From: Desulfotignum sp.
GTDB taxonomy: Bacteria > Desulfobacterota > Desulfobacteria > Desulfobacterales > Desulfobacteraceae
Reading direction: 5' to 3'
DNA: 64,000 nt
NCBI GenBank assembly: GCA_018399285.1
Contig: JAGYOW010000012.1
Span: 17,200 to 81,199, forward strand
Shown one piece after another: positions 1 to 64,000 of this stretch. Numbering within the stretch: position 1 is the stretch's first letter; each line of letters begins with the position of its first letter. Made by a program: the position numbers and the translations under genes. The notes beneath the pieces are model-generated. The model was given only the letters and a program-made list of their open reading frames with translations, made no database searches and was not told the DNA's origin.

Positions 1-618
1 CTGTATGCATGGATTCACGGTGCATGTACCCCGGCTCAAAGGACATGGTACCTCTCCGATGATCTGGCCTCGGGTCGGTTATGAACAATGGCAGAACCTG
101 GAAGAAGCTCTGTGGCTTTACGTCACTCATGCAGTAAACGGTTTATAGGCGTTTCTACGGGTGCGGGGCTGGCCCTGGAGCTGGCGCGCCCAGTACATTA
201 GTGGAGGCGGTTTTTGGCGCCGTGGCGCCACCCATGCAGCTCCAGGATATGGGTGCTCATTTTATACCGGCCATCAATGCCTGGAACACCATGATCCGCC
301 GCATCCGTTTCAACGCAATGGCCAGGGAATTATTGACAACCACCCGGAAAATCCCCATCAACACATCGAAACCCATTGCCGGTATCCATCAACTGGAACT
401 GCTCATGGAGCAGCTGGCTCCCAAACTGAAACAGATCACCCGTCCGGTCCTCGTGGTCCAGTCCAGAAAAGATCCGGTGGTCAATCCCAGAACCGGAAAA
501 ATTTGTTCCATTCAATAGATCACGGGTCAAGGAATCTTTGCATTCGTTTGATTATGAACGGCACGGAATTCTGATCGTAAAGGGTGAAGCGGTGTACAGC
601 CATTGAAAATTTTATCCG
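1..618 (+). pseudogene. alpha/beta hydrolase (esterase/lipase-like), frameshifted
   Basis: Pieces in different frames: CMHGFTVHVPRLKGHGT, GVSTGAGLALEL, VAPPMQLQDMGAHFIPAINAWN, ITRPVLVVQSRKDPVVNP, FDYERHGILIVKG; typical hydrolase order but no single ORF. Confidence 0.6.
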
Positions 619-638
619 GCAATGGGTTCCAGAATGCG

Positions 639-683
639 AAAAAAAAGGGATGTTCCGGCCGAAATAAAAACACGGAACATCCC
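639..683 (-). terminator. Rho-independent terminator of the fusA/ATPase unit
   Basis: Perfect 11-bp inverted repeat gggatgttccg/cggaacatccc (647-657/673-683), followed on the minus strand by a run of T (a-run 639-646 on plus). Confidence 0.85.
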
Positions 684-703
684 TGAGGAATATCAAAAAA
701 AGC

Positions 704-1396
704 TTATTCCACCAGCATCATGGTGGCCGGATCCAGAAGAAATGACTGGTCGGTTCGGTTGCCGTCCTTGAGCACGACCGCCTGAATCTTATTGTCCACC
801 GGTTGCAGAAACAGGGCCTTGTCAAACAGGTCTTTCCGGGTTTCCAGCTGGACCGGATATCCGTCTTTTGCCATGGCCTCGTCCCGGTGGGTCTTCATGG
901 CAAACCAGATGGATGTAGAAAATTCCTGATTCAATGCCTGCAGTTTTTTCAGAATGTCTGTGATGTCTTCATCAAAATTAAGGCCGTCAATGATCATCAT
1001 CGCCGGCATGGGCAGATCCGCTTTTTTAAAGCTTTTCAGGTAATCTTTGAGCTTTTCAGTGTCGAATGTCACATCATTGTAGCTGATGCCCACTTTGCTG
1101 AGGCTGATATCATCCCACAGTCGAACCGCTTTCTGGGGATCCACATACCCGATGCTGTCCACCAGGTTGGTGTATCCTTCGTTGTAGCGCAGGTTGATTT
1201 TTCCAATGGAATCATCCAGACTGACATGAACGATTTTCTGGTCTTTTAAAAGCTGGGTCAGTGCAATCTGGACCAGAAACCGGGTTTTTCCCACCCCGGC
1301 TCTGGAAAGCACTGCACCGAATTTGCTGTTGGTAATATTGTCTATGCCCATGATTTTTTCAATGGGGCTTCTGAGATTGAGATCTTGTTTTAACAT
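704..1396 (-). CDS. P-loop ATPase (RecA-like), hypothetical cytoplasmic protein
   Basis: MLKQDLNLRSPIEKIMG...; Walker A-like SRAGVGKT, Walker B-like MMIIDGLNFD; start downstream of the fusA stop. Confidence 0.7.
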   Translation of the reverse strand: MLKQDLNLRSPIEKIMGIDNITNSKFGAVLSRAGVGKTRFLVQIALTQLLKDQKIVHVSLDDSIGKINLRYNEGYTNLVDSIGYVDPQKAVRLWDDISLSKVGISYNDVTFDTEKLKDYLKSFKKADLPMPAMMIIDGLNFDEDITDILKKLQALNQEFSTSIWFAMKTHRDEAMAKDGYPVQLETRKDLFDKALFLQPVDNKIQAVVLKDGNRTDQSFLLDPATMMLVE

Positions 1397-1421
1397 ATTC
1401 CCTCTCCTTGATATGGCGGTC

Positions 1422-3500
1422 TTAGGCTTTTTTTTCTTCCTGTTTCTGTTTGATGATCTCTTCGGCGATGGATTGGGGAACCTGTTTATAGGAAGAAAAT
1501 TCCATGGTGAACTGGGCCTTTCCCTGGGTGGCGGACCTGAGAACCGTGGAAAAACCGAACATTTCCGACAAGGGAACCTGGCTTTCAATCACCGACATCA
1601 CGCCTTCTTCCTGGGATCCCTGGATGATTCCCCGGCGCTGGTTGATCAGCCCCATGCAGGACCCCTGGAATTCGTTGGGGGTCTCGATGACCACTTTCAT
1701 GATGGGCTCCTTGACCACGGGTTTGGCTTTCATATAGCCTTCCAGAAATGCGCCCCGGGCAGCGGCCTGAAATGCCATTTCCGATGAGTCCACCGCATGG
1801 AATGCACCATCGTCGATGGTCACCCGGACACCGGTTACGGGGAATTCCAGTTTGGGGCCTTTTGCCATGCACGCGGCAAACCCTTTTTCACAGGCCGGGA
1901 TATACTGGGTGGGAATCCGGCCCCCGGTGATCTTGTTGACAAATTCAAAATCTTCTTCACACGGTTCCATAAATCCGGCCACCCGACCGAACTGACCGGC
2001 ACCACCGGTCTGTTTTTTATGTGTGTAGTTGAACAAGGATTTCTGGGTGATGGTCTCCCGGTAAGCCACCCGGGGGGCGCCCGTGGTGACTTCTGCCTTG
2101 TATTCCCGTTTCATGCGCTCCACATACACTTCCAGATGCAGCTCACCCATGCCCTGAATAATGGTTTCACCGGTTTCATGGTCCACATATGTCTTGAAAG
2201 TCGGGTCTTCCTTGGTGAATCGGTTCAATGCCTTGGACATGTTGATCTGGGCTTTGTTGTCCTTGGGAACGATGGAAAGTGAAATGACCGGTTCCATCAC
2301 ATGCATGGCCAGCATGGAGTAATTGATCGTCGGAGAGACAAAAGTGTCTCCGGAGGCGCAGTCGATCCCGAACATGGCACCGATATGGCCGGCAGGGATC
2401 TCTTCCACGTCCTCCATCTGGGAGGCATGCATGCGGATCAGGCGACCGGCCTTAATTTTTTTGCCGTCCCGGGTGTTCACCAGGGTGTCTCCTTTGGAGA
2501 TACATCCCTGATAGACACGGATGTAGGTCAGCTGGCCGTACTGACCATCCTCAAGTTTGAAGGCCAGCGCCACCGTAGGTTTGTCAAAATTGCTTTCAAG
2601 AACCACGCTTTCTTCATTGTTGTCCAGGTCAATGGCTTCGTTATGAATATCCAGGGGAGAGGGCAGATAATCAAGCACAGCATCCAGCAGCGGCTGAATC
2701 GCTTTGTTCTTGTATGCGGAACCCAGGAATACGGGTGTGATCTGCCTGTCCATCACGCCGGTTCTCACAGCGTTCTTGATCAATTCTTCACTGATGTCCG
2801 ATTCTTCCAGAATGGCATCGGTCAGTTCTTCTGAAAACAAAGAAGCGGCATCGATCAATTCTTCTCTGGCTTCTTTTGCCGCTTCCAGCAGATCATCGGG
2901 AATGTCTTTGACTGCCACGCGTTCACCATGCTCGCCTTCAAAATAGTAAGCTTTCATGGCCACCAGATCCACCACGCCTTCATGTTTGTCCTCCAGTCCG
3001 ATGGGCAGCTGCATCAACACGGAATTGTGTCCCAGTTTGGTTTTCAGCTGTTTGGCCACTTTGGCCGGATTGGCACCGGACCGGTCACATTTGTTGACAA
3101 AGGCGATACACGGCACTTCATAGCGTTTCATCTGCTGATCCACTGTGATGGACTGGGACTGAACACCGGCAACCGAACACAAAATGAGCACCACTCCGTC
3201 CAGTACCCGCAGGGATCGTTCCACCTCCACGGTGAAATCCACATGGCCCGGTGTATCAATGAGGTTGATATTGTGTTTTTTCCATTCACAATACGTGGCA
3301 GCCGAGGCAATGGTGATACCCCGTTCTCTTTCCAGTTCCATGGAGTCCATGACCGCACCGACCCCGTCTTTTCCCCGGACTTCATTGATTTTGTGAATTC
3401 GGGCCGTATAAAATAAAATCCGTTCCGAAAGGGTGGTTTTGCCGGAGTCGATATGGGCACTGATGCCGATATTTCTCACCCGTTTTAAATCTCTGATCAT
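1422..3500 (-). CDS. fusA: Elongation factor G (spd/mitochondrial EF-G1-like subtype)
   Basis: 692 aa; [79 protein letters not shown] resembles EF-G1/spdEFG rather than canonical EF-G. Confidence 0.93.
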
Positions 3501-3982
3501 TTTACATCATCCTTCATGAATAAAATTTGCCCAAAAAGCGGCATATCATTGGTTCAAAAAAAACGCAACGGTCTGCCAACAGGGGCGGTCCATTTTTATG
3601 GGTCCAGCTAATTTATGCTGCGATGGTATAATAATTGAATTATCAGGTTAAATTCAGTATATGAAAAAAGAGTTCTATATACAATATTCAAGATTTTGTC
3701 AATGGATCTTTAAAATAAAAAGTCAAAGAATTCGGTCAAATAACCTGTTCAATGATTTTTTTTAAATCTGTAAGCCATTATTAATAACTTTTTTAAACCG
3801 ATATGATCATAAAGTACCATTTTGAATGAATCAAACCATTGTGTATCCAAAAAATCATATGAGAACAAAGTTTTATTAAACTCATAAAATAAGTTATTTA
3901 CAAAGATGGTTGGGTGTTTATTATTTTAATTATAGTATGAACCTGCATGACTTCAATAACCCCTGTTTTAAGGAGATGACCC

Positions 3983-4321
3983 ATGACAAATATCCATGAT
4001 TTGGAACTTCACCTGGATGAGGAAGGATATCTCAAGGATTTTAGATCCTGGACTGAAGAGATTGCCTGTGCTCTGGCGGAAAAGGAAGGCATCAAAGATG
4101 AATGCCCTTTGAGCACCGAACGTATGGAAATTATCAAATTTATGCGCAACTACTATGAGAAGTTTGAGGCATTTCCAATTCTCCGGGCCGTGTGTAAAAA
4201 TGTGGGGCAGACAAAAGGCTGCAACTATGAACAGTTTCCCGATCCGGTAAAGGCCTGGAAGATTGCCGGGCTTCCCAAACCTACACCTGAGGTGTTTGCC
4301 AAGATCCGGACCACGGATTAA
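3983..4321 (+). CDS. DsrC/TusE-family protein lacking both C-terminal redox cysteines
   Basis: LDEEGYLKDFRSWTEEIACALAEKEGI...IIKFMRNYYEKFEAFPILRAVCKNVG...AWKIAGLPKPTPEVFAKIRTTD; aligns to the DsrC ...ACKMAGLPKPTGCV tail with Cys replaced. Confidence 0.8.
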   Translation: MTNIHDLELHLDEEGYLKDFRSWTEEIACALAEKEGIKDECPLSTERMEIIKFMRNYYEKFEAFPILRAVCKNVGQTKGCNYEQFPDPVKAWKIAGLPKPTPEVFAKIRTTD

Positions 4322-4329
4322 ATTCAGTT

Positions 4330-4850
4330 CCCACCATGGTAACCGGTAAAAGGGAAAAAGAATACTTAATCAACGGACACCGCCAAAGTCCAACGGATTT
4401 TGTCCGCCAAAGGAAACTTCGTTTTCAACCTGCCTGCTGTAGATGGTACCACAGTCCAGTTACCCCGGGTTGAGGCCATCGCAGATCATTTTGGTGCATG
4501 GCACCCCCGACAGGGGGTGAATGTCCCATGTCGCTTGTTTTACAAATGTTTGACCCAGTCAACAAAATGACAATTGATGTTTTTATTGAGCCTAAAAGCG
4601 CTGGAGAACGCGAATTGACCGCTTTCCATTTCTTGAAATTGATGCCGATATCCATTGTGCTGGCTTCCCAGCTGCCCTAAGCTGTGGGACTGGCGTATGC
4701 CTCCCGGTACAATTGAGAAAAAGACACGGTGGTTCTGGCCATGTTCGGGGACGGAGCGACCTCGGAAGGGGTTTTTCATTCCCGGTTTGACTCCGGCAAC
4801 CCTGGCTGATGAACAGTTGAATCCCTGTGGTGTAACTTTTCTGTAACCTG
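4330..4850 (+). pseudogene. Pyruvate/2-oxoacid dehydrogenase E1 alpha fragment
   Basis: Degenerate; frame pieces AVGLAYASRYN and KDTVVLAMFGDGATSEGVFHSRF match the E1-alpha TPP-binding GDGATSEG region. Confidence 0.6.
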
Positions 4851-4929
4851 TCAGTGATATGGATTCTTCAGTTTATGGCCAAGCAGTAAAATTAAGTGAA
4901 TAATTTAATCGTCAGGGAGGTAAATTTTT

Positions 4930-7900
4930 ATGAAACTCAACCGAAGAGACTTTATGAAAATTTCCGGGGTCACCGCTGCCGGCATTGCTGTCAGCGGTCT
5001 GGGCTTTGACCTGAAACCGGTCAAAGCCCACGCCAGTCTTTTGAAGACCCAGTATGCCAAAGAAACCACAACGATCTGCTGTTATTGTGCGGTGGGATGC
5101 GGTGCCATCGTTCACACCAGCCGGCGCGGGGACGGCCGGGTCATCAACATCGAGGGGGATCCGGATCATGTGATCAACCAGGGATCGCTGTGTTCCAAAG
5201 GATCATCCCTCAAACAGCTGGTGGAAAATGACCGGCGCCTGACCGATCCCATGTACCGGGCCCCTTTTTCAGATAAATGGGAGAAGGTTTCCTGGGAATG
5301 GGCATTGTCCACCATCGCCCAGCGGGTGAAAAAGACCCGGGACAACAGTTTTGAAAAAATCAATGCCGCCAAACAGGTGGTCAACCGCACCACTCAGATC
5401 GCTTCGATCGGGTCTGCTGCCATGGACAACGAAGAATGCTGGATCTATCAGGCCCTGATGCGGTCTTTGGGGCTGGTTTACATCGAACATCAGGCCAGGA
5501 TCTGACACAGCGCAACTGTAGCGGCTCTGGCAGAGTCGTTTGGACGTGGCGCCATGACCAATCACTGGATCGATCTGAAAAATTCAGACTGTATTCTCAT
5601 CATGGGAAGCAATGCGGCGGAAAACCATCCCATTTCCTTTAAATATGTCACCCAGGCCATGGAAAACGGGGCCACGTTGATTAATGTGGATCCCCGGTTC
5701 ACCCGCACCTCCGCCAGGGCGGACATCTACACAGCCTTGAGGTCCGGAACCGATATCGCGTTTTTAGGCGGCATGATCAAGTATATTCTGGACAACAATC
5801 TGTACAATCACGAATATACAGCTGAATACACCAATGCCGGCTTTATTGTGGGAAAAGCCTTTGGGTTCAATGATGGTCTTTTTTCGGGTTACAAGAAAAA
5901 TGAAGAGGGACCTTCCATGGGCAGCTATGACAAGTCCACCTGGGCGTTTGAAATGGATGCAGATGGGGTGCCCAAAATCGATCGCACGTTGAAACACGAC
6001 AGATGTGTGTTTCAGTTGATGAAAAAACATTATGAGCGGTATGATCTGGAGACGGTGTCCAGGATCACCGGGACCTCAAAACAGGATCTGCTCACGGTTT
6101 ATAAAACCTACAGTGCCACCGGGAAAAAAGGTCAGGCCGGTACCATCATGTATGCCATGGGCTGGACCCAGCATACCGTGGGCACCCAGATGATCCGTAC
6201 CATGGCCATGATCCAGCTGATGCTCGGAAACATGGGTGTTGCCGGAGGCGGTGTGAACGCGCTCCGTGGAGAGTCCAATGTTCAGGGATCCACGGATCAT
6301 TGCCTGCTGTGGCATATCTGGCCCGGATATCTGAAGATTCCCCAGTCATCCAATGACAGCCTGGACGCTTACAACAAGGCATATACGCCGGTGAGTAAGG
6401 ATCCTTTGAGCGCCAACTGGTGGCAGAATTATCCCAGGTATTCGGTGAGCCTGCTCAAGGCGTTTTTCGGCGAGGCCGCCACCAGAGACAATCAGTTCGG
6501 GTACAACTGGCTGCCCAAAGTGGATGACGGAAAAGTCTATTCCTGGTTTGACCTGTTTGACGCCATGTACAAAGGAAATATCAAAGGATTTTTTGCCTGG
6601 GGTCAGAACCCGGCCTGTTCCGGATCCAATGCGTCCAAAATCAGGGAAGCTTTGGGCAAACTGGACTGGATGGTCAATACCAATATCTTTGACAATGAGA
6701 CCGGTTCCTTCTGGAAAGGACCGGGCATGGATCCCTCCAAGATCGGCACGGAGGTGTTCATGCTGCCGGCAGCGGTTTCCGTGGAAAAAGAAGGAAGTAT
6801 CACCAATTCCGGCCGGTGGATGCAATGGCGGTATCAGGGTCCCAGGCCCCTTGGCAATTCAATGCCGGACGGTGATATCATCATGCGGCTGGGCCATAAA
6901 ATCAAGGAGCTGTATCAATCTTCCGGTGAGTTTGCCGATCCCATCATCAACCTGAAATGGGATTATGAAACCCATGGGGAATTTGATGCCCACAAAGCAG
7001 CCAAAGCCATCAACGGGACCTTTACTCAAGATACCACCATCAAGGACAAGGTCTACAAAAAAGGGGCCCTGGTGCCCAGTTTCGCCTTGCTGCAGGCAGA
7101 CGGTTCCACGGCTTCCGGCAACTGGCTCTACTGCAACTCTTATACGGAAAAAGGCAATATGGCAGCCCGCAGAAGCGACAAGGACGCGCCCAACAACATC
7201 GGGCTGTATCCTGAGTTTGCCTGGTGCTGGCCGGTGAACCGGCGGATCATCTACAACCGGGCTTCCGTTGATCTCAAAGGGCAGCCCTGGGATGAAAAGG
7301 ACTGGGTGATCCGGTACCAAGGACAGGTGGACGACGGTAAATATGTCTCCGGCAAATGGGTGGGTGATGTGCCCGACGGCGGGTGGTCTCCCATGCAGAA
7401 TCCGGACGGCACCCGACGGACGGATACGAAACATCCGTTTATCATGCGCAAACACGGTCATGGGCAGATCTTTGGCCCGGGCCGGGCTGACGGGCCGTTC
7501 CCCGAGCATTACGAACCCCTGGAATGTCCGGTGGAAAAAAATTATCTGTCTTCGGTCATGGTCAACCCCACCGCCGTAGTTTACAGCACCAAAGCAGATG
7601 CCCATGCCACCTACGATCCCCGGTTTCCGTTCGTGGGCACCACCTACCGGGTGAGCGAACACTGGCAGACCGGTTTGATGACCCGTCCCCAGGAGTGGCT
7701 GATGGAACTGCAACCCAGCATGTTTGTTGAAATGTCCGAAGAACTGGCCAAGCTCAGGGGAATCCGGAATGGCGAGCGGGTCAAGGTGGCCAGCATCCGG
7801 GGGGCGCTTGAAGCCACGGCAATCGTCACCAAACGGTTCAAACCGTTTAAAATCGGGCCAGACACGGTTCACGAAATCGGAATTCCCTGGCATTTTGGCT

Positions 7901-8019
7901 GGCGATGGCCGGAAACCGGCACAGAGGAAACCGCCAATCTTCTGACACCTCCGGCAGGGGACCCCAATACCCGGATTCCTGAAACCAAGGCCTTTATGGT
8001 CAATGTGACAAAGCTTTAA
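4930..8019 (+). CDS. fdhA: Formate dehydrogenase, catalytic molybdopterin subunit, selenocysteine-containing
   Basis: Tat signal MKLNRRDFMKISGVTAAG; ORFs 4930-5505 and 5554-8019 are in the same frame, separated only by TGA at 5503-5505 in context EHQARI-U-HSATVAALAESFGRGAMTNHW. Confidence 0.93.
5503..5545 (+). promoter_or_regulatory. Putative bacterial SECIS element for UGA(Sec)
   Basis: Immediately 3' of the UGA: cggctc-tggca-gagtcg hairpin at the position expected for a bacterial SECIS; not folded computationally. Confidence 0.55.
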
Positions 8020-8034
8020 GGAGGTGATCTGATC

Positions 8035-8757
8035 ATGACGAAAGCAATACTTATCGATACCACTTTGTGTACGGCCTGCCGGGCCTGCCAGGTCGCCTGT
8101 AAACAATGGCACGACCTGCCTGCTGAACAAACGACCAATGTGGGCAGTTTCCAGAATCCTCAGGATTTGAGCGACCGCACATACAAGCTGGTCCGCATGA
8201 CGGAAACCGTCATTGAAAACCGGCTGAAATGGCTGTTTTTTCCGGATCAGTGCCGCCATTGCCTGGATGCTCCCTGTTTGAGTATGGCAGTGGATGAAAG
8301 TGCCATTTACCGGGATGACCTGACAGGCGCCATCCTGTATACCCGCAACACCCGACATCTGGATCCGGAAGAAATTAATGTCTCCTGCCCCTATGATATT
8401 CCCCGGGCCGGCAACGACGGTATCATTGCCAAGTGCGATTTCTGCAATGACCGGATTCACAACGGATTGAAGCCTGCCTGTGTGACGGCCTGTCCCACCG
8501 GTGCCATGCAGTTCGGCGATCGGGAGGATATTCTGTCCATGGCGGATGACCGCTTGAAACGGGTCAGAAAAAAATTTCCAGGTGCCAGTCTGCTGAATCC
8601 GGATGAGGTCAGTGTGATTTATCTGGTGGCATTTGATCCGTCAGTATATTCAGATTATGCTGTGGCACAGGCACATCAGGGCCGGGGTGGTATCAGCCGC
8701 TCGGTGGCCCTGCGTAAGATGATAGGACCCCTTGCACGGATGATGCACATCGGATGA
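8035..8757 (+). CDS. fdhB: Formate dehydrogenase iron-sulfur subunit
   Basis: CTACRACQVACKQW, CRHCLDAPCL, CDFCNDRIHNGLKPACVTACPTGAM 4Fe-4S motifs. Confidence 0.9.
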   Translation: MTKAILIDTTLCTACRACQVACKQWHDLPAEQTTNVGSFQNPQDLSDRTYKLVRMTETVIENRLKWLFFPDQCRHCLDAPCLSMAVDESAIYRDDLTGAILYTRNTRHLDPEEINVSCPYDIPRAGNDGIIAKCDFCNDRIHNGLKPACVTACPTGAMQFGDREDILSMADDRLKRVRKKFPGASLLNPDEVSVIYLVAFDPSVYSDYAVAQAHQGRGGISRSVALRKMIGPLARMMHIG

Positions 8758-8843
8758 TTTTGCCAGCGCATATTTGATCATCAAACTGACTTGCTGCCCG
8801 GAAGTTCATATTTCCGGGCAGCGTTATCCGTAAAGGAAAAAAA

Positions 8844-9725
8844 ATGGCATCAGATACCCCTATGGAAAAAAGCAAGAATCAAATACTGAAAAAAAGGCCG
8901 GCATATACGGATATTTTGAATTTTTATGTCCAGGTCTTTCAGGCCCAGGAGGAAAACCGACAACAGATTCTCATGGATCCCATATCCATTGATCCATCCC
9001 TGGTGGAAAAAAAATTCCGTCACGATATGCCTTTAATCGATCCCAAAGAATTTATGATTGACCAGAACGCGGCGGTTCAATTGATGGCCATCCTGTGTGA
9101 CATCGCTCAAAATCAGCACAATGCATTGTCCCAGGCAGCGGTTTCTTTGCAGGCGGCCATGACGGATTCAAGGATCGATCCTGGACAGGTTTTTGATGCA
9201 TTGCTCAACAGCGATGGTGAGATGCTTTCCTCTTTTTCAGAAACCATCGGCATCAGTTCCGAGCATCTGATCATGTTCACGTATCTGAGTATGGCGCCTT
9301 GTGTTGAAATCTGTGCAAAACAGTTGAGCGGTTATCTGAAAAACCGGTCCCATGGAAAAGAGTATTGTCCTGTATGCGGCAATTTCCCGGATCTGTTTTT
9401 TCTGGATGACAAGGGTAAACGGCATCTGAAATGCAGTTTTTGCAGTCACTGCTGGGAAGTGACCCGTATGGGATGCCTGTTCTGTGACAGTAAAGATCCG
9501 GAGTTGCACCCGTATTTTTTCAGTTCTGAAGAAAAGGAATACCGGGTAAATGTGTGTAACGGGTCCCGGAAATATATCAAGGGTGTGGATATCCGCCATC
9601 TGGACCGCACGTTTTTTTCAAAAATAGAACTGGCTGCCACCCTGCATCTGGATATCAAAGCAAAGGAAGCTGGTTACACCAGCCTGTCAGATGGCATTCC
9701 GATCAAGGAGGCGCGCCTGTCATGA
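8844..9725 (+). CDS. fdhE: Formate dehydrogenase accessory protein FdhE
   Basis: CPVCGNFP, CSFCSHCWEVTRMGCLFC motifs; downstream of fdhB. Confidence 0.88.
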   Translation: MASDTPMEKSKNQILKKRPAYTDILNFYVQVFQAQEENRQQILMDPISIDPSLVEKKFRHDMPLIDPKEFMIDQNAAVQLMAILCDIAQNQHNALSQAAVSLQAAMTDSRIDPGQVFDALLNSDGEMLSSFSETIGISSEHLIMFTYLSMAPCVEICAKQLSGYLKNRSHGKEYCPVCGNFPDLFFLDDKGKRHLKCSFCSHCWEVTRMGCLFCDSKDPELHPYFFSSEEKEYRVNVCNGSRKYIKGVDIRHLDRTFFSKIELAATLHLDIKAKEAGYTSLSDGIPIKEARLS

Positions 9726-9807
9726 AACATCCTGTTCTATGTCTGGCAGTGATTTTGACAAGGGATTTATGCCTTACGTCTGAGTCATGCCAATGACAGT
9801 ATTTTCA

Positions 9808-9841
9808 GGGCATAAACAGGGCAATACTCATTTTTATGCCC
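9808..9841. terminator. Inverted repeat between convergent genes
   Basis: gggcataaa (9808-9816)/tttatgccc (9833-9841). Confidence 0.4.
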
Positions 9842-9842
9842 G

Positions 9843-12800
9843 TCAGAACCCTTGATTCTTTTTCTGGTTTTGGATGCTGGCAAAGAGTTCAACGGTTCGG
9901 AAATCCGGTTTGGCATCCATCTCCTTTTCAAGCATGGCTGTGAATGACACATACAGATTCAGGGCTTTTTTGATCCTGCCGCTGTCGGCATACAGGATCA
10001 TCAAATTTCGGCACGCGCTTTCCAGGCAGGGATCCATGTTTAAAACCGCCTGCCAGGTATCAATCGCCAGATCAGTCTGGTCCAGGTTTTCATGGATCAG
10101 CGCTTTGGCGGACATCATTTCCAGATATCTGGATCGATACAGGATCCTTTGCCGTTCCACCCAGTCCAGGTATGGCTCTTCGGCGAAAAAATCACCTTGA
10201 TAGATATCAACGGCCTTTTCATATATCTCCAAGGCCTTTTCAAGCCGGTCTTTGCCGGCCAGCCGGTCCGCTGCTTTTCCCATGTTCATGAATTCTGTGG
10301 CATCGATGGAAACCATTTCCATATCAAAGGATATCCTGGATGCTTTCTGAAAAACATAACTGCATCCAAAGATTTTTTCGATATCTTTTTCCAGTACTTT
10401 TCTCAAGCGATGCAGGGTGATCTTGAAATTTTTCTCTCCGGATTCAGACGAAGCCTCCGGCCATAGATCATTGATCAGAATCTCTTTGGGCACATCTATG
10501 CCGCCATGCCGGACCAGTAATTTGAGCAGCATCAGCGGTTTGGTGCCTTCAAATTCTCTGACATCGATCATCCGGGTGCCGATCCGGATGACAAAACAGC
10601 CGAATGTCCGGATATGCAGCCGGGGCAATACCCGTTTGTATACGGGTGCCAGCCGGGCCGCCAGATCTGGTCGTTCCTTTTTCCCGGCAGTCCGGATTCT
10701 TTCTGCCAAAGCCTGTTCAAGACCTGTCGTGTCAAGGGCCTTCACCATGGATTTGACGTGGTTTATTTCCGGAAAACAGCGCGGGAAATCGTCTGTTTCC
10801 ATCAAGGCCATGAGTGCCGAGATCAGCATCTGGTCTTTGATGAGCGGCAGACAACGGTATCCTTCTTTTTTGGATTTTACAAATCCTTTTTCAAAAAAAA
10901 AGATGGCCTCATTTTTCCGGGAAAGCGCCCAGAAGCAGATGCCTGCGGCAATCAATGTTTCGCATAAGCTCAGCCCGGACCCTGTTTTTTCAAAATAATC
11001 CGCCGCCGGAAGCAAATGTTCCAGTGCCTGATCATATTGATTGCAGGACAAATGGAGTATCCCTGCCAGCTGGCGTGTCAGAAAATAATGGATATCCCCT
11101 TTTTTTGCCGGGTCGAACGCGTGAAGTGATGCGTTGACATGTCCCAGGGCACCGGAAAAGTCGTTTTTCAGAAAACATGTCAGCGCATGAATTCGGCAGG
11201 AGATGCCCTGATAAAAGGTGTTTCCTTCAAGAATAGAAAAATCGTTCAAATGGTCGGCCATTTGTGCGGCATCTGCAAACCGGCCGGAACAGGCAAACAG
11301 CAGGGCTTTTTCTTCCACCAGAACCGGATACAGAAAAATCAACCCGAATGTATCGATATCTTCTTCACAGCGGTCCAGCAAAGATTCCGCCTGCTCAAAC
11401 TGCTGGTTTTTCAAAAACAGATCGATGTCCACAATGTGTTTCAATACCCGGTATTCAGGACTCTGTCGTTTCCGGTCCATCTGAAGGATCTGGGCAAGCA
11501 GTTTTCGGGCATTGTCAAAATCACCGGCCCGGACATATCCCAGGGCCAGGGTGATGGAAGTGTTGAACATCAGACCGGGATCATTGATCTGACGGGCCAG
11601 AAGCCGGGCGGTTTTACAGGCGGAAATGCCTTTGGTGAAGTTGCCGGACCCGGCAATATATCCCAGCCCGATTTTTTGCAGCAGCAGCCCTCTGGCCCAT
11701 GGGAACTGTTCTGTTTTTCCGGTACCGGTTAAAAGGGATTCTCCTTTTTGGATCCAGTTTTCAATGGCAGCAGAGGGTTTTCTGACAAATACGGCCGCCT
11801 CGATTAAAAATCCGGATGACAACAGCATACCCCGGAGATCATCTGTCTGCCTGAACAGAGAAAATGCGGTTTCAAATCGGTCAATGTTTTTCCGCCCACC
11901 TTTGATCCGGTGGGGGATGATGGAGAAAAACGTCAGCCAGGGGTCTGTTGCCACCTGTTTCCCAGGCAGCCGGTTGATCCATTTTTCAAGACTGGACAGG
12001 TTTTCCCGAATCAGGTAGTCAGATCCTTTGATCCGGATGATCCGGGCCATCTGGTCGGTGTCTCCGGCCAGGTCACAGCATTTGAGGGCCGCCTCATGCC
12101 GCCGGTTTTTCCACAATGCCCGGGCAACTTCGCGGTAAATTTTTTGAATCTGTTCATGGGAACAGGTCCGGGCCATCTGCTGGGATAAAAAATTTCTGAA
12201 CAGGCGATGGTACCGGAATTCATATTTTCCTTGACGGTCATGGATCCGCTGGATAAACAGGTTCCGTCTTTCAAGCCGGTTCAGTATTGACAGGGCGGTC
12301 TGCGGGTCAAACAGAATTTGTGTGGTGGCCGTGTCGATGGTCTCGGGCACGGCAGTGATCATCAGGAACTGTTTGATGTCATCAGGCAGGCGGTTGTAAA
12401 TTTCCTGGGAAAAATAGGTAAATGTTTCTTCAGACAAATGCCGGGGAATGTCGTCTAAAAAAAAGTTCGTCTGATTGAGAGATTCTTTGACCAGGGTCAA
12501 TCCGCCGATCCAGCCATTGGTCATTTCGTGGAGGCGGGTTATCTGGGAAAGGTTCAGCTCCGGCCGGCTGAAAAACAGGTCCCGGGTTTCCTCCAGAGTA
12601 AACGTCAAGTCCTGATTTTCAATGATACAGATCTGCCGGGATATTTTCAGCGCTGCGATGTTGCAGTCCGGAATGGTCCGTGACAGGATAAACCGTTTCA
12701 GAAAATCATTGGGGATCGTCAGTAAGCGGAAAACCAGGTCAGCCCCCGGACTGGAACCATCCAGCTGTTCCAGATCATCCAGCACCAGTGCCACCGGAGC

Positions 12801-13163
12801 GGTTAACCGGTCAAAAAGATCCGTTAACGCCCTGACATGCTGTAAAAGCCGCCGGCCTGCACCCAAAATCGTGCTGCCGGTGAGCAGCGGTTCCGGATGA
12901 TCGGATGTTTCGTCTATTCTGTTGAATGATTCAACAATCCGGTCAAACAGTTTTTCACCGTCATTGTCATCTTCGGTCAGATGAATCCAGATGACCGGAA
13001 TATTTTTTTCAGCCAGATAAGAGGCGACAAGGGTGGTCTTTCCCTGGGCAGCCTGGCCCGTGATCAGAAAATCAGGTTTATGAAACTGGCTGTCCAGAAG
13101 TTCGAACAAACGGCTGCGTCTGAGTACATCACTGAAATATGGCAGATTGGAAGATGGGATCAT
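9843..13163 (-). CDS. MalT/LuxR-type STAND ATPase with C-terminal BTAD transcriptional activator domain
   Basis: Start MIPSSNLPYFSDVLRRSRLFELL; ITGQAAQGKTTLVASYL Walker A; LVLDDLEQLDGSS Walker B; C-term IRTFGCFVIRIGTRMIDVREFEGTKPLMLLKLLVRHGG...INDLWPEA...LHRLRKVLE (SARP/BTAD-like). Confidence 0.85.
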   Translation of the reverse strand: MIPSSNLPYFSDVLRRSRLFELLDSQFHKPDFLITGQAAQGKTTLVASYLAEKNIPVIWIHLTEDDNDGEKLFDRIVESFNRIDETSDHPEPLLTGSTILGAGRRLLQHVRALTDLFDRLTAPVALVLDDLEQLDGSSPGADLVFRLLTIPNDFLKRFILSRTIPDCNIAALKISRQICIIENQDLTFTLEETRDLFFSRPELNLSQITRLHEMTNGWIGGLTLVKESLNQTNFFLDDIPRHLSEETFTYFSQEIYNRLPDDIKQFLMITAVPETIDTATTQILFDPQTALSILNRLERRNLFIQRIHDRQGKYEFRYHRLFRNFLSQQMARTCSHEQIQKIYREVARALWKNRRHEAALKCCDLAGDTDQMARIIRIKGSDYLIRENLSSLEKWINRLPGKQVATDPWLTFFSIIPHRIKGGRKNIDRFETAFSLFRQTDDLRGMLLSSGFLIEAAVFVRKPSAAIENWIQKGESLLTGTGKTEQFPWARGLLLQKIGLGYIAGSGNFTKGISACKTARLLARQINDPGLMFNTSITLALGYVRAGDFDNARKLLAQILQMDRKRQSPEYRVLKHIVDIDLFLKNQQFEQAESLLDRCEEDIDTFGLIFLYPVLVEEKALLFACSGRFADAAQMADHLNDFSILEGNTFYQGISCRIHALTCFLKNDFSGALGHVNASLHAFDPAKKGDIHYFLTRQLAGILHLSCNQYDQALEHLLPAADYFEKTGSGLSLCETLIAAGICFWALSRKNEAIFFFEKGFVKSKKEGYRCLPLIKDQMLISALMALMETDDFPRCFPEINHVKSMVKALDTTGLEQALAERIRTAGKKERPDLAARLAPVYKRVLPRLHIRTFGCFVIRIGTRMIDVREFEGTKPLMLLKLLVRHGGIDVPKEILINDLWPEASSESGEKNFKITLHRLRKVLEKDIEKIFGCSYVFQKASRISFDMEMVSIDATEFMNMGKAADRLAGKDRLEKALEIYEKAVDIYQGDFFAEEPYLDWVERQRILYRSRYLEMMSAKALIHENLDQTDLAIDTWQAVLNMDPCLESACRNLMILYADSGRIKKALNLYVSFTAMLEKEMDAKPDFRTVELFASIQNQKKNQGF

Positions 13164-13173
13164 GAGACGGTTA

Positions 13174-13875
13174 TCATTCTTCCACCCGGGTTTCCCGGAT
13201 ATCTGCCAGTTTGTCCAGACCCACCATTTTAAATAGCCGTGAATAGTTGCACGATACATGGGTCAGAACGACCCGGATATTTTGCCTGCGCACCTGTTGA
13301 ATCGTGCGGGTCAACGCGGCAAGACCGGACCGGTTGATGGAAAAACTGTCATCAAGCTCAAGGGTCACTGTCTGATTGCTGACTTGAGTCCGGGCAATCT
13401 GTTCAGAAAGCATGTCCGGATCTTGTCCATTGAATCGGCCGGACAGGGTAAAGACAGGTTCATGGCAGCCGGCCGAACAAAGGGTTGCGGAAAAAGGCAT
13501 GTCAGCAGGCAGCTGCCGTCTTTTTTCCGCCCGGCTGAGGGCCGCATCCAGTGCCTGACGATCCACAGGCTTGTTGATGAAATCCGAGGCATCCATATCC
13601 AGGGCTTCCATGGCTTTTTCCAGATCCCCATGGCCGGTGATCACGATAATCTGGGAAGAAGTACCCAGGGCTTTGATTTTCCTTAACACGGTCAACCCGT
13701 CCATGCCCGGCATTTTAATGTCTGTAAATACAATTTCAGGTCTGTGTGCCTTGAAAATTTCAAGCCCTTCCAATCCGCTTTGGGCTGTATACACATCATA
13801 GCCATAGGCCGCCAGAAAAAGCCGAAACATGGACAGGGTGGGTTTCTCATCATCGATCACAAGCACTTTGATCAT
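13174..13875 (-). CDS. Response regulator receiver-STAS domain fusion
   Basis: MIKVLVIDDEKPTLSMFRLFLAAYGYDV...VFTDIKMPGMDGL...VITGHGD...INKPVDR receiver; C-terminal VTLELDDSFSINRSGLAALTRTIQQVRRQNIRVVLTHVSCNYSRLFKMVGLDKL is STAS-like. Confidence 0.85.
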   Translation of the reverse strand: MIKVLVIDDEKPTLSMFRLFLAAYGYDVYTAQSGLEGLEIFKAHRPEIVFTDIKMPGMDGLTVLRKIKALGTSSQIIVITGHGDLEKAMEALDMDASDFINKPVDRQALDAALSRAEKRRQLPADMPFSATLCSAGCHEPVFTLSGRFNGQDPDMLSEQIARTQVSNQTVTLELDDSFSINRSGLAALTRTIQQVRRQNIRVVLTHVSCNYSRLFKMVGLDKLADIRETRVEE

Positions 13876-15757
13876 GGTGTGTTAACTCCTTTGAATAGTG
13901 GGGATCTTTGTGTTCAGGGAAAAGGATTCTGAAAACCGTTCCTTTTCCGGGCCGGCTGGACAGGGAAATGGTGCCGTTATAATCTTTGACAATCCCTTTG
14001 ATAATGGGCAGGCCAAGCCCGAGTCCCTCCCCCATGGGTTTGGTCGTATAAAAAGATTCAAATATGGATTCGGTCATATCCGGGTCGATACCGGCACCAT
14101 TGTCTTCAATGTCGATGCCGACCTGATGGTTCATGGAAAAGGTTTGAATGACAATTTTCCCCGGATTTGTGACGTTCAGGGTCTCAATCCGTTCATTGAT
14201 GGCATCCCGGGCATTGGTGATCAGGTTGAACAACACTTGTTCCAGCCGGTTGTTGTGGGCCAGGATGGGCGCAATGGTTTTATCCAGTTTCAGGACCAGA
14301 TCAATATTCTGAAGGGTGATCTGGCGCCCGATGATCTTGTGCACCGAAAGAATACAGGTGTTGACGTTGACCCGTTCCCTGGAAAAATCCACTTTTCGTG
14401 AAAAATTTTTCAGCCGGCTGACAATATCAGCGGCCCGGGTGACCTGGTCGCTGATCTCGGTAAGGACCATGGTCAGGTCTTCCGGTTGGACAGCCTGTTT
14501 TCTTCCATGCATCAGACACAGGTATTCGCTGCCCATTTTAATGGCATTGAGCGGCTGGTTGATTTCATGGGCAATACCGGCGGACATTTTTTCCAGGTTG
14601 GCCATTTTGCTGGCCTGAATGAGTTGAGAATCTTTTTCCACCAGTTCGGTGATATCTGTGGTGCCCACGATGATCACATCCTCTTTACCATACGCTGCCG
14701 GGCTGGTATGGATGTTTACAAACACAGGTGCCCCGCTTTTTTTGAAAAATTTGACCTTGGAACGGTTTGCCCCGGTTTCAAGATCAAAAGGTTCATCTTC
14801 CATAGATGTCATATCCAGTTCACCCAGATCAAACAGCGTCATTTCCATCAGTTCCTGGCGCGTATATTCGAACAGTTCCGTGGCATTGGGATTGGCATCC
14901 AAAATATCAAAACCGGTTTTGTCCACCACAAAGATGGGGTTGGGACCGCTTTTGAAAAGCGAGCGGTATTTTTTCTGCGAGTCTTTCAGGCTGCGGGTGG
15001 AATCTCTCAGCCGGGACGTCATTTTGATAAACGAATCCGTCAGTTTTGAAATTTCATCGTTCCGGGTTTTGATGTCCTGTTTCAGCGTTTGAAAGTTTTT
15101 ACTGTCAATGACATCAAAGTCCCCCCGGGTCAGCAGATCCGTATATCGGATCAGTGAAGCAATGGGCCGGGTGATGAACAGGGCCAGCCGGTGTGAAAGA
15201 AAAAAGAAAATCAGGGTGACCATGGACAGAAAACTTAAAAATATCCACCGCAACTGGGCAATCAGATTGTCGATATGCTGTTTGTCCAGACCCATCTGAA
15301 TGGATCCGATGGTATAGATGCCTTCTGTGACCGGCACAGTGATGTGAAAGACCCAGTGAGGTCCCATCTCCAGGTTTTTGATCCCCACCTCGCTTGCCGG
15401 CTGCTGTTTGACAATGGTTTTGACCGGGCCCACAAATCCAGTGGTAAAGGTATGGGCCAGGATATTTCCACTGTTGTCCGAAATGATCAGATATTTGACC
15501 AGATCCTTCCGGTTGCCATATCGGGCATCATAGGCCAGGCTGGTAAGTTCGGCCCGGTTTTCAGTGAGAATAAATCCCCGGGCACTGTCTGCAATGCTTT
15601 GTGCAATACCGATGCCTCGGTTTTTCAATTCCCGGGTCAGGCTTGAAATAAGCAGGGCTCTTGTGAACAGGGCGATGATGATGCTGACCAGCAGGGTGAC
15701 GCCCAGACAGGAGATGAAAATTTTGTTTTTCAAGGTCAGGTGGGAAAACGGTGTCAT
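13850..15757 (-). CDS. Membrane sensor histidine kinase with HAMP and PAS
   Basis: N-terminal TM; PAS; SAGIAHEINQPLNAIKM H-box; LFNLITNARDAI N-box; DNGAGIDPDM; GLGLGLPIIKGIV. Confidence 0.92.
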   Translation of the reverse strand: MTPFSHLTLKNKIFISCLGVTLLVSIIIALFTRALLISSLTRELKNRGIGIAQSIADSARGFILTENRAELTSLAYDARYGNRKDLVKYLIISDNSGNILAHTFTTGFVGPVKTIVKQQPASEVGIKNLEMGPHWVFHITVPVTEGIYTIGSIQMGLDKQHIDNLIAQLRWIFLSFLSMVTLIFFFLSHRLALFITRPIASLIRYTDLLTRGDFDVIDSKNFQTLKQDIKTRNDEISKLTDSFIKMTSRLRDSTRSLKDSQKKYRSLFKSGPNPIFVVDKTGFDILDANPNATELFEYTRQELMEMTLFDLGELDMTSMEDEPFDLETGANRSKVKFFKKSGAPVFVNIHTSPAAYGKEDVIIVGTTDITELVEKDSQLIQASKMANLEKMSAGIAHEINQPLNAIKMGSEYLCLMHGRKQAVQPEDLTMVLTEISDQVTRAADIVSRLKNFSRKVDFSRERVNVNTCILSVHKIIGRQITLQNIDLVLKLDKTIAPILAHNNRLEQVLFNLITNARDAINERIETLNVTNPGKIVIQTFSMNHQVGIDIEDNGAGIDPDMTESIFESFYTTKPMGEGLGLGLPIIKGIVKDYNGTISLSSRPGKGTVFRILFPEHKDPHYSKELTHHDQSACDR

Positions 15758-16974
15758 GGCAACAATACCAGATTTTCGTTTCTGATGACGGTAAAATAAA
15801 CCTGATCCAGGCCCTGGCTGTCTTTGGGACCGAAGCTCAGACGATTTTTAATGCCAAGGTCAAAATCATTCACAGATTTAATGGCCTGGATAAAAGACTG
15901 CCGGGTGAGGTTTCGTCCGGCCCGTTCCAGCCCCTCCACCAGAATTTTTGCGTTGATATACCCTTCCAGTCCCACAAAACTGGGCCGGCTGTCCGGATAG
16001 TACCGGTTTAATAACCGGTTATATTCATTGACACCCGGCAGGTCTTCTTTGGAAAGATCTATGGATGGCGGCGGTACCACTTGCGTGACAATCACTCCTT
16101 CCCCATCCGGCCCGAGCCGCCGGGCAAGTTCTTTGGATCCCACAAAAGAAACATTGTGAAACAGCGGGGTAAAATTCTGCCGGCGGGCCAGCTGGATGAA
16201 TCTGGCACAGCTGTCATAGGTTCCGATCATGACCACGGCCTGGGCATCGGATTGAATAATCTGCGCCAGTCCGGCTTCCACATCCAGGGTTCCCCGGATA
16301 TAGGAGCCTTTGGCCACAGGTACCAGATCGTATTGTTTCAGGGCGATTTCGGTTCCCCTGAGCCCGTCGAGTCCATATTCATCATACTGATAGAAAACAG
16401 CGACCCGGGTCATCCCTTTCTGTTTTACGATCAGATCTACAGCTGCCTGGGTTTCCTGGTAATAGGATGCCCGGATATTGATTAGAAAAGGATTGGGCGG
16501 CTGGCGCAGCCGCTGGGCACCGGTGAACATCCCTACCAGGGGGATTTCCGCTTCATTGATCAGAGGAATGATGCGGACCGTGGTGGGGGTCCCCACATAA
16601 CAGAACAGCGCAAACACCTTTTTTTCAAGGATCAGCTGCTGGGTATTGTAAAGGCACTGAGAGGGATTGTATTCATCATCCATGGCCACCAGCTGTATTT
16701 GTCTGCCATGCACGCCTCCCTGCTGGTTGATATCAGACAGATAAGACATGGCGCCCTGAATCATCTGGGTGCCCAGATACCCTGCATGACCCCCTAATGC
16801 CAGGGAAGACCCGATCAGAATCTCGTTGTCGGAAATGCCGTTTCGGCCGCCCTGGACCGATTCTGTCTCAGGCGGCATGCCGCAGGCAATACAGAACAGC
16901 AGAAAAAAACCTGTCAGACAATGGACGATACAGTACCTGATCACGTTACTTTTCATCCTTTGGCAAAAGTCCAT
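15754..16974 (-). CDS. Periplasmic-binding lipoprotein (LivJ/branched-chain-type receptor family)
   Basis: Lipobox-like LLFCIACGMPPE; ILIGSSLALGGHAGYLGTQMIQGAMSYLSDINQQGGVHGRQIQLVAMDDEYNP; stop overlaps kinase start. Confidence 0.88.
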   Translation of the reverse strand: MDFCQRMKSNVIRYCIVHCLTGFFLLFCIACGMPPETESVQGGRNGISDNEILIGSSLALGGHAGYLGTQMIQGAMSYLSDINQQGGVHGRQIQLVAMDDEYNPSQCLYNTQQLILEKKVFALFCYVGTPTTVRIIPLINEAEIPLVGMFTGAQRLRQPPNPFLINIRASYYQETQAAVDLIVKQKGMTRVAVFYQYDEYGLDGLRGTEIALKQYDLVPVAKGSYIRGTLDVEAGLAQIIQSDAQAVVMIGTYDSCARFIQLARRQNFTPLFHNVSFVGSKELARRLGPDGEGVIVTQVVPPPSIDLSKEDLPGVNEYNRLLNRYYPDSRPSFVGLEGYINAKILVEGLERAGRNLTRQSFIQAIKSVNDFDLGIKNRLSFGPKDSQGLDQVYFTVIRNENLVLLP

Positions 16975-17186
16975 GCCGTTTCAACAAAATCGTGTGTTCC
17001 GGATAAGAACGACCGTCACATTCCAGGATTTTGGATGGTGAAATAACAATGAGCATACCTGTATCCTCCTTTGATAAATATGTAGCCCGAATCTTTTTAA
17101 AAAACAATGACAGAATTATTTATGTGCACCATGAGGAATTTTTTCAGACCTTGACAAGGATTGAGCAATCATAGGATAACCGGAAC

Positions 17187-17834
17187 ATGGCACAAGTATG
17201 GATCATCGGCAGCGGCAGGTTCGGGCTCAGGGCGGCCCGGTTCATGCGCAAAGACAAAAGCCGAAGAATGGATGTGACCCTGGTGGACCGGGACAGGCAA
17301 AGTCTTGAAAAAGCCGGTTCACTGGGATGCACCACCGTGGCCGGAGACGGGGTGGATTTTCTGTTCAAGGAAATGACCCGGACCCGGGGACCGGACTGGG
17401 TGGTGCCGGCCGTACCCGTGCATCTGGCCTGGGAATGGTGCCGTTTCACACTGGGAACCCATCGCCTGGTTTCCTGTCCTCTGCCCGATGAAATTGACAG
17501 ATGCCTGCCAAATCCCATGCGGGGAACAGACAACCAGATTTATGTCAGTCATGCGGATTTTTTGTGCCCTCCCAACTGCTCTGAACCCGATGATAAGTGC
17601 ACGGTCACCGGCCAACCCAGAAAAAAAGATATGTTCCGGTTGATTGCTGAACTGAATGTTCCGGAAGTACTGCCGTTTGTCATTCAAAGCCGGCAACTCG
17701 GGCCGGGGGTGGGGGGATATTCACCGGCCGATCTGTATGCGCTGGCGGACCGGATTTCCCGGCACAAAGGCCAGTGCCTGGTGGCCACGGCCTGCCGGTG
17801 CCACGGGGTGATATCCGGCGGCGTTGTCACATAA
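17187..17834 (+). CDS. NAD(P)-binding Rossmann (TrkA-N-like) protein with Cys motif
   Basis: MAQVWIIGSGRFGLRAARFM...VTLVDRDRQSLEKAG; FLCPPNCSEPDDKC. Confidence 0.6.
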   Translation: MAQVWIIGSGRFGLRAARFMRKDKSRRMDVTLVDRDRQSLEKAGSLGCTTVAGDGVDFLFKEMTRTRGPDWVVPAVPVHLAWEWCRFTLGTHRLVSCPLPDEIDRCLPNPMRGTDNQIYVSHADFLCPPNCSEPDDKCTVTGQPRKKDMFRLIAELNVPEVLPFVIQSRQLGPGVGGYSPADLYALADRISRHKGQCLVATACRCHGVISGGVVT

Positions 17835-17928
17835 AATCTGTTCGGCCCAACAGAAAATCATTTGAACCCATCCGTTAAAACCCGCTCATAGTCAAGACCG
17901 TTGTTGGTTGCAGGATTGAAAATAGATA

Positions 17929-17967
17929 TTGACAAAATATTTATTCTGTTTATAGAATACTCATTCT
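17929..17967 (+). promoter_or_regulatory. Sigma70-type promoter with overlapping operator-like repeats
   Basis: TTGACA (17929-17934), 18-bp spacer, TAGAAT (17953-17958); ATTCT-N6-AGAAT-N4-ATTCT (17943-17967). Confidence 0.55.
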
Positions 17968-17992
17968 AAAAAATGAAACAACGAGTTTAATT

Positions 17993-18604
17993 ATGGCTGC
18001 CTTGACCCGAAAACAAAGAGACCGACAGAAGAAAGCGCCGGGAAAATTCTGGCGGCAGCCCTGGCTATGTTTGCCGAAGGCGGGTTTCACAACACCACCA
18101 TGGCCAGATTTCCAAAGCAGCCCAGTATCCGCTGGCACCATCTATAAATATTTTCCTGAAAAAGAGATGTACCATGACCTGGTGATCGAGCGGGTCCATG
18201 AACTGGGGCGGATTTTGTATGACATCGCCCATCAACAGGACGTGAGCGTGACAGACCGGCTTCTGGCTGCCCTCAAAGCCCAGGCCCGGTTTTATAGAGA
18301 CAATCAGGACGTGGTGAAAATTTATATTTCTGAAAGAAGCAATATTGATAGCGTGGGCATGCCCCAGCTCAACGAGCGGGTGAACCGCCCCATGAGCGCA
18401 TGGTGCAGCTGTTTGAAACCATGTTTGACCAGGGATCCGGGAAAAGGTGTTCAAAACTTACCCGGCCCGGGACATGGCGGAACTGTTTGCCGATATCGTG
18501 CATTAGCGGGCTGGTCCGGTCTGTTCCGGGAGGAGGACCCAACCCAGTCAGACCGTCGGCTGTCCATGATTTTTGAGATGTTTACAACCGGTATACAAAA
18601 ATAA
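17993..18604 (+). pseudogene. TetR-family regulator, frameshifted
   Basis: AGTIYKYFPEKEMYHDLVIERVHEL in frame but the flanking HTH and C-terminal regions shift frame. Confidence 0.7.
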
Positions 18605-18630
18605 ATATATAGACAAGGAGATCGTATCCC

Positions 18631-20418
18631 ATGGCACAATCCATTGCAGACCGAAGAGATCAGGAGTTTGTCCTTCATGAGATGCTCAACGCCGCAGATC
18701 TGCATCCCATGAACGGTTCAGGAATTCAACAAAAACCATGGACATGGTATTGACCGAGGCCCAAATCTGTCAAGGAACTTTTGCCCGTCAGCAAGGAAGG
18801 CGATGAGACCTGTGTCCTGAAAACGGCAAAGTCACGATTCCGCCGTGCTTTCACCGGGCGTATAAGTTGTTTTGTGAAGGGGAATGGGTGGCCATGTGTG
18901 ATGATCCGGAATTCGGCGGCCAGGCATGCCCCGGGTGCTTTCCATGGCTGCCGGCGAATTGTTCACCGGGGCCAACTGCGCCTTCATGTACCCGGGCCCG
19001 ACCCACGGGGCCGGCAAACTGGTGGAAGAGTTCGGCACCGAAGACCAGAAGAAAATATCTGAAAATCTGTATACCGGAAATGGGCCGGCACCATGTGTTT
19101 GACTGAACCCGAAGCCGGGTCGGACGTGGGCAACCTGACCACTATCGCCAAACGCAATGAAGACGGAACCTTTTCCATTACCGGCAGCAAGATTTTCATC
19201 TCCGGCGGTGACCAGGATCTCACCGAAAATATCATCCATCCGGTGCTGGCCCGCATTGAAGGGGCCCCTGGCCGGTACCAAGGGAATTTCACTGTTTCTG
19301 GTTCCCAAATACCGGGTCAATGAAGACGGCACCATCGGCGAATCCAATGATGTGACCTGCACCGGTCTGGAAGAAAATGGGATTCACGGCAATGCCACTG
19401 CGTCCCCTGGCCTTCGGCTCCAAAGGCAATTGCATCGGCGAGCTGCTGGGCGAAGAGAACAAGGGCATGAAAGCCATGTTCGTGATGATGAATGAGGCCC
19501 GGTTGGGGGTCGGGCTCCAGGGATTCGGCTTTGCCATGCGTCCTATGTCAATGCAGTCAATTATGCAAAAGAAAGAATCCAGGGCACGGACCTGACCAAG
19601 ATATTTGACAAAGACCCCAAACCCGTGGCCATCATCAATCATCCGGATGTCAAACGCCAGCTGCTGCACATGAAAGCCTATGTGGACGGCATGCGGAGCC
19701 TGATGTATTTCACGGCCCTGTGTTTTGACAAGGTGCTCACGTCCGCCGATGAAACCGACAAAGAGACCTGGCAGGGGCTGATCGAACTGCTGATTCCCGT
19801 GGTGAAAGGCTATATCACGGACCGGGCGTTTGAGGTGTGTACCCAGGGCGTCCAGGTATTTGGCGGGTACGGGTTTATCAGCGAATATCCCCAGGAACAG
19901 CTGCTTCGAGACTGTAAAATCACTTCCATTTATGAGGGCACCAACGGGATCCAGGCCATGGATCTTCTGGGCAGAAAACTGGGCCTGAAAAAAGGCAAGC
20001 CGTTCATGGACCTGTTGACCCGGATGAACCAGACCATTGCCGCAGCCATGAAATCCCGAACTGGCAGACATGGCCGTGCGGGTGGAAAACAGCGGTGAAC
20101 AAGCTGGAGAAACCGCCATGCACATGGGTATGACTGCCATGTCCGAAAAAGTGCTGGATGCTTTTGCCGTGGCCCATCCGTTTCTGGATGTCACAGGGGA
20201 CGTGGTCCCGGCCTGGCTGAACTGTGGCGGGCTGTCACGGCCCGAGCCTTAAAATCAAGTCCGCCGCCAGAAAAGGATGCTGCATTTTATCAGGCTGTGT
20301 GACTACGGCAAAATACTTTATTCAATGGGTTCTGCCGGCAACTTTAGGAAAGATGGATGCGTTGAAAGGCACATATTCCGCCATCATGGAAATGCCGGAT
20401 GAGGCATTTCCTGCATAA
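18631..20418 (+). pseudogene. Acyl-CoA dehydrogenase with multiple frameshifts
   Basis: MAQSIADRRDQEFVLHEML; MCLTEPEAGSDVGNLTTIAKRNEDGTFSITGSKIFISGGDQDLTENIIHPVLARIEGAP; KYFIQWVLPATLGKMDALKGTYSAIMEMPDEAFPA; spread over several frames. Confidence 0.85.
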
Positions 20419-20447
20419 TTTTTTGCTGAAATTAAAGAGAAATCGAT

Positions 20448-20504
20448 AGACACGGGATGTCTTTATAAACGGCACCATGGCGTTTTTAAGGACATCCCGT
20501 GTCT
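20448..20504. repeat. Perfect 14-bp inverted repeat with nested inner arm between convergent genes
   Basis: agacacgggatgtc (20448-20461)/gacatcccgtgtct (20491-20504); inner aaacg/cgttt. Confidence 0.7.
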
Positions 20505-20596
20505 CTGGTCGGCTTGAACATGTTCTTATTCAACCGGTGGCGTTTCAAAAGCCGGTTGAGCTGCCGGGGGTGACGCTGGCAGCTGCCGCCGCCTGA

Positions 20597-21899
20597 TCAA
20601 TCCGGCCCCGGGTCTGCCCTAAAAAGGGTGGTCAGGTACGCCTGTTCAAACCGGTCTATGGCAGACTGCCGGGCTTTGGACAATGGGGTGCCGGTATCGT
20701 TGCCAGGATCAGAGTCATCCCCATCCGGCATGGTATCCAGCGGAAAACTCTGGGGCATGAGCAGGTCTGTCTGCTCCAGGATACAGGCCCGCTCCAGAAG
20801 ATTTTCCAGTTCCCGGATGTTGCCGGGCCAGTCATACCGCTGGAACCGGTCCATCACCATGGATGGATTCCGGTAATTTTTTTGCCGTATTTGATGTTCA
20901 GTTTTTTCAGAAACACCTCGATCAGACCGGGCAGATCCTCCAGCCGGTCCCGAAGTGCTGGAATTGTAATGGGAAACACGTTCAAACGGTAATACAGGTC
21001 TTTTCTGAATTGACCGGTCTGCACTAGATGGGATATCCGCATTGGTGGCGGCAATGATCCGGACATCTGCTTTCAGAAGTGTGTCACCGCCCACGCGGCT
21101 GTAAATACCGTCCTGGAGCACCTGCAGCAGTTTGATCTGGGCGGACGGGGTGATGGTGCCGATTTCATCCAGAAAAAGTCCCGCCCATGGCCATTTCGAA
21201 TTTTCCGGGTTTTCTGCGGTCCGCCCCGGTAAACGCGCCTTTTTCATGCCCGAACAGCTCACTTTCGATCAACGTGTCGAATGGCCCGCAATGGACTTCT
21301 ATAAACGGTTTGTCAAACCGCTGGCTGTGCCAGTGAATCAACCGGGCTGTCATGCCTTTGCCCGTGCCGGTATCGCCGAGCAGCAGCACGGTGGCAATGG
21401 TGGGAGCCACGGACCGGATGTTTTCATGCACTTTTTCATGTGCAGGTTTTGGGAGACAAGATCCATATCCCCAGGCCCGCGACTCAACACCAGTATTTCT
21501 TTCATGGGAGTTCCTTGTAAGCAATACTTGAACGATCGGTTTCACAGGCGTGAAACCGTTTTCAATCCGGATAAAAGTATTAACAGCCCCAACCGGTTCT
21601 GTCAATTACTGATTGCCGGCACTTTCTGGTGTGCATGTGGGGATCAGGCGGCTTCACCCGGGTTGGAAAGATGAAAATCCAGAACCTGAATGAGTTTTGG
21701 AACCCGTGCTGGTGGTCAATTTTCCCCTGACGGTCACGGTTTTTCGCAGATGCTGTAGCAAAGACCTGCCGGCACCGGTATCCGCCACCGTGACAATATC
21801 TTCATCAAATGTCACGATGGCGGTACCCAGAATTATACCGTTGGTATCCCAGGATGCAGGGATGACAATCCCTGTGATGGATGTGAGTTGATGTGCCAT
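20597..21899 (-). pseudogene. PAS-sigma54 interaction (NtrC-like) activator, frameshifted
   Basis: [73 protein letters not shown](I)PSS, RYDWPGNIRELENLLERACIL in several frames; PAS remnant upstream. Confidence 0.8.
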
Positions 21900-21960
21900 G
21901 CCCGGGACAATTGCAAATACCGGGCCAGTAAATAATCAGCCGGCAAATACCGGGCCGGGG

Positions 21961-23505
21961 CTATAATACGGCCTCCTCCTTGGGGGGATTGGCTTTAAGG
22001 TATTCCAGTCGGTTGAGGCCGTTGAGATAGGCCAGAGCCGATGCCGTGATAATGTCCGGATCCGCCCCTTTGCCCAATGCCACGACCCCGTCTTCCTTGA
22101 GCCGGACCGTCACTTCTCCCTGGGCGTCCGTGCCCTCGGTCAAAGCGGAAATGGTGAACCGCAGCAGCTCGGACTTGGTGTGGGTCAGCTTGGAAATAAT
22201 GTTGTACACCGCATCGATGGGACCCGTACCTTCCAAGGCGCCCTGCACCAGGCGGCCGTGGATCTTGAGCTGTACTGACGCTGTGGGGAACACGGTGGAT
22301 CCGGACAGCACATGGATATATTCCAGACTGAAGACCTCCGAGGTCCGCAACACCCCTTCATTGATCAACGCCTCGATGTCTTCGTCCAGGATCTGTTTTT
22401 TCCGGTCTGCCAGGTTTTTGAATTTCTGAAACACAAGATTGATCTCTTCATCCGACAAATCGTATCCCATGGATCGCACATGGGCAGCCAGGGCGTGCCG
22501 GCCGGAATGTTTGCCTAACACCAGGTTGTTTTTGGAAATGCCCACGGTTTCCGGTTTCATGATTTCATAGGTCATGGGATTTTTCAACACCCCGTCCTGG
22601 TGAATACCGGCTTCGTGGGCAAAGGCGTTGGCCCCCACAATGGCCCGGTTGGGCTGGATCAGGATTCCGGTGATCATGCTCACCAGGCGGCTGGTGGGAT
22701 AAATTCTTGTGGTGTCGATATTAGTGGTGTGGGTGAAAAAATTAGGCCTTGTTTTCAAAGACATCACCACCTCTTCCATGGAAGTGTTGCCGGCCCGTTC
22801 CCCGAGGCCGTTGATGGTCACCTCCACCTGGCGGGCCCCGTTCTGGATGGCGGCCAGGGTGTTGGCCGTGGCCAGGCCCAGATCATTGTGGCAGTGCACC
22901 GACAAAACCGCCTGGTCGATGTTGGCGGTGTTTTCAATCACATATGCCACCAGTTTTCCGAATTCTTCGGGTACGGCATATCCCACGGTATCCGGCAGGT
23001 TGATGGTGGTGGCCCCGGCATCGATGACGGATTCAAAGACCGTGCACAGAAAATCCGGGTCAGACCGGGACCCGTCTTCAGCGGAAAATTCCACGTTGGA
23101 CGTGAAAGACGCGGCCAGTTTCACGGATGCCACGGCCTGGTTCAGCACGTCAGCCGGTTCCATCTGCAGTTTGTATTTCATGTGCAGTTCCGAGGTGGCG
23201 ATAAAGGTGTGGATCCGGGGATTGACGGCATCTTTGACCGCATCCCATCCCCGGCGGATATCCGCTTCATTGGCCCGGCACAGGGCCGCCACCTGGGCTT
23301 TTTTCAGGTTTTCGGCAATTTTTTTCACTGCCTTGAAATCCCCGTCCGATGCTGCAGGAAACCCGGCCTCGATCACGTCCACTCCCAGCAGTTCCAGCTG
23401 GGTGGCAATGCGCAGTTTTTCCGCCTGGTTCATGCTGGCCCCCGGGGATTGTTCCCCGTCCCGCAGGGTGGTGTCAAAGATAATAATGTGTTTCTGATCG
23501 TTCAT
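21961..23505 (-). CDS. leuA: 2-isopropylmalate synthase
   Basis: IIFDTTLRDGEQSPGASMNQAEKLRIATQLELLGVDVIEAGFPAASDGD...; 514 aa. Confidence 0.92.
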   Translation of the reverse strand: MNDQKHIIIFDTTLRDGEQSPGASMNQAEKLRIATQLELLGVDVIEAGFPAASDGDFKAVKKIAENLKKAQVAALCRANEADIRRGWDAVKDAVNPRIHTFIATSELHMKYKLQMEPADVLNQAVASVKLAASFTSNVEFSAEDGSRSDPDFLCTVFESVIDAGATTINLPDTVGYAVPEEFGKLVAYVIENTANIDQAVLSVHCHNDLGLATANTLAAIQNGARQVEVTINGLGERAGNTSMEEVVMSLKTRPNFFTHTTNIDTTRIYPTSRLVSMITGILIQPNRAIVGANAFAHEAGIHQDGVLKNPMTYEIMKPETVGISKNNLVLGKHSGRHALAAHVRSMGYDLSDEEINLVFQKFKNLADRKKQILDEDIEALINEGVLRTSEVFSLEYIHVLSGSTVFPTASVQLKIHGRLVQGALEGTGPIDAVYNIISKLTHTKSELLRFTISALTEGTDAQGEVTVRLKEDGVVALGKGADPDIITASALAYLNGLNRLEYLKANPPKEEAVL

Positions 23506-23564
23506 GATGCTGTCCTTGTATGGGTGAAAATAAAATAATAAAAAATGGTCAGAATTCTGACAGG

Positions 23565-25156
23565 TTACAAAGTTGTCTGATGTTCTAAAGACAGTTTGTA
23601 CTGAAAACTGTCGGACAGGGCCTGCCAGGAGGCTTCGATAATATCTTCAGACACCCCGATGGTGGAGAAAATATTATCCGTGTCCCGGGATTCGATGAGC
23701 ACCCGGACCTTGGCGTCCGTGCCGTCGGACCCGTCGATCACCCGGACCTTGAAGTCCACCAGATGCATGTCATTGATCTGGGGATACATGGCGGACAATG
23801 CTTTTCTCAACGCGTTGTCCAAAGCGGACACAGGACCGTCTCCTTCGGCTGAGGTGATTTCCGTGGTTTTGCCCACCCGGATTTTAATCATGGCATGGGA
23901 ATAACAGGGTTTTTCCTTGTCTTTTTCCACCACCACCCGAAAGGATTCCAGGTCAAAATAGCTTTTGTACTGTTCCGTCAGCTTTTCCATGATCAGTTTA
24001 AGGGAGCCTTCCGCCGCGTCAAATTCGAATCCGTCATCTTCCAGATCCTTGATGGAAGCCACAATCTGCCGCTGCTTGACGGCATCATCCCCCAGGTCCA
24101 CACCCAGTTCCTCCGCCTTGTAGATGATATTGCTCTTTCCCGACTGTTCCGATACCAGGACCCGGCGGACATTGCCCACTTTTACCGGGTCCATGTGTTC
24201 ATAAGCTCTGGGATTTTTCATGATGGCGGACACATGGACTCCGCCTTTGTGGGCAAACGCACTTTTTCCCACAAAGGGCCGGGAATTGACCGGCGGCATA
24301 TTGGCGGTTTCCGACACAAACCGGGACAGGTTCAACAGTTTTTTTAAGTTGTCTTCAGACATGCAGTTTTTTTTCATCTTCACGGCCAGAATCGGGATGA
24401 TGGCTGTCAAGTCTGCATTGCCGCACCGTTCCCCATACCCGTTGATGGTGCCCTGAACCAGGGTGGCGCCTACGTGCACGGCATTGACGGCGTTGGCCAC
24501 AGCCATGGCGCAGTCATTATGGGTGTGGATGCCATAGCAGATGCCGGGCCGGTCTTTGAAGTGTTTCATGACCGAACGGATGATTTCCTCGATTTCACAG
24601 GGCAAAGATCCGCCGTTGGTGTCACACAGCACCAGGGTCCGGGTGCCGCCGTCCAGGGCCGCTTCCAGGGTATCCAGCGTATATTGCCGGTTGGCTTTGT
24701 ACCCGTCGAAAAAATGCTCGGCATCATACATCACCTCCGGCCTGATCCAGCAGATACGCCACACTTTCCTGATCATTTTCAAGTTTTCTTCCAGGGAGTT
24801 GTCCATGATTTCATTGACGTGCAGGTCCCAGGATTTGCCGAAAATCGTGATCACGGGCGCACCCGAGTCAATCAGGGCCGCCAGGTTGCCATCTTTGTCA
24901 CATGAGATGCCCGGTCGCCTTGTGGCACCGAATGCCGCCACCTTTGCCTGTTTGAATGTGATTTTGGCCAGTTCAAAGAAATGGGCGGCCCCGGGTTGGA
25001 ACCGGGCCATCCGCCTTCGATGTAGTGAATGCCGGCATCATCCAGCCGTTTGGCAATCTTTACCTTGTCTTCCGGAGAAAAAAAGATATTTTCCCCCTGC
25101 ATGCCGTCTCTTAACGTGGTGTCGTATAATTGACCGATTCCATTGTTATTTCCCAT
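23565..25156 (-). CDS. cimA: (R)-citramalate synthase, interrupted by a one-base frameshift near 25005
   Basis: [56 protein letters not shown] in one frame, [27 protein letters not shown]... in the next; break in a G-run. Confidence 0.85.
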
Positions 25157-25658
25157 CTTCTCCTGGGGCAATGGCCCCGGTACTGGCGATTTCAACGATT
25201 CCCATGGGTTTGACCAAAGACAAAATGCCTCGTGTTTGCCGCTGTCACCGGAAATTTCAATGGTGTAGTGGGCATGGCCCACATCCACCACCCGGCACCG
25301 GAAAATATCCACAATGCGCAGAATCTCCGCCCGCTTTTCCGGGTTGGCATGCACCTTGACCAGGGCCAGCTGCCGTTCCACATATTTTTTCCGTGAGATC
25401 GGTCACCGTGATCACGTTGATGAGCTTGTGCAGCTGTTTTTTGATCTGCTCGATGGTCTGGGCGTCACAGGTGGTGGCCATGGTGATTCTGGAGACCACG
25501 GGATCATCCGTGGTGGCCACGCTCAAAGAGTCGATGTTGAACCCTCTGCCGGAAAACAGACCGGCGATCCGGGACAGCACACCGGGTTCATTGTCCACAA
25601 GAATCGACAATAAATATCTGCTGGTTTCCATTGGTGTTTCCTTTACTGTGTGTATCAT
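25146..25658 (-). CDS. ilvN: Acetolactate synthase small subunit, with two apparent frameshifts
   Basis: [50 protein letters not shown] / [52 protein letters not shown] / [22 protein letters not shown]. Confidence 0.85.
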
Positions 25659-25661
25659 TTT

Positions 25662-27367
25662 TTATACCAGAAGCATATCTGTGATGGCACCACCGGCCGG
25701 CACCATGGGGTAGACGGACTCTTCTTTTTCCACCACAAAATCCATGATCACGGTGCCCGGAGTTTCCAGCCCTTTTTCAGGGTCTCTTCCACACAGGCCG
25801 GGTCTGTGCACCGGAACCCGGTGGCCCCGTATGCGTCGGCCAGTTTGACAAAATCAGGCGCGTTTTCAATGTTGGTGCAGGCATAGGCTTTGTTGTAGAA
25901 CAGTTCCTGCCATTGCCGCACCATGCCTAAAAACCGGTTGTTAAGAATCACGATCTTGACATCCAGGCAGTTTTCCACGGCTGTCAGCTCCTGGATGTTC
26001 ATCTGGATGGACCCGTCCCCGGCCACATCCACCACCAGTTTGTCCGGACAGGCCGCTTTGGCGCCGATGGCAGCCGGCAGGCCGAATCCCATGACCCCTA
26101 ATCCGCCGGAAGTGATGAAATGGTTGGGCCGGTCAAAGTGATAATACTGGGCCGCCCACATCTGGTTCTGTCCCACTTCCGTGGTGATGATGGCCTGGCC
26201 CCGGGTGATTTCCCACAGCTTTTCCACCACAAACTGAGGTTTGATCACATCGGTTTTTTGTCTGTATTTCAAGGGCATGGTCTGCTTCCACTGGTCGATC
26301 TGTGCCAGCCAGACATCCCGGTCCACGGCCAGGTCTTTGGGGGCCTGTTTTTCCATGAGCGTGAGAATATGTTCCAGCGTGGTTTTACAGTCCCCCACAA
26401 TGGGGCACTGCACCTCGATATTCTTGTGAATGGAGGTGGGGTCGATATCGATCTGAATGATATCTGCATGGGGTGCAAACTTGCTGATATTTCCCGTGAC
26501 CCGGTCATCAAACCGGACCCCCACGGCAATGATCAGATCCGAGTGTCCGATGCTCATGTTGGCCCGGAATGTGCCGTGCATGCCCAGCATGCCCAGCCAC
26601 AAAGGATCCGTGCCCGGAAACGCCCCCAGTCCCATCAAAGAGGTGGTCACGGGGATCTGTGCCATTTGGGCCAGCCGGGTGATCTGTTCTGATGCCCGGG
26701 ACAGGATCACCCCGCCGCCGGCAAACACCACAGGCCGTCTGGCCGCCTGGATCATTTCCACCACCTTGTGGATCTGTTTTTTGTTGGGTTTGTAATTGGG
26801 TTTATAGGATCTGAGGTTGGGTTCATCCGGCAGGGTGAACTCGATTTCGGCCTGGAGAATATCCTTGGGCAGATCCACCAGCACGGGGCCGGGACGGCCG
26901 GACCGGGCGATGAAAAACGCCTCCTGGATGGTGGCGGCCAGTTTGTCCGGGTCTTTGACCAGGTAGTTGTGTTTGGTGCAGGGCCGGGTGATGCCCACGA
27001 TGTCCACTTCCTGGAACGCGTCATTGCCGATGAGCCCGGTGGGCACCTGGCCGCAGAACACCACCATGGGAATGGAGTCGGCATGGGCCGATGCCAGGCC
27101 CGTGACTGTGTTGGTGGCCCCGGGTCCCGAGGTCACCAGGGCCACCCCTGTGGTCTGGTGGGCCCGGGAATAGGCGTCGGCCGCGTGAACCGCACCCTGT
27201 TCATGGCGGACCAGGATATGGCGCAGGTCATCATGCCGGACGATTTCATCATGGATATCAATGGTGGCACCGCCGGGATATCCGAATATGGTGTCAACTC
27301 CCTGGGTTTTGATCATTTTCACCAGGATTTGTGCCCCTGTCAGTTTCATTGTGTTCTCCTGTGTCAT
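25662..27367 (-). CDS. ilvB: Acetolactate synthase large subunit; C-terminus frameshifted near 25770
   Basis: MKLTGAQILVKMIKTQGVDTIFGYPGGATIDIHD...; tail MDFVVEKEESVYPMVPAGGAITDMLLV in another frame. Confidence 0.92.
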
Positions 27368-27393
27368 TCTATATGAAAGTGTTACGTATTGAA

Positions 27394-27428
27394 GTTTTAA
27401 GTTTTAAGTTTTAAGTGTTAAGTGTTAA
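27394..27428. repeat. Heptamer tandem repeat (agtttta)3(agtgtta)2
   Basis: Five contiguous 7-bp units between ilvB and ilvD. Confidence 0.9.
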
Positions 27429-27486
27429 GCGGATACCTGACTGGTTATACTGTCATCATCCGGGGTGGTTTCCCGGGCCACGGGGG

Positions 27487-29154
27487 TTATTCAATAATGG
27501 CTCCCTGGGCCGCGGATGATACCTGGCGGGCATATCGGGCCATGTAGCCTGTTTTGATTTTGGGTTCCGGTTTGACCCATCGGGCCTGCCGTTCCCGGAT
27601 CTCATCTTCGGGTACCATCAGTTCAATGGTTTTGGCCGGGATATCGATGCGGATGATGTCGTTTTCATTGATCATGGCAATGGTTCCGCCGTCGGCCGCT
27701 TCCGGAGACACATGGCCGATGCAGGCCCCTTTGGTGCCGCCGGAAAACCGGCCGTCCGTGATCAAGGCACAGGCCGCCCCCAGGCCCATGCCGGCAATGG
27801 CTGAGGTCGGGGTGAGCATTTCCCGCATGCCAGGCCCTCCGGCAGGGCCTTCATACCGGATCACCACCACATCTCCGGCATTGATTTTCCCGCCCAGAAT
27901 GGCCTCGGTGGCGGCTTCTTCCGTGTCAAACACCCGGGCCGGGCCCTGGTGCATCATCATCTCGTCCACCACAGCCGACTGCTTGACCACACACCCGTCC
28001 GGGGCCAGGTTTCCGAACAAAACAGCCAGACCGCCCTGGACATGATAGGGATCACTGACAGGCCGGATCACGGCCCGGTCTTTGATTGCCACGGAAGAAA
28101 GGTTTTCTGCCAGATTTTTTCCCGTGGCCGTGAGGCAACCGGTGTCCAGCAGGGAGTGGTCGGCCAGGGTTTTCATGACCGCAGGAATGCCGCCGGCCCG
28201 GTCCAGATCCTGAATATGGTCGGGACCGCCCGGGCTCAACGAGCAGATATGCGGGGTTTTTCCACTGACCTGGTTGATCACGGACAGATCCATCGGGGTG
28301 CCGGCTTCATGGGCGATGGCGGTCAGATGCAGCACCGTGTTGGTGGAACAGCCCAAAGCCATGTCCACAGTCAGCGCGTTCATAAACGCCTGTTTTGTCA
28401 TGATTTTATCCGGGGTGATCCCCTGTTCCAGCAGCGCCATGATCTGGATGCCGGTTTCCTTGGCCAGGCGGATACGCCGGGACATGGGGGCCGGGATGGT
28501 GCCGTTGCCGGGCAAAGCCATACCCAGAGCTTCGGTGAGGCAGTTCATGGAATTGGCCGTGAACATCCCGGCGCAGGACCCGCAGGTGGGGCAGGCGCAG
28601 TCTTCCACGGCAGCCAGGTCCGCCTCGGTCATGCGGCCGCCCCGGACTGCGCCCACGGCCTCGAACACGGACACCAGATCGATTTTTTTTGTCTGGTCTT
28701 TGGGATCCAGTCCGGCCAGCATGGGGCCGCCGCTGATGAAAATGGCCGGAATGTTGAGCCTTGCCGCCGCCATGAGCATGCCGGGGACGATTTTGTCACA
28801 GTTGGGCACCATGACAATGGCATCAAAGGGGTGGGCTGTGGCTGTCACCTCGATGGAGTCGGCGATCAGTTCCCGGGAGGCCAGGGAATAGTGCATGCCC
28901 TTGTGGTTCATGGCAATGCCGTCACACACACCGATGGTGGAAAACTCCATGGGAGTGCCTCCGGCCATGGAGATGCCGGATTTGACGGCCGCCACCAGGG
29001 TGTCCAGGTGCATGTGTCCGGGAATGAGCTCATTGGCGGCATTGGCAATGCCGATCAATGGCTGACGGATTTCTCTGTCCGTGTAGCCCAGGGCCTTCAT
29101 CAGGCTCCGGTGGGGGGCTCTTTCCACCCCTTTGGTTGCAATGTGGCTGCGCAT
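27487..29154 (-). CDS. ilvD: Dihydroxy-acid dehydratase
   Basis: 555 aa; [56 protein letters not shown]. Confidence 0.95.
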
Positions 29155-29172
29155 ATGTTTCTCCTTAAAAGC

Positions 29173-29217
29173 AAAAAAGCCGTTATCTGCCCCCCTCGGG
29201 GCTGATAACGGCTTTTA
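29173..29217 (-). terminator. Attenuator terminator upstream of ilvD
   Basis: Stem agccgttatc (29178-29187)/gataacggct (29204-29213) plus inner GC pairs, followed by a T-run on the minus strand. Confidence 0.88.
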
Positions 29218-29239
29218 ACTTGTCAATTGGTTTATGCCA

Positions 29240-29329
29240 CTAGGAGCCCCGTCGTCTGGAGGTGTCAATAATCACCTCCACGATAATAATGAGGACTACC
29301 AGTAGTATGCTTGTCAATTCGGGTGTCAT
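29240..29329 (-). CDS. ilv leader peptide (29 aa) for attenuation
   Basis: ATG...TAG encodes MTPELTSILLVVLIIIVEVIIDTSRRRGS; 13 of 14 residues from I8 to I21 are Ile/Leu/Val; sits between a promoter and the terminator hairpin. Confidence 0.82.
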   Translation of the reverse strand: MTPELTSILLVVLIIIVEVIIDTSRRRGS

Positions 29330-29358
29330 GTCATATTCACTTTGTTTAAAGTTAATTC

Positions 29359-29385
29359 ATTATATATAAATTTATGACCTGTCAA
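29359..29385 (-). promoter_or_regulatory. Promoter of ilv leader/operon
   Basis: Minus strand TTGACA (29385-29380) and TATAAT (29364-29359); spacer 15 nt, alternative -10 one to two bases further. Confidence 0.65.
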
Positions 29386-29414
29386 CAAAAAAATAGATCA
29401 GAGGCTATTTTATA

Positions 29415-30188
29415 TCACAGGGCGTTGTTTTTATCCACGCCCACATGGTTGATGCTCGATGCCATGTACCCGGCCCCGAACCCGTTGTCAATGTTGACCA
29501 CGGCAATATTGGAGGCACAGGAATTGAGCATGCCCAACAGCGCGGTCATCCCCCCGAAGCTGGTGCCGTACCCGATACTGGTGGGAACCGCAATGACCGG
29601 CGCTCCCACCATGCCCGCCACCACGGAGGGCAGGGCACCTTCCATGCCCGCAACCACAATGATCACCCCGGCATTCCGGATCATCTCTTTGTGGGCGAAC
29701 AGCCGGTGGATGCCGGCCACGCCCACGTCAAACAGGGTGTCGACCCGGTTGCCCATGGCCCGGGCCGTCAGGGCCGCTTCTTCTGCCACGGGAATGTCCG
29801 AGGTGCCCGCGGTGATGACCAGGATGGTGCCGGTCCCGGTAATATCCGGCGCGGTTTTCTGAATCCGCAAAAGCCGGGCATCCGGAAAATACGCGGCATT
29901 CTCAAAATGCGCCACAAGCGGGTCTGCTGTGGTCGGATCGATACGGGTCACCAGGATCACGTTTTCTTTTGGCACCATTTTTTCCAGGATCCCGGCAATC
30001 TGTTCCCGGGTCTTGCCCAGGCCGAAGATCACTTCGGGAAACCCTTTGCGCAACGAGCGGTGATGGTCGATCCGGGCATATTCAAGGGATTCGAATGTCA
30101 GATCGGACAGCTGTTTTTCAGCGTCTGTGACAGTGGTCCGGCCGTTTGACACTTCTGAGAGCAGCCGGGTCAGGTCCTGGGGGGTCAT
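29415..30188 (-). CDS. larB: LarB-family (PurE-like) nickel-pincer cofactor biosynthesis carboxylase
   Basis: MTPQDLTRLLSEVSNGRTTVTDAE...LTFESLEYARIDHHRSLRKGFPEVIFGLGKT...ITAGTSDIPVAEEAALTA...GVAGIHRL...VVAGMEGALPSVVAG...VPTSIGYGTSFGG. Confidence 0.88.
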   Translation of the reverse strand: MTPQDLTRLLSEVSNGRTTVTDAEKQLSDLTFESLEYARIDHHRSLRKGFPEVIFGLGKTREQIAGILEKMVPKENVILVTRIDPTTADPLVAHFENAAYFPDARLLRIQKTAPDITGTGTILVITAGTSDIPVAEEAALTARAMGNRVDTLFDVGVAGIHRLFAHKEMIRNAGVIIVVAGMEGALPSVVAGMVGAPVIAVPTSIGYGTSFGGMTALLGMLNSCASNIAVVNIDNGFGAGYMASSINHVGVDKNNAL

Positions 30189-30260
30189 GAAAAATTCCTT
30201 TGCAGGTGCGGGTTTTTGTTGGCCCATAAATATCATCGGCCTGCAAATTCCGTCAAGAAT

Positions 30261-30640
30261 TTAAATCAGGATAGATGTCACAGGCGATTTGGCCGCCTTT
30301 TGAATCAGGGCAAGGGCCTGCTTTAATTCTGCTGCATTTTCTTCAAAGCGCTTCTGGTTGAGGGCATAGCCCTGAATCAAATAGGTCTCGTAACCGCTGT
30401 GTGGCCCACCTGCCACGCACGCATCATGTTAAAAACAATATCATTTGGTTCGACAAGGTTATATTTGGTTTTGTCCTCGGATTCTATAATGATGTGTTTC
30501 ATGTACAAGATGACCAGTGATACGGGTTTCAATTTTTTTGAAGACAAAAGCACACCGTACACCAGTACAAGGTAAATCAGTGCTGCAAAACAAAAACAGT
30601 TCTCAGAACGCAATGTCCTGGCAGTGCGACTCTTGCCACA
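30261..30640 (-). pseudogene. Type I restriction specificity subunit (HsdS-like) remnant
   Basis: YNLVEPNDIVFNMMRAWQVGHTAV plus tail KRFEENAAELKQALALIQKAAKSPVTSILI. Confidence 0.5.
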
Positions 30641-30669
30641 CTGTTATATCCATCAGCGTAATGATGGAC

Positions 30670-31165
30670 ACAAGGGAGGATGCTCAAGCAGGAATACCAC
30701 TTCATTGGTATAGGCAGGCCATGCGATTCGAATTGCAGCCGGCATGATTATCCGCCTGTAAAGTTTAATACCGGACATTCCGCAGGCCCGTGCAGCCTCG
30801 ATTTCTCCGGGAAAGAGACACCTTTCGATTCCTTTCTCCTCTTCCAAAAATTTCTCCGCATAAGCGCGGTGTTGAGGGTAAGGGTGAGTACTGCACAAAA
30901 ATATGCTTCTTGAAAAGAGGCCAGGCCGATCTGGGAAAAGAAATCCTGAAATTGCCCGGAGCCATAGTAAATTAAAAAAGAGTTGAACCAGAAGTGGCGT
31001 GCCCCCTGAAATAGAAATTGAAACCGTAAACCGCATCCAGACAAAGGGGTTTTTAGGACACCCGCATAATCGATAGAACAATGGCAAGTGCAAAATCCGA
31101 TGGCCACACTGATGGCGGTTATTTCAACAGTAATCGCAATCCCTTTGGCAAACTTGGGCAACCGT
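30670..31165 (-). pseudogene. Polar amino-acid ABC transporter permease remnant
   Basis: RACGMSGIKLYRRIIMPAAIRIAWPAYTNEVVFLL in a decayed minus-strand frame. Confidence 0.6.
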
Positions 31166-31269
31166 CAATTATAACCCTATGTCGAGGAAATCCATATGCT
31201 TGGTCCTATTCTCTTCTTACACCGCGTTTGCACGTTTTCCGCCCATTGCTGAAGACAAGGGATAAAATC

Positions 31270-31881
31270 GCTATCAAAAGATAAATAAGCGATGCCATAA
31301 AACAGCTAAACGGTTTTCTGTAGTCTGGCAGCGACATCCGCGTTTCTCATCACCCTGGAAGCTGATTACGGATATGAGGGCGGTTTTGCCTTGATCAGCA
31401 CCATCCATATTCCCCACAGCTTCGGGATAGCGAATCGCCACATCTGGGGTATCTGGATCCGCCGGAATGAAAGCAACGGACTCATTCCGCAGGCCCTTGC
31501 CGCTTCAAGCTGGCCCCTGATACCGCCACGAACGCTCCCGGAAAACCTCAGTGGCAAACGCACCGTAAAATAAAACCAATGGTCATGCTTCCGGCGAAAA
31601 AGGGGTTGAGGTCAACATATATCACGTCCCAGCATTGCTGCGAAATCCTGATAAGAGTGGGACCACCGTAGTAAACCAGAAGGATCAGCACCAGTTCGGG
31701 TATCCCTCTCTATTACAGTGGTATAGAGACCTGCTGTAAAACCGAGTATCCAAATTTTTGAAAGTTTGAATAACGCGGCAATCAGGCCGAGTGAAAGCGC
31801 AATCACCATCGAGAACAATCTGACCTTTGAGGTCAGCAGACCCTCCAACAGTAAATGGCCGTAACCTTCCAGATCAAACAC
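31270..31881 (-). pseudogene. Second polar amino-acid ABC transporter permease remnant
   Basis: LEAARACGMSPLLSFRRIQIPQMWRFAIPKLWGIWMVLIKA; LLEGLLTSKVRLFSMVIALSLGLIAALFKLS. Confidence 0.6.
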
Positions 31882-32084
31882 TATCCAAGCACTCCTGCCT
31901 CAATAGAATTACACCAGATTGGAAAAAGGAACATTCTTGTAATCTTCCGATTCAGGCTTACCAAAATGTATGGCGCGCCCTCGTCCTCTATGATGCCTTT
32001 ATCAAGGAATATCACGTGGAGGAGACCTCTTGCAAACCCCATTTCGTGGGTGGCCATGCACCATTGTGCGGCCTTCCTTACAAG

Positions 32085-32690
32085 ATCCTTCATTAATTTC
32101 AAAACCTCTCCTACAAGCCCGGGTCAAGGGGCGGATGTGGCTCGTCAAACAAAAAGGACCTGGGGATCCATTGCCAGTGCCTTGGCAATGGCGGCCCGCT
32201 GTTGCTGGCTGCCGGAAAGCTGGGCTGGAAAATAATGATACCGGTCAGCAATACTGACTTTTCCAAAAGCGCCATCCCTCTGTCCTTTGCCTCTTGCTTG
32301 TTTTTTTTCAGAACATGGACAGGAGCTTCAATAATATTTTCAAGCACAGTCATGTGGAGACCACAAGGAAAATGCTGGAAGACCATATAAGTTTGGTCCG
32401 GCATAAGGTCCACCTGTTTGCGGTCTGGTAGGACGAGCTTTCCTTCCGGTTTTTCTTTAACCCGATATGCTCATCTCCCTTACGATGATCTCTCTCCGGA
32501 AGTCGGCACCTCCAGAAGATTAATGCATCGAAGAAAGGTGCTTGCCGGACCCGGAAGACCCGATAAGGAAATTACGTCCCCTTTCCTTAGCTTCAAGGGT
32601 AATTCCTTTGAGTACTTCAAGGCTTCCAAAGCTCTTGTAAATATTTTCTGCCCTGACGGCAATTTTTTGACTCTCCCAATCCGCCCCTGT
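32085..32690 (-). pseudogene. Polar amino-acid ABC transporter ATPase remnant
   Basis: MVFQHFPCGLHMTVLENIIEAPVHVLKKNKQEAKDRGMALLEKS; LFDEPHP; frameshifted. Confidence 0.65.
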
Positions 32691-32699
32691 TTATGTCAA

Positions 32700-33494
32700 A
32701 AAGGCAAAACGATATAAATTATGCTCTTGCCGTATACATCAAAATCAAAATACTGATTGTTGATTTCTTTATATTTGCCGTTTGCCTGATTTCGTCGATA
32801 GCGTCGTTGAAAGTCTTGCAGCGCTTTGTCGCCTTCCCTGACGGCAATGCCGATACCTTTCCAAGATATTCCTCGTCAATGAAAGAGGGACCGAAGAACT
32901 GAAAGCCTTTTCCCGCTTCATATCGAGAAAACCGGTTTGAAGGATGACGAGTCGGCGCAAAACCATGTCAACCCTGCCGGATGCCAAGTCCATGTTAGCT
33001 TCATCCTGAGTTGCATATGCCTTGATATTTACGGAATCACCGAATTTGGTCTCGGCAAGATTGGCACCCACGACACCTCTTGAACCCCCGATGGTTTTAT
33101 TTTCGATTCCATTGATGAACAGATCCAAAATATTATCCTGGCTTGTCACGCACTGGACTGGTGTCTGATAGTATTTTTTGTAAAATCCACTTTCTTGTCT
33201 CGTTCTGCTGTACGGACATCGAAGCAATGATACAGTCATACTTTTGGCGATCAGCCCGGGAATAATACCATCCCAATCCTGGAGTGACAAATTCGTATTC
33301 CACACCGGCCGCTTCACACAGGCCCTGGCGATATCGATATCAAATCCGGCCAGATCCCTGTTTTTGTCAATGTAATTAAACGGAGTGGTAAGCACCTTCC
33401 GTGCCGATGCGTACCTTTTGATATCCCCGGCGTACAGACTCTGCAAAGAAAGTACGAACACAATCAAAACCGTTAACAGAATTGTTTTTTTCAT
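32700..33494 (-). pseudogene. Amino-acid ABC transporter substrate-binding protein, frameshifted C-terminus
   Basis: Signal peptide MKKTILLTVLIVFVLSLQSLYA; LAGFDIDIARA; QDNILDLFINGIENKTIG. Confidence 0.7.
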
Positions 33495-33801
33495 AACTCC
33501 ACCTCTTTTTAGGTTAAAAATCGTACAATGTCGATGTCTTCCTTTGAACAGGGGAGTCCTATATGACTTATCTATATCAATCCTTTGTTTAAATTCAATG
33601 GTAATATCACAAAACGAACATTTCTAATCATAAACTGTTCTGAAACACATCCGTGCTTGGGATTAGGTTTTAGATAGCAGATATAAATACCTGAGGTGCT
33701 TCACAAAAATTCAGGGAAATAGCTCCTTTGACCCGCCACTGTCTTTCTTGTACCCGGAATCAAATCAGATATAAGGGGTGGATTATTGATGCAAAGGACA
33801 G

Positions 33802-34531
33802 ATGAACATTATGACACGCGACCGGGTATTTGCGACAAAACGCAGACAGATCCAGCCTTTTTCCTTTAACCGGGAAGCAGCGGATGCGTTTGAGATATGC
33901 TGGTATTTGGTCCGTGCCGCTCTACAGGGAGAGCATCCGCCGTCAGGCGGAACCGGCCCGGCGGTTTTATCAGCCTTGGCACCCGGATCTATGATCTGGG
34001 CTGTTCCCACGGCAATTTCGGGGTCCGGCTCCAGGCGTTGTTCAGGCAAAACCCCGTTCATCTTGGTGGTGGATACTCCGGCCCATGCTGGAAAAATACA
34101 GAAACCGGCTGGAACCGCCGGAGCCGGGTCGAAGCATTCATCTGGTCTGTGGGGGTATGGAAGATATCCACATCATCAATGCGTCAGTGGTGGTGATCAA
34201 CCTGACGCTGCAGTTTCTGAATCCTTCCAAAAGAGAGGATCTGATCCAGCGGATATTTTCCGGGCTGGTGCCCGGCGGCATCCTGCCGCTCATGGAAAAA
34301 CCGTTCACTCCCGAACTGGCCATGCATCACCTGCAACTGGAAGTTTACCGGCAGTTCAAACGGGAAAACGGATATTCTGATCTGAGATCAGCCAGAAACG
34401 GGATGCCCTGGAAAAAGTGCTGATTCCCGATACCCTGACACTCATTTCAGCGCCTGCACCGGCCGGGTTCAGCCAGGTGGATGTGGCTCAAATGGTTTAA
34501 CTTCAGCGCCATCATGGCGGTGAAAGCATGA
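33802..34531 (+). pseudogene. cmoA: tRNA carboxy-S-adenosylmethionine synthase, frameshifted
   Basis: RIYDLGCSHGNFGVRLQALFRQNP; MEDIHIINASVVVINLTLQFLNPSKREDLIQRIFSGLVPGGIL; next to cmoB. Confidence 0.7.
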
Positions 34532-35495
34532 CCCCCTGTTATCCCCGTATCAGCAGGCAGAACTGGTCCCTCACATGGATGAAATCGCCGACTTGTTGAG
34601 GAGAAACAGGCGTTTCTGGCCGATCCAAAGGGCAAATTTTCGTAAATATCTGCACGTGGTGAATCAGCCGCCCGATCAGCTGCCGTCGGTGATTCATTTG
34701 GGATACCCGGTAGTGACTGCCGGAACATCAGGCGATCTTTCCGGAACGGATTCGCACTGCTGGAAACCCTGCTCAAACAGCCTCCCCTGGCGAAAGGGAC
34801 CGTTTAACCTGTTCGGATTCCTGTGGATGCGCGGAATGGCGGTCCGACATGAAATGGGACCGGGTGGCTCCCGCATCTGCCGGATATCACCGGCAAACGG
34901 GTTTTTGGATATCGGCGCCAGCAACGGGTATTATATGTTTCGCATAGCGGCCCGCAACCCCGGCCTGGTCCTGGGCCTGGAACCCCAGAGTGCATTTTTC
35001 TGCCAGTATCTGGCTGTCCAAAAGTATGTGAATCAGAAAAATGTGACCTGCCTGCCGGCCACCTATGAAGAGATGCCAAAGCTCATCAGCTGCTTTGATC
35101 TGGTGTGCTGCATGGGCATATTATACCACCGGCGGTCTCCTGTGGACATGCTCAAAGAGATCCACGACAGCCTGAAACCCTCCGGCACCCTGGTGCTGGA
35201 AAACCTGGTGATCCAGGGCCGCAGCCATTTGTGCCTGTTTCCGGAAGACCGATATGCCAAAATGCGCAACGTGTATTTTATTCCGGATCTGTCGGTCATG
35301 GAATCCTGGCTGTTACGGGCCGGATTCAAGGACATTCAGTGTGTGAATGTCACTCCCACCACCCTGGCAGAGCAGCGGAAAACCGACTGGATCCAGACCG
35401 AATCCCTGGCGGATTTTCTGGACCCCCAAGACCCGTCAAAAACCGTTGAAGGTTATCCGGCACCGGTGAGGGCCGTATTCATGGCCCGGGCCTGA
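34528..35495 (+). pseudogene. cmoB: tRNA U34 carboxymethyltransferase, frameshifted in N-terminal half
   Basis: PWRKGPFNLFG; LDIGASNGYYMFRIAA; GILYHRRSPVDMLKEIHDSL; DRYAKMRNVYFIPDLSVMESWLLRAGF; TESLADFLDPQDPSKTVEGYPAPVRAV. Confidence 0.8.
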
Positions 35496-35540
35496 CACCG
35501 CTTCTTTTCCTCAACCTGACATTTTTCCAGAATCCGGTAA

Positions 35541-36224
35541 TCACCGGTCCATTGCCTTCAGCCCCTTCCACAGGAGGTTCAGTTGATTGTCAAACGCGGT
35601 TGAGCAGCGGACCGGTGATTTGTCAAAAGACATCAAAGGAATGCCGTAAAACGTGCTGGCCAGGGACAGAAAAGCGGTCTTGATATCTGTGGTTTCCGGC
35701 AGTTCTTTCTTGTTCATGGCCGCCTGGAGATTATACAGAAAAAACTGACGGAAATTGCCTTCGGGAATGGACTCGATGCCCGGCAGTTCGGGAAACCGGA
35801 TCAATCTTTCAACCTCGGGGATCTGATCGGTCTTCCGGGTTCCCATTTCCGCAAATTTTTCCGCCTGCAGTGCCCGGACGGAAACAATCTCCATCCAAAG
35901 CTGTGGATGGGTTTCCACCTCTTGTCCCAGGGCCTTGAACATCTGATCAATGGCATGAATGCCTGAATACACGTCCGGGGAACAGGTGGCGGTCCACATG
36001 GCTTCGAGGTTCCACAAAAGGCCGTAAAAAACCAGAACATCGGTTTTCTGGGGAAAATACTGAAAAAACGTGCCCCTGGAGATCTGCACATCCTCACAGA
36101 TTTCTTCAATGGTGATATCGGCCAAAGGTTTGTGGTTCAACCGCTTGATCACGGCATCAAGGATGGATAGGCGGGTTACGGCTTTTTTCCTCTCTCTCAA
36201 GGGGTATTGTTTCAGATCAGTCAT
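35541..36224 (-). CDS. TetR-family transcriptional regulator
   Basis: TRLSILDAVIKRLNHKPLADITIEEICEDVQISRGTFFQYFPQKTDVLVFY. Confidence 0.88.
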   Translation of the reverse strand: MTDLKQYPLRERKKAVTRLSILDAVIKRLNHKPLADITIEEICEDVQISRGTFFQYFPQKTDVLVFYGLLWNLEAMWTATCSPDVYSGIHAIDQMFKALGQEVETHPQLWMEIVSVRALQAEKFAEMGTRKTDQIPEVERLIRFPELPGIESIPEGNFRQFFLYNLQAAMNKKELPETTDIKTAFLSLASTFYGIPLMSFDKSPVRCSTAFDNQLNLLWKGLKAMDR

Positions 36225-36236
36225 GCCTGTTCTATA

Positions 36237-37391
36237 TCATTTTAAAAATGATTCCACCAGTGCTATCCAGTAGGCGGCGCCCACAGACAGGTTCCGCTCA
36301 TCAAACCGATATTCCGGATGATGGACCATGGGGGTGTCGCCATTGCCGATCAAGCAGTAGCAGCCAGGTACCTGGGCACTGAAAAAAGCGAAATCCTCAC
36401 TGCCCATGTAAGTAGTGCCTTTTGTAGACACCTTGTCCGGCCCAACCAGGTTCAAGGCCACGTTTGCTGCAAACCGGGTCTGGGATGGGTCGTTTTCCAG
36501 GACTTCACCCGGGGATCCTTGATTTATCTCACAGCGGACATCAAAACTTGCTGCCTGACTCTGGATAATTGTTCTGACGCGTTTCAGTACCAACTCCCGG
36601 GTATCTTTGGTCAGACTTCGGATGCTCAACCTCAGAACCGCGGTCTGTGGAATGACATTGCCGGCATCTCCGGTCCGGAAGGCTCCCACGGTCACCACGG
36701 CTGATTCCAGAGGCGGTACGTTTCTGGCCACTACGGTCTGCAACGCCATGACAATAGATGCACCCGCCACCACCGGATCAATACTTTTTTCAGGCATGGA
36801 CCCGTGGCTGCCTTTGCCGGTCAGCGTTACTTCCCAGTTGTCCACCGCTGCCATCATGGGGCCTTCCCTGAAATGAAACGTGCCCTGGGGCAGGCCCGGC
36901 ATGTTGTGAAGCCCGAATACCGCATCCATGGGAAACTTTTCCAGCAGACCATCCCCGATCATGGCCGGAGCCCCGCTGATGGCTTCTTCGGCCGGCTGAA
37001 AAATCAGGCGAACCGTGCCGTTGAAGCGTTTTGTCTGGGACAGGAACCGGCCCGCTCCCAGCAGCATGGCCGTGTGGCCGTCATGACCGCATGCGTGCAT
37101 TTTGCCCGGGTTTTGACTTTTGTACTCGATGTCCGCTGTTTCATCAATGGGCAGGGCATCCATATCGGCCCGCAGCCCGATGACCGATTCACCGGTTCCA
37201 TGTGTTAAACTTGCGACAATACCGGTTTTGCCGATACCCGTAATCACCTCATATCCCCAGGAGGTCAGCAGAGACGCCACATATTCGGCGGTTTTGACCT
37301 CTTCAAATGCAGTTTCCGGATGCTGATGAATATGACGGCGCCACTCTTTCATCTGGTTCTGCCCTTTGGAAACATCAAACAATGTGTTCAT
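36237..37391 (-). CDS. M20-family amidohydrolase (N-acyl amino acid/hippurate hydrolase-like)
   Basis: WRRHIHQHPETAFEEVKTAEYVASLL; GLRADMDALPIDE; MHACGHDGHTAMLLGAGRFL; QPAEEAISGAPAMI. Confidence 0.92.
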   Translation of the reverse strand: MNTLFDVSKGQNQMKEWRRHIHQHPETAFEEVKTAEYVASLLTSWGYEVITGIGKTGIVASLTHGTGESVIGLRADMDALPIDETADIEYKSQNPGKMHACGHDGHTAMLLGAGRFLSQTKRFNGTVRLIFQPAEEAISGAPAMIGDGLLEKFPMDAVFGLHNMPGLPQGTFHFREGPMMAAVDNWEVTLTGKGSHGSMPEKSIDPVVAGASIVMALQTVVARNVPPLESAVVTVGAFRTGDAGNVIPQTAVLRLSIRSLTKDTRELVLKRVRTIIQSQAASFDVRCEINQGSPGEVLENDPSQTRFAANVALNLVGPDKVSTKGTTYMGSEDFAFFSAQVPGCYCLIGNGDTPMVHHPEYRFDERNLSVGAAYWIALVESFLK

Positions 37392-37406
37392 TGTGACCCC
37401 TTTCGT

Positions 37407-38120
37407 TTATTGGTTATGGTTTTTCCGGGAGGATCTTTGGGCCAGAACTACGGCAAAGACAATGGCAAATACCGCTGCCACGCCCACCTGACCGATATTC
37501 AACAACTTGCCCACAGCCGGGGCGATTTTTCCAATATACTCAATCAGCTGGACCACAACCAGACCGAGAATGATCGTTGCGATAATATGTCTGACCGTCA
37601 TTTTTGAACCAAAAGTGACGATCATGGCACCGATGATTCCGGGAACCGCGTAGGTGAACGCGCCAAGGATCCGGGGCGGCAGTATGTTGACCAGGGCGGT
37701 GCCCCCGACAATTACGATCAGAAGCACCGCCAGATTGGCCAGGTTGGAGGTGACCAGACCGAACACAGCCGCCATCTCCGCTTTTCTGGTTCCCGGTTCA
37801 GCCCCAATAGCACTTTGAACCGCGCCTACCACCGGCATGCGCATGTTGCCGATATTTCCCGATAAAAAAGACATGTAGGTGCCGATGGGTCCCAGTACCG
37901 GGAAATATGAAACAGGTTCGATAAAATAGATAATGCCGACAAATCCCAGCACAAAGAGCAGTCCTTCGATCAGAACCGTTGTGTTCACAGGATACCCGGC
38001 AATAAAGGTCAGATAGAACGGAATGGAAAAACTGGCGAAAAACGCGATGGCAATGGACAGTCTGCCCCAGAAATGAATTTTTTGCCTGAATTGAGTGTCA
38101 AATGTGTCAGATGGTTTCAT
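37407..38120 (-). CDS. Multi-TM membrane protein, putative transporter subunit
   Basis: 237 aa, several hydrophobic segments; GPIGTYMSFLSGNIGNMRMPVVGAVQSAIGAEPGTRKAEMAAVFGLVTSNLANLAVL. Confidence 0.75.
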   Translation of the reverse strand: MKPSDTFDTQFRQKIHFWGRLSIAIAFFASFSIPFYLTFIAGYPVNTTVLIEGLLFVLGFVGIIYFIEPVSYFPVLGPIGTYMSFLSGNIGNMRMPVVGAVQSAIGAEPGTRKAEMAAVFGLVTSNLANLAVLLIVIVGGTALVNILPPRILGAFTYAVPGIIGAMIVTFGSKMTVRHIIATIILGLVVVQLIEYIGKIAPAVGKLLNIGQVGVAAVFAIVFAVVLAQRSSRKNHNQ

Positions 38121-38133
38121 TTTATTGTCTCCT

Positions 38134-38853
38134 TTAATCGATCAGGGTGCCAATGATCATCGCTGCGATGACGGCGAATCCCATGGACCATTCACGCAGC
38201 CAGTTCAACCGTTGACTGGATGCGCCGATTTTGTTGACACCATACATGGTCACCGCACCGGCAATGAGTGCGGCAAGCACACCAAAACTCGGGGCCGGGG
38301 CTTTGATTTTTTTCATGCATTCGCCGTATCCCATGACGAAAAATACCATGAACGGGGCAATGGACCCCACCAGCCGGATCATTTCAGGATTGGAGGATTT
38401 CATCTTTTCCTGGGTGGCATCCAGCCCTTTGGTCAGAAAAAAGGTCGTAATCATCCAGCCAGACCCACCGATGGCCATGACCCACGAGGCTGTGGCCAGA
38501 AGGGAAAAGGTGAAATCCGGCGTTCCAACGGTGCCGCCGGACCCGGCAGAAGATGCCAGGCTTTCAAACGCGGCCGAGCCGATGACACCGATTCTGGATA
38601 GAGTGATGGGTCCACCTATCAGTCCGATCAGCACCACCGCCACCGTGAACACGGCGACCGCAGGTCCCACCGTGCTGATGACCCCCACTTTCATGGATGT
38701 CCTGATTTCCTCCGAAGTGATGACTTGGGTGTGTTTGACATAATCGCCGGCCATTTTGTAATAAAGCCAGGTCTGCCAGAGAACAATTGAGATGCTTGCC
38801 AGGGCAAGAATCCATAAAACGGGACTGTTTGCCACCTGCATGACTGCTTCCAT
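38134..38853 (-). CDS. DUF5058-like multi-TM membrane protein
   Basis: 239 aa; ALASISIVLWQTWLYYKMAGDYVKHT; ISTVGPAVAVFTVAVVLIGLIGGPITLSRIGVIGSAAFE. Confidence 0.75.
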   Translation of the reverse strand: MEAVMQVANSPVLWILALASISIVLWQTWLYYKMAGDYVKHTQVITSEEIRTSMKVGVISTVGPAVAVFTVAVVLIGLIGGPITLSRIGVIGSAAFESLASSAGSGGTVGTPDFTFSLLATASWVMAIGGSGWMITTFFLTKGLDATQEKMKSSNPEMIRLVGSIAPFMVFFVMGYGECMKKIKAPAPSFGVLAALIAGAVTMYGVNKIGASSQRLNWLREWSMGFAVIAAMIIGTLID

Positions 38854-39249
38854 TTTCGCCTCCTGTGAAAATTAGGGATTTTATAAAAAAATAAGTATCG
38901 AAGTATTTTTTTAATGTCAAGTAAAAAATTAAACTAAAGTATAAATTTTTTAAATTGACAATCCCGGCGGTATTTATGTATATATTCATATTTAGAATTT
39001 GATCCGGGACAAAATGATGGGATCGCCACGTTATGCCCTGGTTTTGATTAACGATTGATGACAAGGATGTGAAAATGGATGACGAAGGTGGTAGTTGTCA
39101 CTTATCGATATCTGTGATTTTCATAAGAAAACGACATTTTTATCATACCCCGCTGTCAATGACACGCACAGACGCCATGGCTGTCTGCAGAATCACCGAG
39201 TTCTGATTCCGCGCGCTTTTGCTTTCGCCGTGACCTTCTGGTTCGCCTG

Positions 39250-40670
39250 TCTTGATGGCGGACCGATCAAAAGGAGGCAGGGCTGTGAACGATACCCTCA
39301 AATTCGCCGGATAATCTGTTTGTGCCCGGTCAGGGCGACACGCCTGAATATATTGATGACAAGGTGCTCACACCCGTGCGAATCTGAACACCCGGCAGAC
39401 CTGGCTCCAGTTGTCCGACCTTGACCTGGATCAGCTGGTCAGCAATTTTTCTCACACATGTCACCGAATGTTGCGCCGATGCGCTCACGCACATGGATTA
39501 CGAGGATCAGCGGAGATCACAAAGAATTGTCCAATGATGTCCCGGCCCCTGGCCATCACAAGCAAGAATGTCATCCGATGACCGGGTGGACCTGCTGCAA
39601 TCCATGCCCGAAGAAAGCAGCGCAATTCTATTGCGTCTGCTGGCCACCACCGAGCGGAAGATAAGACGGCTGTCCTTATGAAGAAGACACGGCTGGGGCT
39701 TTGATGACCAGTGAATACGCCACCCGTCACCGGGTCTCACCGCCCTAGGCCATTGACAAGCTCCGGCTGGCTAATTCAACAAGGAAACCATTTACATTTT
39801 ATGTGATCGATTCTCGCGGCGCTCAAGGCTCTTGGTGTCGCTGCGGAACTGAGATCCTGGCCCGGCCCACGACCAAAATTGAAAAATCATGCGCCGTGAT
39901 CCCATCTTTCGCCCGGGGTCCATGATGACCAGGAAGAGGTGGCCCGCAGATGGCCAACACGATCTTCTGGCCATGCCTGTGGTCAACGGCAACGACTCCC
40001 TTGTGGGAATCATTACCTTTTGACGATGTCCATGACGTAATTGAAGAAGAAGCCACGATGACTTCCACCGCATGGGGTCCATCAGCTCAGGTACCGGAGC
40101 CGATGACCTGCGGACATCGGCCTGCGGACGCCACCCTGGCTGCTGATCCGGAAGCGGCTGCCCTGGCTGCTGGCCCGGTGTTCATGAATATTTTTCCGGG
40201 GCCGGGATTGCTTCCATTAGAAGACACCAATCTGCGCCACCGTGGCCCTGGTAGCTTCTGCCCCCTGCTCATCGGCAGCGGCGGTACTTTCCCGCCCAGT
40301 CCGCCACCCTGATGGCGGGCCCTGGCCATCGGCGATGTCATGATGAAAGACTGGTTCCGGCTGCTGGGCAAGGAAGTGGGGCATTGCCCCGGCCATTGGC
40401 GTGTGCATGGCGCTGGCCGTAAGCCGTTTATCGGGGTTTTCCCGGGGAGGGATGGATGTGGCCGTGATCGTGTCCATGGCCATGGTATGCGTGGTGCTGT
40501 TCGGCAGTCTTCTGGGCATGTCCCCGCCGTTTCTGCTCACCCGGTTCAAACTGACCCGGCCACGGCTTCCTTCCGCTCCTTTGGTGACGTCTGTGGTGAT
40601 ATCGGCGGGGTCATCTATTTCGGCATTGCCACCTGGTATTTAGGGCTTCACCACACCGCCATCTGACAGG
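39250..40670 (+). pseudogene. mgtE: MgtE-type magnesium transporter, heavily frameshifted
   Basis: DRVDLLQSMPEESSAILLRLL; FDDVHDVIEEEATMT; IGSGG; GGMDVAVIVSMAMVCVVLFGSLLGMSPPFLLTRFK; YFGIATWYLGL. Confidence 0.75.
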
Positions 40671-40744
40671 TAATAACAATGCGCTGATCAGCCGGCCAGG
40701 CCGGCGGCGGCATCAACGGAGGCTAAACTAAAAATCAGCAGCCG

Positions 40745-41700
40745 TTTTTAATCCATAGGCGGGTTGGGCGCTTCTTGCAGCCTCAGCACAGCTCCGCTTA
40801 TGACTTCGGTAGATAAAACCCCAAGTGCATCCAGGTTTGCATCCACCTCTCCTGTGGCCAGTACAAAGATGGTATCCCCGTCCACCGAAGTATGGACCGG
40901 GCTACGGCCTTGGTAACCATTGAGGTGCAACGGCAGCCAGCTTATTGGCCTGTTCTTGGTGAGCTTTGCATTGGTAAGAATACATCCGATGGTTGTATTG
41001 CCGCTAAAGACATCCCTTGCCGGGCAATCTCTTTGTACATAATTTCGGGTGTTTCTGCTTACAGGGCCGTTTTATCTTCTGTAAGTATGCCTGCGATGGG
41101 CCTGCCCGTATCATAATCAATGACATCACCCAGGGCATTCACGGCCACTATGGCCCCGCATTGTACGGTGTGTCGATTTCAAGGGCAAAGCAAAGTTAAG
41201 TCCGCTTTTCATCATGCGGTCCATTCCTAAAACTTACCCACTGTGGCCCCTGTACCTGCCCCGACATTTCCCTGGGCCACCTCTCTTGTTCCGGCAGCCT
41301 CACAGGCTTTGTACCCCATTTTTTATCTGGCCGGCATGTGGGGTCCCCCCACCACCAGGTCAAAAAAGGGACGCCCCGCACACCAAAGGCACAACCCCAC
41401 CCCCCACATCAAACCCCACGCCTTTTCTTCCAGAAATTGCATGGCCCCATCTCCGGCCGCAAGGCCATAGGCACTGCCTCCGCTGAGCATGACACAAGTT
41501 TCCCGAATCTGCTGGGCAATACTCAACGGCTTTAACAGTTCAGATTCCTGTTGGCAGGCCTGCTTCCTGACATCGGCTCCCGGCAAAGGCACTCCGCTCG
41601 CAAATAATGGCAGTGCACCTGGTTCCCCCGTCATGATTTTGTGCATGACCGATTTTAAATCCTTTGATCTCATTGATCTGAATCCCTTTTCTATACTCAT
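40745..41700 (-). pseudogene. P1/DmpA (S58) family peptidase, frameshifted
   Basis: SLFASGVPLPGADVR; CVMLSGGSAYGLAAGDGAMQFLEEKA; FDLVVGGPH; multiple frames. Confidence 0.65.
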
Positions 41701-41773
41701 ACCCCTATATGATTGACCCCGGGTGCTGGTATGCGCAAGGCAAACCTTACGCCGCCTTCAAGAACGCAACCCT

Positions 41774-42101
41774 TTATTTGACAAATCGATTCAGCAATAT
41801 ATCTTCAACATTCCGCCTTGAATCTATAATGGAGAAACAAAAATAGTTGCATCTGATATTCTGTAAATAATGCGCCAGGGAGGAAACAATTATTTCTCGA
41901 TAGATGTGTATACCCTTGATCTTTCAACTCCGGTACAATTCCACCTCGATCAGGCAGGGTGTAGAGGCTTGACGCTTTTTGGCTTAGTTTTTTTTAGCAT
42001 TTCTATCGCATTGTCTGGCTATCAACCGCTATATAATCAATTATTTGTTTCAAATCACTTTGCGCAATAGCGGCCCATTTAATATGATATTTTTGGCTCA
42101 T
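41774..42101 (-). pseudogene. ParE/RelE-superfamily toxin remnant
   Basis: MSQKYHIKWAAIAQSDLKQIIDYIAVDS... then frameshifts; tail DSRRNVEDILLNRFVK. Confidence 0.65.
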
Positions 42102-42378
42102 TTATCGCTTTCTTTTAGTGCGCTTTCGATTTCATCGAACACATCTTCTTGTGACGTTGTTCTCGTCCCTCCCTGATATCGGCTTCCCTGTTGAAATAAG
42201 TTTTAAAAGACCGATGGCATTACGCATATTTTCGTAACTCTCAGATCTTGAAGTACCGCCGAGGTTCACCATTTTGGGTTATTATAACAGGCCGATGCGT
42301 TTCATTAATTTGATTGAGTAAATCAGCCGCCCGTGATTTTAAATAAGTAACCGGCTTAATATCGTTTGTAATATTCAT
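42098..42378 (-). pseudogene. Phd/YefM-family antitoxin remnant
   Basis: MNITNDIKPVTYLKSRAADLLNQINETHRPVIITQNGEPR then frameshift; SYENMRNAIGLLKLIS; stop overlaps toxin start (ATGA). Confidence 0.7.
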
Positions 42379-42399
42379 AATTTTTCTTCCAGTCCAAAT

Positions 42400-42428
42400 A
42401 GTACCACATTCGGACCGAATGTGGTACT
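42400..42428. promoter_or_regulatory. Palindromic operator upstream of Phd/ParE
   Basis: agtaccacattcgg-a-ccgaatgtggtact: perfect 14-bp arms, 1-nt spacer, 21 bp upstream of antitoxin ATG. Confidence 0.75.
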
Positions 42429-42599
42429 TTATTTTGGTTTGTTGCAGAATGTTCTAATTTGCCGATTTATAAATACTGCTGGATCCGAGATGGCATCTCT
42501 CAGGTTGGTTTGATATCGGCAGTATCAGCAGACAACTCAATGGGATCAATGCCCGGATCTCGGTATTAACAGTATTCTTTTTCCTGCCTCGAACCTGGT

Positions 42600-43260
42600 T
42601 AATCAGGCAGACGCAAAAGGGTAATATCGCCGTAATATCCGGTGGTTTCACTTCCTGTATCATCGGTGTCGGTCATGATGCCGATACCGATGATCTCAGG
42701 CGGGTTTCGTCCAAAAGCTTTGCGTAGTCTTCTTTGGGATGTTTCGTTCTTCTGTAATCCAGCGCCCGGCTGGCTGAGTTACCGCTTGAGAAACAATCAT
42801 TTTTGCTTCTTTTGCATAGGGATTGGGAACGGATTGTTTCGCAACAGGCGCCCTGTTGGCCCATATATAATTCAAGGCGGTACCGCGCAAAGTTCTTTGC
42901 CGGAAAAAAAGCGAAGCACTTTTGTGCCTTGTCCGCTCCCCACCATCCGGCCTTGTCCGTATCAAAGGCAAATGCCACATAAATGCGTGCAGCATAATCA
43001 TCCTCTGTTTGGCGGTAACATCTCCGTTTTCCAGGACATGATCGATTTTCCAGCGCCATTTTATCACAGGATATTCTTCGGGGTTCACCCGCAACGGGTG
43101 GATCAGGCCTGAGGCGCTGTTTTGACTGTAAGCCCTGATGATGGTCCGGCCATTGTCTTGTATCAGGGCATAGCTGGTCTGGCGGTCAATATTTTTAAAC
43201 GTCGGGTTCCTTAGGTCCGGCAGGCTGTCGCCGGGTGCCAGTCGAAATCACCGATGACCA
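42600..43260 (-). pseudogene. DUF3047-like protein, frameshifted
   Basis: EEYPVIKWRWKIDHVLENGDVT; DDYAARIYVAFAFDTD; TALNYIWANRAPV; GRWITEERN; IMTDTDD. Confidence 0.65.
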
Positions 43261-44294
43261 GTTGATCCGTGTATGCAGTCACAGTGGCCATGCACAGAAA
43301 CAAAACCATTACCAGAATCCGGAATAGTCCGCATTATACCGCTTTTCCCATGGCATGCCGGTGCGGTTCCTGTCTCCGATTCTGCCCGGAGCCCTCCAGC
43401 ATTTTCTGAATTTCCTCACGGGCAGGTACAACGGCGGTTGCCTGCGGTATTTGTCGGGATCTGAATTATCCCTACCATTGCAATATGGTTTCCTCTTCTC
43501 GACCATAGAAAAGCCAAGAATCTCTTAAAGATGTAATCATCCTTTTCGAATAGGTGCATCGATCGGGAACTTTGGCATTAGACAGCAATTCCCGCGTTTA
43601 CGCTGATTATTGAGAGTAAAGGTCAATTTCAAAGGCCTCGGATCCAAATGTTTCAAGGTGAAATTGTATTCGCTGATTTAATATCGGATAATGCTGATTC
43701 ATATGAATCACCTTGGCCGACCACTATACCCTTTAAGCCTCAAAGGATATGCAACATATGTACTGTGATGTTTTTCAACCACAATTTTAAATTTTCATAA
43801 TAAAATCAACTTGTTATTGTTAATCCTTCCTATTATACCCTTATGATTATATTCAAGGATGAAAACACGATATGTCTTTTTGTTGTGGTCAATTTGTCGC
43901 CTTTCTGGCAATGCTAACTGGTGTTCCTGTGGTGGATAGCTTGTGGGTGGTGTGGGGCTGGGGGATTAAAAACCCCGGCTACCCGGATTATGCATTTTAA
44001 GTTTCTGATTCTACCATTTTTCGACAAGAGCCACCATTTTATCTTGATTTGCCTTTGCTCACATGGACGCTGATGGCTACAACTTCCCGTGTGATGCCCT
44101 CCCGGCCTGATACCATCCTGGGCAAAAGAGAAGAAATGAACCGGGCATATCAATGCCAGGATGGAGACTTTAGGTCTGAAGCCAAGCTTCAGGGAATCGT
44201 TTAAGAAAAGGCGGCAGCTCTATTTAATTTATTGTTGGAATGTACTGTTCATTATCCGAATTTTTGCGAGGTGTCTTGTCCGGTGCTTTTTATA

Positions 44295-44696
44295 TTAGGT
44301 CAGATCGAAATGAGGATTCCATGCCACTTCCCAGAGAAATCCATCTGGATCTGAGAAATAACCAGAATAACTGCCCATTCCATGCTCCTTGGCAGGTTTC
44401 TGCAACAAAGCTCCCCGGCCTTCCCTCGCCTCTTCCATCACTGATCCACCTCTTTCGATGAAACATTATGTGCCAGAGTGAATCCTCGAAACCGCTTTTC
44501 TTGTGGATTGACCTGGCATCGTCTGCCAGTTGGATCATGGGGATACAGTGCCAGCCATGTACTGATAGCGCGAAGAAGGTGTGATGTTCCAGGAAAGTTT
44601 CCATAGGTCGGCAGTCTTTAGTCCGTCTCGGTAGAAGGTTGTAGATCGTTCTATATCTGAGACCGCCAATGTTATAATGCTGATTTTCGGCTTCAT
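44295..44696 (-). pseudogene. VOC/glyoxalase-family protein, frameshifted
   Basis: MKPKISIITLAVSDIERSTTFYRDGLKTAD; SGYFSDPDGF; WEVAWNPHFDLT. Confidence 0.65.
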
Positions 44697-44990
44697 ATTT
44701 TATCCCTAAGTTACACTCAATGCTCAGCTTTGATGCGGTTTTACGGCTTTCTCAATTGCTTGTAACAACCATCGTTCCTGAACAAATCGACCATAGCAGG
44801 TTTTGAATACTTTCGGTATCATAAATTTTTTCAGTCTCAGAAAATTTTTGTTTTGGATAATCACTATTCTGAGAAACTGACCATTCAGGTTTTTATATCA
44901 AAGAGTTGAATATGGAAGAAATCCCGGGATGATACCTCGGCCCATATAATGGAATTGAAACTCAGAGAATAATGGGAGAGATAACAAGAA

Positions 44991-45022
44991 AAAGGCAGGG
45001 CCAACTTAATGACCCTGCCTTT
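44991..45022. terminator. Inverted repeat, bidirectional terminator-like
   Basis: aaaggcaggg (44991-45000)/ccctgccttt (45013-45022). Confidence 0.6.
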
Positions 45023-45886
45023 GTTAAATCAGTATTGTGAAAGAAACGGTTTGAATTATTCAGTGAGGCAAAACTTACATTAAAATCCATAAGGCAGATG
45101 GTCGGATAAAAAGTAATTTTTTAAAAATCTTTAAAACCTTTTTAGAATAGCTATTTACCGCTATCCAATAACCTTGAATATAGCTCGCTGGTACTGTGCA
45201 AAAAATTTTTGAACCCACTTTTTGAATTGACTCACAGTAAACCCTTCCATTAATTGTTTTTCTAAATATTCCTGTGACAATGAAACACCAAAGACCTCTC
45301 TCTTAACTGACATCCAATGCCAGCACAAGTAACTACCTCTCGGTTAATTTTAGTTAACTCGCCCTGCGTACCATCTTGAAAACTATAAGTTTCATATAAA
45401 ATCTCCATTTGCCATCATACTTAATTTTAACATAAAGTTGATGGTAATTGAATTTGATTTTTATCAAGCCAGCCTTCTTATAAAAAAATCTGGTAATCAT
45501 AACCTGACAAAAAGACCCCTTTGCTCCCAGTGTTTCAGAACAGGGTTGAAAGTTACTTATTGTCAAACTTACTGTCTTCAATTTCAATTCTTGGAAGCCA
45601 GTTGCATGGGTGATAATCAGCAGTATTTGAAATACAACCCAAAAATGTACACGAAATAAGGATAGCGATCATGAACAGTTTGCAGCACAAAAATATTTTC
45701 AGCACAATAGTTGCTCCATTTAGAACATTATAAATTAAAAACGCACAAGCTAACCATATCAGTAAATGATTAAACTAAAATAGATAGTACCCAATGTCAA
45801 TTAAGGAAATCTTAAGTTAATAACTTTATCTATAAACTCAAATAGGACTTAGGGAATACCTTGCCATGCCCGCTGAGCAATTATGG

Positions 45887-47302
45887 TGGACCCCAATGTC
45901 AAGACAGTTTTTCAACTAATTTAAGGCCATTTTCAATTTTTGCCAGTGTTCATGATGTTGTTCCACAGTTAAATTTTCCGGCTTGTTTTAGCTTTTTAGC
46001 GGAAGTGAAGCCAGGTCCCGGGAATGGGCACCTCAAAATCTGCCCGTCGGAGTGGAATTGGCTTCCGCTGGAGCGGGTTTCTGGAACACTTGTTCATCCA
46101 ACCAACCTTTAATTGATTTTTTTCCATAATACATTTCAGCTGGGGTTTGTCCGTTAAAACCTGATGCGGCCGTTCATGGTTGTAAAAATCAAAATACTTT
46201 TCAAAGCTTTGCGCAGCTGCTCAACAGATTTGAATTCGTTTACATAGATCTCTTCATACTTGACACTGCGCCAGAGGCGTCTGATGAAATATTGTCCAGC
46301 GCACGGCCTTTCCCGTCCATGCTGATTTTGATCTCTTCCTTATTCAGAACTTTTGTAAACCCATGGCTTGTGTATTGCGCCTTGATCTGTGTTTAATATT
46401 TGGGGAGTCCTTATGACATCGCAGAGCCTCAAGGGCGGAGACACAGAATTCACTGTCCATGGTGATCGAAATCTCCCAGGAGAGGACATGTTCGGCTGTG
46501 CCAGTCCATGACGGCCGTCAAATAAACAAACCCACCGGCCAGCCGGATATATGTCAGGTCTGAACACCACACCTGATCCGCCTTGGTAACATCAAAATTT
46601 CTCAAAAGATACGGGTAGATCTTGTTTTGAGGGTGAGCCTGCTGGTATTCGGTTTTGGGGGCAATGGACTGAATCCCCATTTTACGTATCAATCGCTGAA
46701 CCCGCTTGGTGGTTAATTTTATATCCCCGCGTCTCAAAACATCACGCATCTGGCGGGTCCCATAGAAAGGGATGGACAGGTATTCAAGGTCTATGCATCT
46801 CATTATTTCAAGATTTTCGGGGTCTCCCCAATTTGCCGGTCCTTCTCACGGTAATAGCTGGAACGAGGGAGCCCGATCAGCTCGGCACGGCGGATCAATA
46901 CTCAGATCAGGTGTTCCGGCTGAATACGCTGTTTTTTCTCTTTAATGGTCATCAAAGGTGTCCGGTGTGTTTTTTTAACCAGTCCAGCTCGATCTGAAGT
47001 TTGCCAACCTTCTGATACAGGCGCTCTCTCTCTCTCTCTCTATTTCCTTGCTCTGTTTTGCCTGAGTATCGCCAAATACCAAGGGAAGGGCTTCTATTGC
47101 TTCTTTCCACCGGTTCACAAGGTTTGCATGAATGCCGAATTCAGAGGCAATTTCATTGGCGGTCTGTTGCCTTTTATGGCTGCCAATGCCACCTTGGTTT
47201 TTAATTCTTTTGCTGTAATTTTTCCGTTTCAAAATGATCCCTTTTTCTGAGTTCTGGACTGTTTTTATTCTTATCTTACTATTGTCCAGTTTTCGGGGTC
47301 CA
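45887..47302 (-). mobile_element. Degenerate IS3-family insertion sequence
   Basis: Terminal inverted TGGACCCC at 45887-45894 and 47295-47302; OrfA KRKNYSKRIKNQGGIGSHKRQQTANEIASEFGIHANLVNRWK; OrfB FYGTRQMRDVLRRGDIKLTTKRVQRLIRKMGIQSIAPK...KADQVWCSDLTYIRLAGGFVYLTAVMDWHSR. Confidence 0.85.
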
Positions 47303-47899
47303 CTATAAATCTCCTTTTTCCTCGCCAGTAAATACTGCAAACTTACAATCTGCTAACTATTTTAAATTAAGAAGAGGAACTTATGCTATGGATAGATTTT
47401 TCGCTTCATATTTGAAATTACAATATATGGGGTAGCCTTAATCCAATGAATCAAGATCCCATTACTTTTTATTGAGATAAAACCTCGAATGGGTGAATTA
47501 AGCGTATTGGGTGTAAGTCTTAACTCCTAAAATCTCAACCATAGTTTCGTTATCATGAATGCCATATCAATGAAATGCATGTCAATTATTTTGGTCCAGG
47601 ACAATCACATACCGGCTGATCACACCCAGTATGCCTTTTTTCTGCATGGCAGAAACAACTACCGGGCTGAAGCGCTGGGATGACAGAGTCGAATGATATG
47701 GGTATGATACCATCCCTGTTCTTTTCAAGATATCAAGGTAATCGTCTATGAGGATGCCGCCTTTATGTTTTTCCTCTTATTGCCGGCGTATTCTGAAAAT
47801 CCCGCCAGTCTGCATTGATAAAAGCCAGTCGGGTCTTTTTTTTTTGACATTTTGTTTCAGCAGTAAATAAAAAAGGCCTCAAGAAAGTCCAGGTATGCT

Positions 47900-48300
47900 T
47901 TTTTGACAACCCGGAAATGCTGTTATCATCATAGTCAGCCGCTTTTTATCATCAAAGTAGGGGCGGATCAAAGAGGATCAGGTCGGGTTTTTCTTTGCGC
48001 GACAGGCCATAACCGCGATTGAGCAGATGAAACATCCCATGTAAAGGGTTCGATCTCAGGGCGCGCGTATCCGGCCGATCCTTCATATCAAAGGCCCAGC
48101 ATATCTGCGGCCCATGGCAAGGCAGGTGTCCGAGGTCAAGCCGCCTCCGGCCATGGGGTCAAGAATCAGGTCATCCGCTTTTGAAAAATAGCGAAGGATA
48201 TGTGCGATCATCTGGGCCGGGATACGTCCGGGCCAGTCATCCCCGAATCTGTTGTCACAATCATTGAATTCCACTGGTCCCAGGTCCTGAATCCCCAGCC
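47900..48300 (-). pseudogene. DNA methyltransferase (N4/N6 class) fragment
   Basis: WPGRIPAQMIAHILRYFSKADDLILDPMAGGGLTSDTCLAMGRRYAG. Confidence 0.6.
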
Positions 48301-48542
48301 AAGTGCTTTGAACCGGTCATGATCCGTTTTACCTCCAGGACCAGGGACCAGACCTGGGGGTCTGACCAGCCGTGCTTTCAGCCACCCGCCACGGTGAATC
48401 CCTGATAATCACCATTTAGGAATTTGCCATTGGCATTTTCCCTAAATGGTGATGAATTGTTTTTTGATCCAGCCCGAGCCGCTTTTGCCATCCGGTCCTG
48501 GGGATGCCCAGACGGCATGTAAATAGTTTGATGCCCTGCCCA

Positions 48543-49008
48543 TCAGGTCACGGCGCGGAGATCGGCGATGTAGGTGTCCACAGCCTGTCTGGACCGGCCC
48601 ACGGCCTGATCCTGGCGGCGCTGAGTCGGGGTTCCCTTCATATGCCTCTTCGGGCCGTGTCCCTGGCTTCTTCTTCCGTCAGCTGTTTCGCCGATGGCTT
48701 TGGCTGCCGTGCATAGAGCAGGGGATCCTCCCTGCCAGGTTTCGACAATGACGAAGACCGCTTCGCCCCTGTTGCCTTGAACGCACTCCACCGGTGTGCC
48801 CCGTCCAGCAGGCGGTAGAAACCGGGCCGCTCCGGGCAGGGTCTCCACCTCGATGGGCCAAACTCATACGTCCCGGATGTTTTCCGAAAATATGCCCACC
48901 CGCCTGGGGTCGATGCTTTTTCTGGGATAGGATCGTTTCATCCAGAATGATCGAAGAAAGAGAAAGTTGTGTCAATGGGGGTAACATGATGGAAATGTCA
49001 CCCTTCAA
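48543..49008 (-). pseudogene. ParB-nuclease-like protein, frameshifted
   Basis: VETLPGAARFYRLLDGAHRWSAFKATG recovered across frames; AVGRSRQAVDTYIADLRAVT. Confidence 0.55.
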
Positions 49009-49025
49009 TTTTATTATGAGATCTT

Positions 49026-49086
49026 TGTTAACGGGCTAATCAGCCGCGCGGCTTTTTGCGTCGGCTGAATTAGTGAGGTGTTAGAT
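49026..49086 (-). repeat. Integron attC-like recombination site
   Basis: Minus strand ATCTAAC ACCTCACTAATTCAGCCGACGCAAAAAGCCGCGCGGCTGATTAGCCC GTTAACA: RYYYAAC at one end, GTT core at the other, CTAATTCAGCCG/CGGCTGATTAG arms with one extrahelical base; 10 bp after a cassette gene stop. Confidence 0.72.
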
Positions 49087-49096
49087 AATTCGATCT

Positions 49097-50035
49097 TCAC
49101 CACTGTAGCGATACTTTACCGATTTCATGTTTAAAAAGTTTCTTCCACTCATTCCTATATTTTTTGTTGAAGTTGTCCAATTCACTCAGGCCTGTAAAAT
49201 CAAGGATTATTCTGTAACTTTTTAAAACAATTGAAATCGTTGAAAAGAGTAGGCTATTTAACCCCAAGATACGGATCGGCTTGAAGGTTATTTTGCCTGC
49301 TGATATTTTTTAATATGGTCTATATTTCTCTCCGGCAGTATGGCACTTCAGAACCCTGTGAATAAAATATGTCATATTCAGCATGGCGTTTTATAAGCCT
49401 TGCCATATGCCGTAAAGAGGAACTTGAAGGCTTTATGCCTTGGTGATGGCCTCCATTTTTTGCCGATTTTTATTTCTTTAAGGCGTTCGAGTTCTTCATC
49501 AATTTCTTTAAATGAGTCCTGAGCTAATATTCTGTTAACTTCCTCGAGATGTGTTTGAGCCTGTTTTTCATCCTGGGTTTTTTTCGCTGGATCAACTCCT
49601 TGTTGGTCTCTTACGTGTGAAAAGTTTTTGCAAGCCCGGAGTCCCTTCAATAGTTCGTAGAGCCCATTTACGTTCAACCCTTAGATTCGAAACATAGTAA
49701 TATTTTTGCCTTATTATCTGTATCTTCCTTTATGCTCCATTCAAGATATATAGATGCTTCAAATATTGCTCTTTGCTGCTAATTGAGCCGTATGGATATT
49801 GGCATTCGATATAAGAATTTCAATGCATCAAACATCGATACGATTCGTTTTAACAGAACACCTATGATTATAACTGAAGACAACCCTCGGTCGCTACAAA
49901 CATACGTGCGTGGGATCAAATTCGTGCCGTAATTTATCAAGTTCTTTAATAAATTAAGCTCGTCAGAAATTATTCCTCACGTCGTGCTTGTATGTTTCTC
50001 TTATCAAGCATCTCTTTATATTCAGTTTCATGCAT
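49097..50035 (-). pseudogene. DUF5677-like protein, frameshifted
   Basis: MHETEYKEMLDKRNIQARRE...SDRGLSSVIIGVLLKRIVSMFDALKF; QQRAIFEASIYLEWSIKEDTDNKAKYYYVSNLR; AQTHLEEVNRILAQDSFKEIDEELERL; EWKKLFKHEIGKVSLQW. Confidence 0.6.
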
Positions 50036-50036
50036 T

Positions 50037-51218
50037 ATTCAAATATCTAACTTTGCCTCTTTCTGCGGTCGCGGTTTTTTTGCGACCTGCAGCAAGAGCA
50101 TTGTTGGAAACCCATATTTATTTCTATAATGCTGTTTTGGGGTCCAAACTCTCCCTGCTACAATTATTAGAAATCTCTGAAACATCCAAACTTACTTCAT
50201 TCAATAAATCTGAAATGATGATTTCGATTTTATTTCGTCAGAATGTGAGCATTTTTGAAATGTTTTTGCTCAATTCGAGGAATTGACGACTGTTTTCAGC
50301 AGCAATAAAGTATTCGAGGAAACATTCGATAATGGCCTTCTTTAATTCAGGATCAATTTGATAATCTTCTGAACTACAGTACATTATTTGATGAGAGCTA
50401 TGAGGTAAAATCGCAGCTATTAGATTATCTTTTTCTCTAAAAAGGGCTTAAACTCTCCCATGTATATTAAATATTGTCGCTGAATTCCAAGAGGTATATG
50501 TTTATCCTCAAAAGACTGAACATGAAATGTCATTTTTTCATACCAATTTATTTCACATCAGGCCACAAGCCTCTCTAAAGCCTTTTTTAACTGTCCATTT
50601 TGCAGTGGATCCTTCAAAACCAGTTTTGATTAATTTTCTAAGTGTAGAACAGCCTTTGCATCTCAATGGCCATTTTGGGCACCATTGAAGGTGCCATTTT
50701 TCTGTTAACGGCAATAGAGATGAGAAAGTTCAGAAGATACATTATATTTCTTCATTTCTGCTTTAAAGCATCTTCAATTATCGATGGATTTTCTTATAGT
50801 TTGCTGTAAGAATTTTTTTTCCAATTTCAGGATCATTCAAATAATCAAGCAGCCGATTTAATAGATAGTCGGCAGTGTTGAGGAAATTTTTCCTTAGATG
50901 CCTTGGTCCTAATTTCAAGATGTGCAAATAATTTTCTGGCAATCTCAAATTGATTGTTTTTAATTTTGTCTGTTTTTCACAGTTGTTTATTAATTCACCA
51001 AACCTACCTTCCGCTTCGGTACTTACATTATCAAGTTTTGTGTCGTTATTGTTAGAGTAAAATTTTTTTCGACACCACTGTTTATAATATTGGGATTATA
51101 AGGTTTAGAATCTTTACGGAAAACCCATGTAAAAATTCAGAACCAACAGTATGACTAATAAACCCTTTTGCAGAAAACGTGGTATATAATGTTGACGATA
51201 ACCAGCCATATATGCCAT
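50037..51218 (-). pseudogene. DUF4238-like protein, frameshifted
   Basis: N-terminal MAYMAGYRQHYIPRFLQKGF (HYIPxFL motif); decayed body; C-term GRKKTATAERGKVRYLNNA. Confidence 0.5.
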
Positions 51219-51323
51219 TCCATTTAGACTATGGTCGTTGAATTTTTTGAAATTATGTAAACTGTCTCCCCTCGAATTCGCACGCGTTATGCTAAGGATC
51301 GATATCTTGATTATTAAAAATTA

Positions 51324-52373
51324 TCAATAGTCCCCGAAGTCATAATGAGAATATTCCAAGTCTGCGCCAGAATTAACGACAATATCTTCGATATCAATCA
51401 GTTTGAATTTTTCAGCATTAAATTTAATTTTTGAACTCTACTTCAATAGTAGTTCCTTTCAACTTGTCCTTCATTCGATGATGATAAAAAATTTCTTTTT
51501 TACACCGTCATCTTTGATCGAAGTCCATGAATCAGATCCCAATAGCTTGCATCAAAACAAAGATTAGTATCAATAAGGCAGATTATATTCAGTAGTATTA
51601 CCATTTAAAGCAACAACAGAGATGTCTAAAAAGAAAAATCTTGAATATTAGTAAAAAGACCTCACCGTCAGCATCACCGACATAGGCACCCATATTTTTC
51701 CATTTCGCTTCAATTTTTTAGAAATCAGCTCTTCATTTTCTTAATCATTTCATGAATAACGGTAATATTATCTTTCGTCCATTAATACAAAATGATAAAT
51801 TCATAAAGACTTGGAAAGTATTTTGAATTGTTCCTCTTTAGTACAGAATTTCTCAAAATCTTTATCTGTACTTATTGTGACCATATTAGAACCGTTTTCC
51901 AAACACCACCAGTGCGGAAAGTACAAAGCATCAGGGAATTCCATGTTTCTTTTACCTTCACCAAACGGAGGGTTTTTTAGAAAATAGTCATTAAAAATTT
52001 GTTTTGCTGATTGTTCTGAGGCGTTTATGATTTGAGCTTTACATTCCTCCAAAAAAGATCGACTTTTCTTTTAATATCATCGGATATCTTTTCTGTCGTT
52101 TTAGAATCAATGTAAATTCTTTATAGTTTTCACCACCTATCGTTTCAATACGATTTTTGGAGGCTATTTTTTTGAACTCTGTTTTTAGTTCTTTAATTGA
52201 TTTTACTATATTTTGATTCTGATTTCATTGTCAGTGATATCTGTAGATACAATTTGATTTTTTTGAATCACATAATGAACGGAGAGTGTTAAACATTGTT
52301 CGGTCGACTGTGAAGCTTCATTTTTTAAGAATATCGAAGTGTCAATAAACACATAAGTTGGTGGGGTGGTCAT
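51324..52373 (-). pseudogene. DUF4935-like PIN-domain protein, frameshifted
   Basis: MTTPPTYVFIDTSIFLKNEAS; QIVSTDITDNEIR; PFGEGKRNMEFPDALYFPHWWCLENGSNMVTISTDKDFEKFC. Confidence 0.6.
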
Positions 52374-52639
52374 TTTTGTCTTCCCATTATTTCAATATTT
52401 CAAAAAATTAAAGGTAGAAAACTAAAAGCGTTTTATCAGTAGTCCCGCCCAGTAAAAAGATACCGGGACTGTTAATTTTGGATATACTGTCGTTGGTTCC
52501 GAATCCGTCAATCCGGCGAGCGGATTATTGATAAAATGTTGTTGAACAATGCCGCGGATCAATTGCCAAAACATTAATTTGAGCTATGGGGTTTTATATC
52601 GATTGTCTTACGACTACGCAAGGAGAAATTATCCGTTTT

Positions 52640-54056
52640 TTTTTTGATAAAACAGCCGTATCTTGTTTTTATGGGACCCCATGCCGCTTGTTCCGCATAA
52701 ACAGGGAGGTCCGGTAAAACAGCTGCCTGATTCATGGCGCACCCCTCCTTGGTATGGCCTGGATGCCATTATCTTTGCCAGCACAAACTTGCTCTATATC
52801 AGGGCATCTTTACGAGGTGTTCCAGGCAGCCTTCTTTTCGGCGGAAGAATATAGTTCCCATATTCCCGGCAGCAGCTTAAACAGCCTGGCCAGATCGTCC
52901 CTGCCGCATTTAGGGCACGCTTTGATATTAATGCCCGTAAGTCTTGCATCATAGCTTCCAGGGATTCGATATCAGGCTGGGTAAATTCCCGATCACATCC
53001 TGTATCAGCTCCCGAATGAGTTTGATGTTGTTTTTTTTGTATCGGGGAGACAGAAACCAAAATGCCGGATTTTTTTAAACCTCTGGGTAATACATGGAGC
53101 AGGAACCTTCTTTCGGATGAATTCCGTTGCATCAAGCGTCATCTCTTTGATGGCGTTATTTTTGTGTCCGGTCTTTCCAGGTAAAAAACAACTTTTCCAT
53201 TTTCAAAAGATTTGATGCGGTAATTTGAGATGGCCACTTTGTGCGTGTACCGCCCGAGATACTCAAGGGACTTTTTCAGGCCCGGAGCAGGGCGATTTTG
53301 CATGGCCGGACCACTTTTTGCCAATGGTCTTTATCAGACGCTTGAATCCGGTGGGTGTCCCATGTATTTCCCGTCTTGCCGGGGAACTTGAGAACACCCT
53401 CATTATATAATTGTTCGAGGCCTTAATGTAATGCCTTTGAACGCTTTGACCATCGACTGTGTCCTGAAAAGGAAGTTTTTCTTGGACGGGGGGTCCAGGT
53501 TTTTTTTTCCTGACAGCACCCTCCGGGCACAAGGCAGTGCAGATGAAAATGATCCAGCATGGTTTGGGACCAGGTATGAAGCACGTACCTATGAACCCGG
53601 CCTGGCCCTGAAGCCTCCACTGGGGATCACTGGTGAATATTTTGATCACCTGACTGACCGAAGAAAACAGCAGGTTCAGCAAAGATCTCATATTGCAGAG
53701 ATGACCGGGTTCCTTGTGGCCATGGGGCAGCGTAAACACCAGGTGATAATAGGTGGCCGGCAGCACTCGGACTGGCGGTTGATGAGCCACTTTTCCTTGG
53801 TGATGGTCTGGCACTTGGGACAATGCCGATTCCTGCATGAGTTGTAGGTTAAGTGTTCTGGCTGGTGGTCGCAATGGGTGCAGAAATCGATATGCCCTCC
53901 CAGTGCTTTGTCCGGCAGGCAACGACGGTTCAAGACTTTACCTGACCGGGGGGATGCACTGTGAGTGTTCAAAAAGCTCTGAATGTCTGAAAATTTCTGC
54001 AATGTCATTTGGTCTGCCGCCTTCAGGGCAACGGTCGACTCTTCACTGATCACCAT
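52640..54056 (-). mobile_element. IS91-family transposase, frameshifted
   Basis: GGHIDFCTHCDHQ, LTYNSCRNRHCPKCQTITKEKWLINRQ zinc-binding N-terminus; TWSQTMLDHFHLHCLVPGG; RFKRLIKTIGKKW; PSQITASNLLKME. Confidence 0.82.
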
Positions 54057-54084
54057 ATCTAACGGGCTGATTATTTTGATATGG
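54053..54084. repeat. attI/attC-like half site with 7-bp inverted repeat
   Basis: Minus strand AATCAGCCCGTTAGATATGG next to the transposase start; CCATATC/GATATGG arms. Confidence 0.4.
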
Positions 54085-54214
54085 TTTCATTGGTGACGTG
54101 AAGATATTTGGCGGTTGTTCTTATGGAGCCGCACCCATCAGGCGTTTGATTTCAATGGTACTCGTCCTGTGTTCCAGAAGATGCGTGGCAAATAATGGCG
54201 ATTATGGGGAGCTT

Positions 54215-54385
54215 CCCATAATCGGCACAGTTTTGCCAGCCACCTGCTGGCTGCCAATCAGACATCCTGACCATTCAGGAGCTGCTAGGCACAGCAGTGT
54301 CAGAACCACCATGATCTATACCCATACCATTGCATCCAAAACCGTGAAAGAGGCCACGAAGTCCGCTGGATCTATGAGAAGCTTC
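54215..54385 (+). pseudogene. Integron-type tyrosine recombinase, C-terminal remnant
   Basis: HSFASHLLAANQ / QELLGHSSVRTTMIYTHTIASKTVKEA / SPLDL* recovered across frames. Confidence 0.65.
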
Positions 54386-54689
54386 ATGGGGTGTTGCAGG
54401 CACATGGCTGGCTGGTTTTGTGGCTGCGGGATCGATGACGTCATCCCGGGTGAGATTGGACATGGTGAAGAATGGCATCAGAAAAGAGTGATGGTAAGAA
54501 GAAAAACACAGCTCCGCTCTGTCGGTTACAGGCGGCGCCGGCTGACCGGAAGTAAACACTGTTTTCCTGTATAGTAAAAGAGATTTGAAAATGCAACAGG
54601 AAAAACTCCCGATGATGAGCCTGTGACCGTGCCGGTTCCTGGCCCGGGCCTGAGACGGGGCAGGGCCTGCTTTGCAATTGTTGTTTTTT

Positions 54690-56071
54690 TTTATTGTTTT
54701 AAAAAAAAGCCTTTTTGGTCTGCTGCTGCAACGCGGTCAGTTTGGGGCTGATTCCACGGGATAGGGCGGATCTGCCGATGAATATCTGCAATGAGTTCCA
54801 TTAGGCCGTGGGCGGTTTGTATTTCAGCATCATTTTGGATGGCGTTCAGGTCCCGGAAGCCGGCCGGCAGGCGCTGGCCGTTTTATGACTTGTTCCAGCA
54901 AAGGATTTCCGGACAGATTTTCGTCCATGCATCCGATGATGTCTTTGACAAACCGCCATCCTGTTCTGTGCGAAACACCTGTTTGGCTCCGGAAACCGGC
55001 TTGCCGCTGGACAGCTTCAGTTTTCCTTCCCCATATTCACACAGTTTATATACGATATCCACGCAGGGCACATCCAGATACGCCCGCGGGTGCCCACGCC
55101 GAACCCGTTGATGGGGGCGCCGGCTTCAACCCACCTTTACAATGCCGTATTCGTCCAGATTCCCGCTGACAAAAATTTCCACCTGTCGGAGACCGGCGTT
55201 ATCCAGGGCCTGACGGACTTTTCGGGACAGGGTCAACAGGTCCCCGGAATCCAGGCGCACCCCTTTGACCCTGAAATCGCTTCCCAGGGTGTCTGCCAGC
55301 GAAATGACCTTGTGGATGCCGGCCAGGGTGTCATAGGTATCCACCAGGAGCACGGTTTCCGAAAAGCTGGATACAAAGGCCTTGAACGCGTCTGCTTCAT
55401 CGTCATGGGACTGGATATAGCTGTGGGCCATGGTACCGGTCACGGGCAGATCGTACAGTTTTCCGGCCAGCACATTGGAAGTGGCAGCCACCCCGGCGAT
55501 ATAAAACGCCCGGGCCGCTTTGAGGGCCGCATCCATGCCGTGCATCCGCCGGGCACCGAAATCCACCACGGTCCGGCCTGGCTGCGGTCGTCACCACCCG
55601 CCATGCCTTGGATGCCAGCAGGGTCTGCAAGTGATCTGGTTCATGACAAAGGTCTCGATGATCTGAGCCTGGGGCAGAGGGGCCGTGATTTCCCCAGAAT
55701 GGGTTCATTGGCAAATACGGGGTGCCTTCGGGCACGGCCCGGACACTGCCCGTGAACCGGAAATGGCCCAGCCACTCAAGAAAGGAGTCGGAAAACTGCC
55801 CCAGGGAGCGCAGATAATCCAGGCTGTCCCTGGTGAATGTCAAATTTTCCAGATACGCCAGCACCGTGTCCAGCCCGCAGGCCATAAGAAAGTTCCGTTC
55901 CGGGGGCAGCTGGCGCACAAACAGGCTGAATACAGCTTCCCGGTTCATGTTTTCATGAAAATAGGCCTGGAGCATGGTGAGTTCATACAGGTCGGTGAAC
56001 AATGCCGCGTCATTGGGCCCGGGCATTACAGCCGATTTTTTGAATCCGGGATATGAGGTGTTTTTTTGCAT
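54690..56071 (-). pseudogene. pncB: Nicotinate phosphoribosyltransferase, frameshifted
   Basis: ALFTDLYELTMLQAYFHENMNREAVFSLFVRQLPPERNFLMACGLD; VVDFGARRMHGMDAALKAARAFYIAGVAATSNVLAGK; MAHSYIQSHDDEADAF; VRLDSGDL. Confidence 0.85.
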
Positions 56072-57447
56072 TAGTGATCCGTTTCAATCTGATAATGGGC
56101 CAGCTTGTCATACAGGGTCCGCCGGCCGATACCCAGAAACAGGGCTGCCTTGGACCGGTTTCCTTCAGCCAGGCGCAGAGCCCGGCGAATGGCTGTTTTT
56201 TCCGCTTCTTCCACGGTTTTTTTCAACAACAATGGTTCACCGGGTTCATCACAGTCTTTCCGGGTATCTGGCGCCAGGATTTGGGGGTCCATGCCGCCGG
56301 CACCCAGACATTCTGAATCAATGACCGGGCCGTCCGATAAAAGAACAGCCCGTTCAATCACGTTTTTCAGTTCACGGATATTGCCTTTCCAGGGCAGATT
56401 CATAATGGTCTGAAGCACTGCCGGGCTCAGCTGGGTCACCTGTTTGTTGTGGCGCTGGTTGAACTCCCGGACAAACTGGGCCACAAACTGGAGTAAATCT
56501 TCTCTTCGTTCCCGCAGAGGCGGCAGGTACAGTGGAATCAAAGACAGGCGGTAGAACAGATCCTCCCTGAACCCGCCGGTTTTGACTTCCTGTTTCAGGT
56601 CCCGGTTGGTGGCGGAGATGAACCGCACATCAATATGAATGATCTGATTGCCCCCCACGGGTCGGATCTCTTTTTCCTGGATGGCCCGCAGCAGCTTGAC
56701 CTGGGTCGGGGGCGGCAGTTCACCGATCTCATCCAGAAATACCGTGCCGCCGCACGCTTCTTCCAGCAGCCCCCGTTTGGCCCGGATGGCACCGGTGAAC
56801 GCACCCTTGACATGACCGAACAGTTCGCTTTCCAGCAGACCCGGCATGATGGCCCCGCAGTCGATGGTGACAAACGGCCCTTCCCCCCGGCGGCTTAAAG
56901 CATGGATATGCCTTGCAAACATGGTTTTGCCCGTGCCGGTCTCTCCCTGGATCAAAACAGGGGTGTCGGAATCAGCGATTTTTTCGATGATGCTGACAAT
57001 CTTGTTCATCTGCCGGGTTTTTCCGATGAGAAACAGGTTGTTTTCCATATCCGTTTTTTCTGCGAGTTTGGAGATGCGGCGGTTCAACATGCCGAATTCC
57101 AGCGCCCGCTGCACGGTTATTTCCAGTTCCCGGCGCTGGAACGGCTTGGTGACATAATGAAATGCGCCTATTTTAATGGCTTCCACAGCACTTTCAATGG
57201 TCCCGGCACCCGTAATGATGATAAAGGGCAGATCTTTGTCAATGGCCCGGGTCTTTTTCAACAGTTCCATGCCGCTCATCTTTTCCAGCACCAGGTCGGA
57301 TATCACCAGGTCATACTCGGTTTCCGATACGGCGGTCCAGGCCTCTTCTCCGCTGGCCACGGCAGTGACGGTGTAGCCTTTTCTCTGAAAAAACCGTTTC
57401 AGAAACAGCAGCATTTCCGGCTCATCTTCAACGATCAGTAAACGCAT
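56071..57447 (-). CDS. NtrC-family sigma54 response regulator
   Basis: Receiver [73 protein letters not shown]-terminal HTH. Confidence 0.94.
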
Positions 57448-59668
57448 GATTTTCCTTTTTGGTTGTTTTTCGTGAAGTCGAAGGCAGTGTCACCGTCAAG
57501 GCCGCACCCCCCAGATGGCTGTCATGCACACAAATGGTACCGCCGTGCTGGGCCGCGATCCGCTGGGCCACGAACAGTCCCAGGCCCACACCTTGCGTTT
57601 TTCCCCGGGTGAAAAACGGATCAAAAATTTGAGTGCGCAGCTCTTTTGGGACACCTTTGCCGCTGTCTTCGATCTTGATGCAGTGCCGGTCTGACAGTAT
57701 GTCTGTGACCCTTTTGCCGCTTACCCGAAGCGTTCCCTCGCCGTTCATGCTTTCCACGGCATTTAACAAAAGGTTGATGAACATCTGCTGCAACTGGTTT
57801 TCATCTCCCCATACCCAGTGGATTTCCAGGGTCAGGTCCTGAATCACAGTGATTTTTTTCAACCGGGGTTTTAAAAAATACAGACATGCCTCCAGGGTTC
57901 TGGCGGCATCAATGTGCGTTTTTCCCGCGGTCTCCGAAGATGCCTGGTCCAGAATGGCCCGGGTGATGCTGCCGGCCCGGATGGCATTGCGCCGGATGGC
58001 ATTAAGGCTTTCTTCCACTTCACTGCCCGTGAGTTCACCACTGATCAAATCTTCGGTATGTGCCAGAATAATACCGATGGGATTGTTCACCTCATGGGCC
58101 ACACCGGCGGCCATCTTGCCGATGGTGGCCAGCCGTTCGGATGCGATCAGTTCCTGTTCCATGCGTTTGCGTTGGGTCAGGTCCCGGGCGAAACAGCAGG
58201 CCAGTTGCGGAGGGGTGTTTGTGGATTTAAGTGTGGCCGCCAGAAATTCCACCATGATCTCTTTTTGGGCTTTGTTCCTGAGCCGGATTTCAAGGGTGGC
58301 CATTTTATCGGAAAACAGATGTTTGATAAACAGATTAAATTTTTCAGCATCTTCAGGGTTCACCAGTTGTTTCATGTCATACCCGATCAATTCTTTTTCC
58401 GGAATATTGAGCCATTTTGCCGCACTGGTGTTGGCCATCCGGATTTTTCCGGCCCGGTCGATCAGAAAGACCATGTCCGGTGAGGATTCAATCAACTGCC
58501 GGTATCGTTCCTCAGATATTTTCAATTCCCGGGTGATCTGAATCACTTTCCGCTTCAAGGAGATATGCCAGATAAAAAAGAAAATCACAAGCCCGGCTGC
58601 CAGAGACAGGCTCCCCACCAGCACGGGGGCGAACTGTTCCCACAGAAAAGCCGCATAGCTTTTGCCCAGCCATTTATCCCGCACCTGGTCCAGCTGCCCG
58701 GTTTTAATGGCCTGGCCCAGGGCCTGATTCAGACCGGATTTCAATATTTGGTTTTCGTTGGAAATCATGAGAGTGAAAGGAAAGCGCCCCATCTGCACCC
58801 CGGCCTGACGGATGTTCTGGAGCCCGTATCTGCCGATGAGATACGTGGCCATATCATCGGAATAATCCATGAATTCTTTGGCCAGTCCGGCATTGACCAT
58901 CATCAGTGCTTCTTTGACCGACCGTGCCTGAATGAAATCCTGGGAACCAGCCGGTATCCCGGTTGTCAGATGGGGCTGGCCCTGGACAATAACTGTTTTC
59001 GTCGGCTGGATGCCGGCCCGGGCTCCCGGACCATCCGGATAATAGACAAACACATGGCGTTTCACATAAATAATGATTTCCACGGTGTGGGTCTGGCGGC
59101 GCCGGGTTAAATCCGGGGCAACACCGATCACCAGGTCGATATCCCCTTCTGTGAGGGCAAAAAGCAGGTCTTCGGGCCGTCCCACCAGATAGTGGGGCGT
59201 CACGGACAGGTGGGTGCACAAAATCTGCATCACATCCACGCTGTATCCCCGCACTTCCTTTTCGCCTTCATCCTGGTAGGAAAAAGGGGGGAAGCCCGTG
59301 GGCACACCGATCTTCAGATGCAGTTCTCCGGAAACCGGGTTTGGCCGGCACAGAATCAGAACCAGGCACACGCCCAGAATCATGGCAGATACCCCGGCAT
59401 GATACAGGCATGGCCATTTGTTCGGTGTTTCATTCAAAGAAGCTTTGGGGGATGCATTTGGTATGCGGTGGTCCGCATCCGGGGCTGTTGTGTGCGGATG
59501 ACCGCACAGGTTTGTTGGTGTCTGTTTGCTCCAGATCATTTTCAAACCTGTGTCACACCCCGGTTTATGTTTGTTTCGTCGTCCTGGCATAAATATTGAT
59601 ATAATCCTTTGCAAAGGGCGCATCGGCCCGGTTCTGAAATGAATATCAGGGCGAGCGGCAGGTGTCAA
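57428..59668 (-). CDS. Sensor histidine kinase with periplasmic SBP_bac_3 domain and PAS
   Basis: LKIGVPTGFPPFSYQDEGEKEVRGYSVDVMQILCTHL sensor; PAS; AAGVAHEVNNPIGIILAHTEDL H-box; GVGLGLFVAQRIAAQHGG. Confidence 0.92.
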   Translation of the reverse strand: MTPAARPDIHFRTGPMRPLQRIISIFMPGRRNKHKPGCDTGLKMIWSKQTPTNLCGHPHTTAPDADHRIPNASPKASLNETPNKWPCLYHAGVSAMILGVCLVLILCRPNPVSGELHLKIGVPTGFPPFSYQDEGEKEVRGYSVDVMQILCTHLSVTPHYLVGRPEDLLFALTEGDIDLVIGVAPDLTRRRQTHTVEIIIYVKRHVFVYYPDGPGARAGIQPTKTVIVQGQPHLTTGIPAGSQDFIQARSVKEALMMVNAGLAKEFMDYSDDMATYLIGRYGLQNIRQAGVQMGRFPFTLMISNENQILKSGLNQALGQAIKTGQLDQVRDKWLGKSYAAFLWEQFAPVLVGSLSLAAGLVIFFFIWHISLKRKVIQITRELKISEERYRQLIESSPDMVFLIDRAGKIRMANTSAAKWLNIPEKELIGYDMKQLVNPEDAEKFNLFIKHLFSDKMATLEIRLRNKAQKEIMVEFLAATLKSTNTPPQLACCFARDLTQRKRMEQELIASERLATIGKMAAGVAHEVNNPIGIILAHTEDLISGELTGSEVEESLNAIRRNAIRAGSITRAILDQASSETAGKTHIDAARTLEACLYFLKPRLKKITVIQDLTLEIHWVWGDENQLQQMFINLLLNAVESMNGEGTLRVSGKRVTDILSDRHCIKIEDSGKGVPKELRTQIFDPFFTRGKTQGVGLGLFVAQRIAAQHGGTICVHDSHLGGAALTVTLPSTSRKTTKKENHAFTDR

Positions 59669-59713
59669 ACAGATCCACGATTGGTAACATCAAAAATTCA
59701 AGGAGGTAGAAAA

Positions 59714-60718
59714 ATGAAGGGACTGTTAAGAAAAACCTTGTGTGTCCTGGCCGGCGCCATGCTGCTGCTGGGAGGGGTCAGCGTCCATGCGGACGAAACC
59801 CCGGAAAAGGTCACCGTGATTTACGGGGGCTCTTCCTGGCTGGGGCATTATCCGGCATGGGTGGGCATTGAAAAAGGATTGTTCCAGAAACACGGCCTGG
59901 GCGTGTTGTTTCAGAATTTTTATGCCTCTTCCGGACGAATGGGTTCATTGGTGGCAGGGGATCTGGATGTGGCCTCCACAGGCAGCATTTCAGCCATTGC
60001 ATTGATGGCTGCCGGATCCAAAGGATTCATGGCTTTTGCCACGCCGGACTCCTATGCCACGGTGGAAGGGATTATCGCCAATGAGAACATCAAAACCATT
60101 GCGGATCTCAAAGGAAAACGCATTGCCGCCCCATTTGCCTCCAGTGCCCATGTCCTGGTGCTGGATATTTTAGAGCAGCACGGTCTGGATCCGGAAAAAG
60201 ATCTGACCCTGCTGAACCTGAAAGTCAATGAAATGCCTGCGGCCATGGGCTCCGGTGAAATCGATGCCTGTGCGGCCTGGACCCCGCATTTCAACAAACT
60301 GCTCAACATGCCCGGCAATCACCTGCTGGTGGATGATACTGAATTCAGTCTGTACAAAAAATATAAACTCGGCCCCGGACCCGATCTTCTGGTGGTGAGA
60401 AAAGAGTTTGCACAAAAATACCCCAACACCTGCAAAGCGTTTGTCAAAGGATATTTCGAAGCTGTGGACATGCTCATCAATGATCCGGAAGAAAGCGCCA
60501 AGGTGCTGGTGAAACTCACCAACTTAAGTATGGAAGACCAGATGACCGTGCTTCAGGATATTTCCTGGATTCCGGGCCAAGAGCAGCGGGCGCTGATGGT
60601 GGATCCCGGTGATTTTGTCACTGGAATGCAGCAGCTGGCTGAATTTCTGGTAAAGCACAAACAGATCGACAATGCCCCGGCGGTTAATGAATGGATCGAA
60701 GAATCCATGGTCCCTTAA
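59714..60718 (+). CDS. ABC transporter substrate-binding protein (NMT1/TauA/SsuA type)
   Basis: Signal peptide MKGLLRKTLCVLAGAMLLLGGVSVHA; YPAWVGIEKGLFQKHGL; GDLDVASTGSISAIALMAAGS; RBS aggagg upstream. Confidence 0.9.
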   Translation: MKGLLRKTLCVLAGAMLLLGGVSVHADETPEKVTVIYGGSSWLGHYPAWVGIEKGLFQKHGLGVLFQNFYASSGRMGSLVAGDLDVASTGSISAIALMAAGSKGFMAFATPDSYATVEGIIANENIKTIADLKGKRIAAPFASSAHVLVLDILEQHGLDPEKDLTLLNLKVNEMPAAMGSGEIDACAAWTPHFNKLLNMPGNHLLVDDTEFSLYKKYKLGPGPDLLVVRKEFAQKYPNTCKAFVKGYFEAVDMLINDPEESAKVLVKLTNLSMEDQMTVLQDISWIPGQEQRALMVDPGDFVTGMQQLAEFLVKHKQIDNAPAVNEWIEESMVP

Positions 60719-60804
60719 ACCGTTTTTCATCCTGAAAAAAAGGGCCTGTCTGCCATACACGGGCGGGTCCTTCCTTCCAAAACTCATTTACCCGGAGAAT
60801 TTCC

Positions 60805-61566
60805 ATGGAAATCAACACCCCATCCAAATCTCTGGCCGTCAGCATCGTATCCCTGGTGATATTTATCACAACCTGGGAATTGATCTGCCGGCTGGGATTC
60901 ATCGAACCCCTGTTTCTGCCGGCCCCTTCCCAGATCCTGTCCCGGGCCGTTAAAATGATCGAGAACGGTCAGCTGATCTCCCATACCCTGGCTTCCACCC
61001 GCCGGGTCATGGTGGGATTTTTTGTCTCCAGCATGGTGGCCATTCCTTTCGGCATTTTTCTGGGGTCTTCCCGGTTTTTCATGGCCGTGTTCGATCCGAT
61101 CATCTCTTTGTTGCGGCCCCTGCCTTCCATGAGCTGGATCCCGTTGTCTCTGTTGTGGCTGGGAATCACGGAAACCCAGAAATACTCCATCGTGTTCATG
61201 GGCTCGTTTGCCCCGTCATTGCTGTATATCATCGAGGCCACCAAAAGCATTGATCCCTTGTTGATCCGGGCTGCCAGAAATCTGGGGGCTTCCAAACTGG
61301 ATGTGATGAAAGAGGTGATTCTGCCCGGATCTTTGCCCCAGATCATTGCCGGGCTCAAGGTGATGCTGGGGATTGCCTGGACCTGTATCATATCCGCCGA
61401 GCTGGTGGCGGCCAGAGAAGGCTTAGGCTTCATGATCATGAACGGCAAGGAGTATTTTCAGACCGATACCGTGCTGCTGGGCATGGTGATGATCAGTATT
61501 ACCGTGATGGTGATCGATGTGGTGTTCCGCAAATTTGAAAGGAGACTCCTGCCATGGACCCGCTAA
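60805..61566 (+). CDS. ABC transporter permease (TauC/SsuC type)
   Basis: LRPLPSMSWIPLSLLWLGITETQKYSIVFMGSFAP; LPGSLPQIIAGLKVMLGIAW. Confidence 0.92.
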   Translation: MEINTPSKSLAVSIVSLVIFITTWELICRLGFIEPLFLPAPSQILSRAVKMIENGQLISHTLASTRRVMVGFFVSSMVAIPFGIFLGSSRFFMAVFDPIISLLRPLPSMSWIPLSLLWLGITETQKYSIVFMGSFAPSLLYIIEATKSIDPLLIRAARNLGASKLDVMKEVILPGSLPQIIAGLKVMLGIAWTCIISAELVAAREGLGFMIMNGKEYFQTDTVLLGMVMISITVMVIDVVFRKFERRLLPWTR

Positions 61567-62372
61567 CCCCGGATACCAAAATTGCCGTTCAAAATGTCAC
61601 CAAAATTTTTCAAAGCAAACAAGGGAAAAAACAGGGCCAGGAAGTCGTGGCCCTTAAAGATTTGTCCCTGGAAGTCAAAGATGGTGAATTTCTGGTGATC
61701 GTTGGGGCATCGGGCTGTGGCAAGACCACGTTGCTCAACCTGGTGGCCGGATTTGATAAATCCTCGGACGGACAGATCCTGCTGGACGGCAAACCCGTGA
61801 CCGGCATCACTCCGGAATGCGGTATGATTTTTCAGCAGTATGCCCTGTTTCCCTGGAAAACCGTGCAGGAGAACGTGGAATTCGGCATGAAAATGAAGCG
61901 CATGCCCCGCAAGGACCGTAAAGCGCGGGGGGACCGGTTCATTGATATCGTGGGACTCAAGGGGTTTGAAAGAAGTTATCCCCACCATTTGTCAGGGGGT
62001 ATGAAGCAGCGGGTATCCATTGCCCGGAGCCTGGCCAACGACCCCAAAGTGATGCTGCTGGACGAGCCGTTCGCAGCCCTGGATGCCATGACCCGCCAGG
62101 TACTCCAGGAGCAGTTGGTGCGTATCTATGAAAAACACCGCAAAACCATTATTTTCATCACTCATTCCATTGACGAAGCATTGCTGCTGTCTTCCCGGAT
62201 TATGGTAATGACGGCCCGACCCGGCCGGATCGCCCAGGAGATCATCAATGATCTGCCTTATCCGCGCAACGCGGAAGTTCAGCTGTCCAGCCGCTACATG
62301 GAGCTCAAACGCATGATCTGGGACAGTGTCCAGGCCGAGGTGATGAAAAGCATGGAAGTGGAAGCGGATTAA
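61554..62372 (+). CDS. ABC transporter ATPase (TauB/SsuB type)
   Basis: GASGCGKTTLLNLVAGF; QQYALFPWKTVQENVEFG; LSGGMKQRVSIARSLANDPKVMLLDEPFAALD. Confidence 0.95.
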   Translation: MDPLTPDTKIAVQNVTKIFQSKQGKKQGQEVVALKDLSLEVKDGEFLVIVGASGCGKTTLLNLVAGFDKSSDGQILLDGKPVTGITPECGMIFQQYALFPWKTVQENVEFGMKMKRMPRKDRKARGDRFIDIVGLKGFERSYPHHLSGGMKQRVSIARSLANDPKVMLLDEPFAALDAMTRQVLQEQLVRIYEKHRKTIIFITHSIDEALLLSSRIMVMTARPGRIAQEIINDLPYPRNAEVQLSSRYMELKRMIWDSVQAEVMKSMEVEAD

Positions 62373-63640
62373 AAATAATACCGCACCCAGATCTCCGGCC
62401 GGAACCGGTCCGGTTTTTCCCCGAATTCGGTTTGGGCATCACCTATCGGCACACCGATCCGGCCGTTGATCTCCAGGTTGGTGACCGGGGTCCAGGTCAG
62501 GCCGGGCTGGAGATTGACGCTGTGATCGTGCAGATTGACCACGGCAGAGACCCAGGTGGTCAGATACAGGATTTCCAGGGGCTCTTTCTGTGAAATCCTG
62601 GCATACAAATAATCTTTGCCCGGATTGCGCTGACGGTCCGGAGACGGCAGAAAGATCCGGGAATCATCATAACCGGCCCCGTTGTGATAGTATTCAGCAA
62701 TGAATGTGGTGTCATGGGCATTCAGATACCGCAGTCCCAAAAGGCCGGAGATCTGATTTTCCGTGGTTTGGGAAGCACTGCTGCCCACCGTGTAATCAGT
62801 GGTTGGTGCATCTTTTTGAAATGCCAGTTCCCCATGAACGGCCAGGTTTTCCGCCAGATTTTTCGCAAAGTCAAGCCCCAGAGTTAACGGATGGTCCGGC
62901 CCGTTGAAAAAAATAAAATCAATATCTGTGTCATGCCAGAGCAGATACAGCTTCAAAGCGGTGTTCACATCCCCGTGCTGACCGAAGTCCGTGTTGAACC
63001 GGTCGTCAGCCACGGGGAGCACCAGGGCCGTGATCCCGAAATTGTTCAGGGATCCGTGTGTAACACTTTTGATGAAATCGATTCCTGCCAGGGTCCGGCC
63101 TTCCAGGTTTAAAGACGGGTCATCCGGATCCTTGGGCCGGTTGAGAAATCCGGCCGGGTTCCAGGCATAGCCCGTGCCCCAAAGTACCGGTTTTTTGCCC
63201 GCATCCAGGGTCATATTGGGGGCAGGGGACCAGGACAGATACGCTTCATAGATATCATTGTCCCATGTCTCCTGCTCAAAGGTGCGGGTATAGGCATGGC
63301 GGGTCAGGAACCGGGCCTGGAAGGATGATCTGCGCCAGGCCGCCGAAAGTTCCGCAACGGCCTGGCCGTCATGGGTATCGGCACCCGGATCGGTTCCGGC
63401 ATACAGGCGCCGGTATCCGTCGGTCTGGTCATCCAGCCGGTGCCAGGTATACCGGGCCGTGATTCTCCCCCCGAATGACCAGGCGGCTGGTTCTGCTTCA
63501 GGAATGGCAAAATCATATTCCGATGCCCCGGCCGGGAAGGGCGGCAGTCCCCACAGCATCAGGCAGATGATCAGAACAGACACCCGCCTTGAAAGTTTCG
63601 GGCAAAGATTTGAAAATCCGCCGGACAGATCCTGGGTCAT
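62369..63640 (-). CDS. Outer-membrane beta-barrel protein
   Basis: Signal-like N-terminus; alternating aromatic strands; terminal IWVRYYF. Confidence 0.7.
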   Translation of the reverse strand: MTQDLSGGFSNLCPKLSRRVSVLIICLMLWGLPPFPAGASEYDFAIPEAEPAAWSFGGRITARYTWHRLDDQTDGYRRLYAGTDPGADTHDGQAVAELSAAWRRSSFQARFLTRHAYTRTFEQETWDNDIYEAYLSWSPAPNMTLDAGKKPVLWGTGYAWNPAGFLNRPKDPDDPSLNLEGRTLAGIDFIKSVTHGSLNNFGITALVLPVADDRFNTDFGQHGDVNTALKLYLLWHDTDIDFIFFNGPDHPLTLGLDFAKNLAENLAVHGELAFQKDAPTTDYTVGSSASQTTENQISGLLGLRYLNAHDTTFIAEYYHNGAGYDDSRIFLPSPDRQRNPGKDYLYARISQKEPLEILYLTTWVSAVVNLHDHSVNLQPGLTWTPVTNLEINGRIGVPIGDAQTEFGEKPDRFRPEIWVRYYF

Positions 63641-63648
63641 TGCTTTGT

Positions 63649-64000
63649 TTACCGCAGGTCCTTGACCCGGGACAGGTAGTTCAGGGTGAACACCTCATCG
63701 GGCAGGTCCCGCTTTTTCAGATTGGCTGAGATCATGATGGATTTGTATCCCTGGTACAGCGGGCTGTCCGTTTCCATGACCGCGGGCCTGACCACCCCGT
63801 CGCCGATATCCTTGATTTCCTTGAAATGAAGCGTCTTGATGAGCATGCCCGTGGCGGCATAGCACTCGATTCTGGTGGGCACGAGTTCCTGTTTAAGTAC
63901 CCACATTTTGAGCCGGTCATAGGCCACGGCCCCGGTTTTGGCCTTGAGATCCAGCAGATGCTGCCCCTGATCCTCTGCCAGGTCGGCCACATCATATTCC
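63649..64000 (-). CDS. Outer-membrane lipoprotein-sorting (LolA-like) protein, truncated by window edge
   Basis: AYDRLKMWVLKQELVPTRIECYAATGMLIKTLHFKEIKDIGDGVVRPAVMETDSPLYQGYKSIMIS. Confidence 0.75.
   Translation of the reverse strand, partial: EYDVADLAEDQGQHLLDLKAKTGAVAYDRLKMWVLKQELVPTRIECYAATGMLIKTLHFKEIKDIGDGVVRPAVMETDSPLYQGYKSIMISANLKKRDLPDEVFTLNYLSRVKDLR

Follow-up and report, generated by a model that had tools for sequence, protein, structure and literature searches.

The ilvD-ilvB-ilvN-cimA operon of the sulfate-reducing bacterium Desulfotignum sp. is very probably controlled by a ribosome-mediated transcription attenuator that lies between ilvD and larB, the gene directly upstream on the same strand, in the 64,000-nucleotide stretch of DNA analyzed here (the window); sequence comparison and RNA folding models predict that termination within the leader depends on amino acid supply. 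An ilv-type attenuator had been proposed at this site in the initial annotation, and the proposal is supported by the joint conservation of the parts of the element, by covariation, by gene context, and by leader codons that track the downstream pathway. The best reading of these comparisons is that the element represents a widespread and hitherto undescribed attenuator family of Desulfobacterota, whose type of mechanism is already known.

The genes behind the attenuator, all on the minus strand, belong to the pathway of isoleucine and valine synthesis. The first gene predicted to be regulated is ilvD (27487-29154; NCBIfam TIGR00110), which encodes dihydroxy-acid dehydratase and has a Shine-Dalgarno sequence, AAGGAG (29161-29166), 6 nt past the terminator. 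It is followed by ilvB (25748-27367; TIGR00118) and ilvN/ilvH (25257-25658; TIGR00119), for the large and small subunits of acetolactate synthase, and by cimA (23565-25010; TIGR00977), for citramalate synthase. The 3' end of ilvB, ilvN, and the 5' end of cimA are frame-shifted in the assembly by several single-base deletions that fall within ~1 kb (24737-25777) when the window is compared with close relatives, two in number, of 96% and 95% identity, both of which have intact frames. This patch is more likely an assembly or sequencing error than the mark of a decayed operon. Elsewhere in the window (30653-33494), the ORFs suggest a broken-up ABC transporter for amino acids, with pieces of its binding protein and permease spread over several frames as if they too were frame-shifted.

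The leader is preceded by a perfect -35 hexamer, TTGACA (29380-29385, minus strand), and a perfect -10 hexamer, TATAAT (29359-29364, minus strand), separated by a 15-nt spacer. This promoter was missed by a simple scan because the scan accepts only spacers of 16-18 nt. The initial annotation had placed a promoter on the minus strand, and TTGAC and TATATAAT are visibly conserved in most family members. The leader peptide ORF (29240-29329, minus strand) consists of 29 codons, MTPELTSILLVVLIIIVEVIIDTSRRRGS, and a TAG stop codon (29242-29240). One run within it carries Ile, Leu, or Val (ILV) at 13 of 14 codons, a density reached in none of 200,000 shuffles, so that the ORF noticed at first inspection is both present and richer in these residues than chance allows. 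ILV-rich leaders likewise occur in the family at every intact main ilvD locus (64 of 64) and at the 65 aligned loci of the order. No strong Shine-Dalgarno sequence was found for the leader ORF; an alternative frame that begins at a TTG after GGAGG was considered and rejected, its start codon varying among relatives. Neither Pfam nor NCBIfam has a family that the peptide matches above cut-off.

Folding of the leader RNA yields a structure of -65 kcal/mol, compared with a shuffled mean of -42 (z -5.9), a stability that none of 200 dinucleotide shuffles reached. Within the ORF, an inner hairpin designated P1 (TGGAGGTG/CACCTCCA; 29257-29280, minus strand; -12.6 kcal/mol) shows compensatory changes in relatives. 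Downstream of it, region 2, the 5' arm of the antiterminator (CGGGGCT-CC-TAGTGGC; 29236-29251, minus strand), contains the leader stop codon and can pair with region 3, the 3' arm (GCCGTTA-TC-AGCCCCG; 29197-29212, minus strand). The initial annotation had recognized the exact complementarity of CGGGGCT (29251-29245) and AGCCCCG (29203-29197). This pairing stands but is incomplete, for a second helix joins TAGTGGC (29242-29236) to GCCGTTA (29212-29206), and the window's antiterminator thus comprises 7+7 bp (14 bp) at about -18.1 kcal/mol when the RNA is folded up to region 3. Region 3 also supplies the 5' arm and apical stem of an intrinsic terminator (AAAAGCCGTTATC...GATAACGGCTTTTTT; 29173-29216, minus strand; -30.6 kcal/mol), which ends in the T-run reported earlier and shows covariation in relatives. 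Through the shared region 3, antiterminator and terminator are mutually exclusive. The GGAGGTG/CACCTCC hairpin described in the initial annotation does lie inside the ORF, as P1, but it has no overlap with region 2 and is therefore not a 1:2 protector of the classical kind.

The conservation of this arrangement was assessed at several depths. In the window's family, represented by 86 genomes, 64 intact main ilvD loci were aligned; the element precedes ilvD in every one of them, and in the family it is missing only at divergent ilvD paralogues. Some genomes possess such a divergent ilvD (57% identical) without a leader (L060-L063, L070), and several of these carry the element at another site. 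An attenuator of the family type stands before ilvB, not ilvD, at L204, L212, L232, L242, and L250. Across the order, the covariance models R1 and R2 recovered the element in 176 of 194 and 264 of 291 genomes, respectively. Second model matches on the opposite strand (e.g., G000:C24:46350-46415:+) are matches to the near-palindromic terminator and were rejected as extra copies. The leader ORF, region 2, region 3, and the terminator are conserved jointly across the order; a conserved terminator beside an unconserved leader, which the initial annotation had raised as an objection, is excluded, since the two are kept together.

The element also extends beyond the order. In a phylum sample, 44 of 396 genomes contained a match, 28 of them outside the order, elsewhere in Desulfobacterota, and of the four outside matches that were inspected, three precede cimA and one precedes ilvB, all with ILV-rich leaders. 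When GTDB genomes were scanned with the nucleotide motif alone, at least 80 loci were found, belonging by title to Deltaproteobacteria/Desulfobacterota or to unplaced proteobacterial bins. The named genera among the matches listed include Desulfotignum, Desulfobacula, Desulfobacter, Desulfospira, Desulfoluna, Desulfosarcina, Desulfosudis, Desulfamplus, and Desulfocicer. All 75 of the listed loci with enough downstream DNA precede ilvD (56), ilvB (16), or leuA (3), and the downstream gene overall is ilvD, ilvB, leuA, or cimA.

Evidence that the proposed helices form comes from covariation. Within the family, little or no variation is seen in the antiterminator pairs GGGC/GCCC and TGGC/GCCG, a pattern that alone neither proves nor disproves pairing. 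Outside the window's family, region 2 (GGGYTGATAATGG) and region 3 (CCGTTATCAGCCC) form a 13-bp helix, with pairings such as GGACTG/CAGTCC (L087, L093) and GTGTTG/CAGCAC (L135). In the order alignment 94.2% of the cells of this 2:3 helix are paired, and its level of covariation was reached by 0-2 of 500 shuffles, a result that rests on few cells (9) among many close relatives, with shuffles that retain relatedness. The P1 and terminator helices together contain 88 cells changed on both sides, compared with a mean of 28 in shuffles. In the terminator, 26 compensatory changes fall on pair 109-145, which lies immediately beyond the antiterminator; most pairs that belong to both structures show little variation, as would follow from mutual constraint among regions 2, 3, and 4. 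In the family, P1 shows compensatory changes while its 5' GGAGG is nearly invariant.

A related observation concerns GGAGGTGAT in the leader ORF (29271-29279 and family relatives), which is nearly invariant, beyond what the hairpin requires in some genera, and which matches the anti-Shine-Dalgarno sequence at the 16S rRNA end over 9 nt. As a general internal Shine-Dalgarno or ribosome-pause site this sequence was rejected, the hairpin sequence being unrelated outside the family (CCTCG/CGAGG and others).

According to the mechanism proposed here, transcription would start ~7 nt past the -10 box, with a ribosome translating the ILV-rich ORF as RNA polymerase synthesizes the leader. Under a shortage of charged Ile-, Val-, or Leu-tRNA, the ribosome would stall at the control codons with its leading edge short of region 2, leaving region 2 to pair with region 3, so that the antiterminator would block the terminator and the operon would be transcribed. 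With ample charged tRNA, the ribosome would proceed to the stop codon and cover region 2, region 3 would be taken up in the terminator, and transcription would be expected to end before ilvD. For the inner hairpin, a role in polymerase pausing or in synchronization is probable. RNA polymerase pause sites follow the consensus G-10 Y-1 G+1. In region 2, one register of this consensus fits 63 of 65 leaders because region 2 is conserved, and it lies too far from P1 for a hairpin-stabilized pause; the register next to P1 fits 31 of 65.

The geometry of this model was explored in the 65 order leaders by setting a ribosome on each leader codon in turn and folding the RNA downstream of it as far as region 3. 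The antiterminator was favored with the ribosome on 98% of the ILV codons, and the family gave the same result. With the ribosome at the stop codon, the antiterminator was favored in 0 of 65 leaders and likewise in the family, an outcome largely set by geometry. The median distance from the last ILV codon to region 2 is 14 nt, which is close to the reach of a ribosome, and the leader stop codon falls within or just after region 2 in 63 of 65 leaders, at an offset of 4, 7, or 15 and in two reading frames. In the simulation without a ribosome, equilibrium folding favored the antiterminator in 46 of the 65 leaders, so that at equilibrium the untranslated state would not be the classical "off" state, and its outcome would depend on folding kinetics.

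These results bear on how closely the element follows the classical scheme. In strictly classical four-region attenuation, termination would occur also when the leader is not translated, with region 2 protected by arms upstream of P1. Such arms can be drawn in the window, where region 1, the control-codon segment CTACTGGTAGTCCTC (29291-29305, minus strand), is able by folding to pair with GGGGCTCCTAGTGG and sequester region 2. This outer 1:2 pairing, at -29.2 kcal/mol, comes near the combination of the inner hairpin and the 2:3 helix (-32.0) and would form first during transcription; in the window, therefore, folding models suggest that the outer pairing, not the inner hairpin, could serve as the protector of region 2. 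However, no conservation of the outer pairing was found outside the window's genus or family, or across the order, and most relatives have a P1 that ends before region 2 and an antiterminator favored by ribosome-free folding. The strictly classical scheme is a tenable reading to which we give somewhat less than even credence. We hold to a similarly tentative degree that a two-state attenuator of branched-chain amino acid (BCAA) genes operates throughout Desulfobacterota, in which the stop codon or codons (TGA TAA) lie in the antiterminator arm, only a terminating ribosome would switch the operon off, an untranslated leader would leave it on, opposite to classical superattenuation, and a separate hairpin within the ORF would serve polymerase pausing.

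That the codons themselves would be read is best supported in Desulfobacter, in which the element is duplicated, with one copy before ilvD and another before leuA. The leuA copies keep the hairpin and the antiterminator arms, while ATT (Ile) codons have become CTT (Leu), and the Leu share of ILV codons rises from 0.14 before ilvD to 0.58 before leuA, being higher at leuA in 11 of 11 genome pairs. This shift is the strongest evidence that the codons would act as the sensor. It also presents a natural codon swap, in which one RNA frame carries either Ile/Val or Leu codons and whose specificity is directly testable.

The same copies weigh against the view that the leader is a functional hydrophobic micropeptide conserved at the protein level, since they alter residues and retain the RNA arms. 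The family consensus, ILLVLIIVEVIIxTSxRRGS, does appear conserved and membrane-like. Yet I, L, and V interchange freely, the C-terminus is variable, and codons in paired stretches of the RNA do not vary at the third position (GTG GAG GTG). In the order as a whole, the nucleotides of region 2 are read in two frames, ending in ...G-stop or ...GLIMA-stop, so that nucleotides rather than peptide are conserved there, and a micropeptide function is very unlikely. Less probable still is an intrinsic terminator alone, acting for example on readthrough from larB, with the short ORF a chance or non-regulatory feature. The strength of the terminator and the position of larB would suit this explanation, but the terminator is conserved together with the ILV-rich ORF, region 2, and promoter in the family and with the ORF and region 2 over the order, the readable motif loci listed all precede BCAA genes, and codon content varies with the downstream gene. 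BCAA genes in other phyla are often under T-boxes or ppGpp riboswitches, but control of ilvD by a T-box or ligand-binding riboswitch, with an incidental ORF, is extremely unlikely here, where the window gave no Rfam match at the gathering score and four loci gave nothing relevant at E<=1, and where no conserved structure is seen beyond P1, the antiterminator, and the terminator, ILV codons being the apparent sensor.

The ribosome-mediated attenuator favored here has parallels in known systems. The E. coli ilvGMEDA and ilvBN attenuators possess an ILV-rich leader, alternative antiterminator and terminator structures, and a terminator before the first biosynthetic gene. The Desulfobacterota element shares these features and the multivalent Ile/Val/Leu control codons. 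It differs in that, outside the window's genus, its inner hairpin is clear of region 2, its stop codon lies inside the antiterminator arm, and it precedes ilvD, ilvB, leuA, or cimA. The enterobacterial logic invoked in the initial annotation thus holds for the mutually exclusive antiterminator and terminator; it does not extend to kinship between the leader peptides, as the curated enterobacterial ilv leader peptide models of Pfam and NCBIfam gave no match up to E=10.

Other comparisons come from more distant phyla. The C. glutamicum ilvBNC attenuator (Corynebacterium ilvB-II motif) likewise combines a BCAA-rich uORF, a terminator, an antiterminator, and an upstream hairpin, the last proposed to function in polymerase pausing, but it is found in another phylum, is different in sequence and genus-restricted, and has a 15-residue leader with fewer control codons (PMC11857589, PMC10272879, PMC11109978). 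Candidate ilvB leader peptides of Actinobacteria resemble the present element as short ORFs with Ile/Val/Leu runs by terminators upstream of ilvB; in those, ORF and terminator overlap, and altering the codons had no effect in S. coelicolor (PMC1262725), whereas the Desulfobacterota element exhibits antiterminator covariation and pathway-matched codons. The Veillonella ilvD motif (WRC-18-2), also an RNA element upstream of ilvD, is a weak riboswitch candidate with little covariation from one Firmicutes genus (PMC8632094). The open-access literature that was searched gave no account of an ilv attenuator in Desulfobacterota.

Attenuator-like arrangements were also observed at other biosynthetic genes. 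At one locus of the same order (L111, 1431-1641), a leader, MKGNFGLINRTVGRYFYFWYYFYNTGLPKVR, with a Phe/Tyr/Trp run and a terminator precedes a DAHP synthase gene (aroFGH) and is a candidate aromatic attenuator. At L115 (1501-1692), a terminator immediately upstream of trpD comes after four consecutive TGG (Trp) codons in one frame, which makes this locus a candidate trp attenuator. These candidates suggest that ribosome-mediated attenuation may be a more general strategy in this group of bacteria. For the element before ilvD, the comparisons would add to the catalog a covariance-supported RNA family that is absent from Rfam and, to many genomes, small ORFs that are unannotated, and they would assign a regulator of BCAA synthesis to the order Desulfobacterales and to parts of the wider Desulfobacterota.
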